Of a stretch of 64,000 nt of DNA, positions 1 through 64,000 are shown in pieces. A program made the translations under genes and the position numbers. Under the pieces are notes generated by a model that was given only the letters and a program-made list of their open reading frames with translations, was not told the DNA's origin and searched no databases. The stretch covers positions 1 through 64,000 of the forward strand of contig JAIQGI010000017.1 of the NCBI GenBank assembly GCA_020072565.1, given 5' to 3'. The first letter of the stretch is position 1, and every line of letters starts with the position of its first letter. Source of the DNA: Terriglobia bacterium. Its GTDB lineage: Bacteria > Acidobacteriota > UBA6911.

Positions 1-778
1 AAGTATCGAACGGCGCCGTCGAACCGGCGTTGCGCACCCAGACCGCAAAATTGTATTGGCCGGCCACCGTCGGCGTCCAGATAAAGGTGTTGCTGGTGGT
101 GTAGTCTTGCACCATCGTCCAGGCGCCGCCAAACCAGACGTAGAACCGGTACTGCAGCGGCGCGACGCCTCCGGTAGCGGTCGCCGACCAGGTGATCGCG
201 GTGTTAATCCGCTGTGGTAGTGCCGGACTCGGACTGATACTTACCGACTGCGGTGTAATGTTGAAGTTGCCGGTGAATTTGTAGGCATCGTAAGCCGCCG
301 TCGACCCGGCATTGCGCACCCAGACCGCAACATTGTACTGGCCGGCCTGGGTCGGCGTCCAGGTATAGGTGTTGATGGTGCTGTAGTCCTGCACCATGGT
401 CCAAACGTTGTTGAACCAGACATAGAACCGGTATTGCAGCGGTGCGACGCCTCCCGTCGCCGTTGCCGTCCATGTGATGGGAGTGCCCACCAGTTGCGGT
501 GGCGCCGGACTTCCACCGATCGTCACCGACAGAGGAGCCGGCGTCGTGATGTTGAAGTAGCCATAAAACCGGTAGGCATCGTACGCCGCCGTCGATCCGG
601 CGTTGCGCACCCAGACCGCAAAATTGTATTGGCCGGTCTGCGTCGGCGTCCAGGCACAAGTGTTGGCGGTGGTGTAGTCCTGCACCATCGTCCAGGCGTT
701 GGCGTGCCAGACATAGAACCGGTATTGCAGCGGTGCGACGCCTCCCGTTGCGGTTGCTGTCCATGTGATCGGGGTTCC
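1..778 (-). repeat. Three tandem C-terminal repeats in the multicopper oxidase
   Basis: Residues 1213-1287, 1311-1386 and 1406 onward repeat a block with GTPITWTATATGGVAPLQ, then YRFYVW, then WTPT..GQY and AVWVRNAGS. At DNA level the period is roughly 285-295 bp, and the third copy is cut by the window edge. Blocks of this type occur as extracellular beta-sandwich modules in secreted proteins of Acidobacteriota; they probably act as a stalk or in surface display. The near-identical DNA could recombine. Confidence 0.85.
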
Positions 779-3700
779 GGCCGCCACCGGAAACGCCACA
801 TTGGGCGTCAGCCCGGTGATCGTCAACGTCCCTGTCCTTGCCGGGCTCAACGTCACCGTGTTGGTCGCCGGTGAATTGCCGGCAGCGTTGAAGGCGAACA
901 CCCGATACGAGTACGAGCCCCCGGTGAAAGGTCCATTGTCGGTGTAGGTGGCTGAGTTCGCGGGAGCCGTTCCTATGGCCGAGAAACCGCCACCGCCGCT
1001 GGACCGCTCAATACGGAACCCGACCTCATTGGCGGGATTACCCAGGCTGGGCGGAGGCGTCTGATCCGTCCAGCTGAGGTTGACTTGAGCTCCGGTTGCC
1101 GAGCCGGTCAGGGGAGAAGGTGCAGCCGGCGCGGCAACTGGAACGCTGAACACAATCGGGCGCATCATGTCGTTTTCTTCATGGCCCAGAATGTGACAGT
1201 GCCACACGTACTCCCAGCCAAAGTTGGTCAGTGTGTTAAGGACCGTGACTGGGTTTCCTTGCGGATCCACACCATAAAACTGCCCTGTGGTGCCCAGAAT
1301 CCGCGTGACGTCCAGAGCGCGAATGCTGTTGGGAACCCCAAAGGGAAGCGCAGGCGCAACCGGCCTTAACGCCACAATCGCATCCTCCAATGGGTTCATC
1401 CGGACGGTTTCCTTCCAGCCCAGCTCGTTCGCGTCCGGCGGTTTTACCGTCCCGTCCCAGCCAACCCGGTTGATCAGCTGCACGTTGAACAGGTGGAAGT
1501 GTATGAAGTGGGTGTCAACACCATTGTGAGTGACCTTCCAGATCTGGGTTCCATCGCCCGTCACCGGCGGGCCAGGTGACGGGGAGGCGCTGATCATCTC
1601 GGTGGGCGGATCTATGTAGAAATAGGGGATCGTCGTCTGGGTGTTGAAATTGGTAAAGGGCAACTCGACGCCCAGCGTGGCATTCATCCGCCCATAATCG
1701 AGTTCAAAAAGCTCCTGGATGGTCTTCGGCTGCATCGAGATCGTCATCGGTGTGGCTGAACCGACCGGGGTGAAGGTCAACGCGTTGGCATAAATTGTCG
1801 AGTAAGTATTGACAGCCGCCGTATTCGGTGCCGGATAGGTCGTTTCTGGAACGATGGGCGGGGGCTGGGATGCAGCAAAGGCGACCGGTAACGCCGTTTG
1901 CAGTGCTGCCAAATTGAAGGGTGCACTGACCGGTGACCCTACCGCTACCTGGAACTGCATAACAGTCCGGGTGTTGGGACCGTAACCGGGCAGCGTCGTG
2001 GGTGCGCCTCCCGTCGAAGTTTGATCGATGTCGCCCGTGTAATAGTCGAGGCGCGGGTCAAATCCCGGGACAGGGGCTGGCGCGTCGTTATAGAGGATGA
2101 GTTTCGAACCATCCGGAACACCGGAGAAGTCAATGATGACGTCCGCCCGCTCCGCCGGTCCGATGTAAAGTCCGTGGGTGCTGACATTCAAAACGGTTAT
2201 GCTTCTGCGGAAGTACTCGTAACTGATCGGCGTGCTGGGGATCACCACCGGCGCCGGCAGGAAACCGCCTTCGGTCCCGATCTGGATCATCGGCGGGCCC
2301 GAAGCGTTCGGATCGGGCACACCTCCATCCCTGCCATCCGTTGGCCAGAGATCCGGCAAGCCCGCGTTGGGAACAGCAGGAACCATCTTGACTTCGGTAA
2401 CGCTCCCGACGGTGACAATAGGAGCAGAAGTGTAACCAGTGCCCCCGTTTGTCAGCGTGATGGCTGCGACGGGACTGGCCGCCAGTTTTGCTGTGGCAAT
2501 CGCGCCCGTGCCGCCACCACCGGCAAAAGCGACATTGGGGGCCGAAGTATAACCCGTGCCGCCGCTCGTGAGCGTTATGCTGTTGATGGCGCCATTCACG
2601 ACGGTTGCGGTAGCAGTAGCGCCCGTGCCGCCACCACCGGCAAGTGTAATCGTAGGAGCCGTAGTGTAACCGGTGCCTCCGCTCACGAGCGTGATGCCGG
2701 CGACGGGACCGGGCGCCAACGTTGCTGCGGCAGTAGCGCCCGTGCCGCCACCACCATATATGTAGACACTCGGAGTTGAGGTGTAGCCGAGGCCTCCGTT
2801 AGTGAGCGTGACTCCAGTGACCGCGCCCCCTGCTACTGTGGCTGTGGCGAGAGCGCCTCCGCCGTTGCCGCCCGTGTCGGCATAATAAAGCTGCAGGTTG
2901 AGAGTACGGTCATTGCTGGCGTTCAGGATCCGGAACCGGTAGGCTTTGCGCGTTACCGGGAGGACCGGGTAGGCAGTGCCGTTGACGATGGGCGTGTCCA
3001 TGAAGGCTTCCGGCACCATGGAGGGATTGGGTGTCCCGGGGCAAGCCTGGAGCGGATTCGCTGCGCATGGAACCGCACCGTGGGTCAAGGTCGTGAGTGG
3101 GGGCCAAAACCAGGGCCCCCAGTCCCACCGGCCAAAAGCGTTGGTCCCGTCTCCGGTAACTACATCAGCTGGGTTCTGGTTCGGCATGTAAACATGGGGG
3201 AACCAGAGATTGCCGTAGCCTCCCCAGTGGACCGTATCCCAGGTAGGATCCTCGACGGACAATTGACCGCCCGGGGCGGTATTGGGCACGAAAGTCTTAT
3301 CCTGGATGACCAGAGGGATTCCATAGTGGTAGACCCCTCCCAGATCAGGCAGGACCTTTACTAGACCCGGGTTGATGCCTTTGACATTGGTGCCCGAGAT
3401 CAGATCTTCCTCATACAGGTCCGTCAATAGATAACCTGCCGCTTCGCCGGCATAGACATCCAGGCGCGTTATCCCGTACGCGTGGTCGTGGTAGAACATC
3501 AGACGGGAGCTCTGTTGGTTGGTCCAATAAAAGGTTGCTGATCCAGCGCCCGGATTCGGCATGTCAGGGGCGTTTTGCTGACTGTCGCCTACGGGGAAGT
3601 GGGTCACTTCTCCCGCGGGAGTAATCCACTGGTGAGGTGTCCCGTCACTGACCCAGGGAGTGGCGCCGCCATGGAGATGGAGGACGGCGCGGTTTTGTGT

Positions 3701-4414
3701 GTAACTGGTTCCATCGGGGCCTGTGCCCGCTCCCATGGCGGTGGTGTCCACCGGCAGAAATAAGTTGCCCGCGGCGCCGGTGGCCAGCTGATTGGTGAAC
3801 TTGACGCGCACGGGCTTGCCGCTCTGGGCTATGATCAGAGGTCCCAGATAATGAGCCTTCCCGTCCGCGGTAGGCGCGAGATCCTTATAGCCTCGCAGTT
3901 GCGTGGTCGCAGGCAGGTCCCTGTGCATCTGTTGGGTGTAGTCGACCAATCCGATCTGGTAATAATCGGAACCGGGGTATGTAGTCGTATCCGCAATAGC
4001 AATCGGGATAAACTGCCCGAGGTTGTTGGCATTGGCAGCCCCCAGGCCCGGCAGGGTGTCCACGAATTTCCGAATTCCGCCGGAGACCACCGCCCCGGCG
4101 ACGGTCGGAAGCGGGCTATTGGCGTAATTCGCTACATTGAAATAATCCGGCGGGCCGCCCGGATTGAGCGGGGCACGCGGCGCTGCCAGCCCCCCGCTGG
4201 CCCGGGCTGCTGCGGCCCTTTCTGCCGCAGCCTGCCTCTGCGCGGCGGTCGTACTCCTCATGCGAGGCATCTGGCCCGTTGGATCCTGGGGCGAGCCACC
4301 GGTCTTCGGAGGTTGCGATTGCGCGCGGATGCCCTGGTCATTGCCCCAGAAAAGGCCGGCCGCTGCCACCGTTAATCCCAATAACAAACGCGTCAAAAAC
4401 CTATGCCTGTGCAT
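1..4414 (-). CDS. Secreted multicopper oxidase with repeat insertion and C-terminal adhesin-like repeats (3' end beyond window)
   Basis: The reading frame stays open from ATG 4414 to the window edge (over 1470 residues), so the C-terminus is missing. All four copper-binding motifs are visible: LHLHGG (residues 245-250), YHDHAYG (308-314), HFIHFHLF (969-976) and HCHILGHEENDM (1072-1083), the last with an axial Met. The cupredoxin arrangement is CotA/bilirubin-oxidase-like, so it should oxidise phenolics or metal ions using oxygen. A basic, hydrophobic N-terminus (residues 1-30) looks like a signal peptide. About 160 residues of Gly-rich repeats (513-672) interrupt the second cupredoxin domain. 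A fibronectin-III-like domain (about 1091-1190) and at least three 75-residue repeats follow the last copper site. GAGGGA lies about 9 nt before the ATG. A CTAGG palindrome is about 200 bp upstream. The family is far shorter (about 500 aa); the substrate is unknown. Confidence 0.9.
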   Translation of the reverse strand, partial: MHRHRFLTRLLLGLTVAAAGLFWGNDQGIRAQSQPPKTGGSPQDPTGQMPRMRSTTAAQRQAAAERAAAARASGGLAAPRAPLNPGGPPDYFNVANYANSPLPTVAGAVVSGGIRKFVDTLPGLGAANANNLGQFIPIAIADTTTYPGSDYYQIGLVDYTQQMHRDLPATTQLRGYKDLAPTADGKAHYLGPLIIAQSGKPVRVKFTNQLATGAAGNLFLPVDTTAMGAGTGPDGTSYTQNRAVLHLHGGATPWVSDGTPHQWITPAGEVTHFPVGDSQQNAPDMPNPGAGSATFYWTNQQSSRLMFYHDHAYGITRLDVYAGEAAGYLLTDLYEEDLISGTNVKGINPGLVKVLPDLGGVYHYGIPLVIQDKTFVPNTAPGGQLSVEDPTWDTVHWGGYGNLWFPHVYMPNQNPADVVTGDGTNAFGRWDWGPWFWPPLTTLTHGAVPCAANPLQACPGTPNPSMVPEAFMDTPIVNGTAYPVLPVTRKAYRFRILNASNDRTLNLQLYYADTGGNGGGALATATVAGGAVTGVTLTNGGLGYTSTPSVYIYGGGGTGATAAATLAPGPVAGITLVSGGTGYTTAPTITLAGGGGTGATATATVVNGAINSITLTSGGTGYTSAPNVAFAGGGGTGAIATAKLAASPVAAITLTNGGTGYTSAPIVTVGSVTEVKMVPAVPNAGLPDLWPTDGRDGGVPDPNASGPPMIQIGTEGGFLPAPVVIPSTPISYEYFRRSITVLNVSTHGLYIGPAERADVIIDFSGVPDGSKLILYNDAPAPVPGFDPRLDYYTGDIDQTSTGGAPTTLPGYGPNTRTVMQFQVAVGSPVSAPFNLAALQTALPVAFAASQPPPIVPETTYPAPNTAAVNTYSTIYANALTFTPVGSATPMTISMQPKTIQELFELDYGRMNATLGVELPFTNFNTQTTIPYFYIDPPTEMISASPSPGPPVTGDGTQIWKVTHNGVDTHFIHFHLFNVQLINRVGWDGTVKPPDANELGWKETVRMNPLEDAIVALRPVAPALPFGVPNSIRALDVTRILGTTGQFYGVDPQGNPVTVLNTLTNFGWEYVWHCHILGHEENDMMRPIVFSVPVAAPAAPSPLTGSATGAQVNLSWTDQTPPPSLGNPANEVGFRIERSSGGGGFSAIGTAPANSATYTDNGPFTGGSYSYRVFAFNAAGNSPATNTVTLSPARTGTLTITGLTPNVAFPVAAGTPITWTATATGGVAPLQYRFYVWHANAWTMVQDYTTANTCAWTPTQTGQYNFAVWVRNAGSTAAYDAYRFYGYFNITTPAPLSVTIGGSPAPPQLVGTPITWTATATGGVAPLQYRFYVWFNNVWTMVQDYSTINTYTWTPTQAGQYNVAVWVRNAGSTAAYDAYKFTGNFNITPQSVSISPSPALPQRINTAITWSATATGGVAPLQYRFYVWFGGAWTMVQDYTTSNTFIWTPTVAGQYNFAVWVRNAGSTAPFDT
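2399..2878 (-). repeat. Four 40-residue Gly-rich repeats inside cupredoxin domain 2
   Basis: Four degenerate copies of a unit resembling ITLTSGGTGYTSAP followed by GGGGTGATATA occupy residues 513-672 of the multicopper oxidase. They begin after the strand YRFRILNAS..LNLQLYYA and end before IQIGTEGGFLPAP, two segments that are nearly adjacent in ordinary enzymes. The block is therefore an in-frame insertion in a loop of domain 2. Confidence 0.8.
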
Positions 4415-5101
4415 ATTGCTAATCCCTCGCTTCGAACAAAGTAATGAGTTGTTGCTTTTTTCTGCCCGGCCGCCGCCTGCGAACCACATTTGGAGGCCGG
4501 GTGAGAGGATCAGAAGAAGACGTTCCTCTCAATAGACTTGAATCGAGCTAGAGCGATGGGGCTTCCACCGCGCCGGGCGCGAGTCTATCAACGCGCCTCT
4601 GCAAAAAGGAACTAGGTTCTTCCCTAGTTTTTAAAAGGAAAAACCATAAAGATGGGAGTGCCAACTACTACCATCAGACAAAACCGAGGAGGATTATAAC
4701 CCTTTTATTGACGCAGGCAAGTGAAAAAAGGAAATAGCAATCACTTTTCATCATCGCAGGAAACGCAGCCCCGCTTTGCGTGGAAATTGAAAATGACGAA
4801 GTAGCAATCGCTTTTCACTAACGCGGCAACTGAAGCTCCATTCCATTGAAGATAAAGGGATTATGTATGATTTGCCGTACCAGAGGAAGGAATCGAGCCT
4901 CGGAGGCCCCACAGGAGCTTGAGCAGGGCGCCGTTGCAGATGGACTCCGCGCAGCGCACAGCTGCCCCCTAACCCGACAGCAAACCTATACGATGCTTGA
5001 CAAATGTTGCAACGACAAGCCTTACCGGACATCTCCATGAATGCGAGTTCCACGGCCGAGGCGGCTTTTTGGAGCAAGGGGAAAGCTGTTCAACCGCCGG
5101 C
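4415..5101. other. Intergenic region upstream of the oxidase
   Basis: No convincing gene. It is AT-rich between about 4600 and 4830 and holds the CTAGG palindrome at 4610-4629. The short sequences around 4715-4765 and 4795-4815 share the phrase TAGCAATC.CTTTTCA in direct orientation. A minus-strand frame at 4751-5077 has no recognisable features and was not called. Confidence 0.6.
4610..4629. promoter_or_regulatory. CTAGG-N6-CCTAG palindrome (copy 1)
   Basis: AACTAGG, six bases, CCTAGTT: a perfect 7-bp inverted repeat about 200 bp upstream of the oxidase start. The same hexamers with the same 6-bp spacing recur at 22403-22420 and 56680-56697, each 195-245 bp upstream of a gene start. This suggests a dimeric regulator site. 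A short hairpin terminator is possible because of the adjoining T-run (TTTTT), but no gene points into it from the left. Confidence 0.5.
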
Positions 5102-6049
5102 TCAAATTCTCGTTGCCCTGGCGATCATGATGAAGCCAAATCGCAGTCTGTCCATCAGCCGATCCAGATAGGGCGCAAATCGAATATCCAGACTGTCAAT
5201 CTTCAACATCCATTGATGTGGCTTGCCTCGCACCTGGGACGAGAATTCCTGCCAGCGTTTAGAAGTACGGTTCTGAGCCACAATCTCATCAATCTCCTCA
5301 CCGGCTGCCAGCTTTACAAGATAGTTGAGTACCCCCCGGTTATTGCCACCAAACAGGTCGCAGTTGAAATCAAAACGATCAGGCCTGAATCCTGTGCTTT
5401 GCAGCATTTTCCCAAGGGTACGCCTTGTGAACAAAGTCGTGTGCCGAGGAATGTCGTCATGCCGCATGAATCGTCCCGGCAGACTGTTGAAATTGGTTAC
5501 CAACAGAACCGCTTTGCCACCCCTCCTCAACAGCCGGTAAACCGAGGCCAACATTTTCTTTGGATAGTAGACGTGCTCGAGAACCGCCCAGAGCGTGACC
5601 AGATCAAATGAGCCGGGAGAGTATCCGGCCGACTCTATATCCCCATAGAAAATGTCCAGGTCAAAGACATTCGGCGGCTTAGTCGAAAAATCCGCGCCGC
5701 GAACCTCCCAACCCCGTTGCTGCATGAAGTACATAAACTCGCCCTTCATACATCCGATATCCAACAGCCTGCCGGCAGGAAGGTCTCTGACATATTCAAA
5801 CTTGAGTGCAAGCTGTCTGTCCTTCGCGCGCAACAGGCCCTCGGCGGTCAGATGGCTGTCGTAGAATTCCTCCGGATAAAATAAATGGATTTCTTCATCA
5901 GATGGACGAGGATTCACATAGACCAGTCCGCATTTCCTGCACCGGACAACGCAGAATGGTTCGGCATCCGTTCGATGTGCGAAGTCTTTGCGTTTGAAGA
6001 CAAGCCTGGTGCGGTTGGTTTCACATAATGGGCATTGAATATATTGCAT
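5102..6049 (-). CDS. Class I SAM-dependent methyltransferase with N-terminal zinc ribbon
   Basis: 315 aa. The N-terminus carries a four-cysteine zinc knuckle (C6-x2-C9 and C37-x2-C40) followed by YVNPRPS, then a Rossmann methyltransferase with the SAM-binding loop LLDIGCMKGEF near residue 95 and the motif LVTLWAVLEHV in the post-II/III position. This zinc-ribbon methyltransferase architecture is common in surface polysaccharide loci, where members methylate sugar nucleotides or the growing glycan end. The acceptor cannot be told. It is the most downstream member of the glycan locus, separated from the rest by an IS110 remnant, so it may have its own transcription. Start chosen at the first ATG, directly before the first Cys pair. 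Confidence 0.85.
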   Translation of the reverse strand: MQYIQCPLCETNRTRLVFKRKDFAHRTDAEPFCVVRCRKCGLVYVNPRPSDEEIHLFYPEEFYDSHLTAEGLLRAKDRQLALKFEYVRDLPAGRLLDIGCMKGEFMYFMQQRGWEVRGADFSTKPPNVFDLDIFYGDIESAGYSPGSFDLVTLWAVLEHVYYPKKMLASVYRLLRRGGKAVLLVTNFNSLPGRFMRHDDIPRHTTLFTRRTLGKMLQSTGFRPDRFDFNCDLFGGNNRGVLNYLVKLAAGEEIDEIVAQNRTSKRWQEFSSQVRGKPHQWMLKIDSLDIRFAPYLDRLMDRLRFGFIMIARATRI

Positions 6050-6154
6050 TCTCAGATCAGCGGTGGTTCAGATCAATTTACTTTATCATACGTGCAAAAG
6101 ACAATTGCACCGTTGGAGTGCGTCGACCATTGACAGCCCTACGGCGATCCATGA

Positions 6155-6835
6155 TCAACAGACCGACCTTGTCATCTCATCTATGACAGATCGGAAGTCA
6201 AGGAACACTTTCCCCTTTTGACCCTTTCTTGACCTCCGAAGGGCCCCATAATTTCGAGCACTCCCATCGCGTGCATCATTAGCGTGTCGCAACTGCGCCC
6301 ACTCTATGCAGCTGCCCTGTTCTTTCAATCGCTTCAGGTTTCGACTCCCGTTTCGCACCGAATAAATTCCATCCCCTACCTCGTGCAATCCTCCTCCGAG
6401 AAAGCACTGCTTGACCCGGTTTTTGGCTCTCGTCAGCTCACGAGACGAAATCCAATAACCACGCACCGCCTGGCGCAACCCCCCATAGGTCAGCCTCGGA
6501 TGATGAACACGCTTAAACCTGTTTAGATACAGCAGGTCTGACAAGGACTCGGCATCCGTCTTATCCCACTTGTCCTCCGATTCGCTGATCAGACGATTGA
6601 ACCGTGGCTGGCAGCGAATCACCTCGTCAACATGACCCATTAGAAGCCGAGTCACCAAGTCCGAAAGCCGGCTCTCTTCCACGATGACCCTCTTCCGCCC
6701 TGGAATACCAATCACCAAATTCTCCAGCTCGGACTTTGTCGTCGGTATCCGTTGCCGAAGTAGGATCACTCCTTTGCCGTTTCGCACACATACGTCTGTT
6801 CTTAAACTGTGAAGATCCATTCCCATATGCTTCAT
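6155..6835 (-). pseudogene. IS110-family transposase remnant
   Basis: The N-terminal DEDD-type catalytic region of an IS110 transposase is recognisable: MGMDLHS (first Asp), VIVEES (Glu), then CQPRFNRLISESEDKWDKTDAESL (split here: CQPRFNRL, then DKWDKTDAESL with the later Asp residues) and LTRAKNRVKQ. Functional members have 300-400 residues and a C-terminal Transposase_20 domain. Here similarity fades after about residue 165 and the frame stops at about 226 residues, so the copy is truncated and probably frameshifted. GGAGG lies before ATG 6835. No terminal repeats were identified, as is usual for IS110. It sits inside the polysaccharide locus, between two methyltransferase-type genes. Confidence 0.75.
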
Positions 6836-6853
6836 CGTGGCCTCCAGTGTCAC

Positions 6854-7113
6854 GTTCTTGCTTGCGAACGGAACGTATTTTCACACTGTGAGGCGCGTTC
6901 TGTCATATTTTCACACGCAGGAGCCTTCACCACCCTGCGGCGCAACAAAGCCTCCTGCCCGCTGACCACAATGGAATGCTCACCGTCTCTCAGCGTTTTT
7001 CCTCGTGTAAAACTGCCTCTTAGTCGCACCTTCATGAATAACCACTGCTTGAGCCCGATCTTCCTATCCTATTTTCCACCTCCTCTCAACAGATGACCAA
7101 ATTTAGCTCTTAA
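6854..7113. other. Intergenic stretch beside IS110 remnant
   Basis: Nothing convincing is encoded here. Two direct copies of TATTTTCACAC lie at about 6879 and 6904. They may be remains of the insertion-sequence end or of a promoter region. Confidence 0.3.
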
Positions 7114-7824
7114 TCATTCCTGTTGAATGTCATAAGGAACACTGAATGGAGCGTCGTCATGTTTTCGATATGCAGCCATATAAAGGACGTTTGCCGGAAT
7201 CCTCGACCGACGAAGCAATTCGTCGACTTTTTGTCGAAAAGAAGTCTCCCGTTTGCCGTCATAAGTAAGATAGATTGAAAAGCGTCTTCTCCAAGGGACG
7301 ATTAACTCATTGCGAATAAAATGAAAAGCTTCTGCGACCAGTTGATACCTGTTTACATCACCAACCGCCTTGAAAAACATCGGATTAAAATTGTAATATC
7401 CATGATCATACCAAGTCAGCGGCGCAAGATGGATAATAACTCCATTGCTTTTTACAAGAGAGTGTATGTTTTGCAAAGCCGCCCGAACATCCATGATATG
7501 CTCAAGCGTGCCGCCGTTAAGCAGAGTGTTAAAGCTTCCCGCCATTTCTCGCGGTATTGGCTTATTGAAGTCCAACCTCAAATCCGCCATGTCATTCAGA
7601 TCACAATCCAGATATTGATCTATACCGTAGCGATCGAGAAAATATGCACGAACACTGCGTAAATCGCACATCAGATGTGGATAGGAATATTTAATAGCAA
7701 CCTTTTGAATCTCAGATTCCGGCTGGTTGATACGAAGGCACCCCAGCGCCAACATAGGGCCCCGCAACGCGCCTTGCGCATGGCATATATCAAAAAATTC
7801 GTTAAACGACATCTGTATTCCCAT
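7114..7824 (-). CDS. Methyltransferase-like protein of the glycan locus
   Basis: 236 aa. The middle section (NTLLNGGTLEHIMDVRAALQ, then HSLVKSNGVIIHLAPLTWYDHGYYNFNP) matches the C-terminal half of Methyltransf_11/23-type proteins of polysaccharide clusters: the 'NGGTLEH' loop, the helix before the reducing strand, and the substrate lobe. A clear N-terminal GxGxG SAM loop is not seen; LDCDLND may be its acidic strand. Either the SAM site is divergent or the enzyme is inactive. The gene is AT-richer than its neighbours, like the radical SAM gene upstream. The start is uncertain: ATG 7824 or ATG 7812, neither with a strong ribosome-binding site. Confidence 0.6.
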   Translation of the reverse strand: MGIQMSFNEFFDICHAQGALRGPMLALGCLRINQPESEIQKVAIKYSYPHLMCDLRSVRAYFLDRYGIDQYLDCDLNDMADLRLDFNKPIPREMAGSFNTLLNGGTLEHIMDVRAALQNIHSLVKSNGVIIHLAPLTWYDHGYYNFNPMFFKAVGDVNRYQLVAEAFHFIRNELIVPWRRRFSIYLTYDGKRETSFRQKVDELLRRSRIPANVLYMAAYRKHDDAPFSVPYDIQQE

Positions 7825-8058
7825 ATTTCCTTAGCGGGCAGTATGCCCCGTCAAAGCAAACAGCCCGCGTCTACATTCGCAATCACTCTCGCAACGATCC
7901 GCACTTTGCGCTAGGCCCCGCAACGCAAATAGTAATCAAGTATCCGGCATTTCGGCTTTTTCTCAGATTTCGGTAACAGGCGCATAACCCAAACAGTAAC
8001 ACTCCCGTTGCCATTCCTACTATCACCTCCACCTTAACTCACAGAATTTCTCGCCATC
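7825..8058. other. Short intergenic region
   Basis: About 230 bases between the radical SAM gene and the methyltransferase-like gene. No reading frame, repeat or obvious promoter was recognised. Confidence 0.3.
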
Positions 8059-9516
8059 TTAGATTCCACTCAATATCATGTCAATAACAGCAATAATTTG
8101 ATCCTTAGAAGATGGAACATTAATATATCCCAAAACTTTCCTGAGTTGTACCAAATCCTCGGCCCGCTCCCGACAGAATATATTATGTTCATCTGTGAAC
8201 CACTGATAACCCGCCGCCTTGTACAATTGCAGGTCCAGCCCTTCCGGGTCATATTTTGTGATAAATTCCTGCAACTCCAACAAACCTTTATAAGTAAAGT
8301 CGCTCAACACGGTGCTGAAACGTAATTTTGGCCGTTTGAGATTTCGCCTAGCTCTCACTTCCATAAAGTTATCCAGCCGCCGCCGCAATTGATCCAAACT
8401 TGCCCCTGTTCGCAATTTTTGATATATTTCTGGATCTACAGAATCGATCGAAATGGCTATGGTCGTAACTACATTTGAAGCAAAGATGTGATCTGCCCAC
8501 GCGTTCGACATTAAAATCCCATTGCTATATAATACCAAACGCAAGTGATCCAAATTTGCGTATTCATTGACATCCGTTAAGATTCTCGACAATAAGGACT
8601 TATCGGGAGGATCAATAAATATCTCTCCACCGCCCACAATATTCAGCAATCTAAGATACCGATAGGCAGGAATGAAGTTGTTCATCGCCGCGACAGAAAG
8701 ATCACCATCGCAGGCCAGAATTCCCGACGTCATTCTCTGAGGGCACATCGGACACCGCAAGTTGCACTTATCATTAATTATAACCATAGCCTGAAACGGA
8801 AATGAGGCTGTGTTACAATTTCTACCATGATATTCAAGATCATTGATGTAGATATTATCGTCATAGGAAGTGGGAGCGGTATATAGGTTTCCCGCATCAT
8901 CATCAGTTCCGATAGGAGGAGATTCGAAACTATAATTTAGGTGGGAGGGCACTTTAATATACGGATGCATATCGCTATAACGCATCACCAACCGAGGACA
9001 TGACAATTCGCATCCGGCGTTTCGATATGTTCCTTGAGCAAAAAATCCCCGGATTTTACTTAATACGGCGTTTTGATGCCAAATGTCATCGATTCTTGTC
9101 TTCGTCAGATCGCCGATGATTGCATGATTATTGCAACATATTGACACCTTCCCCTCAAGGGATACAGAAATTGAATTCCATGCATTATCACAGGCCCATG
9201 GGTCTTGGTGATCTATGATTTGAATGGTGTACGAGCGACCATTACTATTAGGATCACTATTATCCGATGTGGAAAACAACAACATGCCATTCCAATGGGA
9301 ATAATATCCCCTCCCCAGTCTGCGAATGTTGTCATGCAGAGCGTGTGGAATCCCATATTTATGATCATTCTCAAATAGAACTACGTTCGATCGAGTGGGG
9401 TACCCGAGATCATCGGATGCAGTCTGAATCCCTGTCAGATTGGCCGCCCAGCAGTGGCCATTGTCGTGGGTAAATGGCCGTTTCAAAGGGATCTGACCTC
9501 TGTTGTTGACTTCCAT
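8059..9516 (-). CDS. Radical SAM protein with N-terminal SHW/DNSDP domain and SPASM-like segment
   Basis: 485 aa. Order: an 80-residue domain (18-100) with GRGYYSHW and LLFSTSDNSDP; a cysteine-containing SPASM-like segment (105-175; VSICCNNH, IGDLTKTRIDDIW, then C169 and C173); then a radical SAM core with the 4Fe-4S motif CNLRCPMC (251-258) and GGGEIF. SPASM domains normally follow the core, so this order is unusual. Its ATG follows the Wzt-type gene's TAG stop directly, indicating one transcript. The first domain is also present in that Wzt-type ATPase. The likely role is radical modification of a glycan or glycan-linked substrate, but the reaction is unknown. The gene is visibly AT-richer than the flanking genes, which suggests acquisition by transfer. 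Confidence 0.8.
   Translation of the reverse strand: MEVNNRGQIPLKRPFTHDNGHCWAANLTGIQTASDDLGYPTRSNVVLFENDHKYGIPHALHDNIRRLGRGYYSHWNGMLLFSTSDNSDPNSNGRSYTIQIIDHQDPWACDNAWNSISVSLEGKVSICCNNHAIIGDLTKTRIDDIWHQNAVLSKIRGFFAQGTYRNAGCELSCPRLVMRYSDMHPYIKVPSHLNYSFESPPIGTDDDAGNLYTAPTSYDDNIYINDLEYHGRNCNTASFPFQAMVIINDKCNLRCPMCPQRMTSGILACDGDLSVAAMNNFIPAYRYLRLLNIVGGGEIFIDPPDKSLLSRILTDVNEYANLDHLRLVLYSNGILMSNAWADHIFASNVVTTIAISIDSVDPEIYQKLRTGASLDQLRRRLDNFMEVRARRNLKRPKLRFSTVLSDFTYKGLLELQEFITKYDPEGLDLQLYKAAGYQWFTDEHNIFCRERAEDLVQLRKVLGYINVPSSKDQIIAVIDMILSGI
9217..9465 (-). other. Shared SHW/DNSDP domain, copy in the radical SAM protein
   Basis: Residues 18-100 of the radical SAM protein align end to end with the domain inserted in the neighbouring ABC ATPase, with the same spacing from GH-W to NG--Y. 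The two copies differ at most surface-type positions, so this is an old homologous domain and not a recent duplication. Confidence 0.75.
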
Positions 9517-11265
9517 CTATTCGTCCTTCACCTCTTCAGCGGATTCTCCCTTTGCCAGGGTAACCACCTTGATCTGCGGCTCGAGATCGACAACCGATGT
9601 AGTAAAAATGCCATCCCGCATTCGGACCTCGAATTGGAGCCCATCATAGCGACAATCATAATGCGCATCCGTTTCAGCATCCGGGTCACCAATAGAAAAG
9701 GTCATGAAATACAAGCCGTTCGTGAGCCGCATGGTCACATGCATGCACGCTTCGATAATATCTCCCTTTCGTTGACCTGGAACCTGGATCTTTTGCAGAG
9801 CCGCCGTGGTTCCAAACAGGTCAACGCCCTTCATATTGCGGATCAGAAAGCCGACGTTAAGGCGCTCCAGATCCTCGTAGAATAATGCACGCAGAAAGAA
9901 AGTGCAACCAGCTCCCGAGTCCAATAGCGCGCTTTTGATCCCGAGTTCATCGCGAATGCCGAAATCAAGAATCTCCGCTTTCTTGTTACCGATTCGCATC
10001 TGATGAGAATTATGTTGATCGAATGGTTCGCGAAGCCCAAGTTTTTGAAGCGCGCCACGACGAATCGCCTCCCTTTCCCGGGCATCATGAGTGTCGAAAT
10101 CTCCTCCATAGGCAGCCTTCTTCGACAGGTAAATGTGCCGGAGCCGGTACTGGTGTCCGTTGTAACGAGGATCGCTATTGTCGGTCGTGGAAAATAACAG
10201 GGTTTTGCCCCAATGTGAGAATGCCCCCCGGCCATATTCGCGTATCTGGCCATGCAAACAATGAGCAGGATGCAAGCGCACATCGTCCTCCCAGAGGACA
10301 AACTTTGATTGTTCCGGCTTCTCGGATGTATCGCCTTTTATGGGGATCTTGGAAAGATCCACAAACCAAGCATGACCACTCTCCGGCATAATATCACTAG
10401 AGTTCAAGGGATAATCGAGATCCAGCTGTGATTCCTCATCGCAGGTCGATTCTGGAACTTGAACATCGCCGACTCTGTCGCACTCCCGTTCGGCTCGAAC
10501 GTGAAGTTTCCGTTCCTGTTCCTCATCACTCCCGAAGAGCATTTTGTAGTAAACCAGACTGATCCGATGCGGCTCGCCTTGATCAAGAACCCGACCCTTA
10601 TCCAGCAAGATCGCATGATCACAAAAAGTACTGATGGTGTTGGGGTCGTGCGAAACCAGCAAGATAGTTCGCCCAACATTGCGGAACTCCTGAATCTTGC
10701 CGAAGGACTTGCGCTGGAATTTGGCGTCGCCGACGGATAAGGCCTCGTCAATAATCAGGATATCGGGGTCTATGCATACCGCGGTGCTGAAGGTCAAGCG
10801 CGCCTGCATGCCCGTGGAATAGGTCTTGAAGGGTTGGTCGATGAAGTCCTCGAGCTCGCTGAACTCGATAACCCAATCCATCTTGCCAAGGATCTCCTCG
10901 CGGGTCAGCCCGACCATCAGCCCGCCGAGGTAGATGTTTTCACGTCCGCTGTATTCGCCATGAAATCCGGTCCCCAGTTCCAGAATGGAAGAAATCCGAC
11001 CTGTGACCGCAACGGAACCGGCGGTGTGATCGAGAGTGCCGGTGATGATCTTGAGGAGCGTGCTTTTGCCCGCGCCGTTGCGCCCCATGATGCCGACGAC
11101 CTGGCCGCGGCGCACCTCGAACGACACATCTCTCAGCGCCCAGAAGGGCTTGTAGTTCTGCTTGCCGGCGAGCAGTCCCCAGAACATGTCCGCAGGTCTG
11201 GCGTACATCTTGAACATCTTGGAGAGATTGGAAACGCGGATGGCAAACTCGCCGGCATCGTTCAT
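9517..11265 (-). CDS. Polysaccharide ABC transporter ATP-binding protein (Wzt type) with extra SHW/DNSDP domain
   Basis: 582 aa. Nucleotide-binding domain at 1-250: Walker A GRNGAGKST (61-69), signature YSTGMQARL (149-157), Walker B ILIIDEAL (169-176), switch His in LLVSHD. This matches the TagH/Wzt subfamily. A linker is followed by an 80-residue domain (297-378; GRGAFSHW, LLFSTTDNSDP) shared with the next gene, then a Wzt_C-like beta-sandwich (about 420-560) of the type that recognises the glycan end. The start at 11265 overlaps the permease stop by ATGA, and the ATPase domain is complete from this Met. A longer upstream frame reading into the permease is not needed. It powers export of lipid-linked polysaccharide across the inner membrane. 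Confidence 0.9.
   Translation of the reverse strand: MNDAGEFAIRVSNLSKMFKMYARPADMFWGLLAGKQNYKPFWALRDVSFEVRRGQVVGIMGRNGAGKSTLLKIITGTLDHTAGSVAVTGRISSILELGTGFHGEYSGRENIYLGGLMVGLTREEILGKMDWVIEFSELEDFIDQPFKTYSTGMQARLTFSTAVCIDPDILIIDEALSVGDAKFQRKSFGKIQEFRNVGRTILLVSHDPNTISTFCDHAILLDKGRVLDQGEPHRISLVYYKMLFGSDEEQERKLHVRAERECDRVGDVQVPESTCDEESQLDLDYPLNSSDIMPESGHAWFVDLSKIPIKGDTSEKPEQSKFVLWEDDVRLHPAHCLHGQIREYGRGAFSHWGKTLLFSTTDNSDPRYNGHQYRLRHIYLSKKAAYGGDFDTHDAREREAIRRGALQKLGLREPFDQHNSHQMRIGNKKAEILDFGIRDELGIKSALLDSGAGCTFFLRALFYEDLERLNVGFLIRNMKGVDLFGTTAALQKIQVPGQRKGDIIEACMHVTMRLTNGLYFMTFSIGDPDAETDAHYDCRYDGLQFEVRMRDGIFTTSVVDLEPQIKVVTLAKGESAEEVKDE
10132..10377 (-). other. Shared SHW/DNSDP domain, copy in the Wzt-type ATPase
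   Basis: Residues 297-378 of the ATPase. Invariant positions shared with the radical SAM protein (9217-9465): GH-W, L--I, VL-E-D, P-H-LH--IR--GRG, SHW, LLFST-DNSDP, NG--Y. I know of no formal family name for it. Confidence 0.75.
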
Positions 11266-12098
11266 AACACGTTCCCGAACATCACCTTCAGTTTGCGGAA
11301 TATGCGATAGCCCAGGACGAAGATGAAAACGCTCATCCCGCTGAATGCTACCCATGCCCAGGGATGCGCAAAACGCCCGAAGTAGAGAATGTCCTGATAG
11401 CACCAGACCATGTAGCTGAACGGGTCGATGTAAAGAACAGCGCGCACGGCTCTGGGTACCGATGCCGGCAAGTACAGGATCGGCAGCAGGAAGAACGCGA
11501 CGGAGCAAAAGACCTGTACAAAGTCTTTCACATCACGAAAGTAGACTCCGACCGATGCGAGCAAATAGCTGGCGCCGACCATCGCCAACGCTTGCAGGAT
11601 GAAAAGCAAGGGCAGCAGCAGGTAGGTCCAAAGCAACGTGTGATAGTTCCACAGATTGTATCCGGTCAGGAGCACCAGAAATATGATCTGCGTCCAGAGC
11701 GTGGCCAACACCCCCTTGACCGGCAGAACCTCGATGGGAAAAATCACTTGTTTGACCAGGTTGGTATTTGCAACGACAACTGTCCCGGACTTCATCATGC
11801 ATTCCTGGAATGTGAGCCAAGGGATCAGCCCCGCAAGCATGTACGAGGTGTAGTTGAGCGGCATGTCGAGCGTGCCGCCGATGCGCGTCTGGAAAACGAA
11901 AGCAAACACAAAAACATAGATCACCATCAATGCCAACGGGTGCCCGATAGCCCAGAACGTGCCGAAGAGCTGGCCCGAGTACCGCTCGCCGATCTCGCGC
12001 CTAGCCAACTCCAATGTCAGGCGGCGATGACGGGTGAGCAGGACGGTCAGCTCCTGGAACGCCTGCAAATTGGCCCTGAGATTCAGTGCCGTATACAT
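11262..12098 (-). CDS. Polysaccharide ABC transporter permease (Wzm/TagG type)
   Basis: 278 aa from ATG 12098 with about six hydrophobic segments: PLALMVIYVFVFAFVF, TSYMLAGLIPWLTF, WTQIIFLVLLTG, LLPLLFILQALAM, VFCSVAFFLLPILY and FSGMSVFIFVLG. It has the N-terminal amphipathic RREIGERYSGQLFGTFW typical of ABC-2 polysaccharide permeases. A frame extension to a TTG at 12143 exists but adds residues not typical of the family. Its stop overlaps the ATPase start by 4 nt, so the two subunits are translationally coupled. It forms the channel for the lipid-linked glycan. Confidence 0.9.
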   Translation of the reverse strand: MYTALNLRANLQAFQELTVLLTRHRRLTLELARREIGERYSGQLFGTFWAIGHPLALMVIYVFVFAFVFQTRIGGTLDMPLNYTSYMLAGLIPWLTFQECMMKSGTVVVANTNLVKQVIFPIEVLPVKGVLATLWTQIIFLVLLTGYNLWNYHTLLWTYLLLPLLFILQALAMVGASYLLASVGVYFRDVKDFVQVFCSVAFFLLPILYLPASVPRAVRAVLYIDPFSYMVWCYQDILYFGRFAHPWAWVAFSGMSVFIFVLGYRIFRKLKVMFGNVL

Positions 12099-12209
12099 AT
12101 CCGATCCGGGATTGAGAGAATTATCATAAGGGAGAATGCGCAAGAACGCAAAGACGCGGGTCCATAGGTCGGGCCGGAGGCCCCGCAGCTGCCGGCTGCG
12201 ACTGAGGTG

Positions 12210-13655
12210 TCACCCACGGGCTTTTTGATTGTCCTCCAACAAATTCAGCATTGCCTCGCGATATTTCGGTATCAGGACATCTTTGTCGTGATGGCCGGCA
12301 AGGTAAGTCTTGCAATTGGCGCCGGCCTGACCATATCGACGTTCATCCGACATGAGCAGGGATACATTTTCCACCAGCCGGTCAAAATCGCCGCCGGAAA
12401 CCAGCCCGCATCCGTGCTCGGAAAACATGCCGTTGGGATCCACCTGCAAACTGACGATCGGGACTCCGTATTTGAAGGCCTGCAGGAAGGTGTCGGGGCA
12501 GCCCTCGAAGGCCGAAGTGTTGACCAGCAGTCTGGCCTCCGCAAAGTGCTTCTCAACCTCGTCATAGGGAACATAGGTCAGTATTTTCAGGTTTGAAAGG
12601 CTCTGGCTTTTTTGCAGGATGCGGCGGTGAACGTTGTCGATGGCCAGGCTCATGATCATCAGGTACTCGTACTCGGGTTTCCTGCGGGCGAGATCCACGA
12701 ACAACTCGGGCTGCTTGACGCGATCGTCGGATTTGCCCACCCACAGGATTCTTTCAGCTCTTGAGGATTTCGGAAAACGCGGGGCCAAATCGACAGGATT
12801 GGGAATGACGACCGCGTCTCGTCCAAAATGAGTCTTTGCCAGTTCGGCTTGCCGCCTGCTTTGCACCATAAGCAGATCTGCGTTCTCGATGGTGTACGCC
12901 ATCAGGAAACCCAACTGGCCATAGATGTCCGTCGAGCCGGTTCGGGCCTCATGGGCCGCGACAAAATCCTGGTCCGAGCCGCTGACCATAATGTACTTCT
13001 TGCCACGACGACGGCAGAAGTATGCGAGGTTCGCAGTCAAATCATGATTCCCATGCGCCATATAGACATCGGCGTCGATTTGGTCGTAGATGTTCACGTC
13101 CGCATTTCGGATCGTGTGCGACCGGATGCATCCAAACAGGCTCTCCCCCTGCAGGAAGGCCGTCGCCCGGCGCGCGCTCGATTCGACTGCCGCCACAGGA
13201 TAACGCAGCTTCCTGATCACGTTGACCATGCCCCTCGGCGCGTGCGCTTTGAGGTAGAGTCTTGCTCTCAGGCTCAGCGGTGAAGGCGCCGGCATGATTC
13301 CTTCACGGTGGCGCTGAGCTGCGGATAAATCATCCGGTCCGGCAACCGAATCCGAATGCAGGAGAGCGCCGGCCCAAGGATTGTCGGCCCGGAGCGGGCA
13401 GTATCTGCCGGGCCACGGGCAGAGAGTCACGCCATGGCGCACTTCGCTGCCTGGTTGCCCGTGGTCAAAGACCACCAGCTTGACCTCCAGGTCCGGGTAC
13501 TTTGCCAATTCCCTGGCAATCAGGGAGATCCTTACTTCCGATCCGCCAAAAGGGCTGATGCATGACGGGTTGAAAAGAGGATAGCTGTACAGACTCAATA
13601 CACAGACTTTGAGCTTCCATGTCTCCAAAGTGGCCGGTGCCGGTTGTTCGCTCAT
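12210..13655 (-). CDS. Glycosyltransferase family 4-like protein
   Basis: 481 aa. The C-terminal GT-B nucleotide-sugar domain is clear: RILWVGKSDDRVKQPELFVD, SLSNLKILTYVPYDEVEKHF, VNTSAFEGCPDTFLQAFKYG, PIVSLQVDPNG. The family's EGxP...E signature appears as EGCPDTFLQA, with Gln at the usual Glu position. The N-terminus (FGGSEVRISLIAREL) fits the acceptor-side Rossmann fold. It precedes the exporter genes by about 110 bp and is probably the first gene of the minus-strand operon, so it likely adds a sugar to the exported glycan. No strong ribosome-binding site precedes ATG 13655. Confidence 0.85.
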   Translation of the reverse strand: MSEQPAPATLETWKLKVCVLSLYSYPLFNPSCISPFGGSEVRISLIARELAKYPDLEVKLVVFDHGQPGSEVRHGVTLCPWPGRYCPLRADNPWAGALLHSDSVAGPDDLSAAQRHREGIMPAPSPLSLRARLYLKAHAPRGMVNVIRKLRYPVAAVESSARRATAFLQGESLFGCIRSHTIRNADVNIYDQIDADVYMAHGNHDLTANLAYFCRRRGKKYIMVSGSDQDFVAAHEARTGSTDIYGQLGFLMAYTIENADLLMVQSRRQAELAKTHFGRDAVVIPNPVDLAPRFPKSSRAERILWVGKSDDRVKQPELFVDLARRKPEYEYLMIMSLAIDNVHRRILQKSQSLSNLKILTYVPYDEVEKHFAEARLLVNTSAFEGCPDTFLQAFKYGVPIVSLQVDPNGMFSEHGCGLVSGGDFDRLVENVSLLMSDERRYGQAGANCKTYLAGHHDKDVLIPKYREAMLNLLEDNQKARG

Positions 13656-13962
13656 CTTGTGTCACATGTCCTCAGGATTCGTCACCGAAGGAGCGTAATC
13701 AATCCTCCATGACTCTTAAAGACTCGCGGGCGCATCTTATCATGGGCGGACGAGGATTGATGACCGTGATTCGGATATCGGTCTCGATGGAGGGGGCAAA
13801 CAGGACATCACAGCAGAAAACGCTGCGCAGCCCGGAGGCCGCAACCGAGACATCAACCACGAAAGACACGAAAATGATTTGGTCCCGCGTCAGGCACAGT
13901 ATTCCGCCAGGGCTTGAGCGGGTCTATAATCCGCCTGTCCGGCAGCACATTCAGGGAGCCTT
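13656..13962. promoter_or_regulatory. Divergent promoter region of the glycan locus
   Basis: This 307-bp gap separates the divergent minus- and plus-strand parts of the glycan locus. A perfect -10 hexamer TATAAT at 13925-13930 lies 32 bp before the plus-strand ATG; no good -35 is visible. The phrase CCACGAAAGACACGAAA near 13857 belongs to an intergenic repeat type also seen near 39520 and 53205. Confidence 0.45.
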
Positions 13963-15126
13963 ATGCGGAGCGGACCGCGGATACTCATCGTGGTAAACGT
14001 CGATTGGTTCTTTTTGTCCCATCGTCTCCCGATAGCAAGAGCGGCTCGGGACCGGGGCGCGGAAGTACTGGTCGCAGCCGCAGATACAGGACGATCGGAT
14101 GAGATCCGCAGGGAGGGATTCGGCTTCATGCCGATTCCGCTGACCCGCACAGGGACAAACCTGATCGCCGAGTCGCGTGCCGCCTGGTCCCTGATCAAGA
14201 CCTACCGCGAGACCAGGCCGGACCTGATTCATCACGTCACAATCAAACCGGTCATCTATGGATCGCTCGTCGCGCGCATCACGGGATTCAAGGCTGTGAT
14301 CAACGCGGTCAGCGGCCTCGGCTACGCTTTTTCAGACGACGGGCGCGCCAACGTTCTGCGCCCCATGGTGAAGCTCCTCTATCGATTAGCTCTCGGATCC
14401 CGCCGCAGTTTCACCGTGTTCCAGAATCCTGACGACCTTAATGATTTTGTCCGCATGGGTCTGGTGACACTGGATCGCACAGCACTGATCCGGGGATCGG
14501 GCGTGGATTGTTCAAGATTCCGGGTGAATGCTCAGGCTGAGGGTAACCCGATGGTCATGTTCGTGGGCAGGATGCTCTGGGACAAAGGAGTGGGAATCTT
14601 CGTCGAAGCGGCCCGCAGGCTCCGCGCGGCCAATCCTGAAGTCAGATTTGTCCTCGTTGGCGCCGTCGACCCCGTCAACCCGGCGGCCGTGCCGGCGGAC
14701 CAGATCCAGCGCTGGGTGGCGGAGGATGGGATCGAGTGGTGGGGGGAAAGGCTGGACATGCCGGAGGTCCTGGCACGCGCTCACATCGTAACGCTGCCCA
14801 GCACGCACAGGGAAGGACTGCCGAAGGTACTGCTGGAGGCTGCCGCCTCGGGCCGTCCCATTGTCGCCAGCGATGTCCCCGGGTGCCGCGAGATCGTCCG
14901 CCACAACGTGAATGGTCTGCTCGTGCCGCCTGGTGACAGCAAGTCCCTGGCACGGGCGCTTCAGGAACTCCTGGAATCGTCGGAATTGCGAAACCGCTTC
15001 GGCTCGGCGGGACGCGAGATCGTCGATAAGGAGTTTTCCCAGGAGCTCGTCGTGGAGCAGACCTTGGCCCTGTACTGCAGGATGCTGGGCAGCGCATGGT
15101 CTCAGAGCGGAGCATCCTTCTTATGA
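13963..15126 (+). CDS. Glycosyltransferase family 4 (PglA/WbpX-like)
   Basis: 387 aa. The N-terminus (ILIVVNVDWFFLSHRLPIA) and DLIHHVTIKPVIYGS are characteristic of GT4 enzymes that add a sugar to undecaprenyl-diphosphate-linked HexNAc. The C-terminal half has VMFVGRMLWDKGVGIFVEAA, then PSTHREGLPKVLLEAAASG with the EGxPxxxLEA donor-binding motif, and PIVASDVPGCREIV. GGGAG lies 5-6 nt before the ATG. Its stop overlaps the epimerase start (ATGA). This pair commonly makes and attaches the first committed sugars of an O-antigen-like glycan. Confidence 0.9.
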   Translation: MRSGPRILIVVNVDWFFLSHRLPIARAARDRGAEVLVAAADTGRSDEIRREGFGFMPIPLTRTGTNLIAESRAAWSLIKTYRETRPDLIHHVTIKPVIYGSLVARITGFKAVINAVSGLGYAFSDDGRANVLRPMVKLLYRLALGSRRSFTVFQNPDDLNDFVRMGLVTLDRTALIRGSGVDCSRFRVNAQAEGNPMVMFVGRMLWDKGVGIFVEAARRLRAANPEVRFVLVGAVDPVNPAAVPADQIQRWVAEDGIEWWGERLDMPEVLARAHIVTLPSTHREGLPKVLLEAAASGRPIVASDVPGCREIVRHNVNGLLVPPGDSKSLARALQELLESSELRNRFGSAGREIVDKEFSQELVVEQTLALYCRMLGSAWSQSGASFL

Positions 15127-16085
15127 GCCGAGTCCTGGTCACAGGCGCGGGCGGTTTTGTCGGCGGGCATCTGTGCCGGCGGCTCGCCGCTGCCGGCTTG
15201 TCGATTCGAGCTGCAGCACGCCGTTCGCTGCCCTACGCCATCCCTGGAGACAGATTCCAGCAGTGCCTGATCCCAGGCGTCGGCCCGACCACAGACTGGA
15301 CTATGGCCGTTGAGGGCGTTGATTCGGTGGTTCACCTGGCGGCCCGCGCACACGTCCTGGAAGCGAGAGGCGAAAGACATCTTGAGGCCTTCCGCGAAGT
15401 GAATGTCGAGGGCAGCCGCTCCCTGGCTCAAGCGAGCATACGAGCCGGGGTCCGCCGTCTCGTGATGCTGAGTTCGATCAAAGCGATGGGCGAGGAAACC
15501 GTGGTCGGCCAGTGCTACGCAGAAGACAGCCCTTGCCGCCCAAGCGATCCCTATGGGATCAGCAAGCGGGAAGCCGAGCAGGCTTTGTGGGAGACTGCGG
15601 CCGGCAGCAACATGGAGGTGGTGATCGTGCGCGCTCCTTTAGTCTATGGCCCAAGGGTGGGCGCAAATTTCCTGCGGCTGCTCAGGGCGGTCGATCGAGG
15701 CACCCCCCTGCCTCTGGGATCGGTCAAAAACAGGCGCAGCCTCTGCTACGTGGAAAATCTGACGAGTGCGATTATGAGCTGCCTGGATCACCCCGCGGCG
15801 GGTGGGCAGGTTTTCCTGGTTGCCGATGAACAGGCGCCTTCCACCAGAGAACTCGTGTGCCGATTGGGCGAACTGCTGGGCCGTTCCCCGCGGCTCCTCC
15901 CCATCCCAATCCTGCTATTGCGCATTGCGGGCAGGATATCAGGCAAGTCGGATGAAATCCGGCGACTGACCGGCTCATTGCTCCTGTCGACCGCCAAGAT
16001 CCGGCAACGGTTGGATTGGCGTCCGCCATTCACGCTCGACGACGGTCTGCGCACTACCGTCGCGTGGTACCGGTCTCTGGAATGA
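15123..16085 (+). CDS. NAD-dependent sugar epimerase/dehydratase (extended SDR)
   Basis: 320 aa. The N-terminal NAD-binding loop GAGGFVG begins at residue 8. The catalytic triad region has MLSSIKAMGE (Ser) and YGISKREAEQ (Tyr-x3-Lys). RAPLVYGPRVGANFLRLL matches the UDP-HexNAc 4-epimerase / 4-keto-reductase group found beside GT4 enzymes. The start at 15123 was chosen because it places the Rossmann strand at residue 3 and overlaps the upstream stop by 4 nt; an upstream in-frame ATG (15096) would overlap the glycosyltransferase by 31 nt. The exact sugar substrate is not determinable. Confidence 0.87.
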   Translation: MSRVLVTGAGGFVGGHLCRRLAAAGLSIRAAARRSLPYAIPGDRFQQCLIPGVGPTTDWTMAVEGVDSVVHLAARAHVLEARGERHLEAFREVNVEGSRSLAQASIRAGVRRLVMLSSIKAMGEETVVGQCYAEDSPCRPSDPYGISKREAEQALWETAAGSNMEVVIVRAPLVYGPRVGANFLRLLRAVDRGTPLPLGSVKNRRSLCYVENLTSAIMSCLDHPAAGGQVFLVADEQAPSTRELVCRLGELLGRSPRLLPIPILLLRIAGRISGKSDEIRRLTGSLLLSTAKIRQRLDWRPPFTLDDGLRTTVAWYRSLE

Positions 16086-16102
16086 AACCATTCCGACGCG
16101 TA

Positions 16103-16192
16103 TTTGGGATTTTAGATTTTGGAATTTGGATCTGCTCCTTTCTTTTCAAATCCAAAATCTAAAATTCCTCAAAACACGCGAAACCGGTTTCG
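16103..16192. repeat. ATTTTGGATT-type hairpin repeat plus perfect palindrome between convergent genes
   Basis: Arms 16106-16128 (GGGATTTTAGATTTTGGA..) and 16147-16168 (..TCCAAAATCTAAAATTCC) form a long AT-rich stem with a loop of about 18 nt. A perfect 14-bp palindrome CGAAACCGGTTTCG follows at 16179-16192. It lies between the convergent epimerase and dnaE2-type genes and may serve as a bidirectional terminator. Confidence 0.7.
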
Positions 16193-16200
16193 TGGTTTGG

Positions 16201-19179
16201 TTAGAGGAAGCGGACTGAATCGACGGTCAGGGTGACGGCGCCGAAGTCTTCCTCTACCAGGCCCGACAGCACATACGGGCGCGAGCGGTTCAGCATGTGG
16301 CAGAAGCGGGCATACGTCTGCGGGAAAAAGGTGGTCTCGTAGAGCGCGCTCGTGTCTTCGAAGCTGATGAACTCCATCGGCTCGTCATCTTTGCTGGTCA
16401 CCACCTTGCCGGTCACCCACCAGCCGATCGTGGTCACGCGCCGGCCCACATGCTTCGCCAGATCCGCGCCGCGCACGTGCTTCAGGCGTGCCAGCGGCTC
16501 GCGATAGAGTTCCAGCGGGTGCCGGCTGATCAGGAAATCGAGTGTCTCCAGCTCGTGCTCCAGGACCGTGCGCGCGCTGTATTGCGGCACGCGCGGAGGT
16601 TCCACCGCCGCGATGTCCTGGAAGAGCGAGCGCGCCACGGCGCGCCGTGCGGCCTTCGTTTCGTGCCACGCCAGCGTCTTCCAGATCATCTCCGGCCGCG
16701 TGGCGCCCCCTGCAATGCTGTCGGCGGCGCCGGCCTTGATCAGAATCTTCACATCGGACGGATCGATGTCGACGCGGGCGAGAAAATCCTCCAGCGAGGC
16801 AAACGGCCGCTTCTTCCGCTGCTCCAGCAGCGCCTCCAGCCCAGCCTCCTTCAGCCCCTTCAGCTGCATCAATCCCACCCGCACGATCCGATCCTTCCCC
16901 CGGTATTCCTTCCCGCTTTCATTCACATCCGGCAGCAGCACTTTCAGCCCCATGCGGCGCGCCTCCGAGATGTAGGCGAAGGGCGAGTAGTATCCGCCCT
17001 GGTTAGTGAGCACCGCCGCGATGAACTCGGCCGGATAGTGCGCGCGCAGCCAGCACGACTTGTAGGAAACCAGGGCGTACGACGCCGAATGGGGCTTGCA
17101 GAAAGAGTAGCCCGCAAAGCTGAGGATCATCTCCCAGACCTGATCCACCACCTCGGGCGCCACCCCACGCCCGGCCGCCCCCTGGTAGAACATCTCCTTG
17201 TAATCTTCGAGTTTCTTTCCCGCACGCTTCTTCGACAGGATTTTACGCAGCAGGTCGGCGTCGGCCGCGCCGAAGCCCGCCATCGCCATGGCGATGCGCG
17301 AGACATCCTCCTGGTAGACCATGATGCCGTAGGTCTCGCCCAGGACTTCGTCCATGATCGGGTGCAGCGGCTGCCACGCGCCGCCGCGCAGCCGCCGGAC
17401 GTACTCGCGGATGTATTTGTTGGCCGCGGGGCGGATGATCGAGCTGTGGATCACGAGATGGTCGAAATCCCCGCGGCGGCATTTCTGCTGCAGCTGCCGC
17501 ATCGCGGGCGACTCGACGTAGAATACGCCCACCGTGTCCCCCTTGCAGATCAACTCCTGCGTCTTGGGATCGGTCGTCGGGTCCCAGGTGCCGTAGTCGA
17601 TCGCGACCCCGTAATTCTCCTTGATCGCCGCCAGAGCGTCCCGGATGACCGCCAGGGAGCGGTTCCCCAGCAGATCGATTTTCACGAGCCCCGCATCTTC
17701 GGCCTGATCCTTTTCCCATTGGATGATCTGAACCCCCTTGGGCGCACGCTCGACGGGCACGTGCCGGTCCATCCGGCCGGGCACGATCACCACCCCGCCG
17801 CAATGCACCGACAGGTTGCGCGGATAGCCGTCCAGCTTCACGGCCAACTCGACGATCTCCGGCCACGGATCCTTAAGCTCCATGTCCTTGTAGACGGGAT
17901 CGTGCTTGACGAAATCCGGCAGGTGGCGGATCGACCAGTAGTAACCCATGCGCTCGGTGACGCTCTTGATCTCAGCCTCGGGCAGGCCGTAAACCTTGGC
18001 CACCTCGCGCACAGCCGCGCGCGCGCGGAAACCCACGTGATTGGAAATCATCGCGGTGCGCTCCGCGCCGTACTTGCGGAAAACGTAGTCGAGGATGTCG
18101 TCGCGCTCGTCCCAGGGGAAATCGACGTCGATGTCGGGCGGATCCGCGCGCCCTTCGTTGAGGAAACGCTCGAAAAAGAGATTGTGCGTGATCGGCTCCA
18201 CGTGCGTGATCCCCAGGCAGTAGGAGACCAGGCTCGCCGCCGCCGAACCGCGCCCGCAGGTGCGCGCCGACTGCCGCACGATGTCGCGCACCACCAGGAA
18301 ATAAGGGGCGAAGCCCTTGGCGCGGATGATTTCCAGCTCGCGTTCCAGCCGTTTCAGCACAGACTCCGACAGCTCCCCGTAGCGCGCCTCCGCGCCGCGG
18401 TAACACTCTTCCCGCAGGTATGCGAAGGGATCCGATCCGTCAGGCGTCTCGAAAGCGGGAAAGGCCGGCCTGCCGATGTCGAGGTCCGCAGAGCATTCGT
18501 CCGCAATCCGCAGACTGTTCTCCAGCGCCCGGGTCAGGTGCGGATAGCGGCGCGCCATCCCCTCGGGAGGCTTCAGCCAGCGATCCGCGCTCGCCAGCTC
18601 CTCCTTCGGGATGCGCGACAGGCTGGTGTTCAAATCGATGGCGCGCAGCAGGCGGTGCATCGGGAAGTCGGCGGCATCGACAAAATGGACGTCGTTCGTC
18701 GCCACCATCGGAATGCCGCTCGCACACGCGAATTTGCGCAGCGCCGGCTCCACTGCGGGATCGTTCAGCTCGACGTAAAGCTGCGCCGTGCCGTTCTGCC
18801 TGCCGAGCGCCTCCAGCAATGGGATCTGATCGCTGAGCACGAAGACATGCTCCCGATCCGCGAGCAGCGACCGGCTCAAGCTGAATCCCGGCTCGAGGTG
18901 ACGGTTCGAGATGAGCCGGCACAACGTCGCGTACCCTTCGCGGTTGCGCGCCAGGACAACTGCGCGTTCGCCGTCCGCGCGCAGCTCGGCGCCCACGATC
19001 GGGCGCAGGCCGCGCTCCGCCGCGCACTGCAGGAACCAGACCAGCCCGTAGAGGCCGTTGGTGTCGGTCAAGGCCAGGGTGCGCATGCCGCGGGCCAGCG
19101 CCGCATCGACAAGGGCTTCGATCCGGCTCGCCCCCCGGCAGAACGAGTAATTCGAGTGTACGTGCAAATGGGTGAACAT
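16201..19179 (-). CDS. dnaE2: Error-prone DNA polymerase III alpha subunit (DnaE2 type)
   Basis: 992 aa. The N-terminal PHP domain retains metal ligands (HLHVHSNYSF, LALTDTNGLYG). The polymerase core has GRGSAAASLVSYCLG, the catalytic acidic motif PDIDVDFPW and KPHSASYALVSYKSCWLRA. Helix-hairpin-helix and OB-fold segments follow (VTTIGWWVTGKVV near residue 900). It is shorter than replicative DnaE (about 1160 aa) and lacks the C-terminal tau-binding part, as expected for DnaE2. It performs translesion synthesis with ImuB, whose probable gene lies upstream in the same operon. No Shine-Dalgarno is present: the 5' side of the ATG is directly an ATTTTGGATT repeat. Confidence 0.92.
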   Translation of the reverse strand: MFTHLHVHSNYSFCRGASRIEALVDAALARGMRTLALTDTNGLYGLVWFLQCAAERGLRPIVGAELRADGERAVVLARNREGYATLCRLISNRHLEPGFSLSRSLLADREHVFVLSDQIPLLEALGRQNGTAQLYVELNDPAVEPALRKFACASGIPMVATNDVHFVDAADFPMHRLLRAIDLNTSLSRIPKEELASADRWLKPPEGMARRYPHLTRALENSLRIADECSADLDIGRPAFPAFETPDGSDPFAYLREECYRGAEARYGELSESVLKRLERELEIIRAKGFAPYFLVVRDIVRQSARTCGRGSAAASLVSYCLGITHVEPITHNLFFERFLNEGRADPPDIDVDFPWDERDDILDYVFRKYGAERTAMISNHVGFRARAAVREVAKVYGLPEAEIKSVTERMGYYWSIRHLPDFVKHDPVYKDMELKDPWPEIVELAVKLDGYPRNLSVHCGGVVIVPGRMDRHVPVERAPKGVQIIQWEKDQAEDAGLVKIDLLGNRSLAVIRDALAAIKENYGVAIDYGTWDPTTDPKTQELICKGDTVGVFYVESPAMRQLQQKCRRGDFDHLVIHSSIIRPAANKYIREYVRRLRGGAWQPLHPIMDEVLGETYGIMVYQEDVSRIAMAMAGFGAADADLLRKILSKKRAGKKLEDYKEMFYQGAAGRGVAPEVVDQVWEMILSFAGYSFCKPHSASYALVSYKSCWLRAHYPAEFIAAVLTNQGGYYSPFAYISEARRMGLKVLLPDVNESGKEYRGKDRIVRVGLMQLKGLKEAGLEALLEQRKKRPFASLEDFLARVDIDPSDVKILIKAGAADSIAGGATRPEMIWKTLAWHETKAARRAVARSLFQDIAAVEPPRVPQYSARTVLEHELETLDFLISRHPLELYREPLARLKHVRGADLAKHVGRRVTTIGWWVTGKVVTSKDDEPMEFISFEDTSALYETTFFPQTYARFCHMLNRSRPYVLSGLVEEDFGAVTLTVDSVRFL

Positions 19180-19180
19180 A

Positions 19181-19270
19181 TTTTGGATTTTGGATTTTAG
19201 ATTTTGGATTTGATTTTGGGTTCACTCCGTCTGTTCAAATCTAAAATCCAAAATCACAAATCCAAAATCA
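19181..19270. repeat. ATTTTGGATT hairpin repeat between four-helix gene and dnaE2
   Basis: Several copies of GGATTTT/AAAATCC are arranged as inverted arms around a short GC-richer loop (TTCACTCCGTCTGTTC region, about 19231-19246). The left end abuts the dnaE2 ATG (19179). The right end contains the stop codon of the four-helix gene, which reads TGATTTTGGATT on the minus strand. Confidence 0.8.
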
Positions 19271-19615
19271 TCCCCTGGCCGTTTTGATTGACGCAGCAAA
19301 AATAGCGGTCAGTTCGTTCGCCTCGTCGTATAAAGGTTGCACGGATTTCCCGGGGAGCAATCCGCCGTCGATAATCAGTTCCAGCCAATAGGCGCTCTCA
19401 TCGGTTTCCTCTTCTACATTTCCCAATTTGGCTATGAACTCAGCCCTGGAACGGCCGCGGCAGGCAGCGCGGTAGTTTGCACCAATGGCCGTTCCGCTAC
19501 GGACAAGCTGGCTGCCGATTGCCCGACCAGCAGTGGATTTCGGCAGAGCATCTGACAGCTTGAGAATTCGTAGCGCGAACCTCTTTGTTCTTTCCTTCAA
19601 CTCCGTTTCGGTCAT
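19268..19615 (-). CDS. Four-helix bundle protein (S23/IVP family)
   Basis: 115 aa. ELKERTKRFALRILKLSDAL, SQLVRSGTAIGANYRAACRG, FIAKLGNVEEETDESAYWLE and ELTAIFAASIKTARG match the family first known from 23S rRNA intervening sequences and related to the Avd accessory protein of diversity-generating retroelements. Members are helical pentamers; the cellular function is unsettled. Start at MTETELKERT (19615); the frame extends upstream only into repeat sequence. ATTTTGGATT hairpin repeats flank it on both sides, and it separates imuB from dnaE2, so it looks like an inserted cassette. I see no role in mutagenesis from sequence. Confidence 0.85.
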   Translation of the reverse strand: MTETELKERTKRFALRILKLSDALPKSTAGRAIGSQLVRSGTAIGANYRAACRGRSRAEFIAKLGNVEEETDESAYWLELIIDGGLLPGKSVQPLYDEANELTAIFAASIKTARG

Positions 19616-19627
19616 CAGGACCCCCGC

Positions 19628-19692
19628 GTGCTTTGGATTTTGAATTTGAAGCGAACGATCAAATCCAAAATCGAAAATCCAAAATCTAAAAT
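19628..19692. repeat. ATTTTGGATT hairpin repeat between imuB and four-helix gene
   Basis: Arms TTTGGATTTTGAATTTGA and TCAAATCCAAAATC..AATCC flank a loop around GCGAACGA. The right end (19686-19688) contains the TAG stop of the ImuB-like gene, read on the minus strand as TTTTAGATTTTGGATT. Confidence 0.8.
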
Positions 19693-20816
19693 TCGTCGCC
19701 AAACCGGCGGCGCAGGTCGTCGAGGGCGGACTCCAGCCGCGCCTGGCGCAGCAGCTTCGGGTCGGCGAACAGGTCCAGCTGGGCAGGACCGCTGCTCAAC
19801 TCGGCCAGGCGCAGATGCAGGCTGCGCACACGCGTGCGCCGGGCCAACGTCCGCTCGAGCAGGCGTCCGGCGCGGGCCGCCAGCACCGCCGTTGATTGCA
19901 GCGGCGGGACAAGCTTCGCCTTGCCCACGACTTCTCGATAATCCGAGTACCGGACGCGCACTTCCATCTGCCCGGCGCGCTGCTTCTGCTCCCGCAGCCG
20001 TTCCCCGGCGCGCCCGCACAACCCGCAGAGCGCGCCTTTTAACAGATCCCAATCGTTGCTGTCCTCAGCCAGCACGGTTTCTTCCTCCACGGCCGGAACC
20101 GCGCGGGGCGGGTAAACCGGCGTGTTGTCGATACCGAGCGCGCGCTGGTGGAGCATGAAGCCAAGCCGCCCGAAGGCCAGCACCAGATGATCCAGCCTCA
20201 TTGCGGCCAGCTCCCGGATAATCCGGATGTTGAGCTCCCGGAGCTGCTCCTGCGTTTTCGGTCCCACACCGGGAAGCAACTCGGCCGGCAGCGGAGCCAG
20301 AAAAGCGGACTCGTCTCCCGCCGGAACATCCTGCAGCCCCACCGGCTCGGTTACCACTGCCGCGATCCTGCTGACCATCTTGTTGGAGGCCACCCCAAGG
20401 GCGGCATCGAGGTGAAGCCGCTGCCGGATCTCTTTCTGCGCGTGCCAGGCCGCATCCCGTGGCGGGCCGAACAGGCGTCCCGTACCCGTCATGTCGAGAT
20501 AAGCCTGGCCGTAGCCCATGGGCTCCAGCACCGGAGAAAATGTTTCCAGAACCCGGCAGAGAGCGCGCGACGCCCGCGCATAGAGCGGTTCGTTGGGAGG
20601 CAGAACCACCACGTCCCGGCAGCGCCGCAGAGCGCGCGCCAGAATCATCCCCTTGCGGATGCCCGCTTCCTGCGCCTCCGGCGACAAAGCCGTCACCACC
20701 GACCGGGAAGGGCCGACAGGCGCTACCACGACGGGACGACGACGCAGTTCCGGGTGCACCACCCGCTCCACCGCGACTGCAAAAGCGGCAATGTCGATGT
20801 GAATGATCTCAGCCAT
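19686..20816 (-). CDS. imuB: ImuB-like inactive Y-family DNA polymerase
   Basis: 376 aa from MAEIIHIDIAAF, preceded by GAGGGG. The fold is that of DinB: EIIHIDIAAFAVAVERVVHP, RRRPVVVAP, GPKTQEQLRELNI (helix-hairpin-helix) and a little-finger region. The Asp-Glu pair of the active site is replaced: the position normally SIDEAYLD reads GYGQAYLD (G103, Q104). Two of three metal-binding acids are therefore gone, as in ImuB. The C-terminus carries QLDLF (346-350), a textbook beta-clamp-binding pentamer. It should recruit DnaE2 to the clamp rather than synthesise DNA. No ImuA gene is adjacent. An active DinB is unlikely given the missing acids. Confidence 0.85.
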   Translation of the reverse strand: MAEIIHIDIAAFAVAVERVVHPELRRRPVVVAPVGPSRSVVTALSPEAQEAGIRKGMILARALRRCRDVVVLPPNEPLYARASRALCRVLETFSPVLEPMGYGQAYLDMTGTGRLFGPPRDAAWHAQKEIRQRLHLDAALGVASNKMVSRIAAVVTEPVGLQDVPAGDESAFLAPLPAELLPGVGPKTQEQLRELNIRIIRELAAMRLDHLVLAFGRLGFMLHQRALGIDNTPVYPPRAVPAVEEETVLAEDSNDWDLLKGALCGLCGRAGERLREQKQRAGQMEVRVRYSDYREVVGKAKLVPPLQSTAVLAARAGRLLERTLARRTRVRSLHLRLAELSSGPAQLDLFADPKLLRQARLESALDDLRRRFGDEF

Positions 20817-20825
20817 CGTCCCCTC

Positions 20826-20886
20826 TAATTTTGGAATGGAATCAGCTCTTCCAATCCAAATTCCAAAATCCAAATTCCAAAATCTA
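20826..20886. repeat. ATTTTGGATT-type repeat between DUF72 gene and imuB
   Basis: TTTTGGAATGGAA and TTCCAATCCAAATTCC form imperfect arms, with further AAAATCC copies to the right. The TAG stop of the DUF72 gene (20884-20886) lies in the repeat edge (TAGATTTTGGAATTTGG on the minus strand). Confidence 0.7.
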
Positions 20887-21639
20887 TAACAATTCCAGGA
20901 GCATGCGGGCGTTGATCACGGCCTGGCCGCGCCACGGATTGTTCATCAGCACCAGCACCCGCTCACTCTCCTGTTCCAGGTGCCGAATCTCCGGCACCAC
21001 CGCCGCCAACTCCGCCCGGCTGTACAGATAATCGTGCCGGTCCGATCCGTCGCCCTGGATCCAACGCGACTGGTTCCGCCCTTGAAACCGCACATATGCC
21101 GTGCCCGCCGTCGCACAGTAAAACGTCTTATCCGTCAGGCTGGTGCCGCCGTCGACGCACGCGAGGGCGATACGCTCGGCGGCCAGATGCCGGGCGGCGC
21201 GCGGCGTCAACCAGTCGGGGCAGCAAAAATCCGCTATCAGCGGCAGGCCGGCAAGAGCATCCCTGAGCCGGCACAGGCGCTGGAAGTTGTCGCGTATGAA
21301 TCCAAAATCGGGCCCGAACTGCGCAACTACGCCGGCCAATTGGGCGCCCTCCTTCAGAGGCCAGAGTGCCGCTACAAACCGCTGCGCCAGATCCCCTGCC
21401 CCGCCTCGTTCTTCCACCAACCGGGACGGAACGCGGAAAAGGAATTGGAGCGAGCCCGCCTCGTTTATAAGTTGTTGAATCGAAGATACTTCAGGAACAC
21501 GATAGTACGTAAAAGTCAGCTCACAGCAACCAAAATGACGGCTGTAGTACTTCAGCCACAGGGCGGGGTCGAGGCTTGCAGGATAAAACACCCGCCCCCA
21601 ATCGCGATGCTGAAACCCGCTCGTGCCCACCAGAATCAT
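20884..21639 (-). CDS. DUF72 (YecE-like) TIM-barrel protein
   Basis: 251 aa from MILVGTSGFQHRDWGRVFYP. Family features: GTSGFQHRDW at the N-terminus, TFTYYRVPEVSSIQQ, FLFRVPSRLVEERG and AYVRFQGRNQSRW (the conserved 'YVRFHGR' strand). DUF72 proteins are TIM-barrel-like, often linked to DNA repair or stress gene neighbourhoods, with no established activity. It is the first gene of the minus-strand run into imuB and dnaE2. A good promoter lies only 6 nt before the ATG, so the mRNA is nearly leaderless. The longer frame upstream runs through the promoter and was rejected. Confidence 0.85.
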   Translation of the reverse strand: MILVGTSGFQHRDWGRVFYPASLDPALWLKYYSRHFGCCELTFTYYRVPEVSSIQQLINEAGSLQFLFRVPSRLVEERGGAGDLAQRFVAALWPLKEGAQLAGVVAQFGPDFGFIRDNFQRLCRLRDALAGLPLIADFCCPDWLTPRAARHLAAERIALACVDGGTSLTDKTFYCATAGTAYVRFQGRNQSRWIQGDGSDRHDYLYSRAELAAVVPEIRHLEQESERVLVLMNNPWRGQAVINARMLLELL

Positions 21640-21645
21640 GACTCT

Positions 21646-21674
21646 AAAATAGGTGAAAATTAGGTGAAAGTCAA
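21646..21674 (-). promoter_or_regulatory. Promoter of the DUF72-imuB-dnaE2 operon with a double operator-like repeat
   Basis: On the minus strand: -35 TTGACT (21674-21669), 17-bp spacer, -10 TATTTT (21651-21646), then 6 bp to the ATG. The spacer and edges carry two direct copies of AGGTGAAA (plus-strand view, 21651-21658 and 21662-21669) exactly 11 bp apart. A repressor binding both copies on one face of the DNA would block this promoter. It does not match the classical LexA boxes I know. Confidence 0.55.
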
Positions 21675-21677
21675 TAG

Positions 21678-21822
21678 CCCAGAAATCAGGAGTCAGAAGA
21701 AAAACAAGCGACAAATCGGTTGCACAAATTGCAGCCTGAGGTGGCCGCCGTTTCCTATTCCGACCGGGTCGGAGTTCGGAGATGGAAATCCAGGACTTCT
21801 GTCCTGACTCCTGACTCCTGGG
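21678..21822. repeat. CAGGAGTCAG repeats in inverted orientation
   Basis: AATCAGGAGTCAGAAG at 21684-21699 and its inverted counterparts CTTCTGTCCTGACTCCTGAC around 21796-21815 flank a region without a gene. Such AGGAGTCAG phrases are a common intergenic repeat type. A TATAAT hexamer at 21823-21828 just beyond it is a plausible -10 for the pterin dehydratase gene. Confidence 0.55.
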
Positions 21823-21849
21823 TATAATGAATCAAGGCAGGAGTGAGTT

Positions 21850-22131
21850 ATGAAGATCTTGTTGCAAGATGAAATCAAGCAAAAACTGGCTGCCCTGCGG
21901 GGCTGGAGGTCCACCCCCGAGGGCATCCAAAAGCAGTATGAACTGGACAGCTTCATGTCCGTGATCCGTCTGGTCAATCGCGTGGCCGAAGCAGCTGAAA
22001 AAATCAACCATCATCCCGACATCCTCATCAATTACGACAAGGTAACGTTCACGCTGGTAACCCACGATGCCGGCGGCGTCACCCGGAGAGATTTCGACCT
22101 CGCAACTCGCATCGAGACGCTCGCGTCGTAA
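21850..22131 (+). CDS. 4a-hydroxytetrahydrobiopterin dehydratase (pterin-4a-carbinolamine dehydratase)
   Basis: 93 aa, normal for the family. The active-site signature is intact: EKINHHPDILINYDKVTF followed by TLVTHDAGGVTRRDFDLA, giving His-His-Pro, the Tyr, and the later His and Asp. It dehydrates the carbinolamine formed by pterin-dependent hydroxylases such as phenylalanine hydroxylase, so the cofactor can be recycled. Start ATG follows AGGAGTGAGTT. No hydroxylase gene lies nearby. Confidence 0.93.
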   Translation: MKILLQDEIKQKLAALRGWRSTPEGIQKQYELDSFMSVIRLVNRVAEAAEKINHHPDILINYDKVTFTLVTHDAGGVTRRDFDLATRIETLAS

Positions 22132-22663
22132 CCGGTGCGTCGCCAAAACAAGCAAAAGCCAGCCACGAATGGCGCGGTGCGGAATATCCGCAACCGAAAG
22201 CCTCAACGCAGAGGCTGCAGAGGATTTTCGCTTCTGCATGACTTTTCTCCGCGACTTCTGCGACCTCTGTTGATCTTTTGCTGTTCTTGCCTAAATGGCG
22301 AGGATTGTAAGTAAGTAGTACAAATTTCACCAATGGCGCATTCGTGAAATTGTGGCATTCGTGACTGTTTGGGAAGTATCCCGAGGGTATTTTTCTCCCG
22401 GGACTAGGATTCCACCTAGTTTCTTACCTGGGGCGTTCCCCATAGAATGCGCGCAGCGTTGGCAGGGTCGGGCTTGTGACCTGGGTTGCTCGGATCACCG
22501 CTCCTCAAGCTTACATTTCGAGCGACCGTCAGATGGATTTTGGGGTGTTCTGGGTTTTTGATTCTTTGATTGAAGCAACCCGGCTCGCTCCAGGTTCACC
22601 CATCCGTATTTGACCGCAATGGTCTGTGTTTTCCGGAAACGCAGGAACCGGGGGGAAAATTGC
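22132..22663. other. Repeat-bearing intergenic region
   Basis: No gene. Near 22203-22275, AACGCAGAGGCTGCAGAGG and a downstream CGACTTCTGCGACCTCTGTT form a degenerate inverted pair. Near 22155-22370 there are ACGAATGG and ATTCGTGAAATTGTGGCATTC phrases related to the palindrome at 34465. The CTAGG palindrome (22403-22420) follows. Confidence 0.5.
22403..22420. promoter_or_regulatory. CTAGG-N6-CCTAG palindrome (copy 2)
   Basis: ACTAGG, six bases (ATTCCA), CCTAGT. Perfect inverted repeat, 243 bp upstream of the modular secreted protein. It has the same spacing as the copies at 4611 and 56680. Confidence 0.5.
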
Positions 22664-25267
22664 ATGAGAACCAAGATCTTCGTGGTTGCTGTATTCCTTG
22701 CACTCTTCATGGCAAAGAGCACCTATGCGCAGAACAGGTATTTCCTGGCTCAAGTGGCCACGGGCCACTATGCCGGTGGGAGTTACCGCACGACATTCAT
22801 CCTGTTCAACAATACCGATGCGGATACCACAACCTCTTTGCAGTTGACCGATGACAACGGCAATCCTCTGACGGTCACAATTCCAGGTCTCGGCACCAAC
22901 AGTCAATTCAGCATCTCACTGACGGCCGGCGCCTGCCGCATCCTCCAAACCGACGGCTCGGGAAACCTGGCGACGGGAAGCGCTACCGTAGCTTCTGCAA
23001 TAGCCATCGGTGTTTCGGCGATATTTACGATCTATGATCCCAATGGAAATTATGTGACCGAAGCGGGAGTCGGAAGCTCCAATCCGCTGTCGGAATTTGT
23101 GCTCCCTGTGGATACGACCGGATTCTTCAATACCGGCCTGGCGCTTTTCAACGCCGGTGGCGTCGACGCCTCGATTACATTGATCCTCCGGAATACATCC
23201 GGGCAGGAGGTTTTGAGAGCGCCACTGACACTCAAGAGTAATTACCACATCGCCCGCTTTGTCGCTGGCACCAATCAGCTTTTCCCCTCGATAAGCAGTT
23301 TTCAAGGCACACTTCTGGTCCAGAGCTCCGTCCCCATTGCGGCGCTTGTGCTGCGGCAAAACGGGACACCGCTTTCCTACACTTCGTTACCTGCAGTGCC
23401 GACCACTTCGACCAAAACGATTCTTAATCTGGCACATGTGGCAAATGGAGCCTACGGCGGTGGGAGCTACAAGACATCGTTCCTGATTTTTAATCTCTCT
23501 TCAACACTCCCCGCAAACGTCACCCTTTCATTGACAATTCCCGTGACTATTGCGAACCAGGGCACCAGCACGAGTTTCAATTTTTCCCTGGGTCCCGGCG
23601 CCTCGATCTTCCTTCAGACGGATGGTTCGGGCACCGTGGCCACGGGTGCAGCCACCGTCACATCCACATCCAGCGTGCCTATCGGGGCATCCGGGATTTT
23701 CACGGTCTTGGATTCCCAGGGAGCCTTTCAGACGGAGGCAGGTGTTGGGGATTCGCCCATAATGACATCGTTGACGCTGCCCGTCGATGTCATCGGCAAC
23801 TTCGACACCGGCGTCGCCTTCTTCAATCCGACCAGCTCAACCGCGACTCTGACCTTCCGGTTGCTGGATCCTAGCGGCTTCCTGGTCGGATCGAGCGCCA
23901 CGAGAAGCCTGTCCCCCAACGGCCATACGGCGGAATTTGCCTCGCAACTGTTCCCGGGAACCAGCAATTTCTTTGGATCGGTTGCAGTCACTGCAACCGC
24001 GGGAGTAGCGTCTCTGACATTGCGCCAGAATACCTTGCCTCTTTCCTATACCACTCTGCCTACGGCCTCCGGGACAGCCACAGGAAAGACCGCAATCGCG
24101 CCGCTGCTGTCGAAGAAAGAAACCGGCATCACGGCACTCATCAACGACCCCAATGTGGTAGTCAACGAAACGCTTCTCCCGGGATTCAAGCTTTCGGGCA
24201 CGGTCAGTGGGGCCGGCCAGGGGATTCAGGTCATAGCCAGCGCAGGCACAAGTAATGTCTTTGCAGGTCAAGTCGACCCACTGACAGGCAAGTACCTGAT
24301 AGTGGTTCCGGGCGGGACCTACAGTCTCACAACCTGCTACCAGCCGGCTGGTGCCCTATCCGTTGGTGTCGTGACGGTGACGTTTGCAGATCCGAACGCG
24401 GTCCAGGTCTCCGGCGACACCACCAGGGACATAACGCTGCCTGCGGTCCCGCTTTCCAACGTCTCGGGCGCAGTCTCCGGGCTGAATGGCCTGCCTTCCG
24501 GAGTGATTACGACGATCGTGTTCACTGCTACCGACAACACCAGGCAGGGTCAATTCACTCTGGATGCGAGTGGGAATTACCAGGGAGTCCTGCCGGCGGG
24601 AAACTATCTCGTGGGCGTCAGCAGGGCGCCGATCCAGTTCGCGCTGCTCCAGAACGAGTCGTTGCAGCTTTACAACATTGGCTCTCTGACTGTGGGAGGA
24701 GGCCCAGGCACCGGCAACTACGCCATCCCTGCCACCGCGACGCTCTCGGGCTCCATTCTTGGCGGAGGCCTGCTGAGCATCCCGCCGGGCACGATCGTTA
24801 CCGCGACCGACACATCCGCGCCGTCAATCACGCAGCCTGCCTGCTGCGCCGCGCCGGCCACGAGCTCCGCGACCGCCAACCTCTTGGCGCAGTACCAGAC
24901 GGTTCTGGCGCAGAACCGGAGCTTCGCAGTCAGCGCCACTGTTCCAATCGGGCAGGGACTGAATTTAGCCAGCCTGGTCACTTACCCGCTGAGCCCCAGC
25001 GCCGTGAGCCTGGGGGTGAATACTTCACTCGACATCGTAATCCCCAACTTGCCGAGGAGTGCAACCATCTTCGGCCAGGTCAAGGATGGCGCGGGCGTAC
25101 CGATCGCCAATGTGGTGGTCACCGCCTATTCCCAGTCGATCCAAGACGCCGCCAACGTGGGATTCACGGCAGTTGGAAAGACGGATGCCTTTGGGAACTA
25201 CAGCATTACGGTGCTTAGCGGAACCAACTATCAACTCACCTTTGTGCCGCCTGCGCCCCCCGGATAG
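22664..25267 (+). CDS. Secreted modular protein: two 200-residue repeats plus carboxypeptidase-regulatory-like domains
   Basis: 867 aa. A signal peptide (FVVAVFLALFMAKSTYAQ) is followed by two tandem repeats, each opening with a phrase like QVATGHYAGGSYRTTFILFN / HVANGAYGGGSYKTSFLIFN and containing ILQTDGSG, TEAGVG and PLSYT.LP (about 22-245 and 255-485). Three or more beta-sandwich domains of the carboxypeptidase-regulatory/SdrD type follow from about residue 520 (LSGTVSGAGQGI, VSGAVSGLNGLPSG, IFGQVKDGAGVPI). The overall type is typical of exported Acidobacteriota proteins of unknown function; adhesion or matrix binding is a guess. Start 22664 was chosen for its GGGGGA site and signal peptide over an in-frame ATG 54 nt upstream. 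Confidence 0.8.
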   Translation: MRTKIFVVAVFLALFMAKSTYAQNRYFLAQVATGHYAGGSYRTTFILFNNTDADTTTSLQLTDDNGNPLTVTIPGLGTNSQFSISLTAGACRILQTDGSGNLATGSATVASAIAIGVSAIFTIYDPNGNYVTEAGVGSSNPLSEFVLPVDTTGFFNTGLALFNAGGVDASITLILRNTSGQEVLRAPLTLKSNYHIARFVAGTNQLFPSISSFQGTLLVQSSVPIAALVLRQNGTPLSYTSLPAVPTTSTKTILNLAHVANGAYGGGSYKTSFLIFNLSSTLPANVTLSLTIPVTIANQGTSTSFNFSLGPGASIFLQTDGSGTVATGAATVTSTSSVPIGASGIFTVLDSQGAFQTEAGVGDSPIMTSLTLPVDVIGNFDTGVAFFNPTSSTATLTFRLLDPSGFLVGSSATRSLSPNGHTAEFASQLFPGTSNFFGSVAVTATAGVASLTLRQNTLPLSYTTLPTASGTATGKTAIAPLLSKKETGITALINDPNVVVNETLLPGFKLSGTVSGAGQGIQVIASAGTSNVFAGQVDPLTGKYLIVVPGGTYSLTTCYQPAGALSVGVVTVTFADPNAVQVSGDTTRDITLPAVPLSNVSGAVSGLNGLPSGVITTIVFTATDNTRQGQFTLDASGNYQGVLPAGNYLVGVSRAPIQFALLQNESLQLYNIGSLTVGGGPGTGNYAIPATATLSGSILGGGLLSIPPGTIVTATDTSAPSITQPACCAAPATSSATANLLAQYQTVLAQNRSFAVSATVPIGQGLNLASLVTYPLSPSAVSLGVNTSLDIVIPNLPRSATIFGQVKDGAGVPIANVVVTAYSQSIQDAANVGFTAVGKTDAFGNYSITVLSGTNYQLTFVPPAPPG

Positions 25268-25587
25268 CGGCGAAAGTCGCCGAAGATCGACATGTTCTCC
25301 GCGAGCAATGGATGCGGCCCTGAGGGTCCGCGCCGGCCTTGCTCCGATTGTCTGCGCCTGACTCATCGGCTGCCGTGACGGCGTTCGATCCCGGGCGGCG
25401 TCCCGATCGGACTCCAGTGCGGTAACCGGGCATTGTGAAGGTGACCACTTCGGCCATCGGAAACCTACCGACATCACAATTTTGGTGCGCTTGAGTGCGA
25501 AGACGGCGCATGAGACTGTGGTGAGGCTTTTTGCTTTTTCCATGCTTTGATGTAAGATCAGGCAATTTTGCGAGGAGGAGATCGCCG
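25268..25587. other. Intergenic region without visible gene
   Basis: About 320 bases. A short hairpin GGCGAAAGTCGCC lies just after the upstream stop but has no T-run. Nothing else was recognised before the GAGGAGG ribosome-binding site at 25572-25578. Confidence 0.4.
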
Positions 25588-26712
25588 ATGAGGCTGGACG
25601 AATTCGAAATGGAGCGCCTGCAGTCCACCTGGGAGAATCGGGTGAAATTCAATCTCTCAGAGAGCAGCGTTCACCCCATGTCTCCGCGGGAATTGGTCAC
25701 CGATCCGGACTATCTGGAGCGGCTCATGGACACGCCGCTGATCTACAACCAGAGCAACGGGACGGACGAACTGCGCTCGACCATCGCGGCCCACTATCCC
25801 GGAGCCACGCTGGATCATGTCGAGGTCACCAATGGCGGCAGCGAGGCAAATTTCGTCTCGGTTTTTGCCATGCTGGCGCCCGGCGATGAAGTCGTCATCC
25901 TCCTCCCCAATTATCAGCAGATCCTGGGCATGGTCCGCAGCTTCGGAATGGCGGTGAAACAAGTCAACCTGCATGAAGATCGCGACTGGGCACCCGACCT
26001 CGCCGAAGTTGAGGCCGCGGTGTCGCCGCGCACCCGCATGATTATTGTGTGCAATCCCAACAATCCCACCGGCGCAATTCTGACTGCCATGGAGATGGAC
26101 GCGATCGTGCGCATCGCAGCCCGAAGTGGAGCCTGGATCCTCTGCGATGAGATTTACCAGGGCTCGGAAAGAGATGGCCGGATGACGCCGACCTTCTGGG
26201 GAAAGTACGATCGGGTCATCATCACGAACGGCCTGTCGAAAGCCTACGGACTGCCAGGCCTGCGCATCGGCTGGATTGTCGCTCCGAAAGACATCATCGC
26301 AAAGACCTGGTCTTATCACGATTACACCACCATCGCGCCCGGCACGCTCAGCGACTGCCTGGCTCGCATCGCTCTCTCCCCGGAAGGGCGCATCCGTTGC
26401 CTGGAGCGCACTCGCAACATCTGTCGCCAGAATTTCCCGCTGTTCCGTTCGTGGATGAACAGCCACGGCTCCCTGTTCCGCATGGTTGAGCCCAAGGCTG
26501 GCGCCATTGCCTACGTGCGCTACGATCTCCGGGTCAATTCCAGCGTGCTCGTCGACCGCCTGCTCAAGCAGAAGAGCGTGCTGGTGGTACCCGGCGATCA
26601 CTTCGGCATGGATCACTATCTGCGCATCGGCTACGGTCCGCCGCCGGAGTATCTCCGGGAGGGGCTTGAGCGTGTGCGCGATGTCATTTCTGACCTGAAA
26701 GAGAAAGAATGA
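25588..26712 (+). CDS. Class I/II PLP-dependent aminotransferase
   Basis: 374 aa from ATG 25588 (GAGGAGG 9 nt upstream). Fold type I features: VTNGGSEANFVSVFAML (cofactor phosphate side), IVCNPNNPTGAILT (the NPxNPTG loop), ILCDEIYQGSE (Asp for the pyridine N, Tyr) and TNGLSKAYGLPGLRIGW (Schiff-base Lys), then the C-terminal Arg in HYLRIGYG. The substrate is unknown; the N-terminal FNLSESSVHPMS and the overall form resemble the aspartate/capreomycidine-synthase-like subgroup. Homoserine dehydrogenase follows on the same strand, after a repeat island. Its stop codon is the first three bases of a 39-bp tandem repeat. Confidence 0.88.
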   Translation: MRLDEFEMERLQSTWENRVKFNLSESSVHPMSPRELVTDPDYLERLMDTPLIYNQSNGTDELRSTIAAHYPGATLDHVEVTNGGSEANFVSVFAMLAPGDEVVILLPNYQQILGMVRSFGMAVKQVNLHEDRDWAPDLAEVEAAVSPRTRMIIVCNPNNPTGAILTAMEMDAIVRIAARSGAWILCDEIYQGSERDGRMTPTFWGKYDRVIITNGLSKAYGLPGLRIGWIVAPKDIIAKTWSYHDYTTIAPGTLSDCLARIALSPEGRIRCLERTRNICRQNFPLFRSWMNSHGSLFRMVEPKAGAIAYVRYDLRVNSSVLVDRLLKQKSVLVVPGDHFGMDHYLRIGYGPPPEYLREGLERVRDVISDLKEKE

Positions 26713-26787
26713 TTTGAGGGACAGTCCCGAATGGCGCTTAAAAAAAAGTGATTTGAGGGACAGTCCCGAATGGCGCTTAAAAAAGGG
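26710..26787. repeat. 39-bp tandem repeat with GGGACAGTCCC palindrome
   Basis: Two copies (26710-26748 and 26749-26787) differing only in the last bases of the A-run. Each begins TGATTTGAGGGACAGTCCC and includes GAATGGCGCTTAA. The first TGA is the aminotransferase stop. The segment TCCCGAATGGCGCTTAA recurs inverted, with one mismatch, at 27399-27415, so the island is bounded by inverted copies. The palindrome type resembles REP elements handled by RAYT transposases; no such transposase is in the window. Confidence 0.85.
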
Positions 26788-26826
26788 TGATTGGAATCGT
26801 CTTGAGCGTACCAGGAGCAAGGGCTT

Positions 26827-27044
26827 AAGCCCCGAAAGGGGCGTCCGCAGTCCGCAGCCCAGGGCGTGAGCCCTGGGAATGGAGGGCCATTAACAAAGAG
26901 AGCCCTGCAAGGGCGATGCAAGGTCCCTGCAATCGGGGCATTGCAGGCGTTTCTGCATCGCCCTTACAGGGCTCGTCGATCATTTGCGTCTTATCCCAGG
27001 GCTTGCGCCCTGGGCTGAAAACTACGGCCGCCCTTTCAGGGCTT
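26827..27044. repeat. 218-bp nested palindromic (cruciform-type) element
   Basis: Outer arms AAGCCCCGAAAGGGGCG (26827-26843) and CGCCCTTTCAGGGCTT (27029-27044). Middle hairpins CCCAGGGCGTGAGCCCTGGG (26858-26877) and CCCAGGGCTTGCGCCCTGGG (26995-27014). Inner arms GAGCCCTGCAAGGGCGATGCA (split: GAGCCCTGCAAGGG then CGATGCA, about 26901-26921) and TGCATCGCCCTTACAGGGCTC (TGCATCGCCC then TTACAGGGCTC, about 26954-26974). Arms pair with each other and most also fold on themselves. No coding capacity. Confidence 0.8.
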
Positions 27045-27123
27045 GCGGACGCCAACCGCTGCGGACGCTAACGGTTGCGGACGCTGACGGTTGCGGACGC
27101 TGACGGTTGCGGACACCAACGGC
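27044..27123. repeat. 16-bp tandem repeat, five copies
   Basis: Five consecutive units of TGCGGACGCTGACGGT: the second differs from the third and fourth (identical) by one base, and the first and fifth by three to four. It starts at the end of the nested palindrome. Confidence 0.85.
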
Positions 27124-27186
27124 TGCGGGGATTGTAGCAACCGATGGCTCGCCGGAATGGCTGAGCCCGCCAGGGTCGCACCCTAT

Positions 27187-27398
27187 TTACTTAAAGGGCC
27201 TATCCAGGTGACTCAGGTTCGGTTCTGTAATTGCGCGTCAGTCGGCCCTGAGTGGGCCCGCAGACGCAGGACTGGTGGTCTGTGCCATACCGACGCTGCT
27301 TTGATGCCCAGGAGCCTCTGAGTGCGATTCTCGCGCCAACCTGGAGCGCATTGGACCGAGATGGCTACCTGAGTCAAATGGATAGGCCCTTTACTTAA
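27187..27398. mobile_element. MITE: 196-bp non-coding element with 24-bp TIRs and 8-bp target duplication
   Basis: The element spans 27195-27390. Left TIR AGGGCCTATCCAGGTGACTC.. (27195-27218) and the inverted right TIR AGGGCCTATCCATTTGACTC.. (27390-27367) match at 22 of 24 positions. Identical direct repeats TTACTTAA flank both sides (27187-27194 and 27391-27398), as expected for a target-site duplication. The 148-bp interior has no reading frame of note. The transposase that moved it is not in the window, and I cannot name the parent insertion-sequence family. Confidence 0.85.
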
Positions 27399-27518
27399 TT
27401 AAGCGCCAGTCGGGACAGCAAGCGATGTCCCAAACTTTTGGGGAAACGGTCCTTGTGAAAGCCGTCCCTTCAGTTCGGGGACAGAGGCGACTATCCCTGA
27501 AGTTCCGGATGAGGTGTG
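27399..27518. repeat. Right end of repeat island (GGGACA hairpins)
   Basis: TTAAGCGCCAGTCGGGA (27399-27415) is an inverted near-copy of part of the 39-bp repeat. It continues into the hairpin GGGACA-N8-TGTCCC (27412-27431) and further GTCCC/GGGAC phrases to about 27482, just before the homoserine dehydrogenase ribosome-binding site. Confidence 0.6.
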
Positions 27519-28562
27519 ATGACTGAGGAATTGCTGCAGATCAACCTCGCGTTTCTTGGTTTCGGCTCGGTCGGGCGCGCATTCATGCGCCTGTTGCTGC
27601 ACCGCCGCGCCTGGCTGCATCGGGAGTTTGGCCTGGAATGGAAGGTCACCGGTATCGCCACACGGAACCATGGCATGGCCATCGATCACAATGGTCTGCC
27701 CGCGCAGAAGATGCTGCGCTCCTGGAAGCGCGAATTCAGCCTCGACCGCTATCATGACGGCCCCGCCTGCTCCTCCAACACGGACTTCGTCCGCCAGTGC
27801 GGAGCGGACGTGCTCTTTGAAACGAGTGTGTTCGATCTCAGCGGCGAGCCTGCCGCAACCTACATCCGGGAAGCGTTGCAGGCCGGTCTGCATGTGGTGA
27901 CTGCAAACAAGGGGCCCGTGGCGACGCACTTCCGCCCCCTGACCCGCCTTGCGCGCCAGCGCGGCGTCGGTTTCCTGTACGAGGGGACGGTGCTGGACGG
28001 AGCGCCCGTCTTCAACCTGGTCCGGCAGACGCTGCCATCAACCCGCATTCGCTCACTCCATGGAATTCTGAACAGCGCTACGAACTATATCCTCACCCAG
28101 TTGGAGCAGGGCGCCTCCTTCGAAGGGGCGCTGAGCTATGTCCAGAAGCAGGGGATTGCCGAAGCCGATCCAGCGCTTGACATCGAAGGCTGGGATGCGG
28201 CGGCAAAACTGTCAATCCTCATCCAGGCCCTGATGGGTGGGACCGCCAAGCCGGAGGACATCCGGAGAGAGGGGATTTCGGAGAGCACCGGGAAGCTGGT
28301 GCGGGCCGCTGTGCGCAGGGACAGGCGCATCCGCCTGGTTGCCAGGGCGTATCGAAAAGGCGGGAAAATCATCGGCAAGGTGGCGCCGGAAGAGTTGGAG
28401 ATTTTCGATCCGCTGGCTGCGATTCGAGGCCTGAGCAACATCCTGATCCTCAACACGGATACCATGCGGGAACTGGCCATCGTCGAAAACAACCCAACCG
28501 TCGAACAGACCGCTTTCGCTCTCTTCGCCGACCTGGTGACCCTGCTTCATCGCCCTCGATAG
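27519..28562 (+). CDS. Homoserine dehydrogenase
   Basis: 347 aa. N-terminal NAD(P) loop GFGSVG (residues 13-18), the VVTANKGPVA catalytic Lys segment, and the family signature GILNSATNYILTQLEQG, then GIAEADPALDIEGWDAAAKL with the conserved Asp and Lys residues. It reduces aspartate semialdehyde to homoserine for Met/Thr/Ile synthesis. No C-terminal ACT domain is present, so feedback inhibition by threonine through that domain is not expected. ATG 27519 is preceded by GAGG; an adjacent GTG at 27516 could also serve. The gene is downstream of the aminotransferase, but a 0.8-kb repeat island separates them. Confidence 0.9.
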   Translation: MTEELLQINLAFLGFGSVGRAFMRLLLHRRAWLHREFGLEWKVTGIATRNHGMAIDHNGLPAQKMLRSWKREFSLDRYHDGPACSSNTDFVRQCGADVLFETSVFDLSGEPAATYIREALQAGLHVVTANKGPVATHFRPLTRLARQRGVGFLYEGTVLDGAPVFNLVRQTLPSTRIRSLHGILNSATNYILTQLEQGASFEGALSYVQKQGIAEADPALDIEGWDAAAKLSILIQALMGGTAKPEDIRREGISESTGKLVRAAVRRDRRIRLVARAYRKGGKIIGKVAPEELEIFDPLAAIRGLSNILILNTDTMRELAIVENNPTVEQTAFALFADLVTLLHRPR

Positions 28563-28650
28563 CAGACTTCCGAAATCCGACCTCAGACCAGAAGCATCAA
28601 GCTGGTCTGGGACCGGGAAGATAGGGGTGCACGGGTTTCGGCCGGGGCTT

Positions 28651-28688
28651 GGATCCAAAATCCGCAATCCAAAATCCAAAATAGATCA
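28651..28688. repeat. ATTTTGGATT repeat at the 3' end of the SDR gene
   Basis: GGATCCAAAATCCGCAATCC followed by AAAATCCAAAATAGATC. Three AATCC/AAAATCC units end two bases from the SDR stop (28686-28688). It also lies 90 bp beyond the homoserine dehydrogenase stop, in a convergent intergenic space, so it could act in termination. Confidence 0.65.
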
Positions 28689-29420
28689 GATGCCCCAGGC
28701 GCCGCTCAGGTGGATGTTGGTCCCATTGATGTAGCGGGCTTCTTCCGACAGCAGAAAGCATACGATCGAGACTGCATCCCGGGGGCTGCCGACATAGCCG
28801 GCTGGGATGTTCTTGGTCAGCTGCGCGAACTCCTGCTGCGGTGGGCTGTCGGTCTGGATGAACCCGGGCGAAATCGAGTTCACGGTGATGCCGTGCGGCG
28901 CCAGAATCTTGGCGAGCGACCGCGTCAAGATGAGTACGCCCACCTTGGCGATATAGTGCGCCGTAATGAAGGGCTGGCCGACAAGCTGATCGGCTTTGGC
29001 GATGCTGAAGTTGATGATGCGGCCCCAGTTCCGCCCGATCATGCCGGGCGCCGCGGTGCGGCTGAGATAAAACACCGTATGGAGGTTGTCGTTGAACATG
29101 GAGTGCCATCCCTCGATGCTCTCCTCGAGCACGGGTGTGCGGTGATAGGAGCCGGCACAATTGACAAGGGCGTCGATCCGGCCGAACTCCGACTCGGCCC
29201 GCCGCACCAGTTCCTCAGCCGAGGCGGGATCGGATGCGTCGGCCTGCAGGGCCAGGGCGTGGCCCCCCATACCCTTCAGTTCGGCCTCGAGAGACCTGGC
29301 CTGCTCTTCACTCGTTCGATAGGATGCTGCCACCGCCCAGCCGCGCTCCACAAGGGCAGTGGCTACGGCGCGGCCAATGCCGCGCGCCCCACCGGTGATC
29401 AGAGCCACTCGTTCTTCCAT
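28686..29420 (-). CDS. Short-chain dehydrogenase/reductase (FabG-like)
   Basis: 244 aa, classical SDR length. Cofactor loop TGGARGIG (9-16), NCAG (NNAG variant), catalytic Ser in INFSIAKAD, Tyr-x3-Lys as HYIAKVG, then SPGFIQTD and the C-terminal YINGTNIHLSGAWGI typical of 3-oxoacyl-ACP reductase-like proteins. The NADPH-type preference is suggested by ASYRTS after the second strand. The Ser-Tyr-Lys set is complete, so it should be active. The substrate is not predictable. It is monocistronic and convergent with homoserine dehydrogenase. Confidence 0.88.
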   Translation of the reverse strand: MEERVALITGGARGIGRAVATALVERGWAVAASYRTSEEQARSLEAELKGMGGHALALQADASDPASAEELVRRAESEFGRIDALVNCAGSYHRTPVLEESIEGWHSMFNDNLHTVFYLSRTAAPGMIGRNWGRIINFSIAKADQLVGQPFITAHYIAKVGVLILTRSLAKILAPHGITVNSISPGFIQTDSPPQQEFAQLTKNIPAGYVGSPRDAVSIVCFLLSEEARYINGTNIHLSGAWGI

Positions 29421-29627
29421 ACCAGCACCTTCTTTCCCTCAACAAACCGCACAACACACCAAGCAGGCTGCGGCAGTGCCTGTTTCCCTTGATGAGCAGG
29501 TAGATGTTATCAGGGATGCGGGGATAACCTTAACGAAATCGGAGCCCCTATTTTTCTGCATCTTCCGCAATCTCTGCGGTAATATAGCCCCGGTGACTTG
29601 CTCGATGGTCATGGAGGATGACTCGAG

Positions 29628-30536
29628 ATGCGTGCGATCCTACTGTTTTTGTCCCACCGCGAATCCTTCAAGAACTTCATGCTGCGTTTCAAGATCTTCC
29701 GGAAGACAGCATGGCGCTTTGTCGCGGGCGAGACGATTGATGACGCGATTCGCGCGGCACGCGAGGCGAACCTCCAAGGGATCAGAGCCACGTTGGACCT
29801 GCTCGGCGAGAATACGCTCTCACAGGAAGACGCCCTGAGAAGCACCGGGGAGATCATCGGCTTGCTCGATCGGATCTATACCGAGAAGGTCGACTGTAAT
29901 GTCTCCGTCAAGCTGACGCAGCTCGGCCTTGATCTCGGCACCGATTTTTGCCGGCAAAACCTGATCGGGATCCTGCGGCGCGCGGCCGAACTGGGCAACT
30001 TCGTCCGCGTCGACATGGAGGACAGCAACTACACGCAGCGCACCCTCGACATCGTGCTTCAGGCTCACCGAGAGACCGCAAATGTGGGTACAGTGATCCA
30101 GGCCTACCTTTATCGGAGCGAAGATGACGTACGCAGGTTGATCGAGAACGGAGTCGAGATCCGCTTGTGCAAAGGCGCCTACCTGGAGCCGGCGACCGTG
30201 GCCTTCCGGAAGAAACGCGACACCGATGCGAACTATGTGAGGCTGATGAAGCTGTTGCTGGCAAGCGGCCTCCGCCACGGCATCGCCACGCATGATGAAG
30301 CCATGATCGACGCCACCCGGCAGTTCGCGCGAGAGAAAAACATTCCCAAGGACCATTTCGAATTACAAATGCTTTTCGGAATCCGCCGCGACCTGCAGCA
30401 GCAACTTGCGCTGCAGGGTTACAACATGCGGGTCTATATTCCCTACGGTGTGCGCTGGTACCCTTACTACATGCGGCGTCTGGCCGAGCGCCCCGCCAAC
30501 CTGCTCTTTATAGCCCGCAATCTCCTCAGACAGTAA
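29628..30536 (+). CDS. Proline dehydrogenase
   Basis: 302 aa, as in monofunctional PRODH of Gram-positive-like type. TIM-barrel motifs: NVSVKLTQLGLDLG, FVRVDMEDSNYTQRTLDI, GTVIQAYLYRSEDDV (FAD/substrate), EIRLCKGAYLEP, GIATHDEAMID, FELQMLFGIRRDLQQQL and the terminal RVYIPYGVRWYPYYMRRLAERPAN (given in part: VYIPYGVRWYPYYMRRLAER) with the substrate carboxylate Arg pair. It oxidises proline to pyrroline-5-carboxylate at the membrane with FAD. GGAGG lies 9 nt before the ATG. No P5C dehydrogenase gene is in the window. Confidence 0.93.
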   Translation: MRAILLFLSHRESFKNFMLRFKIFRKTAWRFVAGETIDDAIRAAREANLQGIRATLDLLGENTLSQEDALRSTGEIIGLLDRIYTEKVDCNVSVKLTQLGLDLGTDFCRQNLIGILRRAAELGNFVRVDMEDSNYTQRTLDIVLQAHRETANVGTVIQAYLYRSEDDVRRLIENGVEIRLCKGAYLEPATVAFRKKRDTDANYVRLMKLLLASGLRHGIATHDEAMIDATRQFAREKNIPKDHFELQMLFGIRRDLQQQLALQGYNMRVYIPYGVRWYPYYMRRLAERPANLLFIARNLLRQ

Positions 30537-30597
30537 CCGGCAAGCAGTCGACGCCCGGCGTGCTGACTGCACTCGATTGCAGAGCCCCGGCTGATTC

Positions 30598-30617
30598 GAA
30601 AATCCTATTGAAAAGCA
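30598..30617. repeat. AAAATCCTATTGAAAAGCAA repeat, copy 1
   Basis: A 20-bp sequence identical to 34443-34462, in the gap between the convergent proline dehydrogenase and penicillin-binding protein genes. The remainder of 30537-30719 holds nothing else recognisable. Confidence 0.6.
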
Positions 30618-30719
30618 ATAGCTCAACGGAGAGGGGGTGGAGAGCTCGGAGTCGAGGCAAGAAACGCCCTGCGTCCCCTGCGCTGAGCTGTTGAGGCTCG
30701 AGGCAGTTATCTTGTACTT

Positions 30720-33700
30720 TTAGTCAGTCTGCGGCCCCGGCACCTGAGAAACCGCTTTGAACAAATGGGGCTCGATGGCCGGGGCGAGCAGCTGCAACAC
30801 TGCGAGCGGCAGAGAACTTGTAAACTTGTAGCTGTCGGCGGCCTTGCCATCGACGAAGGCGGTGATCACGCCGAAATACCGGTCCCCGACATAGAATACG
30901 AAAGTAGCCGTCCGGTTCACCGCGCGCGATGACAGCTTGACGCCTCCGCGGCCGACCACAACGAAACGATTGTCCCCCGATCCGGTTTTACCGCCCAAGG
31001 CGATGCGCTTGCCGTCCGGACCGACGAAAGCACCTGCAACGCGGATGGCAGTCCCCTTGTCGACGACTTCCGACAGAACCTGGCGTAAGAGGCGAGCCGC
31101 CGGTTCAGCCATAACCCGCTCGCTTTTCTCGGGAGCGCCTGTAAACACGGTCTCGTACGGGCCTCGCGCACCGAACTTCAGGTCTTCGAAGCGCAGTGTC
31201 GGGCGGAGCAAGCCGTCGTTGACGATGATTCCCATCAGCTCGGCAAGAGCCGCCGGGCGGTCCGAGGAACTGCCGATCGCCGTTGCATAGGACGGAACCA
31301 GATGATCGAAAGGAAATCCCAGGCGCCGCCAGTAAGGTGTCATGCGCTCGAATGCATCTTCTTCGAATCGGATCCGCAACTGCAGGTCCTGCGCCCCGCG
31401 GCTCCGAGTCTGAAACAGCCATGCCGAAGAGATCTTCCGCGCCACGGTGCTGCGGTCGAGCAGATCACGCCAGGAAGCCGCAGGATCACGCACGAGCTCT
31501 CCGGCGATCCAGACTTCGAGGGGGTGCTTCCCCAACAGGTAGCCGTAATCCGCAATGGTTAAGCGGGAGCTGCCGTAGGCGCGGACCAGGCGGCCGACCT
31601 GTTCGGGTGACTCCGCCACTTTTCGGGCGCGAAGCCAGCGATCCAGCTGCCCCTCGGGATCCTGGATGCGAGCCTCGGGATACCAGGCGAAAAACAGCAT
31701 GGCCAGATGCCGGTCGCTGGCCGCGCGCGAGCCCAGCAAGGTTGGAATGGCCGCATCCGGCTTTAGGCCGTGGTAGGTCTCATAGAATCCCGCGAGCCTT
31801 GCGCGCGCATCGTCGTCCGCGATTTGCTGCAGCAGATGGTGCCGGACCGGATCGTTGAGGTTGTTCAGGACCTGATCCGTGTTGTAAGGCAAGCGTGCCT
31901 CGTGAAAGCGTACGATGTCGCGCATCAGCCGGATGAACACGAGATTGGTGGAGTGCTGCGTTGCCTCACGAATGGTCAGCGTGCGCTCATTGTCGTCCGG
32001 ATCAAAGTTCTCGAAATTGTGAGCTCCGCCTCCGGTGAAAAAGGTCTCGAACGGGCTGGCGGAATAAGTTCGATTCATCGCCATTTCAAGAAACTTTTCA
32101 ATGCTCAATCCCGGCCCGCGGCTCAGGGTTTCCGTAGCCCAGTGCGTGATTGGATCGCGCGCCTGCCGGGCCCGTTGCTCCAGAGTCTTGGCGTCGAGGG
32201 GGACGAGTTCGCTGTGCAGCGCCATCATAAGCTCGAGGTAGTGCGCGAGGACGCGCAGTTTGGCCGTGCTTCCCAGCTGCAGTTTCACGCCCTCATTGAT
32301 GTCGAAGGGAGCGTCCAGGTTATCCGCCTGGGCGCGCAGTACATTTCCCTGCGGCAGACTTTCGAACAGCAGAAAGCTGTAGGTTACCTTGTCGAGATCA
32401 TCTCCCTGAGACAGCAGCCTTTTCCCGTACAGGCCATGAGAACCGAGGAAGTTCGAATCTCTGAGCTGCTCGAAAACCTTCAGCACCTCATTCTGCACGG
32501 AGTCGTCAAGCGTGGTGTCCACATCCAAATGAAGCTGATCCAGATCGTAGAGGCTCGGCACGCCAAGCACGTTCGACAGGTGGATGCGAATGCTGCTGGC
32601 AGCTTTCCGTTGTGGGGAAAAATCGTCGACTGCAGTCCTGGCGCGGGGCGAATAGTTGATCGTAACATTTTTAAGGTTTTCAGCCAGCTCGTGGCTGATA
32701 AGCCCGTCCTTCTCCATCAGCTTGCCGTAATAACGCACGCGCGCTTCCAGCTCATCGCGGTGCTGGACCAGAAAGTAGGCGGGCGCGCGCACCGATGCCA
32801 GCAGCGTAATCAAATACTTGAATGCCCTGGCCTGAGCGACGGGAGAGTCGGGGCTCTCCAGTTCGCGGCAGACATCGCCGAGTTCGAGGCCGAACCACGC
32901 ATAGAGGCCGTCGCCCAGGCCGTGGACCTCTCCGTATCCCTGGACGGCAGCCAGCGGCATGGAGTTCAGGTAGTCGACCACGATCTGCTGCCGGGCGTTC
33001 CTGGTGTCACGGCCTTCCCGGTAAACTTTGAGGCTGGCGGATAAGATCTGCTTGAGTTTTTCGATTCCCGAGTCGGTCCGACCGGATGGCGAGTGGCGGA
33101 ACTTCTCCATCTGGGTTGCCAGCGTGCTGCCCCCTTCCAGCCGCACGGGCAGCCGCAGTTTCCTCCCCACATAAGTAGCCGCGGCCTTGCCCAGGCGCGG
33201 CCAGTCAATCACGGGATTGTTCTCAACGTCGCGCGGTTTCTCGCTCAGCTCGCGGTTCTCCATAAAGAGAATCGAGGCTACCAGGACTGGCGGAATGTTT
33301 TCGTAGTCAAGGAAGGACCGGTCTCCGGCGATTGCGCTATACAGAAGAGCGCCGTCGGCGCTTTTGATGGTAAGCCCGACATCAGCAGGTTCCCGGTAAG
33401 GGGGAGTGATCCCCCAGGCAGCAATCCGCGCCAGTTCCTTTGAAAAGTTCGACTGCTCGTGGATGACAAACCCCTCGCTCTGCAATCGGCGTTCGAACTT
33501 CGGGATGCGCGTATAGCCACGGCGCACGTCGAAGGGCCCATCTTTAGGAAAAACAATCCGTTGGGCGGGCCCGGGCTTCACTTCGTAGACCAGCTTGCTC
33601 GAGTAGGAGCTGAGAATCCGGGCTTGCAAGGTCGAAGTGTTGACCTCATGAACCACCGCCCCGGTAGTCACCAGCAGGACCACCATCCACAGCCAGAATC

Positions 33701-33878
33701 GGAATGATCCTCTGGGGTGATAGACGTGAACCCGGACCGCTTCCAGCGATTCGGCGTGCCCGTGACCCGCCCAATTGGGCACCCAATGGCCGAGCCAGCG
33801 GCGCTTCCTGGGTTTGTCTTTGGATCGTCGACTTCGTGCGGCTGACAAGTGGGTAAAGCCATTAAGGTATGTGGACAT
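30720..33878 (-). CDS. Atypical class A penicillin-binding protein (transglycosylase-transpeptidase)
   Basis: 1052 aa. A cytoplasmic basic N-terminus, one membrane anchor (61-77), then a GT51-like domain: FMENREL (205-211) at the position of the catalytic EDRxF motif and GGSTLATQMEKF (249-260) for the second motif. The transpeptidase domain has STAK (537-540, nucleophile Ser), STN (QHSTNLVF) and KTG (GGKTGSGDN). Both activities of peptidoglycan synthesis are therefore likely. The change from EDR to ENR and the loss of the following Phe/His residues make the glycosyltransferase site divergent. It is long for the family (700-850 aa), with about 200 extra residues between STN and KTG. No partner gene is adjacent. 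Confidence 0.83.
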   Translation of the reverse strand: MSTYLNGFTHLSAARSRRSKDKPRKRRWLGHWVPNWAGHGHAESLEAVRVHVYHPRGSFRFWLWMVVLLVTTGAVVHEVNTSTLQARILSSYSSKLVYEVKPGPAQRIVFPKDGPFDVRRGYTRIPKFERRLQSEGFVIHEQSNFSKELARIAAWGITPPYREPADVGLTIKSADGALLYSAIAGDRSFLDYENIPPVLVASILFMENRELSEKPRDVENNPVIDWPRLGKAAATYVGRKLRLPVRLEGGSTLATQMEKFRHSPSGRTDSGIEKLKQILSASLKVYREGRDTRNARQQIVVDYLNSMPLAAVQGYGEVHGLGDGLYAWFGLELGDVCRELESPDSPVAQARAFKYLITLLASVRAPAYFLVQHRDELEARVRYYGKLMEKDGLISHELAENLKNVTINYSPRARTAVDDFSPQRKAASSIRIHLSNVLGVPSLYDLDQLHLDVDTTLDDSVQNEVLKVFEQLRDSNFLGSHGLYGKRLLSQGDDLDKVTYSFLLFESLPQGNVLRAQADNLDAPFDINEGVKLQLGSTAKLRVLAHYLELMMALHSELVPLDAKTLEQRARQARDPITHWATETLSRGPGLSIEKFLEMAMNRTYSASPFETFFTGGGAHNFENFDPDDNERTLTIREATQHSTNLVFIRLMRDIVRFHEARLPYNTDQVLNNLNDPVRHHLLQQIADDDARARLAGFYETYHGLKPDAAIPTLLGSRAASDRHLAMLFFAWYPEARIQDPEGQLDRWLRARKVAESPEQVGRLVRAYGSSRLTIADYGYLLGKHPLEVWIAGELVRDPAASWRDLLDRSTVARKISSAWLFQTRSRGAQDLQLRIRFEEDAFERMTPYWRRLGFPFDHLVPSYATAIGSSSDRPAALAELMGIIVNDGLLRPTLRFEDLKFGARGPYETVFTGAPEKSERVMAEPAARLLRQVLSEVVDKGTAIRVAGAFVGPDGKRIALGGKTGSGDNRFVVVGRGGVKLSSRAVNRTATFVFYVGDRYFGVITAFVDGKAADSYKFTSSLPLAVLQLLAPAIEPHLFKAVSQVPGPQTD

Positions 33879-33886
33879 AAGCGTTT

Positions 33887-34027
33887 ATGGGGCAGGACCG
33901 AGGTGAATCCGGTCCCCCCGGACCGAATCAGCTGATCTTGTGTTTTCCTTTTTTCGTCCTGGTTGCGTGCGTCGTGGGCATCATCATCTTCGAGGCCACG
34001 CTGCTGCCGTTTTCAATCATGTATTAA
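33887..34027 (+). CDS. Possible small single-pass membrane protein
   Basis: A 46-codon frame from ATG 33887 to TAA 34025-34027. A polar Gly/Pro-rich start is followed by an uninterrupted hydrophobic stretch (residues 16-35, LILCFPFFVLVACVVGIIIF) and a short tail. It fills the gap between the divergent PBP gene and the convergent small secreted protein, sharing its last four bases with the latter's stop. No strong ribosome-binding site is visible, so it may be chance; the clean transmembrane profile is the only argument in favour. Confidence 0.35.
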   Translation: MGQDRGESGPPGPNQLILCFPFFVLVACVVGIIIFEATLLPFSIMY

Positions 34028-34287
34028 ACCCGGATCCTGTCGCAGGTCTTGAGCTCTGCGGGCCTGGTGGTCTTGTTGTCCATACCAAACGTCATCTCTT
34101 TGCCGTTGCTTGTCTTGATCGCCAGGCTGGTGCCGGCAGCAGAGACAATCACGTCCGTGATCCTATGCAGCAGGGGACCAGGTGCCTTCTGCTTCGAGGG
34201 GGCGGCAGCAGGGGACTCTTGTGCAGCAAATGCGCCAAGGCTCGACATGCAAAGCGAAAGCAGAGCCGACAACAGGAAACACTTCAT
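34024..34287 (-). CDS. Small secreted protein of unknown function
   Basis: 87 aa. A signal peptide (MKCFLLSALLSLCMSSLGAF) with a plausible cleavage site at AFA-AQ, a Pro/Ala/Lys linker, then about 50 residues (HRITDVIVSAAGTSLAIKTS, GKEMTFGMDNKTT, DRIRV) patterned like a small beta-barrel of the DUF5666/OB type. AAAGGAGC precedes the ATG. Not recognised further. The periplasm is its likely site. Confidence 0.65.
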   Translation of the reverse strand: MKCFLLSALLSLCMSSLGAFAAQESPAAAPSKQKAPGPLLHRITDVIVSAAGTSLAIKTSNGKEMTFGMDNKTTRPAELKTCDRIRV

Positions 34288-34442
34288 TTTTCCTGCTCCT
34301 TTCCCCCTTCAGCACCTGGGAAGGCCCGAGCCGTCCAGCTTTCCTCGCCGGGTGCCAATACTAATTATGCAACCGTCCCGCGCGTAAAGCAAAAATGCCC
34401 AGTTATCCGAAGCCTGAGGAAAAAACACGGCAGCCTGTTCTA

Positions 34443-34520
34443 AAAATCCTATTGAAAAGCAAAAGCAGCCACGAATGGCACCGGTTTCACATTCGTGAAA
34501 TTCGTGCCACTCGTGGCTGC
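34443..34520. repeat. 20-bp repeat copy 2 joined to a 56-bp palindrome
   Basis: 34443-34462 equals 30598-30617. The palindrome at 34465-34520 has outer arms GCAGCCACGAATGGCAC and GTGCCACTCGTGGCTGC (one mismatch in 17) and an inner hairpin TTTCAC-ATTC-GTGAAA. Related phrases (CCAGCCACGAATGGC, CATTCGTGAAATTGTGGC) occur at 22155-22372. Confidence 0.75.
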
Positions 34521-34637
34521 CTTGAACAGCCTTCATTTAGCTGCCCGACAGTTCCGGGCGACGAGCATTCCCGCCAGGATACTTCTATTCAATGGCGGCC
34601 CTTTGGGCCTCACCAACTGAATGTATAAACTCCAGGG

Positions 34638-34657
34638 AGTGGCGGCTCGCCGCCACT
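34638..34657 (-). terminator. Hairpin downstream of the zinc-ribbon gene
   Basis: AGTGGCGGC-TC-GCCGCCACT: a perfect 9-bp stem beginning 17 nt after the zinc-ribbon gene stop on the minus strand. It lacks a clear T-run, so intrinsic termination is only possible. Confidence 0.35.
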
Positions 34658-34673
34658 GCGCAATGGAATTCGA

Positions 34674-34838
34674 TCAGCTCTTTTTGGATGTCACGACAAA
34701 GAACGGCTGGATTTCCTGCTCGACCTTTTTGCTGCCGCACTCCGGGCACTTTGCTTTCTTTTTTTCATACTCGGACAATGCCAGTATGGCCGTGAACTTT
34801 TTGTCGCATTTTTTGCAGATGTAGTCATAGATCGGCAT
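34674..34838 (-). CDS. FmdB-family zinc ribbon protein
   Basis: 54 aa, below usual gene-calling limits. MPIYDYICKKCDKKF is the canonical FmdB start (MPIYEYxCxxC), followed by C31-P-E-C34 in AKCPECGSKKVEQE. Two CxxC pairs (C8/C11, C31/C34) bind one zinc. GGAGGTCAT directly precedes the ATG. The family was first described as a putative regulatory protein and its function is unsettled. It lies 66 bp downstream of the YhaN-like ATPase gene and may be co-transcribed with it. Confidence 0.9.
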   Translation of the reverse strand: MPIYDYICKKCDKKFTAILALSEYEKKKAKCPECGSKKVEQEIQPFFVVTSKKS

Positions 34839-34904
34839 ATGACCTCCGTAATCGGCTTGAGTCCATTATCGGTCGAGCGCCCTTCCCAGACAACACTCTT
34901 GATT

Positions 34905-37730
34905 CTAAATTGTTATCAGGGAGGCGCCGTGGAGGAGCGCCTGGGCGCGAACATCTTCGCGGCAGGTGAAGAGGATCAACTGGCGCCGGCCGGCTTCCTG
35001 CTCGAGGATGGAGAACGCGGCGCACATCCTCTCGTGATCATAGGCGACAAAGGGCTCGTCAAGCAGGCAGGGACACGGCTCGTGCCTGTTTCCCAGCAGT
35101 TCCAGCACGCCGAAGCGCACGGCGAGATAGAGTTGATCCTGCGTACCCCGGCTCAGGCTTTCCGCAGGGCGCAATTCCGCGGTTCCCTTCTCGCGTGCCT
35201 GGATCCTGAAGTCAGGGTCGATTTTCACCTCTTCGTAGCGATCGGGGCAGATCTGAAGAAACCGCTCCTCCACCGCGCGGTTCAACTGCGGAGCGCACAC
35301 CTCCTGCTGCAAACGCGCGAGGCTACGGATACCTTCCAGAGCCAGGGTGAGCGCCGTGCGGTTCAGGGTGAGGCTCTGGACGATCCGCTCAGCTCCGGCG
35401 AGGTCTTCCTCGATTTCCGCCGGGGAGCGGTAGTTGTGGAAAGCTTGCCGGACCCTTTCAACAAGGCGAGCATGTTCTTCCCTCTTGGCCCCCAGAATCG
35501 CTGCATTGCGCTTCTCTTCCTGTTCCGCCTCCTCCACTGTCGGGAGATAGGGGAGGTACGGCGGTTTCCGGGTAGATCCGTTTGCCAGGGGACCTTCTCC
35601 ATCGCCGCCCCGCAGCCCCTGCAATTCATCGAGGCGCGCCTTCCACTGGTCGAAAGTGAAAGTGCCTCGCAGGCGGTCGAATTCGCGGGCGCGGGACGCC
35701 TCCCTGGCGCGCAGTTCCAGCAACCGACGGCAGTTTTGGCAGGCCTGCCGGAACGCGTCTGGAGAATCGACACCGCCTTCCGTGAGGATGTTCTGGATGC
35801 CGGCACTGATCCTGGCGGCGCGGGCTGCCACACTCTCCTCGTCAACGCGGAGGGCGTCCATTGCGAGGGCCAGACGCCGCTGAGCAGCCTGGATTTCGGC
35901 ATAACGTCGCATATTGGCCCTCAAGGCGTCGACCGGGATTTTGAGGTTCCCAGGGGCGCAGCTCAACCCGGCTTTTGTCAGACATTCCTTGAGGTGGATG
36001 TACACTGCTTCCGCCTCAGCCTGGATCCGGTTGCGCTGCTGCTCGGCATCGCTGACGCTGTGTGCCAGATCGCCCAGCCGTTGGCGGTCCAGAATTGCCT
36101 GCCGGGCGGCGGCGAGGAAGTCCTCGACTTTCTCAAATCCGGAGTCAGTCACTGCCCGGCGCATCTCGCTCTGAGCCGCATCTGCCTGCTCGCGCAGCCG
36201 GTTCAGGCCGGCATCCAGGGCCTCGAACGCCTGCCTTGCCTGCTGTGCCGCGCCCCTCGACTTTGAGGCCATCATCAGCAGTGTCACGCCGAGCACACCC
36301 AGCCCTGCGGCAAGAGCAAGTCCGGATGAGGATGGCAGGATTCCGGCGAAACCTGCGGCAGCTGCCGCCAGAAGGCCGGTGAGCGCGATTCCTGCGAGCA
36401 AGCCCTGGCGCCTGGCTCTGCCTTTGATGCGGACATGCTCTGCCTTCCCCTGTGCGACTCTCTCCACCAGGACCGCGCTCTGCTGAGAGGCGGCGCGCTC
36501 TTCGTCCGCGGCCTGGAGTGCTTTGCGCTCCCAATCGATCCCTGCATCCCGCAGCGCCGGGCTCAGCGTCTCGAGCCTGTGGTGGATGGCGGCCGTTTCG
36601 TCGAGCAGCCGGTTCGTGGTGCGCTGCATTTCATCTCTCTGCCTCGACAGGCTCAGATAGTTGACGAACCACTCTGTGATCTTTTCCGGCTCGATGCTCT
36701 GGTGCAAGGCGGCATAGGAAGCCAGATTTCGAAGCACTGCTTCACCCTGCTCGTGCCGGGCCCCGGCTTCCTGTTTCTGTTGGCGCAGCTCTTCCAGGCG
36801 CCGTTCCTCATTGTCCCGGTCGGCTGCCAGCCGGTTCAGTTCGTCGAGGCGGTGCACGGGGAAGTCAGGATTGGCGCCCAGGGATTGGATCTCCGCGCCC
36901 AGGTTGCGGATTTCATCATCGATCTCCTCGAGCGTGCGCACGCGCAGGCGCGCTTCCCGCCAGCGGGCATCGATTACGCCTCGCCTGGCCGCGTGCAGGT
37001 TCTGCTCCAGGCGCTCGATCTCGCTCCCCAGTTCCGTCCTTTCACGGATCCAGGCCTGGCACTGCCGGCGCAGAGCTTCCAGTTCGTCGCGTTCTTCCTT
37101 CAACTCCTGGAGGCGGTCCAGTGCTTGCTTGTACGGCCGCGTGGGAGCGCGCTCCGATCCGACCGCCTCCAGCGCCTCCTCCAGCTTGACGAGGCTCAGG
37201 CGCACGGAGAGTTTCTCATCGCCGGATTGGGCAAGATTGGCAATGCGGTCTCGCAGTGGTTCGCGGTGCTTGAGTTCCGCGGTCTCGCTCTCCCGGACGA
37301 CCGCAACCGACTCGAACAACTCCTTGGCCAATCCGAGATGGGAAGCAGCGAAGATCACTTCGCCGTTTCTCTGAATTTCATATTGGCGCGAGATATCTTC
37401 GCCGCTGGTGGTGAGGACTTCAAACCGGCTCTCATCCCGGCCAAAGGTACGGTGGATTTCCAACTCGCGGCCGTTCGCCAGGGAGCACCAGAGGGTGCCG
37501 CCATAATCAGACGCCCGCCACGGCCGGTACTGCTCCACCCAGGCATCGAGACGGCGCTGCGCTTTCACATCGGCGCGCAGTTGTCCGTAAAGCAGAGCCA
37601 TCAGAAAGCGTTGGAGTGTGGATTTTCCAGCCTCATTGGCGGCGTACACTACGTTCAGACCGCCGGCAAAAGAAAACGTCAGGTGGGCCAGCCTGCCGAA
37701 ACCCTGGATATTGCAGCGGAGCAGGTTCAC
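34905..37730 (-). CDS. YhaN/SbcC-like AAA ATPase with coiled coils and central membrane hairpin
   Basis: 941 aa. N-terminal ATPase half with Walker A ANEAGKST (31-38), long coiled-coil arms (LKEERDELEALRRQCQAWIR, RLEELRQQKQEAGARHEQGE), a central pair of hydrophobic segments (GLLAGIALTGLLAAAAAGF and GLALAAGLGVLGVTLLMMA) and a C-terminal half with the ABC-type signature region SLSRGTQDQLYLAVRFG and Walker B CPCLLDEPFVAYD. This is the B. subtilis YhaN architecture, a membrane-linked SMC/Rad50 relative. The GTG start overlaps the nuclease gene's TGA by 4 nt. Together they should bind and process DNA ends. Confidence 0.88.
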   Translation of the reverse strand: MNLLRCNIQGFGRLAHLTFSFAGGLNVVYAANEAGKSTLQRFLMALLYGQLRADVKAQRRLDAWVEQYRPWRASDYGGTLWCSLANGRELEIHRTFGRDESRFEVLTTSGEDISRQYEIQRNGEVIFAASHLGLAKELFESVAVVRESETAELKHREPLRDRIANLAQSGDEKLSVRLSLVKLEEALEAVGSERAPTRPYKQALDRLQELKEERDELEALRRQCQAWIRERTELGSEIERLEQNLHAARRGVIDARWREARLRVRTLEEIDDEIRNLGAEIQSLGANPDFPVHRLDELNRLAADRDNEERRLEELRQQKQEAGARHEQGEAVLRNLASYAALHQSIEPEKITEWFVNYLSLSRQRDEMQRTTNRLLDETAAIHHRLETLSPALRDAGIDWERKALQAADEERAASQQSAVLVERVAQGKAEHVRIKGRARRQGLLAGIALTGLLAAAAAGFAGILPSSSGLALAAGLGVLGVTLLMMASKSRGAAQQARQAFEALDAGLNRLREQADAAQSEMRRAVTDSGFEKVEDFLAAARQAILDRQRLGDLAHSVSDAEQQRNRIQAEAEAVYIHLKECLTKAGLSCAPGNLKIPVDALRANMRRYAEIQAAQRRLALAMDALRVDEESVAARAARISAGIQNILTEGGVDSPDAFRQACQNCRRLLELRAREASRAREFDRLRGTFTFDQWKARLDELQGLRGGDGEGPLANGSTRKPPYLPYLPTVEEAEQEEKRNAAILGAKREEHARLVERVRQAFHNYRSPAEIEEDLAGAERIVQSLTLNRTALTLALEGIRSLARLQQEVCAPQLNRAVEERFLQICPDRYEEVKIDPDFRIQAREKGTAELRPAESLSRGTQDQLYLAVRFGVLELLGNRHEPCPCLLDEPFVAYDHERMCAAFSILEQEAGRRQLILFTCREDVRAQALLHGASLITI

Positions 37731-38875
37731 CGGATGCGCACCTCCCGCCCCAGCAGTGCCTGTACGCCATAGAGCCGGGCGCGTTCCAGCACGGAACGTT
37801 CCACGACCGGCGCAACGCCGATCTGCTGGTTCATGGAACGGACAAAGTATCCACAGAGTGTCCGTTCCTTGGCTAGAGCATCAAAGTCGAGGGCGGGCGA
37901 GGTCCGATCCTCCCATACTATGTGCAGTGCCTCTCCGGCCAGCCTCTCTTCGATCTCGGCTGTCGACAGATCGAGCTTGGGGTCGACCGAGCCCTCCAGG
38001 CGCACGCGCAGGATGGTTTTGGCATCGAATGCGGAGCCGCGGAGCCCGAGAAGAGCGTCGACGATTTGCTCCCGGGTAGCATACCCATCGCAGTCCAAAG
38101 TGATGGTGGCGAACGGGTACTGATTCGTAGGACAAGACTTCACTGAAAGTGCACCGCCGTCGCCGATCTCTCCCAGCAAGTACCCACAACTCCCTTCCTC
38201 GTCCCAGGCCCGCCCTTCAGGAATGCCGCAATACCAGACCTGGGTCGCATCGAGTGGGTTCGCTACCGGCCGTTGCTGGTGGTAGTGCCCAAGGGCGCAG
38301 TAGATCACGTTCTTGCCTGCGATCTCGTCGATGGTAAACGGGCCGTGAGCCGTCTTCCCTGCCGGGACACCGCCGACATCGGAGCCGTGGGCAAGTACCA
38401 GATTCCAGGCGTCTCCGGGCAGGACCGGAAGCTTCAGAAAGGGATGTTCCTGAAGCTGGGTGCGGTTGAAACCGAAGCCTGTAACCCGGACTCCCTTTCC
38501 CGGCAGTTCGACGGAACGGAACTCTTCTTCCTGGAAAATGTGAACGTTCCTGGGCCAGGCCTCCTCGCAGTAGGGCGAATCCCGCAGACAGGGATCGTGG
38601 TTGCCGGGCGCGATGAAGACCGGGATCGGGCCCAGGCTTTCGAACTGCTGTTTCAGAAACTCGATCGTGTCGGGCGTGACACGGTCGTGCTCGAACAGAT
38701 CGCCGGCAATCAGCACCAGGTCGACGGCTTCGCGGCGGGCATCCTCCAGGATGTGGCGAAAGGTTCCCCGGATCGCTTCCCGTTTGCGATCCCCAAGGCG
38801 GGAGGGAAAGCCGGCACTTGAGAAGCTGGTGTCGAGATGTATGTCGGAGGTATGAATGAAGCGGATGGGTGTCAT
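37727..38875 (-). CDS. YhaO/SbcD-like metallophosphoesterase nuclease
   Basis: 382 aa from MTPIRFIHTSDIHLDTSF. Calcineurin-type motifs in order: HTSDIHLD (D-x-H), LVLIAGDLFEHDRV (GDLF), FIAPGNHDP (GNHD), VLAHGSDV and ALGHYHQQ (GHxH). This matches Mre11/SbcD-type DNA exonucleases; the C-terminal portion is the YhaO type and lacks a longer capping domain. An alternative GTG start 33 nt upstream overlaps the previous gene. It is coupled to the YhaN-like ATPase downstream. All metal ligands are present. Confidence 0.88.
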   Translation of the reverse strand: MTPIRFIHTSDIHLDTSFSSAGFPSRLGDRKREAIRGTFRHILEDARREAVDLVLIAGDLFEHDRVTPDTIEFLKQQFESLGPIPVFIAPGNHDPCLRDSPYCEEAWPRNVHIFQEEEFRSVELPGKGVRVTGFGFNRTQLQEHPFLKLPVLPGDAWNLVLAHGSDVGGVPAGKTAHGPFTIDEIAGKNVIYCALGHYHQQRPVANPLDATQVWYCGIPEGRAWDEEGSCGYLLGEIGDGGALSVKSCPTNQYPFATITLDCDGYATREQIVDALLGLRGSAFDAKTILRVRLEGSVDPKLDLSTAEIEERLAGEALHIVWEDRTSPALDFDALAKERTLCGYFVRSMNQQIGVAPVVERSVLERARLYGVQALLGREVRIR

Positions 38876-38888
38876 TCCGGCCGTTACC

Positions 38889-39467
38889 CTACCAGGAAAC
38901 CTCAACACGGCGCCGGGTGTTCTGGCGGGCGTCGTCGATCAACAGGTAGCCGCGCTCCTTGCCGAACAAATAGATATCCCTGGTGAGCTCGACATCCATC
39001 CTGCAATAATCGATCGCCTTCTGCCGCAGAACAGGATCTCCCGAGCGCCACCACGTGACGCACTCTGTGCCGGACCCGGTCTTTCCGTGACCCAACGTTG
39101 CCTGGGCCAGAGAGTCAAGCTTGACACGGAATCCCAGCTTTTTGCTGAGCAGCGCCAGCATATCCTTACTCTTGCGATAAAGCACATCCACCGGCCCATA
39201 GGCGCTCAGAACCCTGAAGTCGAATCCTTCGCCGTTGAAGGTGACGATGGGATCGAACTTCTCCGCCTCCTGTAACAGCTGCCGGGCATCCTCTTCATAC
39301 CATACGCGCGAGCCGCTCTGCTGATCCCAGGTGACAACCAGCGCGATGCGAAACTTGTCGACGGAATTCCAGCCGCCGGGAACCTCATCGCTGAGGTACT
39401 GGGTTTCGACATCGAGCACCAGCGGGCCTGCACCGGTCCCGGAGAAATCAAACGTGAGATTCTTCAT
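38889..39467 (-). CDS. DEDD-type 3'-5' exonuclease (YprB/RNase H-like)
   Basis: 192 aa. Three exonuclease motifs: LVLDVET (Asp-x-Glu), IVTFNGEGFDFRVL (Asn-Gly..Phe-Asp) and YCRMDVELTRDIY (Tyr-x3-Asp). GGWNSVDKFRIALVVTWDQQ is typical of the YprB-like RNase H family. It is the first gene of a three-gene set with YhaO- and YhaN-like proteins (13 bp gap), which implies a combined nuclease system. In B. subtilis the third partner, YhaM, is an unrelated HD/OB-type 3'-5' exonuclease, so this would be a functional substitution. Confidence 0.82.
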   Translation of the reverse strand: MKNLTFDFSGTGAGPLVLDVETQYLSDEVPGGWNSVDKFRIALVVTWDQQSGSRVWYEEDARQLLQEAEKFDPIVTFNGEGFDFRVLSAYGPVDVLYRKSKDMLALLSKKLGFRVKLDSLAQATLGHGKTGSGTECVTWWRSGDPVLRQKAIDYCRMDVELTRDIYLFGKERGYLLIDDARQNTRRRVEVSW

Positions 39468-39567
39468 CGGATCCGTTCTTCAAGCGTTGATAAGTAACCC
39501 CGATTCATTTTGAACCTCGAAATGTGCGAAATACACGAAAAATTTCGCGCATTCCATGACCTTCTGC

Positions 39568-40962
39568 TCATTTTATTTTGACCGTGCTGAGGTACTCGGG
39601 CACGCTGACTTTCCAGCCGAGCTTGCGAATAGCTTCCGCCAGCGCCGCGCTGGATTCAGCCTCACCGTGAACAACGTACGTGTGCTTTGGCGGCTCCCGG
39701 AAGCTGCCCAGCCAGCGCAAAATCTCAGCCGAATCCGCGTGGCGCGAGAATGATTCGATGGCATGGATCTGCGCGCGTACCGGGATCTGCTCCCCGTGGA
39801 TTTTGATCTCCCGGGCCCCATCTTTGAGAATCTGCCCGCGCGTGCCATAGGCTTGGAAGCCCACGAATAGGATCGTATTGCGCGCATCGGGCAGCCGGTA
39901 TTTGAGGTGATGCAGCACGCGACCGCCTGTGGCCATGCCGCTGGCCGAGATGATGATGCAGGGATAGTGCAGGCTGTTGAGCTCCTGAGATTCCTGGGGC
40001 GTATGGACGAATTGGAGATTCGGGCACAGAATGGGGCATTTCCCGGTAGCCCTGAAGACCTCGCGTGCCTCCGCGCTGAGGTCTTCAATATGCCGGCAAT
40101 AAAGCTCGGTCACTGAGATCGCCATCGGGCTGTCGACATACACCGGCAGGTCAGGAATGATCCCTTTGGCTTTCAGGTCCCGGATGGTGTAAAGCAGGAT
40201 CTGGGTCCGGGCCAAAGCGAAGGCGGGCACCACGAGGGAGCCGCCTCGTCGGGCGGTGTTATTGATGACCTCTGCGAGTTCGTGGGGAGCATCCTCCTGG
40301 GGATGCCTTCGGTTCCCGTACGTGGATTCAACCAGGAGATAGTCCGTGCGTTCGACCGCAAATGGATCGGTATCGATGAGTGCGTGGTAGCGCCCCAGAT
40401 CTCCGGAAAACACGATCGATGTGCAGTTGCCGTCTCCGGCCGCCACTTGCACTTCCACAATCGCCGATCCCAGAACATGCCCGGCATCGTGGAACTGGAC
40501 ACGCGAACCATCGGAAAGCTGGAGTGGTTTGCCGTATTCCAGAGGACGCAGGTGCGGCACGCAGCGCTCGGCATCCTGCAGCGTGTAAAGCGGGAGGGCG
40601 GGCTTGTGTTTGCTAAAGCCCTTTTTGTTGGCAAACCGCGCGTCCTCTTCCTGGAGGTGCGCGGCGTCGGCCAGGTTGATTTCGGTGAGCTCCAGCGTTT
40701 CCGGGGTGCTCCAGGCAGGCCCCTGATAGCCTTCCCGTACATACACAGGCAGCATGCCGATGTGATCGATGTGGGCATGCGTCAGGAAAATGTGATCGAG
40801 GGTTGAGGGCTGGACTGGAAGCTTGTCCCAGTTGCGCAGCCGCAATTCCTTGGAGCCTTGAAACATGCCGCAATCCATCAGAAAACGTGTTTTGCCCGTG
40901 TCAACAAGGTATTTGGATCCGGTTACGGTCTGAGATCCGCCGATAAACTGGAGGTAAGCCAT
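39568..40962 (-). CDS. MBL-fold beta-CASP RNA hydrolase
   Basis: 464 aa. The metallo-beta-lactamase motif HAHIDHIG is followed by GHVLGSAIVEV, FSGDLGRYH and the beta-CASP motifs (ESTYGNRRHP, VPAFALARTQ, SASGMATGGRVLHHL, SFSRHADSAEI). C-terminal KHTYVVHGEAESSAALAEAI is the usual dimerisation/RNA-binding part. These resemble the YSH1/CPSF-73-like bacterial RNases that cut or trim RNA. GGAAG precedes the ATG. A gap of 100 bp separates it from the DEDD nuclease gene on the same strand, so an operon link is possible. Confidence 0.92.
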   Translation of the reverse strand: MAYLQFIGGSQTVTGSKYLVDTGKTRFLMDCGMFQGSKELRLRNWDKLPVQPSTLDHIFLTHAHIDHIGMLPVYVREGYQGPAWSTPETLELTEINLADAAHLQEEDARFANKKGFSKHKPALPLYTLQDAERCVPHLRPLEYGKPLQLSDGSRVQFHDAGHVLGSAIVEVQVAAGDGNCTSIVFSGDLGRYHALIDTDPFAVERTDYLLVESTYGNRRHPQEDAPHELAEVINNTARRGGSLVVPAFALARTQILLYTIRDLKAKGIIPDLPVYVDSPMAISVTELYCRHIEDLSAEAREVFRATGKCPILCPNLQFVHTPQESQELNSLHYPCIIISASGMATGGRVLHHLKYRLPDARNTILFVGFQAYGTRGQILKDGAREIKIHGEQIPVRAQIHAIESFSRHADSAEILRWLGSFREPPKHTYVVHGEAESSAALAEAIRKLGWKVSVPEYLSTVKIK

Positions 40963-41085
40963 GATCTTCCTTTCGTATCAGGACGCGCGGTGAAACGTGG
41001 CAGAGTCTGTGGGATTCCCCCTTTGTTGTCAAGCACGCGCAAACCGACATCCTGAGGTTGTAGGAAGCAGCAACGAAGTGATAAA

Positions 41086-41104
41086 CTCCGATACCTATTC
41101 GGAG
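41086..41104 (+). promoter_or_regulatory. Hairpin covering the ribosome-binding site of the ABC ATPase gene
   Basis: CTCCGA-TACCTAT-TCGGAG: a perfect 6-bp stem. The right arm holds GGAG, the only ribosome-binding-site candidate, 12 nt before ATG 41117. It could be an operator or hide the site in the mRNA. Confidence 0.3.
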
Positions 41105-41116
41105 CATTAAGCTGCC

Positions 41117-41782
41117 ATGATCAAGCTGCAGAACGTCGAAAAATATTTTGAACACGGTATCACAAAAACCTGGGTGCTGCGCCGCATCGACCTGAATGTG
41201 AAGGAAGGCGAGTTTATATCCATCATGGGTCCGTCAGGAGCCGGCAAGTCCACGCTTCTGCACATCCTGGGAATGTACGATAGTGCGTGGAACGGGGAGT
41301 ATTACTTTACGGACGTTCCCGTGCACAAGCTCAAACAGAAGGAGCGGGCCGATCTGCACAAGCGTAACATCGGATTCGTGTTCCAGAGCTATCACCTGCT
41401 GGATAACCTGACGGTTTATGAAAACCTGGATCTTCCCCTCTCCTATCGTAACCTCGCCAGGAAGGAGCGGGAAAGCCTCGTGTGCGACGTGCTGGACCGG
41501 TTCCAGATCGTGGGCAAAAAAGACCTATATCCCACCCAACTCTCCGGCGGGCAGCAGCAACTGGTCGCGGTCGCCCGGGCCGTCATTGCCAGCCCCAAGG
41601 TGATTCTGGCAGATGAACCCACAGGAAATCTGCACTCCAGTCAGGGCAAAGAGATCATGGATCTCTTCAGGAAGCTCAATGACGAGGGGACAACGATCAT
41701 CCAGGTGACCCATTCGGAAAGGAACGCCTCCTACGGCTCCAAAATCATACAATTATCGGACGGATGGATCGTAAGCCAGTAG
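41117..41782 (+). CDS. ABC transporter ATP-binding protein (LolD/MacB-type)
   Basis: 221 aa. Walker [11 protein letters not shown]-loop [17 protein letters not shown], signature [15 protein letters not shown] (the usual Arg after SGGQQQ is Leu), Walker [12 protein letters not shown] and switch His in VTHSERN. The DEPTGNLHS form and the small size fit ATPases of MacB/LolCDE/FtsE-like systems. No permease gene is adjacent; the next gene encodes a membrane protein of another type, starting about 50 bp downstream. It may energise a permease encoded elsewhere or act with that neighbour. Confidence 0.88.
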
Positions 41783-41820
41783 GCGGTGCCCACTACTTAT
41801 TGCCAGATGCCAACTGCTGG

Positions 41821-41826
41821 TACAAT
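41821..41826 (+). promoter_or_regulatory. Possible extended -10 before the DHH-like/CPBP-like fusion gene
   Basis: TGGTACAAT (extended -10) ends 6 nt before ATG 41833. A weak TTGCCA lies 15 bp upstream of the -10. If used, the transcript would be essentially leaderless, which would explain the absence of a ribosome-binding site. Confidence 0.3.
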
Positions 41827-41832
41827 CACTGC

Positions 41833-43659
41833 ATGAAAAAGTCTGACGTCGGCGACGAGGTTGCTGGTCTCGGGGAAAGCAAGCGGGGTCCGCGGCGCCT
41901 GGCAGATGCCGCAGGCGGAGTTCTGAAATCCTCCATGCCGGGCGCCCAGGGAGAACGGCCCGGCGGGTTGCCGGAACGATATGCGATCAGAGAGCAGGAG
42001 AAAGGCCGCGTACTCGTGTGCGTGGAAGCGCCCACTCTTGAGGTGCGCGTGGAGCGAGGCTCCAGCGTCAATGCGGCGGCAGCGCGCAAATCACCCCCAG
42101 GGTCGATCTTCCTCGACGGGGCCGCGCAAGCCGAGCCGTTTATCGACAGCGAGAAACAGGTGTTCAACCTCGACCATCATGAGGGCTGCGTGCGAGACTT
42201 CACGCTGGCCACGTGCGAGCAGGCCATGGTTCTGGTGCGCATGGGACTTGACTTGCGCAAGCGCGATTGGACGATTTATGCAAACGAGCCGGATCTCGAC
42301 ACCGTGCTCGCAATCTGGGTCCTGCTCAACCACATCCGCCTGAACGATGAGAATCCGGTGTTCCGGCAGACCGTCATGCCGCTCGTGCGCCTGCAGGGTG
42401 CCATCGACGCGCATGGTCTGGAAATGCAGGAGTTGGTCGCCTTCCCACCCAGACTGTACCTCGACACCTTCGCCCAGCTCGAACGTCTGCGCGCGCGCGA
42501 GGTGGAACTGAAACGCGAGGGGCGGTGGCACGATGTCGATTACCTGAGCTATACACTCGAGGTGCTGCGCGAGATCGACAACCTGGTCTACTCGTCTCTG
42601 GATTTCGAAAAAACACTGGAAGTCCAGGAATTGGCGCATGCCACAATCGCAGATCATTGGCTGGTCATCGCCTGCCGGTCTGAGGCCGGGATCTACGAAG
42701 TGGAGCAGCACCTGCGCCGCCTTCACGGAGAACGCCTGGGAATCATCCTGCTGCAGAAGGACGATTCAGCCTACACGTTGCGGCGTGTCAACCACTTTCT
42801 TCCGGTCAGTCTGGAAGCGATCTATGAGAGGCTCAACGCGACGGATCCGGCAGTGGGAGGGCCCCGCTCCGGCAATCGTTGGGGCGGTTCGGAGGAAATC
42901 GGCGGCTCGCCGCGCCTTACGGGCTCAGGCTTGGCCGCCGAGCAGATCATCGAAATTTGTGGCACGCCATTCCGGAGGCCCAGTCGCGCCCATACCGCGG
43001 CAAGCATAGTACAGGCGCTTGCTGCCAGCCTGATTGTTTTGATCGCTGCCGTGAGTGTCATAGCGCTGCACGGGTTTCTGCGCCGGCCGTTCCCTGCGCT
43101 GGCAGATGTATTCGTGGAAAGAACGGGCCTCTACGCTGCAGTGCTGGGGAGCTTGAATCTTGCCGTCTTGCTGCTGCCATGGGACAAGTGGGGCGAATAT
43201 GGATTGCGCCTCCCCTCGGGTTTTGACTGGCTGTATCTTGTCCCGGGCGCGGCGATCGCCAGCCTGGCAGGGGGTGAGTGGTTCACGGCGGCATTCTCAC
43301 CGGGCCCGACCTTGCTGAACTGTGCGACCGGCGGCAAGATGCTCACGATCCTGGTGTTCGCTGTCTCGGCGGAGTTGCTCTTTCGAGGGACGGTGCACGG
43401 GATCCTGGCCCAGGTCTTTGCGACTCAGAAGACCGGCGGGCGCTGGTATGTGTCGTGGCCCGTGGCGATATCGAGCGTAGTCTACGCGTTCTGGACGCTG
43501 GTTCCCTTCCAGGCTTCCACTGTGCCGACGGGCCTGGTGACCGGCATCGCCGCGGTTCTGTTCGGCATTTTCTGCGGAATCGCGCGCGAACGCTCCGGCA
43601 GCCTCCTGCCCCCGATCCTGATCCATTGCGCCTGCTTGCTCATCCCGGCGCTCATCTGA
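41833..43659 (+). CDS. Fusion of DHH-like domain and CPBP-like membrane domain
   Basis: 608 aa from ATG 41833; an in-frame ATG at 41764 would overlap the ABC gene. The N-terminal soluble part has FNLDHHEGCVRDFTLATCEQ (DHH at 114-116) and YANEPDLDTVLAIWVLLNHI (D154, D156), both resembling DHH phosphoesterase motifs but in reversed order. The C-terminal part (from about 395) has seven or so hydrophobic segments and SAELLFRGTVHGIL, like CPBP (CAAX-type) intramembrane proteases, where EExxxR is expected; here Ala replaces the first Glu. Later IHCACLL keeps the His but not the usual Asn. It may be a non-proteolytic member. The combination is not one I recognise, and function is unknown. Confidence 0.7.
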   Translation: MKKSDVGDEVAGLGESKRGPRRLADAAGGVLKSSMPGAQGERPGGLPERYAIREQEKGRVLVCVEAPTLEVRVERGSSVNAAAARKSPPGSIFLDGAAQAEPFIDSEKQVFNLDHHEGCVRDFTLATCEQAMVLVRMGLDLRKRDWTIYANEPDLDTVLAIWVLLNHIRLNDENPVFRQTVMPLVRLQGAIDAHGLEMQELVAFPPRLYLDTFAQLERLRAREVELKREGRWHDVDYLSYTLEVLREIDNLVYSSLDFEKTLEVQELAHATIADHWLVIACRSEAGIYEVEQHLRRLHGERLGIILLQKDDSAYTLRRVNHFLPVSLEAIYERLNATDPAVGGPRSGNRWGGSEEIGGSPRLTGSGLAAEQIIEICGTPFRRPSRAHTAASIVQALAASLIVLIAAVSVIALHGFLRRPFPALADVFVERTGLYAAVLGSLNLAVLLLPWDKWGEYGLRLPSGFDWLYLVPGAAIASLAGGEWFTAAFSPGPTLLNCATGGKMLTILVFAVSAELLFRGTVHGILAQVFATQKTGGRWYVSWPVAISSVVYAFWTLVPFQASTVPTGLVTGIAAVLFGIFCGIARERSGSLLPPILIHCACLLIPALI

Positions 43660-43701
43660 ACCAGCCATCCGCGCAAACGAGCGTCCGGTTCCGACTTTGT
43701 C

Positions 43702-44265
43702 TCAGCGGGCTCTGGTTGCCCCTCCCAGCAGCTTCTTCTGGAAGTATTCGATTGCCTGCAGGGTTTTCTGCGCTTCTCTCTTCGCCCCGATAAAATCTCC
43801 CTGGTTCATCCCGTCGTCGACAATCTTGATTCGCTTGTCGACATCATCACATGCAGCCTGAAACTCCTTTTTGGCCGCACCTGCCAGCCGGGCGGGAGTC
43901 ACGGCAGCTTTGAAGGCGGCATAGTTGGTCGCGATCCCCGCCTGCAGGTCTTGGACCTGTTTCTGCATCGATGCCCGCTCGGCCTTGGCGATGTCCCTGG
44001 CCTTTGTGAGACGGGCTTTGGCGGTAATGAAAGAGGTGGCGGCGGAGGCATATTGCTGTTTTGCCAGGCGATCCTGAGCCTGGTCCCAGGCTTCTTTGGC
44101 GCTCTTCCACTCGCCGGGGGCGTACTGTTCGGCACGCTGCTCCATTGCCTGATTCATTGCGTCGGCTGCAAGCTTGATCTGTTCATCAGGTCGTGAAGCG
44201 CAGGCATAGCACAAGAGAACGAGAAAAACACAAGCGGTGGTCAGAATACGAAATGAGTTGTTCAT
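43702..44265 (-). CDS. Probable lipoprotein, DUF4398-like helical (paralogue A)
   Basis: 187 aa from MNNSFRILTTACVFLVLLCY, preceded by GGAGGC. A lipobox-like YAC-AS follows the hydrophobic segment, so it is probably lipid-anchored, although Tyr at -2 is atypical. The rest is helical and Ala/Lys/Gln-rich (PGEWKSAKEAWDQAQDRLAK, SFITAKARLTKARDIAKAER), like DUF4398/TolA-type periplasmic helical proteins. Paralogue B lies 29 bp upstream with the same layout (DAxNQA, W..A..AW..A, AKxxxxKARDIAK). Function unknown; an envelope scaffold is possible. Confidence 0.75.
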   Translation of the reverse strand: MNNSFRILTTACVFLVLLCYACASRPDEQIKLAADAMNQAMEQRAEQYAPGEWKSAKEAWDQAQDRLAKQQYASAATSFITAKARLTKARDIAKAERASMQKQVQDLQAGIATNYAAFKAAVTPARLAGAAKKEFQAACDDVDKRIKIVDDGMNQGDFIGAKREAQKTLQAIEYFQKKLLGGATRAR

Positions 44266-44294
44266 AGTTGCCTCCGCGTCCCTCAATTCAGGAT

Positions 44295-44846
44295 CTACTT
44301 TTTAAAGAATTCCTGTTGAGTGTCCCAGACTTCCCTCACGGTCTTATCAACGAGATATTTGGCCTCGGCATATTGCCCGTTCTGGACCTGCTCGGTCACC
44401 TTGGCGACGCTGTCTTCGATCTGCTTTATGGCAGCATCGAATTCCTTCTTGCGGGCAGGCGAAAGCTTGCCGGCCGCAGGATTGTCCTTCAAATCACTCT
44501 TGAGCCTTATGGTGATGGTTTCCTTCATGGAATTGATATAATTAACGGCGACCTCACGTTTGCTCTTAGCGACATCCCGGGCTTTCACGAAGTTGGTTTT
44601 GGCCTTCAATAGCAATCTGTCCGCTTCTCCATAACTCTTGGCGTCAATTTTGCGATTGGCTTCTTGCCAGGCCTGCTCCGCCGGATTCCAAAAATCCGGG
44701 GCAAACTGGTCGGCATGTTCGGCGGTAGCCTGGTTTCTGGCGTCCTGGGTCAAGAGGAACATTTGCGACGGCTGCCCGGAGCAGCCAAAAACAAAGAACG
44801 CCAAGGGAACAATCATCGAAAGGAGAAAAACATGCGAGTGCTTCAT
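44295..44846 (-). CDS. Lipoprotein, DUF4398-like helical (paralogue B)
   Basis: 183 aa from MKHSHVFLLSMIVPLAFFVF with lipobox VFGC-SG and GGAGGCCACA before the ATG. A helical body (ARNQATAEHADQFAPDFWNP, AEQAWQEANRKIDAKSYGEA, KARDVAKSKREVAVNYINSM) parallels paralogue A along its full length. The two genes are in tandem on the same strand and arose by duplication. An upstream frame extension has no signal peptide in front and was rejected. Confidence 0.77.
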   Translation of the reverse strand: MKHSHVFLLSMIVPLAFFVFGCSGQPSQMFLLTQDARNQATAEHADQFAPDFWNPAEQAWQEANRKIDAKSYGEADRLLLKAKTNFVKARDVAKSKREVAVNYINSMKETITIRLKSDLKDNPAAGKLSPARKKEFDAAIKQIEDSVAKVTEQVQNGQYAEAKYLVDKTVREVWDTQQEFFKK

Positions 44847-45123
44847 TGTGGCCTCCGCAGAGTCCGGCGGGATGTCCGCACGGCACTTGAAACCTCGTAG
44901 TATCACGCCGGGATGGCAAGAAATCTCTACCGGCGCTGCTCTTGAGCCTGTGTGAGATAATGCAAGGAATAGTGACTGCTTAACGCCTCTATTTCACACC
45001 GGCCGCGCAAAAAAGTCAAACTGCTAAATTGGCCGGAACGGGGGCATCCCGAGTTTTCGGCGCCATCTGACCACCGCCCCTGTCGTGAGCGGAAATCCGG
45101 AATGCCTCCTTTTCGCGGACCTG
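44847..45123. other. Intergenic region without visible feature
   Basis: About 280 bases between the lipoprotein pair and the M14 peptidase gene, all on the minus strand. No frame, repeat or clear terminator was found. Confidence 0.35.
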
Positions 45124-47772
45124 TTACCGATTTTGGGATGAATCGATGGCGGAGGTCAGAATGGCATTGAAGAGCAGTTTGAAGGTAGCATAAGGCTGGG
45201 CGCGCTGCTGCACTTTCAAGGGCATCAGCACCATCCGGCCCTTGCCCAGCTTCACCTCCGCTACCGCCACCTTGTTGGCGAGAAAGGACTCTCCTTGCAG
45301 CCAGCCGCTTCGTAGAATCTTTTCGTTCGGATAGCGTACCACGCTGGTGGCTTGCATGGTGGAAGATGGAGCCGCTTCCAGAGCCATCGAGTTCGTAAAA
45401 TAGGAGTCTATGTCTTCCTTCAGTCCATAGCCGATCGGGTGGGTATTGTCTACCAGAACACGGAGCACCGAACCCGGGCAGAAGAACTCTTCCCGCTTCA
45501 GCCCCTGCAAACCGTCTTTGTAGGGAGCCGCAAACCTGTCAATCAGGAGGGTCGAACTCCGGCCGATCGTAATCACGCTGCCGCCGCCTTCGATGAAGGC
45601 TTGCAGTGCCTTCAGACCGGACTCACCGATGCCGCCTCGATACTGTTCCGGGACGTTTTGTCCGGTCGCACCGTTTATGATCTGCTGGGCAGCCACATCG
45701 GGGAAGAGGATGACGTCGAACTTCTCGGAGGGATTTCCATTACGCAGATCCTCCGGATGCACGGTCACGAACGGGAAGTCGTTCTGCTCCAGCAGCCATC
45801 GGGTCCAGCCTTCATCCATGTTGCCGCCGCCCCATGGTTGGTAAAGCGCGGTACGCGGGCTGCGGATGCGCATCGCCGCCAGGCTGGCGGGAACATCCGC
45901 CGCCATGGCATCAATGCCGAGCGACTTGGTCAGCCCTGCCATGGTGGAGGCCAGATCACTGCCTCCGCGCACAATGATGGTGCCGGCCGGACAGCTCTTC
46001 CCGCCCACCGTAGCGGGCGCGGTCAGCCAGGACACCTGATAACCACCTTTGAGCAGGCGGTTGACTGCCACGAGGCTGTTGTTGGGTTCATGACTCAGCA
46101 CATACGCCGAGCCTTGGCCTGTGATCTGCCCCGCCGGCAGCCCGATGGCGTCCATTTTCCTGAGGTTCGCATCGAAGGGCTTTTTGACGAAAATGGTGTT
46201 GACACCCATTTGCATGCCGAGAGACCAGCCTGCCACATCATAAGGCGGCCGTGGCGACACGCCCGGCGCAGGCGAGATTTTGGGGTATACCTGGGCTTCG
46301 AGCATATCTTTGGCATAAGCGCGGAAGGGCTGCGCCAGCAGGATCACATATGTGCCCGCCGGATAGCTGACGTCGTCGGCCGAGAAGGCGGCCTGTGCCT
46401 GGTGCACTTCCACGCCGCCCATGGCCAGTGTCTGCAGCAACTTCACGACTGTGGGCTGGTCGGACTGATCGCGCGGAACCACAATCGCGTAAGGATCCCC
46501 TTTCTTCCCCGTTTCGATCTGCCGCTTGCCCGCGATATAGAGTCCATCGAGGAGCTGGGTGCGAAGATTGGCCGTGGTCTGAAGAAGCCCGAAGGTGGCA
46601 ATCTCATCGTAATCCACGATGTCGCGCAGCGTCCAGCGGCCTCCCAACCACGGGCGCGGGTAGTTCGCGCGGAATTGCAGGTCGTTGGGCGGAGGCTGCG
46701 GACCGCCTGAGCCACGACCCCCGCGTCCCCCGCCGCCGCCGGCGGGCGGCGTCTGTCCGGGCTGCGCCCTGAGCTGTTCGATTGGAGTGGCTAGATTCGC
46801 GGAAGCCACTTCCGTGAGCAAGCCCAGCATGTTGTGCCACCAACCCGCCCATGCCATGGCTCCTTCCCACCAGTACGTGTACGACTCTCCGTAGACGATC
46901 CCTTCTTTGCCGGCACGCTCGAGAGCCGCACCCTGCGCGAATCCCAGCAACCCGGTATTGCGGTAGATCAACGGATCGACGTTCGGATTGATCGGATCGC
47001 TCGCCGGCATGACGAATATTCGGGCTCCGTTTCCTCCCATCTGGTGCTCGTCCAGCCAGACCTCAGGAAGCCATTCCCGGTACAGGATGTTGCCAATGAG
47101 CTGGGTCTCCTTTTGGGTAAACATGTAAGCGTCGCGGTTGTTGTCGTGCCCGACGTACGGATGGTAGAGCCAGGGCATTTGGGAGTTTTCATAAGGTGTG
47201 CCGAGGTTTTTGTTGTACCAGTCGATGACCATGATCTGGCCATCGGGGTTGAGGCTCGGCACAAGGAGGAAAATCACATTGTCCAGAATCGACTGGATCT
47301 CGGGCGTTTTCTCGGTGGCCAGCCGGTAAACAGCTTCGGGCGTCATCTGGTTGGCACCGATCTCGGTGGCATGAATGCTGCAGGTAACCAGGACGAAGAT
47401 CCGCGCCTGCTGAACCAGATCCTGGGCCTCTTTGTCCGAGGCAATCGTCCTGGGATCGAACAGCCTCCGATTGATCTGCTTGTAGCGCTCGATGTTTTTC
47501 AGATTGGCGGGCGAAGAGATCACCAGAAGCACAAAGGGATTGTTGTTGGTCGTCTTGCCGACCTCCTTGAAAAGCACGCGGTCGGAGCGCTTTGCAATCG
47601 CCTGGAAGTATTCGAGCTGCTTATCCCAGCGTACGAGCTTTTTATCCGCTCCAACGGCATGGCCGAAGAACTGCGCCGGCGTCTGAAGCGACTGCCCGAA
47701 GGCAAGAGCGCCGGATATGACAACAGCTACAAAGATCGACAACCAAGCGGTTGATTTGCGTGTGACACCCAT
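45124..47772 (-). CDS. Secreted M14-family zinc carboxypeptidase-like protein
   Basis: 882 aa. A signal peptide (SIFVAVVISGALAFGQ) is followed by an M14 catalytic domain: the zinc pair HATE (134-137) in SIHATEIGANQMTPE, LLVPSLNPDG, YHPYVGHDNNRDAYM and EVWLDEHQMG (third ligand region near 239). A Gly/Pro-rich linker lies near residues 345-370. The C-terminal half (DVILFPDVAAQQI, GGGSVITIGRSS) resembles a glutamine-amidotransferase-like domain. Large M14 proteins of this type are typical of Acidobacteriota and Bacteroidota and probably degrade peptides in the periplasm or outside. GGAGG precedes the ATG. It lies upstream of the lipoprotein pair and downstream of the DPP III gene on one strand. 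Confidence 0.88.
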   Translation of the reverse strand: MGVTRKSTAWLSIFVAVVISGALAFGQSLQTPAQFFGHAVGADKKLVRWDKQLEYFQAIAKRSDRVLFKEVGKTTNNNPFVLLVISSPANLKNIERYKQINRRLFDPRTIASDKEAQDLVQQARIFVLVTCSIHATEIGANQMTPEAVYRLATEKTPEIQSILDNVIFLLVPSLNPDGQIMVIDWYNKNLGTPYENSQMPWLYHPYVGHDNNRDAYMFTQKETQLIGNILYREWLPEVWLDEHQMGGNGARIFVMPASDPINPNVDPLIYRNTGLLGFAQGAALERAGKEGIVYGESYTYWWEGAMAWAGWWHNMLGLLTEVASANLATPIEQLRAQPGQTPPAGGGGGRGGRGSGGPQPPPNDLQFRANYPRPWLGGRWTLRDIVDYDEIATFGLLQTTANLRTQLLDGLYIAGKRQIETGKKGDPYAIVVPRDQSDQPTVVKLLQTLAMGGVEVHQAQAAFSADDVSYPAGTYVILLAQPFRAYAKDMLEAQVYPKISPAPGVSPRPPYDVAGWSLGMQMGVNTIFVKKPFDANLRKMDAIGLPAGQITGQGSAYVLSHEPNNSLVAVNRLLKGGYQVSWLTAPATVGGKSCPAGTIIVRGGSDLASTMAGLTKSLGIDAMAADVPASLAAMRIRSPRTALYQPWGGGNMDEGWTRWLLEQNDFPFVTVHPEDLRNGNPSEKFDVILFPDVAAQQIINGATGQNVPEQYRGGIGESGLKALQAFIEGGGSVITIGRSSTLLIDRFAAPYKDGLQGLKREEFFCPGSVLRVLVDNTHPIGYGLKEDIDSYFTNSMALEAAPSSTMQATSVVRYPNEKILRSGWLQGESFLANKVAVAEVKLGKGRMVLMPLKVQQRAQPYATFKLLFNAILTSAIDSSQNR

Positions 47773-47871
47773 GAACCACCTCCGATGCGATCCACGAGGG
47801 CTTCAGTGACTCCGAAGAGGCTCATCCATAGTCTCGCCGGTCCTCGAGGCCTTCGCGGTCTGATATTGTCG

Positions 47872-49941
47872 TTACTCCGGGATCTTCTTATTGAAACGCA
47901 AACGCGACATGCGCAGCTGCTGCGTGGCCAGATCCTCATCTACAAAAAGCCGCACGTCCTTGATCTCGTTCCCCTCGACCACAGGATCGAGGCGCGGGAA
48001 AACGATCGCCGACTTGTTGGGGATCTTCAGCCTGGCCGAGCGTTCCCGGACATTCTTGCGCCACTCCGGGTTCACTCGGGTGCCGAAGCGGTCGAAGATC
48101 TGCGTAGCGGCTGCAGCATCGCCTTTGGCCTTGATAACTTGCAGCAGGCGCAACAGATCCCCAACCCCTTTGTGAGCCTTGTCGTGGTCTACCAACTGGA
48201 CATAGAAGTTCCCGTCTTTATTGATCACCCTGGTGCCGTAGTCCTGGCTCCCCTTCTCGCCCCCCTCCAGCAGATACCCCATGACCAGTTGATTGCCCCG
48301 TTGGTGCGCCTCCCGGACGTAGTCATCCTCATACATCCGATATCGATTCATCTGCCCCTGGAGGTAGGAAATGTACATGGCGCGAACCATGTCGGCCTGC
48401 TCCTCTTTCTTGAAGGCCCCGATCTCAGCCAGCTTCGGATCCCCTGCATGGTAGAGAGCGACCAGGTCGGCGCGGCACTCCTCGAGCGACGAGTACGCCC
48501 GGCCGATGGCGACGGCCGGGTCCGCTTTCAGGCCGGCCGCAGGCTTTCCTGACCCGTGACCGATCACCTCGTGCATGTAGACTTCCCACTGCCGCGCTCG
48601 GTCACCCGAGGTCCGGACCAGATCACGGTATTCGGGCAGGTAGAATTCATTGATTGTGAGTTCGCGGATCTTTTCGGACCTGGCTTCCTCGATGTTCAGC
48701 AGGATAACGTTCTTGCTGCCGTAGTCGCGTCGCAGGTCATTATAGTTAGGCAGGTTGTAGGCCGCGGGCGAAGTCGGCCCGCTGTCTCCGGTTTCGACGA
48801 TGACGTTCACCACGTTCGCTACCGGCTTTTGGATCTTGTCCAGCTTATAGATGTCAGGCCAAGGCATCTTCCTTTCGAAGTAGAGCGCGTTTTCAGCCAG
48901 CCGGTCGATCAAGGTCGAGTCGGAAACGAGGCTCACATTCGCCTCGAACTGTCCGATGACACCGCGCGGGTCCATGTAGCTTTCAATGAATCCGTTCAGA
49001 TAATCGATCGTGGTATTGGACCGCAGCCAGTCGACGGAATATTGCCGGAACTTTTCTTCATCGCCCGTCTTGTAGTAATCGATGAGTGACCCGATCCCCC
49101 GCCGCTGCTCATCGCTTTCCGCATACGGCAGAGCCAGCTTGAGAAAGTGGTTGATGGTCGAGAGGTCCTCGCCGTACAGACCGCCGATCTGGTAGACCTG
49201 CGGCAGCACCTTGCCACCCGTAAAGCCGAAACGCACGTTGAGGCGTTGCTGCCATTCAGGCGGCAGGGCATCAATGTGCCTCTGGGTTAGTCCCCGGTCA
49301 TAGAGATTCACCGAGCTGGTGGCGATGATGTCGTCGCCCTTTTTCTGATTCGTCATGACCGGTTCGAAGTTCGGATCGAAGATGGTGGGGCGCAGGCGCT
49401 CCAGCTTGGCCTGCAACGTCTCTCCCCGTGCCAGCTCGAATTTCGCGCCCCGCGCCTGAGCGTACTCCGCTGCCTGTTGAAGCATTTGGCAGGTCAGGTC
49501 GTTCGGCAACGTCTTGACGTGGGCATCGTGATCATATGGTCCGTGGTTGATCCAGATGTACTTGAGATAGTCGAGTACGGCCGCACGGATCCGGGCTTTC
49601 ATCCCGTGGGAGCTGAGGTAAATGGTCTCCAGCAGGGTACGGATCTCGAGCGCATATCGGTGGTTTTGCTGATCGGCAAGGGTATGCCCTGCGATGGCCG
49701 CTCGATAGAGGTAGTAGGCCAACAGTTTTCGTTGGAGTGTGAGTTGATCGAATCCAGGCGCATCCACCCCCAGCACGATAAAATCCTGGCCAGCCTTTCC
49801 GAGGCGTTCGAGTTCACCCACCATTCGTTTTCCACTCACAGCCCTCTCCACTTTCTCTATTTGCAACGCTCCACGTGAACTGCAGGAGACAACCAGCGCG
49901 CAGGAAAAAAACAACAATAGTAGCGGCATCCTGCGCATCAT
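47872..49941 (-). CDS. Dipeptidyl-peptidase III family (M49) lipoprotein
   Basis: 689 aa. N-terminus MMRRMPLLLLFFSCALVVSC is a lipoprotein signal with lipobox VVSC. The zinc-binding hexapeptide HEVIGH starts at residue 457 (HEVIGHGSGK, the M49 HExxGH pattern, one residue longer than classical HExxH), and SLEECRADLVALYH (487-488 for the Glu pair) gives the third ligand. It releases dipeptides from the N-terminus of oligopeptides. The lipid anchor places it in the envelope, unlike the cytosolic eukaryotic enzyme. GGAGGGC lies about 9 nt before the ATG. It is followed by the M14 peptidase gene after 99 bp, a likely peptide-utilisation pair. Confidence 0.9.
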   Translation of the reverse strand: MMRRMPLLLLFFSCALVVSCSSRGALQIEKVERAVSGKRMVGELERLGKAGQDFIVLGVDAPGFDQLTLQRKLLAYYLYRAAIAGHTLADQQNHRYALEIRTLLETIYLSSHGMKARIRAAVLDYLKYIWINHGPYDHDAHVKTLPNDLTCQMLQQAAEYAQARGAKFELARGETLQAKLERLRPTIFDPNFEPVMTNQKKGDDIIATSSVNLYDRGLTQRHIDALPPEWQQRLNVRFGFTGGKVLPQVYQIGGLYGEDLSTINHFLKLALPYAESDEQRRGIGSLIDYYKTGDEEKFRQYSVDWLRSNTTIDYLNGFIESYMDPRGVIGQFEANVSLVSDSTLIDRLAENALYFERKMPWPDIYKLDKIQKPVANVVNVIVETGDSGPTSPAAYNLPNYNDLRRDYGSKNVILLNIEEARSEKIRELTINEFYLPEYRDLVRTSGDRARQWEVYMHEVIGHGSGKPAAGLKADPAVAIGRAYSSLEECRADLVALYHAGDPKLAEIGAFKKEEQADMVRAMYISYLQGQMNRYRMYEDDYVREAHQRGNQLVMGYLLEGGEKGSQDYGTRVINKDGNFYVQLVDHDKAHKGVGDLLRLLQVIKAKGDAAAATQIFDRFGTRVNPEWRKNVRERSARLKIPNKSAIVFPRLDPVVEGNEIKDVRLFVDEDLATQQLRMSRLRFNKKIPE

Positions 49942-50022
49942 CTGCGGGTGCCCTCCGAAAAGAAATTTTGCGCAAAGGAGGGAGCATTGTATCAAATGGC
50001 AGAAGCAGGAGGGAATTTTCCG

Positions 50023-50069
50023 GTTCTAAATTGCGGAAGCTGGATTTTAAATTGCGCAATCCAAAATCA
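50023..50069. repeat. ATTTTGGATT hairpin repeat at the 3' end of the histidine kinase gene
   Basis: CTAAATTGCGGAAGCTGGAT and TTTAAATTGCGCAATCCAAA, ending TCAGG. Contains TTGCGCAA and GGATTTT/AATCCAAAA arms. The kinase stop (50067-50069) reads TGATTTTGGATT on the minus strand, the same junction as at the four-helix gene. Confidence 0.7.
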
Positions 50070-53000
50070 GGCTTGATGGAGCACCTCGACCACTTTGCGT
50101 GCCAGCGCAGAAGGAGAAAACGGCTTAAGCAGAAACGCGGCACTGGTCTCTTGCAGACGGCGCAAAACCACGGCATCGTCGGTGTATCCCGACAGGTAGA
50201 TGACTTTCATTTCAGGCCTGAGCGGAACCAGTTGCTGCACGAGTTCGTTGCCGCCCATCCTGGGCATGACAATGTCTGTAATCAGCAGCTGGATGGTCCC
50301 ATGGTGTCGCTTCACGATCGAGAGCGCACTTTTTCCGGAGGCGGCTTCGAGTACCGTATAGCCGCACCGGCGCAGGATCTTTGCGCTGAGGGAGCGCACC
50401 GCATCATCATCTTCGACCAGCAAGATCGTCTCTTGTCCGTCGGTCTTCGGAGCCTCCTGGGCTCCAGCGGCATCTGCCTCCACAGCACGATCGACTTCCG
50501 GGAGGTAGACCTCGAAGGTGGCGCCTCTGCCGGGCTCGCTGGCAGCGTATATATATCCGCCGCTCTGTTTGATGATTCCGTAGGCGGTCGAGAGCCCGAG
50601 GCCTGTGCCCTTCCCCACATCTTTGGTGGTAAAGAAGGGGTCAAAGATCTGGGCCAGGGTTTCGGCATCCATGCCGCAGCCGGTATCACTCATAGCCAGC
50701 AGGACATACGGACCCGGCCGCATTCCGGGGTGCTCGTGCGTATCGATTTTGTCCGCGCGGACATTTGCAGTCCGGATCACGAGCTTGCCGCCATGAGGCA
50801 TGGCATCACGCGCGTTGATGGCGAGATTCAAAATCACCTGCTCGATTTGTCCCGGATCGGCCTTCACGCACCCCAGATCAGGCTGCAGGGAAGTAACGAG
50901 CTCGATGTCTTCCCGAGTCAGCCGACGAATGAGTTCGTCGATGTCGGCGAGGACTGCGTTGAGGTCGAGCACTCTCGGCCGCAGCACCTGCTTGCGGCTG
51001 AATGCCAGGAGTTGCCGCGTCAGGCTGGCGGCGCGATCGCCCGCCTTTTTGATCTCTCCGATATCCTTCCGCAATGGATCGGCGTCCTCGAGACTGTTGA
51101 GAATAAGCTCGCTGTAGCCGTTGATGGCAGTCAGCAGATTGTTGAAGTCATGGGCGATCCCGCCGGCCAGCCTTCCCACCGCTTCCATCTTCTGGGCCTG
51201 ACGGAGTTGCTGCTCCAGGTTCTTGCGCAACGTGATGTCCTCTTTGATCGCGACAAAATGGGTGATCTCGCCCTGCGCATTCTTGATGGGCGCGATCGTC
51301 GCATGCTCCCAGAAGAGCTCACCATTTTTGCGCTTGCTGTGCAATTCACCGGTCCACTCCCGCCCGCTTCGGATCGTTTCCCAGAGTGCCCGGTATTCCT
51401 CCCGCGGCATGTCTCCAGATTCCAGGATCTGGGTCGTGTTGCCGACCACTTCCTCGACCGAAAATCCGGTGATTTCGATCAGCTTGGGATTGACATACTG
51501 GATGCGCCCCTGAGTGTCCGTAATGGCCACGGATATCGGACTTTGCTCGACGGCGCGCATTACTTTATGCAGTTGCTCCTCCGCGCGCTTAAGCTCCGTG
51601 ATGTCTTGCCCCACGCCGATCACCTGGCCGTCCGAGCCCACGGTGTCGTGCCACAGGATCCAGCGGGAATTACCGTCACGCTGGCGCATCAATTGCTCAT
51701 AGGGTGCCTTCGGAACCGGCACCTCTCCTCGTGCGATGCCTGCCACGCGCTCTCGACGGCGCCCGCGCGTCTCAGGTTCGCTGTGCGTCAGATTCCACCA
51801 GCCCTCCCCCAGGAGTTCTGCGGGCTCGTGGCCCAGAATCTCCTTTACCGACGGGCCCACATAGGTAATCCGCCCGGTCGAGTCGGCGGCCACAACGAGC
51901 GCCCCAACTCTGTGCAGAATCTGATCGGACAGGCGCAGCTTCCTCTCTGCTTCTTTATGGGCCGTAATGTCCCGGTACATGCCTTGAAGGGCCGGTTTGC
52001 CGTGCCACATTATCTGCGTGACACTCGCCTCGAGTTCCAGGATGCGGCCGTCGCGGGCACGCGCCCGAAACTCATAGATGGGAGTCAGCGGCAGTGCCTT
52101 TTCCCGTTTGGCCGCACGATCCAGGATGAGCGGCCGGCTGTCCGGAGCTACAATCGACACGTAGTCGAACCCCGGCGATGTGGCTTCAGCGCTGGAATAG
52201 CCAAGGAGACGCTCCCAGGCAGGATTGACCAACAACAGCTGCAGCGGATTCAATTGCATGACGTAAATGGGATCGCAGGATTGCTCAACCAGGGTGCGCC
52301 ACTGGTGTTCCGATTCGCGCAGCGCATTTTCGGCCAGTATGCGTTCGGTAACGTCGACACCAAAGGAGATGGTTCCCTCAAACCTGCCGTCTCTTTGCAG
52401 CCGGCTGTTCTGCCAGTTGATAAACCGCTCTTCTCCCGAATTGGTCAGGATCGGGTTGGCAAATACACTCTTCTGCCGGAGATCCCCCGCCTGCAATCCC
52501 TCGAATGTCTGACGGACTTCCGGATATCTCTCCTTCGGCACCAGGGTTTCGAACCAATTCCGGCCTGCAACCTCTTCTCTTTGGTAGCCGGTGATCCTCT
52601 CGGCTGTCTCGTTGAACAACTCCACGCAGCCGGTGCTGTCCAGACCGACAATCATCACGTTGGCGGTCTCGATCAGCTGCTTGCAGTATTCCAACGCTTT
52701 CCGGAGATCACCTTCGCTACGCACCTGGTCGCTGACATCCCTGCAGATGGCGACGACCTCATTCCCCAAATCCGCTCCCGAGCCGGGAACCAGGCGCGCT
52801 GATGTCTCGGTCCAGAGATATGTGCCGTTCCGATGAAGCACCCGGCATCGGATGCTCTGTGCCTTGGCCGTCTCGAGAATGTCCCTGTGGCACTGCCGGA
52901 GCAGGTCGACGTCCTCTGAGTGGACGAACTCATATACGAACCGCCCGACCAGCGCCTCCGGGTCGTAGCCCATCATCGTCCGGCAGGCGGGCGAGATAAA

Positions 53001-53102
53001 AAGGCACAAGCCTTCACGGTTGAAGATTATTATCAGGTCATTCGAGTACTCCACGAGCAGCCGATATCTGGCCTCAATATCCTCAATTCTGGCTGTCGTC
53101 AT
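50067..53102 (-). CDS. Multi-PAS hybrid sensor histidine kinase
   Basis: 1011 aa from MTTARIEDIEARYRLLVEYS; AGGAGG lies before the ATG. About five PAS domains in series (for example YSNDLIIIFNREGLCLF, NVMIVGLDSTGCVELFN, SPISVAITDTQGRIQYVNPK) are followed by a HisKA domain with H651 in GGIAHDFNNLLTAINGYSEL, an HATPase domain (MSDTGCGMDAETLAQIFDPF, GKGTGLGLSTAYGI) and a C-terminal receiver with DDD and phospho-Asp D943 in LLITDIVMPRMGG. No membrane segments were seen, so it is a cytoplasmic sensor. A partner regulator is not adjacent; the nearest is the single-domain receiver at 56893. Confidence 0.92.
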   Translation of the reverse strand: MTTARIEDIEARYRLLVEYSNDLIIIFNREGLCLFISPACRTMMGYDPEALVGRFVYEFVHSEDVDLLRQCHRDILETAKAQSIRCRVLHRNGTYLWTETSARLVPGSGADLGNEVVAICRDVSDQVRSEGDLRKALEYCKQLIETANVMIVGLDSTGCVELFNETAERITGYQREEVAGRNWFETLVPKERYPEVRQTFEGLQAGDLRQKSVFANPILTNSGEERFINWQNSRLQRDGRFEGTISFGVDVTERILAENALRESEHQWRTLVEQSCDPIYVMQLNPLQLLLVNPAWERLLGYSSAEATSPGFDYVSIVAPDSRPLILDRAAKREKALPLTPIYEFRARARDGRILELEASVTQIMWHGKPALQGMYRDITAHKEAERKLRLSDQILHRVGALVVAADSTGRITYVGPSVKEILGHEPAELLGEGWWNLTHSEPETRGRRRERVAGIARGEVPVPKAPYEQLMRQRDGNSRWILWHDTVGSDGQVIGVGQDITELKRAEEQLHKVMRAVEQSPISVAITDTQGRIQYVNPKLIEITGFSVEEVVGNTTQILESGDMPREEYRALWETIRSGREWTGELHSKRKNGELFWEHATIAPIKNAQGEITHFVAIKEDITLRKNLEQQLRQAQKMEAVGRLAGGIAHDFNNLLTAINGYSELILNSLEDADPLRKDIGEIKKAGDRAASLTRQLLAFSRKQVLRPRVLDLNAVLADIDELIRRLTREDIELVTSLQPDLGCVKADPGQIEQVILNLAINARDAMPHGGKLVIRTANVRADKIDTHEHPGMRPGPYVLLAMSDTGCGMDAETLAQIFDPFFTTKDVGKGTGLGLSTAYGIIKQSGGYIYAASEPGRGATFEVYLPEVDRAVEADAAGAQEAPKTDGQETILLVEDDDAVRSLSAKILRRCGYTVLEAASGKSALSIVKRHHGTIQLLITDIVMPRMGGNELVQQLVPLRPEMKVIYLSGYTDDAVVLRRLQETSAAFLLKPFSPSALARKVVEVLHQA

Positions 53103-53574
53103 GCGGATGACCTCCTGTTGGCGATCTGTCCAGCCCGGTGTATGTCTTCTATACATCGTCCGCCGACCTTTGAAAAGTTAAGATTACAGAAAAATCAAAT
53201 CACACGCGAAAAACGCGAAAATTCCTATGTGTTTTCCGAAATAAGCACTTCCGAACCGGTTCTGATTGCGCGCCATTGCGGCCAGGTGATACAAGAACCG
53301 CGCGAACCGATCGGGCCTCCCACCTTATCCATTCACAACCGTACGTCTGTCGATCCATTCGGAGCAATTGTGATGCTACGGCCTCTGTAATCTCGGCGAA
53401 TTCTGCCTTGAGATTTTTTCGATGCGGCTAAACCGCGCCGTGTTATTCGTGGCCGACTGGTTTCCCCGGCATCCGGGTCGCAGAATTTGCAGTACTTGAG
53501 ACTTTAAATGCTGGTAAAAGACCGCTATTCTCTAAGGTTTGTAGGATCAATGGCACATTTCGGAGGACGGAGGA
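53103..53574. other. Divergent intergenic region kinase/leuS
   Basis: About 470 bases. The phrase ACACGCGAAAAACGCGAAAA near 53203 belongs to the intergenic repeat type seen near 13857 and 39520. No T-box, attenuator or gene was recognised upstream of leuS. Confidence 0.4.
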
Positions 53575-56397
53575 ATGCCTGTTTATAATCCTCACAGGAT
53601 CGAGCCCAAGTGGCAGGAGTATTGGGAACAGAACAAGGTATTTCGTGCGGTAGATCAGGCGGGAAAGAAGCTGTACGTTCTGGATATGTTTCCCTATCCT
53701 TCGGGCGAAGGGCTTCACGTGGGGCATCCGGAGGGATACACCGCAACCGACATGTACTGCCGGTTTCAACGCATGCGCGGCCACAATGTGCTGCACCCGA
53801 TAGGATACGACGCGTTCGGGCTGCCTGCCGAGCAATACGCCATCCAGACCGGAACCCACCCGCGCGTGACAACCGAGCGCAACATCGCCAACATCCGGCG
53901 CCAGATCAGGCGGCTGGGCTACAGTTACGATTGGGACCGCGAGTTCGCGACCACGGATCCGGAATACATGCGCTGGACCCAGTGGATCTTCCTGGTTCTC
54001 TTCCACACATGGTTCGACCCTGACCTGGAGTGGGTTGGGCCCGGCGGCAGCAAACAGCGTGGGAAAGGGCGCCCGATCGACGAGCTGCCCATCCCTCCCG
54101 AGATCCGGAAGCAGGGGGAAGCCGCCGAGAGGAAGTACCGGGATTCCTTCCGGCTTGCCTATCAGGCGGAGTCGCTCGTGAACTGGTGCCCGGATTTGGG
54201 CACGGTGCTCGCGGATGAGGAAGTCATCGACGGCCGCTCGGAACGAGGGGATTACCCGGTCCAGCGGATTCCTCTCAGACAGTGGAACCTGCGCATAACC
54301 GCCTACGCGGACCGGTTGGTCGAGGATTTGGCGCTGCTCGACTGGCCGGAGCCGATCAAAGAGATGCAGCACAACTGGGTGGGGCGGAGCGAAGGGGCCG
54401 AGGTCGACTTTTTCGCCGCCGAGCCCGGGCCGGCCTACGCCGCCTGGCGCGCCGCCCGCGCCGGCAGCCTCTTCCCCGAAGCAGCCGAACCCGCAGCAAT
54501 TCGCGTGTACACCACCCGGCCGGATACCCTTTTCGGGGCAACTTATATGGTGCTCGCCCCCGAGCATCCGCTGGTCGAAAAACTGACAACGCCGGAGCGC
54601 CGCGACGAGGTGGAAGAATATCGCAGGCGCGTCGCCGCCATGAGCGAGGAGGACCGGATTGCGGGCCGCGGCGAGAAGAGCGGGATCTTTACGGGCGGAT
54701 ATGCCACCAACCCTGCTACGGGGGAGCGGATCCCGGTCTGGATCGCCGACTATGTTCTCATCAGCTACGGCACCGGCGCAATCATGGGCGTCCCGGGGCA
54801 CGATGAGCGGGACTTCGACTTCGCCAAGAGATTCAACCTCGAAATTCGAGCCGTAGTCATGCCGCCCGAAGGCTGGCTGGTCCAGATGAACTCGTCACGA
54901 GCAGAATATGGGAAGCGGGTCGCCGAATTGACAGCCGCCTTCGTGGACGACGGTCACGGCATGCAATCCGCGAATGCAGAAGTCTCGCTGAACGAGTTGC
55001 CGACGACGGAAGCAAAGAAGACCATTACCTCCTGGCTGGCCAAGGAAAGCCTCGGCCGCGCGGCTGTGAAATACAAACTGCGCAATTGGCTCTTCAGCAG
55101 GCAACGTTACTGGGGCGAGCCCATCCCCATACTACATGAGGTCGATGCCCAGGGAATGCCGACCGGGCTCACTAGAGCCGTGGCGGAAGACCAGCTCCCA
55201 GTGCTGCTTCCTGAACTCGATGATTTCGAGCCCACCGGGCGCCCCGGGGGGCCTCTGGAGAAGGCCATCGAGTGGATCCGCGTGTTTGAGAACGGCCGGT
55301 TGCTGCACCGCGAAACCAACACCATGCCGCAATGGGCCGGTTCCTGCTGGTACTATCTGCGCTTCTGCGATCCGAAAAATGATCGGGCGGCCTGGGATCC
55401 CGAGCGGGAGCGTTCCTGGATGCCGGTTGACCTCTATGTGGGAGGCGCGGAACACGCTGTCCTGCATCTTCTGTATGCGAGATTCTGGCACAAGGTCCTC
55501 TTCGATCGCGGCTATGTTTCGACGCTGGAACCCTTCAAGCGCCTGATCAATCAGGGCATGATCCTGTCCATCACCTATCGCACCAAAGAAGGAAGGATCG
55601 TCCCTTACACCCAGATAAGATTCGGTGAAGGCAAGGCTGTTCACGCCGAGACGGGCGAAGATCTCGCCGGTGAAGTCGAGAAAATGTCCAAGGCGCGCGG
55701 AAACGTAATTCCCGTAGACGTCCCGCTGCAACAATACGGAGCAGACACAACGCGGCTCTACGAGATGTTCATGGGCCCGCTCGAAACCACCAAGCCCTGG
55801 AGCATGCAGGGAGTGGAAGGGATCAGCCGTTTTCTCAACCGCGCCTGGCGCATGATCATCGACGAACCGGCCGACGGGCTGCAGCTCAATTCCAGGATCC
55901 GCTCGGGGGACAATCCCGGCGCGGACCCCACGGCGGAGCAACTCCGCGTCCTGCACCGCACGATACAAGCGGTCACGGAAGACATGCTCGGTCTGCGTTT
56001 CAATACGGCGATCAGCCGCCTGATGGAATTCGTCAATTTCTTCACGGGCCAGGAGAATCGGCCGCTATCGTGCATGGAAATCTTCGCCCTCCTGCTCGCT
56101 CCGCTCGCTCCGCATCTCGCTGAAGAACTCTGGCAGGCGCTCGGACACGCGGCGTCGCTGGCTTACGAAGCCTGGCCGGCTTTCAACGAAAACTACACGC
56201 GCGAGGACACAATCGAGCTGCCGGTTCAGATCAACGGCCGTTTGCGAAGTCGGCTCGTCGCCTCCTCCTCCGCAAACAAGGAAGAGCTGGAACGGGCCGC
56301 GCTGGCCGATGCTAAAATCCGAAAACATATCGAGGGCGCCACCGTCAGGAAAGTGATCATCGTTCCGCGCAAACTCATCAATATCGTGGCCAACTGA
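53575..56397 (+). CDS. leuS: Leucyl-tRNA synthetase
   Basis: 940 aa. The class I signature is present: FPYPSGEGLHVGHPEGYTA with HVGH at 48-51 and KMSKARGN (from K703). Editing-domain residues include TTRPDTLFGATYM and GTGAIMGVPGHDERD. The tRNA-binding C-terminus ends VRKVIIVPRKLINIV. The length is larger than E. coli LeuRS (860 aa), with an insert around residues 155-185 (GPGGSKQRGKGRPIDELPIP). Charges tRNA-Leu with proofreading. GGAGGACGGAGGA precedes the ATG. It is monocistronic. Confidence 0.97.
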   Translation: MPVYNPHRIEPKWQEYWEQNKVFRAVDQAGKKLYVLDMFPYPSGEGLHVGHPEGYTATDMYCRFQRMRGHNVLHPIGYDAFGLPAEQYAIQTGTHPRVTTERNIANIRRQIRRLGYSYDWDREFATTDPEYMRWTQWIFLVLFHTWFDPDLEWVGPGGSKQRGKGRPIDELPIPPEIRKQGEAAERKYRDSFRLAYQAESLVNWCPDLGTVLADEEVIDGRSERGDYPVQRIPLRQWNLRITAYADRLVEDLALLDWPEPIKEMQHNWVGRSEGAEVDFFAAEPGPAYAAWRAARAGSLFPEAAEPAAIRVYTTRPDTLFGATYMVLAPEHPLVEKLTTPERRDEVEEYRRRVAAMSEEDRIAGRGEKSGIFTGGYATNPATGERIPVWIADYVLISYGTGAIMGVPGHDERDFDFAKRFNLEIRAVVMPPEGWLVQMNSSRAEYGKRVAELTAAFVDDGHGMQSANAEVSLNELPTTEAKKTITSWLAKESLGRAAVKYKLRNWLFSRQRYWGEPIPILHEVDAQGMPTGLTRAVAEDQLPVLLPELDDFEPTGRPGGPLEKAIEWIRVFENGRLLHRETNTMPQWAGSCWYYLRFCDPKNDRAAWDPERERSWMPVDLYVGGAEHAVLHLLYARFWHKVLFDRGYVSTLEPFKRLINQGMILSITYRTKEGRIVPYTQIRFGEGKAVHAETGEDLAGEVEKMSKARGNVIPVDVPLQQYGADTTRLYEMFMGPLETTKPWSMQGVEGISRFLNRAWRMIIDEPADGLQLNSRIRSGDNPGADPTAEQLRVLHRTIQAVTEDMLGLRFNTAISRLMEFVNFFTGQENRPLSCMEIFALLLAPLAPHLAEELWQALGHAASLAYEAWPAFNENYTREDTIELPVQINGRLRSRLVASSSANKEELERAALADAKIRKHIEGATVRKVIIVPRKLINIVAN

Positions 56398-56892
56398 CCA
56401 TGTGATCTGAATTCTCTGATTGAGGTCGGCAAATTCAAGCCGCAGAAATCATGAAAATCTTTAAGAAATGGCAGAGATTTTCAGGGATCTGCGGGAAAAT
56501 ATGGTCTGATTCTTGCTTCACACCGCCCCGGACATGTGATCATCGGCTCGCGGACACCGCCCCAGGGTGCGCAGCCGCTCCATTCCTGGCTATGCGCGCG
56601 CAGAAATTTCCATGGTTCGATATATTATTGTAATCACAATAATTCCGCTCTTTCCTCCAATCAGGGCTTTTTTCGAAAACCTAGGGTTTTCCCTAGTTAC
56701 ACTGGGGTGCTGCACAGGTTTAATGTTAGGATATTCGGCTGCACTTCCTGGTGACGGTCGCAGAAAGTATGCTGTTGCCGACACGGCAGAACCGGCGATC
56801 GAGTAGACCCCGCACAGCAGCCCCAAGGACACACCGTTTCGGGAGTCGATCCCGAATCCGGCCCCGAGAGGCTTTTGTGATTTGAGGTAGTG
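56398..56892. promoter_or_regulatory. Regulatory region upstream of the response regulator
   Basis: A 495-bp gap holding the third CTAGG palindrome (56680-56698). A plus-strand frame at 56567-56806 contains a hydrophobic stretch but has no ribosome-binding site and overlaps the palindrome; not called. No terminator for leuS is evident. Confidence 0.4.
56680..56698. promoter_or_regulatory. CTAGG-N6-CCTAG palindrome (copy 3)
   Basis: CCTAGG, GTTTTC, CCTAGT (extended: CTAGGG-TTTT-CCCTAG). It is 195 bp upstream of the single-domain response regulator start, with the same spacing as copies 1 and 2. Confidence 0.5.
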
Positions 56893-57285
56893 ATGAATCA
56901 GGAAAAGCAACTGCGGTTGCTCGTGTGCGACCCGGATCCGCAGGGTCAAAAAATGATAAAGGAATATCTGCGGGATTCCTCGATCAGGGTTTTTTTCACT
57001 TCCCCGTCTGAACCTTTCGAAGTCACATTGACGAAGCACTCCCCTTTCAACGCCGTGGTAATCGACCTTTCGAACCCTGCGAAGAGATCCTGTGATGTTC
57101 TTGTTTCAGCCGTAAAGCAAGTAGCTCCGAGCGCCGAAGTAATCTTCATGTCCAGACTCGCTGACGAGATGTTGTGGAGCCAGGTGTTAGCCCTGGGGGC
57201 ATATGACCTGCTGGCCAAGCCTCCGGAGCGGACGGAGTTCCTGCGTACGGTGTTTGGTGCCGTGCAGCACATACAGGCAGCCTGA
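56893..57285 (+). CDS. Single-domain response regulator receiver protein
   Basis: 130 aa, one receiver domain and no output domain. The acidic pocket is D13/D15 (LLVCDPDPQGQ), phospho-acceptor D58 (NAVVIDLSN), the switch Ser near 87 (VIFMSRLAD) and K109 (YDLLAKPPE). It probably acts as a CheY-like relay or a phosphate sink; the divergent hybrid kinase at 50067 is a candidate partner by proximity only. GAGG lies 5 nt before ATG 56893. Confidence 0.88.
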   Translation: MNQEKQLRLLVCDPDPQGQKMIKEYLRDSSIRVFFTSPSEPFEVTLTKHSPFNAVVIDLSNPAKRSCDVLVSAVKQVAPSAEVIFMSRLADEMLWSQVLALGAYDLLAKPPERTEFLRTVFGAVQHIQAA

Positions 57286-57635
57286 GCAATCCGCAGCCCG
57301 GAATCCGCCCTGACTACCGGTCAAGAGCCGCGACGGCCCTTGGCATCAGGTAGATATTCCCCCAAACCGCCCACTGGACGGTCATCTTCTCCCGCAGCAC
57401 AGTCCCAAACGTTGCCGGCCCGGAGATTTCGGCAACCGGCAAGTGAAAAGAGTTGGAGCCGGGATCGACGGCTGCAACTCGCAAACTGTCCACGCCCTCG
57501 CATCAAAACCTGCATCCCATATCCCTAATCTCAAAAGTCGGGATATAATGAGGCAAAATTCGGCTTGGGTTTCTCAGCACGATAAAAAAGCGATCCTGGC
57601 CATTCCTTATAACAAAAGAGTGTCGGAGTGCATCA
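57286..57635. other. Intergenic region before the radical SAM gene
   Basis: About 350 bases with no gene. TATAAT at 57544-57549 is a plausible -10 for the downstream gene, 86 bp before its start; no good -35 is visible. Confidence 0.4.
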
Positions 57636-58844
57636 GTGAGACGAAGCGCAATTGATCCTCGAGTGTTGATGGCGAACTTCCTGCGGGTGGCTGCACATCC
57701 TTGGATTGCGGCCAGGCTGGCCGCATTGCAGGGGGAGAAGTGGTTTTTCGACGCCCTGTACCCGCGGTCGGCCGAAGGCCGTGCGAGCCGGATCCGGCAG
57801 GTAGGCATCCGGATCACCGATCTCTGCAACCTGCGGTGCCGCACCTGCGGCCAGTGGGGGGAAGGCGGATTCCTGCTCCAGCATGATCCCAAGGCTCTGA
57901 AACAGGACGAGGTGACTCCCGCGCGTTACCAGCAGGTGTTTGCCGATCTGGTTGCCCACGGGCATCGGCCGATCCTGTATTTCTGGGGTGGAGAGCCCAT
58001 GCTGTATCCAGGCATTCTGGAGCTTGTGGCGACGGGCGCGCGCCTGCAGCTGCCCGTGGCCATCGCCACCAACGGCACACGCGTCGCCGCGGCGGCTGAA
58101 CAGCTGGTCCGTGCTCCGCTGTTCCTTCTGCAAATCTCCATCGATGGCCATACTGCGGATCTGCACAACCGTCTTCGTCCCGCCACCGGCAGAGGAGACA
58201 ACTTCCAGGCGATCGAATCGGGTCTTGAGGCGGTCCACAAGGCGCGAACGCGGCGGACGGGGCTGCCGATGATCGCTTCGCTGACGACGATCTCGAGAGA
58301 GAATGGCGCCCATCTGATCGACATCTATGACACGTTCCGGGAGCGGGTGGACATGTTCGTTTTCTACCTTTCCTGGTGGATCGACGAGGCGGATGCCGCG
58401 GCCCACGAACAGGATTTCTCGCGGCGGTTCGGGTCGAAGCCGACGCTTCACCGCGGATGGATCGGACAATGGAAGGCCGACGATCACACCGGCCTCGCCG
58501 GACAGATCGAGGCCCTGCTGTCACGATCGCGCGAGCCGGGCGCAGTACCCGTTACCTTCATTCCATTCTTGCGCGGGGAAGAGGCGCTGGCGGCGTACTA
58601 CACCAACCACCGGGAACGGTTCGGCTACGACCAGTGTATTTCCATCTTTCAGGTGATAGAGGTGAACAGCAACGGTGATGTGTCCCCCTGCCGCGATTAC
58701 CACGATTATGTCGTGGGCAACGTCAAGACCACCACGTTGTCAGAATTGTGGAACTCTGAACGCTACCTTGCGTTCCGGCGCAGTCTCGCAACCGAAGGGC
58801 TGATGCCGGTCTGTTCGCGTTGTTGCGGCCTGATGGGATATTGA
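57636..58844 (+). CDS. Radical SAM/SPASM domain protein
   Basis: 402 aa from a GTG preceded by GGAG (an ATG at 57669 is also possible). The 4Fe-4S motif CNLRCRTC (C64, C68, C71) is followed by YFWGGEPMLYPG, LQISIDGHTADLHNRLRP, and a C-terminal SPASM-type segment (VNSNGDVSPCRDYHDYVVGN, then LSELWNSERY and CSRCCG). SPASM proteins modify peptides or glycans, or act as maturases. The following gene, 11 bp downstream, is a membrane glycosyltransferase, and the pair is likely one operon acting on a common glycan or lipid. No small precursor peptide gene was found nearby. Confidence 0.85.
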   Translation: MRRSAIDPRVLMANFLRVAAHPWIAARLAALQGEKWFFDALYPRSAEGRASRIRQVGIRITDLCNLRCRTCGQWGEGGFLLQHDPKALKQDEVTPARYQQVFADLVAHGHRPILYFWGGEPMLYPGILELVATGARLQLPVAIATNGTRVAAAAEQLVRAPLFLLQISIDGHTADLHNRLRPATGRGDNFQAIESGLEAVHKARTRRTGLPMIASLTTISRENGAHLIDIYDTFRERVDMFVFYLSWWIDEADAAAHEQDFSRRFGSKPTLHRGWIGQWKADDHTGLAGQIEALLSRSREPGAVPVTFIPFLRGEEALAAYYTNHRERFGYDQCISIFQVIEVNSNGDVSPCRDYHDYVVGNVKTTTLSELWNSERYLAFRRSLATEGLMPVCSRCCGLMGY

Positions 58845-58855
58845 TCTGAGGGATC

Positions 58856-60043
58856 ATGATCGAGTGGATGCTGTGGGGATTGATAGCAGCGTTGGCCGGA
58901 TCGCTTGCGGGGCTGGTATGGGCCGCTCGACGTGCTATCCTGGCCATTCCCGCACCGGTCACCTCTGCCCCCAGTCGCCGCGTGGCGGTGATCGTGCCGG
59001 TTGCCGGGCTGGGCGAACCGATTGAAGCATCGATTCACTCGCTGCTGAACCAGACCCATTCGTCCTTTGAGGTGGTGGTGGTCTTGCGGGATGCAGAAGA
59101 CCCGGCGGCCGCGGCGGTCCAGGCGGCCATCCGGGGAAAAGCGGCCGCGACCTGTGTTTTTGCCGGTCCGGCGACTGCGTGCGGCCAGAAGAATCACAAC
59201 CTGTTGGCCGGGGTGGCTGAGGTCGGAGATCGCGCCGAGGTGCTGGTGTTTGCGGACGCGGGCCACGTGTTCCCCGCCGGATGGCTGGATCGCCTGGTGG
59301 CGCCGATCGGCCGCGGCGAGGCGGAGGTGACAAGCGGTTATCATGCGGTCAGACCGGCGAATGGGAAATTCGTGCCGTGGATTTACGCCGCCTGTGTCGA
59401 GATGATGCATGTCACCCAGAATGCGCCCGGGTTACGGCAGCCGTGGGGCGGAGCCATGGCGATCTCGCGCCCGACATTTGAACGGCTGAAGGTTGCGGAC
59501 ACCTGGCGCACTTCGGTGGTGGATGACGTGTCGCTGGCACGCGTTCTCAGAGCCCACCGCGTCAAGGTTCTCCTCGTGCCTCTGTTGCGCCTGGAAACGT
59601 CGGTGGCCACATTGAATCTGCACGACTTGTTTGAATGGCTGGTGCGCCAGCTTCAGTATATACGCTTCATTTTTCCGGGCAGCTGGATCTTGATGGGCCT
59701 GTGGGGCCTCCTGCAAATCGCCGCCTTGGGTGCGGCGGCGGTACTGGTAGTGATGGGCACGGTGAGCCTGGCATCAGTCCTGCTGCTGGCCGCGCTCGAT
59801 CTCGCGGTGCTGGCCGTACTCCTGCTCCAGATCCGGCTTCTGCACCCCGTGCCATGCCCGCCGGTCCGGTGGCTGGCCGCAAGCGCGGTGTCGCTGTTGA
59901 TCCTCTGTGCGGCTCATGCGGCGGCCGGGCTGCGCCGCGAGATCAGGTGGCGGGGCATCTGCTACCAGGTGAAGAGCGGGGGCCGGGTGGTCGAGATCCG
60001 TCACCCTGGTTCCCTGATCAGGGCCGAGCGCGCAGGCGCCTAG
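58856..60043 (+). CDS. Membrane glycosyltransferase family 2 (HpnI/ceramide-glucosyltransferase-like)
   Basis: 395 aa. An N-terminal membrane segment (WGLIAALAGSLAGLVWAARR) is followed by the GT2 domain: VAVIVPVAGLGEPIEASIHS, ACGQKNHNLLAG, VFADAGHVFPAGWLDRL (the DxD position reads DAG), GGAMAISRPTFERL and VVDDVSLARVL (the catalytic-type Asp pair). Three C-terminal membrane segments (WILMGLWGLLQIAALGAA, ASVLLLAALDLAVLAVL and WLAASAVSLLILCAAHAA) fit the hopanoid-associated or sphingolipid glycosyltransferase group. The donor and lipid acceptor are unknown. GAGGGATC precedes the ATG. Confidence 0.85.
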   Translation: MIEWMLWGLIAALAGSLAGLVWAARRAILAIPAPVTSAPSRRVAVIVPVAGLGEPIEASIHSLLNQTHSSFEVVVVLRDAEDPAAAAVQAAIRGKAAATCVFAGPATACGQKNHNLLAGVAEVGDRAEVLVFADAGHVFPAGWLDRLVAPIGRGEAEVTSGYHAVRPANGKFVPWIYAACVEMMHVTQNAPGLRQPWGGAMAISRPTFERLKVADTWRTSVVDDVSLARVLRAHRVKVLLVPLLRLETSVATLNLHDLFEWLVRQLQYIRFIFPGSWILMGLWGLLQIAALGAAAVLVVMGTVSLASVLLLAALDLAVLAVLLLQIRLLHPVPCPPVRWLAASAVSLLILCAAHAAAGLRREIRWRGICYQVKSGGRVVEIRHPGSLIRAERAGA

Positions 60044-60114
60044 TTCGATGGCATGAATCGGGAATCCCCAAGCTCAGGCCGCACTTCAGGTCTCCGGCAT
60101 TTCACTTCACCGGG

Positions 60115-60777
60115 CTACTCGCGAACTTCCGCGTGGTGACGGACGTCGATGCCTTTTACATAAAAGAGCACGTCCTCTGCGATGTTGGTGGAGTGGTCGG
60201 CAATCCGTTCCAGATTGCGAACCACCGAGAGCAGGCTCAGCGCCTGAGGTATGTTTCTCGGTGCTTGCTCCATGAAGCTGATCAGCTCGTGGATGCTTGC
60301 GGTTCGCAGATCATCGACGGCATCATCGGAAGCCAGCACGCTGCGGGCGAGCTGTTCATCGCGGGTAACAAACGAATCCAGGGCCTTCCGCACCATGGAC
60401 TGCACCAGCGCTCCTATGTGAGGTATATCAATCAGCGGTTTGATGACCGGTTCCTGAATCAGCTCGAGGGCCCGTTGGGCGATATTCACGGCGAGGTCGC
60501 CCATGCGCTCCAGGTCGTTGTTGATTTTGAGAGCCGCCGTAATCAGCCGCAGGTCCACGGCCATCGGCTGCTGCAGCGCCAGAAGCTTGATGGCAAGATC
60601 GTCGATTTCGATTTCCATCTGATTGATCCTTGCCTCGTTTTTCAAGACATCCTCGGCAAGCGACGGGTCTTTCTGGACCACCGCCGTGATGCTATGGTGG
60701 ATCGCCGTCTCCACAAGCGAACTCATTTCAAGAAGTTTGCACTTGAGCTGCTCGAGCTCTCGGTCAAAGTGGCGCAA
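60115..60777 (-). CDS. phoU: Phosphate transport regulator PhoU
   Basis: 220 aa, a duplicated three-helix bundle. Each half has a metal-binding motif: LKINNDLERMGDLAVNIAQR and LSVVRNLERIADHSTNIAED (the E/DxxxD pattern of PhoU). It represses the Pho response when phosphate is ample by linking PstB to the PhoR/PhoB pair. The start is TTG 60777, with GGGAGGC 4 nt upstream. It ends the pst operon, 24 bp after pstB. No phoR/phoB genes are in the window. Confidence 0.93.
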   Translation of the reverse strand: MRHFDRELEQLKCKLLEMSSLVETAIHHSITAVVQKDPSLAEDVLKNEARINQMEIEIDDLAIKLLALQQPMAVDLRLITAALKINNDLERMGDLAVNIAQRALELIQEPVIKPLIDIPHIGALVQSMVRKALDSFVTRDEQLARSVLASDDAVDDLRTASIHELISFMEQAPRNIPQALSLLSVVRNLERIADHSTNIAEDVLFYVKGIDVRHHAEVRE

Positions 60778-60801
60778 GGTGCCTCCCTGCTCCGGCCGGG
60801 G

Positions 60802-61593
60802 TTATCCGAACCTGCCGGTGATATAGTCTTCGGTGGCCTGGATCCTGGGCCGCTCGAAGATGATTTTGGTCGTGTCAAATTCAATCAATTTGCCGAGCAG
60901 GAAAAACCCGGTGTAATCGGCAACCCGCGCGGCCTGCTGCATGTTGTGAGTTACGATCACAATGCTGCAGCTGTCCTTGATCCGGAAAAGCAGCTCCTCG
61001 ATCTTGGCGGCAGCAATGGGGTCAAGTGCCGAACAAGGCTCGTCGAGGAGAAGCACCTCCGGGTTCACGGCCAGCGCCCGGGCAATGCATAACCGTTGCT
61101 GCTGGCCGCCTGAAAGCTCATGCGCCGACTTGTGGAGCTTGTCCTTCACCTCGTCCCAGAGCGCCGCCCGCTGCAGACTGCGCACTACCGCTGCTTCGAG
61201 ATCCGGTTTGCGCCTGGTCCCGTTCACTTTCAGACCGTAGGCGACATTGTCAAAAATCGACTTCGGGAACGGATTCGATTTCTGGAACACCATGCCTACA
61301 CGCAACCGCAGTTGCGACACTTCGATGCCGAGGATGTTTTCGCCGTCGAGAAGCACATCACCCTCGACGCGCGTGTTGCGGACCGTCTCGTACATGCGGT
61401 TGAGAACGCGCAGGAACGTCGATTTTCCGCATCCGGAAGGACCAATGAATGCAGTGATCCTGTTGGCATGGATGTCCAGGCTGACGTCATGAATTGCCTG
61501 ATAAGCACCATAATAGAAGTTCAAGTGCGACGACTTCAGCTTGGGAAGTCCCTGGATGTCGGCCTCGGGTTCATTGGCAGGATTCGTCGTCAT
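60802..61593 (-). CDS. pstB: Phosphate ABC transporter ATP-binding protein PstB
   Basis: 263 aa from ATG 61593; an upstream in-frame GTG (61650) would add 19 residues and sits 4 nt after the pstA stop, so a coupled start there cannot be excluded. Walker [19 protein letters not shown]-loop [20 protein letters not shown], signature [18 protein letters not shown], Walker [16 protein letters not shown] and [13 protein letters not shown]: all PstB-specific phrases. It hydrolyses ATP for high-affinity phosphate import. Confidence 0.95.
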
Positions 61594-61654
61594 GATGATC
61601 CGCGTATCATGGGAGTTCCTGGGAGTCTGCGTTGCGCCAAGTTGAGTCACGGCT

Positions 61655-62509
61655 TTATCTCGGTTTGTGGGAGAAGCCGGTCGAGAGGATCGACCGGGCG
61701 GTCACATTGACAAGGAGCACCAGCATCAACAGCAGGAAACCCGCGGCCCAGGCCTGTCGATGCCAGTCCGGATACGGCGCGATGGCATAGGTGAAAATCA
61801 TGACAGGCAGAGTGGCGGTAGGCTGATTCCAGCCCGAACTCCAGAATTGGTTATTCAGGCTTGTGAACAGCAGCGGCGCAGTCTCACCTGCGACGCGCGC
61901 CAGATTCAACATCATTCCGGAGACGATTCCGCGAAACGCCGCGGGAATCACGACAGTTGCGATCGTCCTCCATTTCGGGGCGCCGAGAGCCATCGCGCCT
62001 TCGCGCAACGACGCCGGGACTGCGCGCAGAAACTCCTCCGTACTCCGCAGCGCAATGGGAATCATCATGATCCCGAGAGCAACCCCTCCGGCAAATGCAG
62101 AGAAGTGCTTCATCCTTAAGATGAGCAGAGTGTAGACAAAAATGCCCATGACGATGGAAGGCACTCCGTTCAACAGGTCCGTGACAAAGCGAACCACGGA
62201 AGAGAAAGCCGCCCCACCGTACTCCGAGAGGTAGACACCCGCCAGAAAACCGATGGGGACTCCAATCAGGGCGGCAAGCAGCAGTACCTTGGCGCTGCCG
62301 AGGATTGCGTTGGCCATCCCGCCGCCGGTTTCTCCCACCGGGACCGGCAGCCTGGTGAAGAAACTCCAGTTCAGGGCACCCCCGCCTTTAACCAGCAGGT
62401 AGCCGATGAGATAGAATAGGACACTTATGGCAAGAAGAGTGCACAACCCGGTTGCGGTCAGCATCACGGTGTTAACGGCTTTTCGGCGCAACGACAATCT
62501 CCTCATCAT
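61655..62509 (-). CDS. pstA: Phosphate ABC transporter permease PstA
   Basis: 284 aa with six hydrophobic segments ([36 protein letters not shown] and others). EAA-loop region ([20 protein letters not shown]) contacts Pst[16 protein letters not shown] and [14 protein letters not shown] are PstA-typical. Its start overlaps the pstC stop (ATGA). Forms the phosphate channel with PstC. Confidence 0.95.
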
Positions 62510-63495
62510 CGGGCCCCCTTTGCCGTGGTCGTGAGTATGAGCAGCCGCGCGGCTCCGTTGATAATGATGGTGAGCGCAAACAGCACCAATCCCAGCTCGA
62601 TCAGCGAGCTCAAATACAGGTCGCCCGCGGCCTCGGCAAACTCATTGGCGATGACCGCGGCAATTGAGTAACCGGGAGCAAGCAGTGAGGCCGAAATTTT
62701 CGGGCTGTTTCCGATCACCATGGTCACGGCCATGGTTTCACCCAGCGTCCGCGCCAAAGCCAGGAAAATCGAGCCCACAATTCCACTGCGCGCGCATGGG
62801 ATGACCACTTGCCAGGTCGACTCCCATCTCGTCGCCCCCAAAGCCAGCGCCGCCTCGCGTAGGTCTCTTGGCACAGCGAGCAGGACCTCGCGGGATATGG
62901 AGATGATAAAGGGTACGATCATTACCGACAGGAGCACGCCGGCGGTGAAGATGCTCACGCCATAAAAGGCGCCGGAGAAAATCGGAAGAAATCCGAGGAC
63001 GGATTTCAAGACGGGAACCGCCTCTTGCAGGACGGGAACCAGCACAAAGATGCCGACGAGCCCAATGATGACGCTCGGAACCGCGGCCAGCAGTTCAATC
63101 AGGAACGTCAGGGCATCGGAAACCCTCGGCGGAGCGAGCTCGGCCAGGAAGATGGCGGCGCCCACGCCCAGCGGAATCGCAAACACAAGCGCCAGGGCGG
63201 ACGTAACTACGGTTCCATATATGAAAGGCAGCGCGCCGAAATGGCCGGCGATGGGGTCCCAGGTTTGCGTGAAAAGAAAGCCCCAGCCGAACTTGTGGCG
63301 AGCAAGCGCCGAATGCAGCCACAACTCGTAAACAAGCAAGACCGTGAGCGCCACAATGGCCGAGGCGCTGGAAAAAACAATGCCGTAGGCGATGCGGTCT
63401 CCGCTCAGGGCGCGCCGCAGGAACCCCCGGGCCGGGACACCCGAAGCCCGCCCCGAGGGCCGCCTGTCCTGACTGATACTGGCCGATGTCGCCAT
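62506..63495 (-). CDS. pstC: Phosphate ABC transporter permease PstC
   Basis: 329 aa. A basic N-terminal extension is followed by membrane segments, FLAELAPPRVSDALTFLIEL, AAVPSVIIGLVGIFVLVP, and the EAA loop VPRDLREAALALGATRWEST. GETMAVTMVIGNSP is the standard PstC C-terminal motif. Start MATSASISQD at 63495, one base after the pstS stop. Pairs with PstA. Confidence 0.95.
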   Translation of the reverse strand: MATSASISQDRRPSGRASGVPARGFLRRALSGDRIAYGIVFSSASAIVALTVLLVYELWLHSALARHKFGWGFLFTQTWDPIAGHFGALPFIYGTVVTSALALVFAIPLGVGAAIFLAELAPPRVSDALTFLIELLAAVPSVIIGLVGIFVLVPVLQEAVPVLKSVLGFLPIFSGAFYGVSIFTAGVLLSVMIVPFIISISREVLLAVPRDLREAALALGATRWESTWQVVIPCARSGIVGSIFLALARTLGETMAVTMVIGNSPKISASLLAPGYSIAAVIANEFAEAAGDLYLSSLIELGLVLFALTIIINGAARLLILTTTAKGAR

Positions 63496-63496
63496 C

Positions 63497-64000
63497 CTAT
63501 TTCACTTTGGCAATCGCTTTCATTTCCTTTGCCACCACTTCCTTTGGAAGCATGGCATAGCTCAGGCTCTCGGTCATTGACTGCCCTGAGGTAAGCATCC
63601 AGTGCAGGAAATCGGTGATGACCTTGAGCTTTGTCTTGTCCTCGATCTTCTCCGGGACCAGGAGCCAGGTGAATGTCGAGATCGGGTAGGCATCTTTGCC
63701 GGGGGAATTCGTGATCGAGATCCGAAAATCATCCGGCATGCTCTTGGCGGCGCCGGCAGCAGCCGCGGTGACGCTGGCAAGGTCCGGCTTGATGAAGCGA
63801 CCCTCGGCGTTCTTGATGCTGGCGTAAGGAAGCTGATTCTGAACCGCATAGATCAGTTCCACGTAGCCGATCGCTCCCGCCGTCTGCTTGACCTGCCCGG
63901 TGACTCCCTCATTGCCCTTGCCCCCCAGGCCAACAGGCCAATTCACTGCAGCGCCCTTGCCGACTCTGGAGTTCCACTCTGCGCTGACTTTGGATAGATA
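63497..64000 (-). CDS. pstS: Phosphate-binding protein PstS (5' end beyond window)
   Basis: The C-terminal 167 residues only; the frame is open to the window end. WPVGLGGKGNEGVTGQVKQT and GAIGYVELIYAVQNQLPY are phosphate-contacting segments of PstS, and FTWLLVPEKIEDKTKLKVIT and LHWMLTSGQSMTESLSYAML complete the fold. It binds phosphate in the periplasm and delivers it to PstCA. First gene of the operon; its promoter lies outside. Confidence 0.95.
   Translation of the reverse strand, partial: YLSKVSAEWNSRVGKGAAVNWPVGLGGKGNEGVTGQVKQTAGAIGYVELIYAVQNQLPYASIKNAEGRFIKPDLASVTAAAAGAAKSMPDDFRISITNSPGKDAYPISTFTWLLVPEKIEDKTKLKVITDFLHWMLTSGQSMTESLSYAMLPKEVVAKEMKAIAKVK

Follow-up and report, generated by a model that had tools for sequence, protein, structure and literature searches.

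A protein segment of approximately 85 residues, named the SHW domain here, is shared by two adjacent proteins of a Wzm/Wzt exporter gene cluster and recurs on proteins of diverse bacteria, phages and giant viruses; its family, its fold and its spread over proteins of biosynthesis, export and degradation are undescribed in Pfam, NCBIfam, the PDB, PHROGs and the literature searched. From sequence comparison and structure prediction, we see an even chance that SHW is an accessory module for glycan recognition that moves horizontally between genomes. In surface-polysaccharide loci most proteins are annotated singly, with no clue as to which ones work on a common chain. SHW would serve as a sequence tag for glycan-acting proteins (exporters, radical SAM proteins, methyltransferases, glycosyltransferases and lyases), would allow carriers that match nothing in Pfam to be placed in glycan metabolism, and connects bacterial loci with genes of phages and giant viruses.

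Both copies lie in a window of 64,000 nucleotides, the whole stretch of DNA analysed, from a Terriglobia genome (Table 1). BLASTP aligned them without gaps at 37 of 84 identical residues (E = 3e-24). This bore out the original prediction, which had proposed one domain common to the neighbouring proteins, placed between the ATPase and the glycan-recognition domain of the ABC protein and at the N terminus of the radical SAM protein: in the former SHW is flanked by ABC_tran and Wzt_C, and in the latter it comes ahead of SPASM, with the Radical_SAM core last. The shared segment is not a chance resemblance, because the source genome holds eight copies, spread over three contigs that also encode glycosyltransferases, methyltransferases and asparagine-synthase-like proteins, and overall we recovered about 149 copies from 137 distinct ORFs, of which ten carry more than one. 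With ABC_tran and Wzt_C in one protein and an ABC-2 permease adjoining, the exporter is of the Wzm/Wzt O-antigen type, and the second carrier, with its CxxxCxxC-containing core and SPASM domain, is a radical SAM/SPASM protein. Gene coupling is tight, the Wzm stop overlapping the Wzt start and the Wzt stop being followed directly by the radical SAM ATG. SPASM ahead of the Radical_SAM core is an unusual order; all NCBIfam models scored below their own cut-offs on this protein, and its body had no homologue at E < 1e-20 among the 296 other genomes of the phylum. An N-terminal SPASM recurs among SHW-bearing radical SAM proteins, and a planctomycete example (L082:8693-10693, the same as L116:6312-8312) has the order SPASM, SHW, Radical_SAM.

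Table 1 Features of the window and giant-virus carriers of the SHW domain
Feature	Position or accession	Strand	Remarks
SHW domain, copy 1	9214..9459	minus	N-terminal in radical SAM protein, residues 20-101; 44% identity to copy 2
SHW copy 1 core	9214..9459	minus	EN-D...H-I--G-G-YSHW...LFSTSDNSDPNSNGRSY
SHW domain, copy 2	10126..10383	minus	In Wzt-type ATPase, interval between ATPase and Wzt_C
Radical SAM protein	8059..9516	minus	Order SHW - SPASM - Radical_SAM
SPASM domain	8998..9192	minus	Pfam PF13186, 1.6e-7; N-terminal to radical SAM core
Radical_SAM core	8356..8781	minus	Pfam PF04055, 3.9e-10; CxxxCxxC = CNLRCPMC (motif from translation)
Wzt-type ABC ATPase	9517..11265	minus	Likely start ATG 11265, overlapping Wzm stop codon (ATGA)
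ABC_tran ATPase domain	10738..11136	minus	Pfam PF00005, 5.4e-22
Wzt_C glycan-binding domain	9583..10002	minus	Pfam PF14524, 3.9e-25; fold like solved 2r5o, 8dky, 5hno
Wzm-type permease, Wzt partner	11262..12143	minus	PF01061, 1.8e-11
GT4-type glycosyltransferase	12210..13655	minus	PF13692, 1.1e-8; 34-39% identical relatives in SHW loci of own contig C98, L023, L024, L091
Methyltransferase-like protein without SHW	7114..7824	minus	L024 homologue (42%) has C-terminal SHW
Class I methyltransferase	5102..6049	minus	60% identical to gene of SHW cluster in deltaproteobacterial MAG (L126/L073)
Giant-virus carriers	BFVD A0A3G5ADE5, A0A3G5AEI9, A0A3G5A2W3, A0A3G5AAL9, A0A3G5A4X5		Hyperionvirus, Harvfovirus; one radical SAM as in window

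We scanned the 104 members of the domain alignment singly against Pfam and NCBIfam. No member reached the gathering score of a Pfam-A model (2025 models), the best results being two single-member hits at E = 0.06-0.08, and no cut-off match to NCBIfam (release 20.0) fell within the domain in any of the 104, the best being E = 0.04, in three members, to an unrelated family; carbohydrate-binding module (CBM) models of both collections likewise matched none of them. A domain profile returned zero matches among PDB sequences, PHROGs gave no match to SHW on the copies tried, and our literature search found no description of the motif, the domain or its giant-virus carriers. That the domain has no family name, as originally stated, holds for Pfam, NCBIfam, PDB sequences and, on the copies tried, PHROGs, and the search for further members gave the outcome foreseen, many fusions to glycan enzymes or exporters in which the domain carries no Pfam annotation. 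One candidate identity, CHB_HEX_C_1 (PF13290, chitobiase C-terminal type), was rejected: its hairpin YTLDGSEP...S..Y resembles FSTSDNSDP..NGR.Y of SHW only locally (hhalign probability 4.9% over 21 columns), and none of the 104 members matched PF13290 in Pfam.

AlphaFold2, given a 103-row alignment from which the plasmid sequence L020 was left out, modelled the radical SAM copy as beta strands with one short helix (pLDDT 93.8, pTM 0.85). In a model of SHW and Wzt_C from the ATPase, SHW had a pLDDT of 92-97 over most of its length, and the Wzt_C half matched the solved Wzt carbohydrate-binding domains listed in Table 1. Secondary-structure elements follow in identical order in the models of the two copies, in line with the expectation that both would be predicted to adopt the same compact fold; the models draw on one family alignment and so are not independent proofs. 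Foldseek against the PDB found no match to the SHW fold at E ≤ 0.001 (best TMq about 0.45), including no solved CBM or lectin. The beta-rich model suits a binding module, and a confident model with no fold match in the PDB makes SHW a clear target for a first structure.

Numbered as in the radical SAM protein, E49, G68, G70, D85, P89, N92 and Y96 are invariant or near-invariant across members and H61, S73, H74, W75, F81, S82, N86, S87, D88, G93 and R94 are present in most, in a sample biased towards consensus-like members, and with conservation somewhat inflated, by seeding the contig survey with consensus 8-mers (a consensus was used in place of alignment A2, whose variability made it unsuitable for searching contigs). 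Judged by strand alternation only, the hairpin 71-75/78-81 should have F/Y72 and F81 on one face and, opposite them, W75 and position 80, which is often aromatic. That the core hardly varies between phyla suggests that SHW either recognises a single feature shared by its ligands or has a structural function.

The distribution of SHW is patchy. It was found in 0 of 59 relatives and in 2 of 297 genomes sampled from the phylum, the source and one other. The contig search yielded 97 relatives with record titles from Planctomycetota, Armatimonadetes, Bacteroidetes, Proteobacteria, Chloroflexi, Vicinamibacteria and others, and the domain occurred in 12 of 199 genomes of one of these phyla (Planctomycetota, that of L021) and in 10 of 82 genomes of the order of an Azospirillum carrier (L034). 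Two genomes of the latter order (G592 and G593) each have several copies, mostly on separate contigs, of a more divergent subfamily that is shorter at the N terminus, its profile matches beginning at position ~20-28. One of the eight copies in the source genome, on contig C98 (L009:606-812), is a remnant with an in-frame stop on the strand opposite the other SHW genes there, and represents a decayed carrier. A library of predicted viral structures gave five strong matches, all from the Klosneuvirinae Hyperionvirus and Harvfovirus (E = 4e-12 to 4e-8, 33-42% identity, TMq 0.70-0.87), annotated as glycosyltransferase(-like), amidotransferase, radical SAM, methyltransferase and one uncharacterised protein; eight phage-like viral contigs also carry SHW.

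With partner functions taken from Pfam names, most Pfam-matched carriers act on glycans or plausibly belong to glycan metabolism. Export is represented by Wzt ATPases of the window, a Chloroflexi contig (L023) and a Thermoanaerobaculia contig (L024); biosynthesis and modification by several radical SAM types, GT4, GT61 and PMT-type glycosyltransferases, class I and FkbM methyltransferases and PhyH; and degradation by secreted pectate lyases of Pedobacter and relatives and RGL-like (rhamnogalacturonan) lyases of Armatimonadetes. A sulfatase, GDSL hydrolases (esterases) and a transglutaminase-like protein were also found. Many carriers have no Pfam match, PDB sequence searches with the unnamed partners mostly gave no match, and the transglutaminase-like, radical SAM and PhyH partners are putative glycan enzymes. 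Weak viperin matches of radical SAM carriers look like ordinary radical SAM similarity, and an anti-phage role for them was rejected. SHW occurs at the N terminus, at the C terminus or between domains, in up to three tandem copies, a variability of placement and number typical of accessory binding modules. Carriers are predicted to occupy both sides of the membrane, as cytoplasmic proteins and as TM-anchored proteins or secreted enzymes; in many membrane carriers SHW lies between TM1 and TM2, predicted from hydropathy only to be outside the cytoplasm. A glycan is the one partner that would be present in all of these places. In Lamprocystis and another Chromatiaceae genome (L092:3710-7872 and L098:5611-8531), two long same-strand frames overlap by about 700 bases, taken stop to stop, each with SHW and TM segments.

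We next consider how carriers are arranged in genomes. Of the 113 carriers in the 27 genomes that have two or more, 68 lay within 15 kb of another, compared with a random expectation of 2.7 and a maximum of 12 in 2000 random placements, and the clustered carriers neighbour glycosyltransferase, methyltransferase and Asn_synthase genes. Copies on different partners had a mean identity of 44.2% within a genome and 43.7% between genomes; for a shared partner in different genomes the mean was 58.5%. The difference between 58.5% and the within-genome 44.2% indicates that SHW moves together with the partner protein, not the locus. The near-equality of 44.2% and 43.7% gives no support to locus-specific co-evolution of the copies. 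Sequence comparison thus favours a common job in these loci, with no sign of a locus-specific ligand. The original prediction had taken the shared domain to suggest that both proteins recognise the same glycan or dock to one complex. Its broad form gains from clustering of carriers in polysaccharide loci far beyond chance; its narrow form, one domain for the one glycan of that operon, is not supported, as nothing ties the copies of a locus together.

The cluster in the window itself looks acquired, given the kinship of its Wzm, Wzt, Wzt_C and methyltransferase to other lineages and its low G+C content. Its Wzm is 65-72% identical to the Wzm beside the SHW-bearing Wzt of L023 and L024, and its Wzt is 53-58% identical to those Wzt proteins over the full length. 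Wzt_C matches theirs at E = 3e-50 and 3e-38, compared with about 1e-7 at best for Wzt_C of its own class, and G+C falls to 43-52% at about 5-11 kb of the window, from about 60% around. A short IS110-type transposase ORF (6155-6853, PF01548 only) lies inside the cluster and fits a mobile low-G+C insert. SHW is on Wzt itself in the window, L023 and L024, and on another protein beside an SHW-free Wzt in L022 and L112; the carrier thus shifts between related export modules, and orthologous partners gain and lose the domain. SHW looks like an add-on that would help whichever module member carries one.

A glycan-recognition module is the most economical account of these data, because most partners with an assignable function are glycan-handling proteins, in viruses as well as on either side of the membrane. 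SHW would be an autonomous beta domain joined to, or set next to, proteins of polysaccharide synthesis, capping, export, modification or cleavage, and would hold them on their glycan substrate much as CBMs do for hydrolases or RREs for enzymes of RiPP pathways. In the window, the exporter already reads its glycan through Wzt_C and SHW may supply a second hold on the same chain; if the co-translated radical SAM enzyme gripped that chain as well, modification and export would be coupled on one molecule. We infer both the glycan ligand and this coupling, and the near-invariance of the core in all carriers would imply that SHW reads a feature common to many glycans, not the special glycan of one locus. 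In its full form our preferred reading is tentative, falling somewhat short of an even chance: a new-fold glycan-recognition element on bacterial synthesis, capping, export and degradation proteins and on phage and giant-virus proteins, which marks proteins acting on one chain and moves with surface-polysaccharide loci.

The constant core, unlike the usual ligand-varying sites of CBMs, could point instead to a structural or docking role. If SHW paired with SHW or with one scaffold, it would assemble the exporter, methyltransferases, radical SAM proteins and glycosyltransferases of a locus; a near-constant core would suit such self-association, and docking would account for the clustering, the many different proteins of one locus that carry SHW and the change of carrier between related export modules. 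We consider docking unlikely, however, as genomes with a single copy are common (27 of 48 have one match), and no one scaffold would be open to secreted lyases, phage proteins with TM anchors and enzymes of the cytoplasm alike. Somewhat less probable still is a ligand-free structural spacer or folding unit, a mobile insert in exchanged polysaccharide loci whose clustering reflects recombination within them. This would explain a core that is constant regardless of partner and locus, gain and loss on related proteins and the patchy distribution, but same-genome copies at 44% identity are not recent duplicates, so local recombination fails to explain the clustering; the conserved polar and aromatic residues (E, H, W, D-N-S-D, N, R) seem beyond the needs of a spacer, and the partners are largely restricted to glycan proteins. 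The loop D-N-S-D-P-x-x-N-G, in which D85 is invariant and D88, P89 and N92 are near-invariant, might ligate calcium or another metal in a structural or lectin-like domain. We regard this as improbable given that SHW is found on both membrane sides while cytoplasmic free calcium is low, and that the only profile similarity of the loop is to the CHB_HEX_C_1 hairpin rejected above.

Accessory recognition modules are known as a kind, and what is new in the sources searched is the family, fold and spread of SHW. Like SHW, CBMs are small beta domains that are N-terminal, C-terminal or interdomain, sometimes in tandem, on many unrelated carbohydrate-active enzymes; SHW differs in matching no Pfam CBM or solved fold, in also occurring on cytoplasmic biosynthesis and export proteins, and in a core far more constant than is usual among CBMs, and glycan binding by SHW is predicted. 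Wzt_C, which adjoins SHW in the same window protein, recognises the exported chain at its modified end (PMC9445017). SHW is separate from it, smaller, and of other sequence and predicted secondary structure, and ordinary Wzt proteins of the source class are without SHW. RREs are presented, in a passage of PMC12710340, as one small recognition domain on diverse enzymes of one pathway that guides them to a shared substrate. By analogy SHW would work likewise, in a different pathway, RREs binding peptides. The predicted fold of SHW also differs from that of RREs.

Several phage-like contigs have a recurrent arrangement. Four IMG/VR contigs (L102:5587-6276, L103:5524-6225, L108:740-1153 and L109:2675-3106) encode a TM-anchored SHW protein beside an endolysin gene, identified as such by PHROGs in L102 and L108, and the SHW gene is on the strand opposite the neighbouring late genes. 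This position is moron-like, and the gene may serve lysogenic conversion by acting on glycans of the cell surface. A similar TM-SHW protein is encoded by L107, and three further viral contigs (L104:5383-6306, also L105 and L106) encode the same protein, with a methyltransferase-like domain and a C-terminal SHW.
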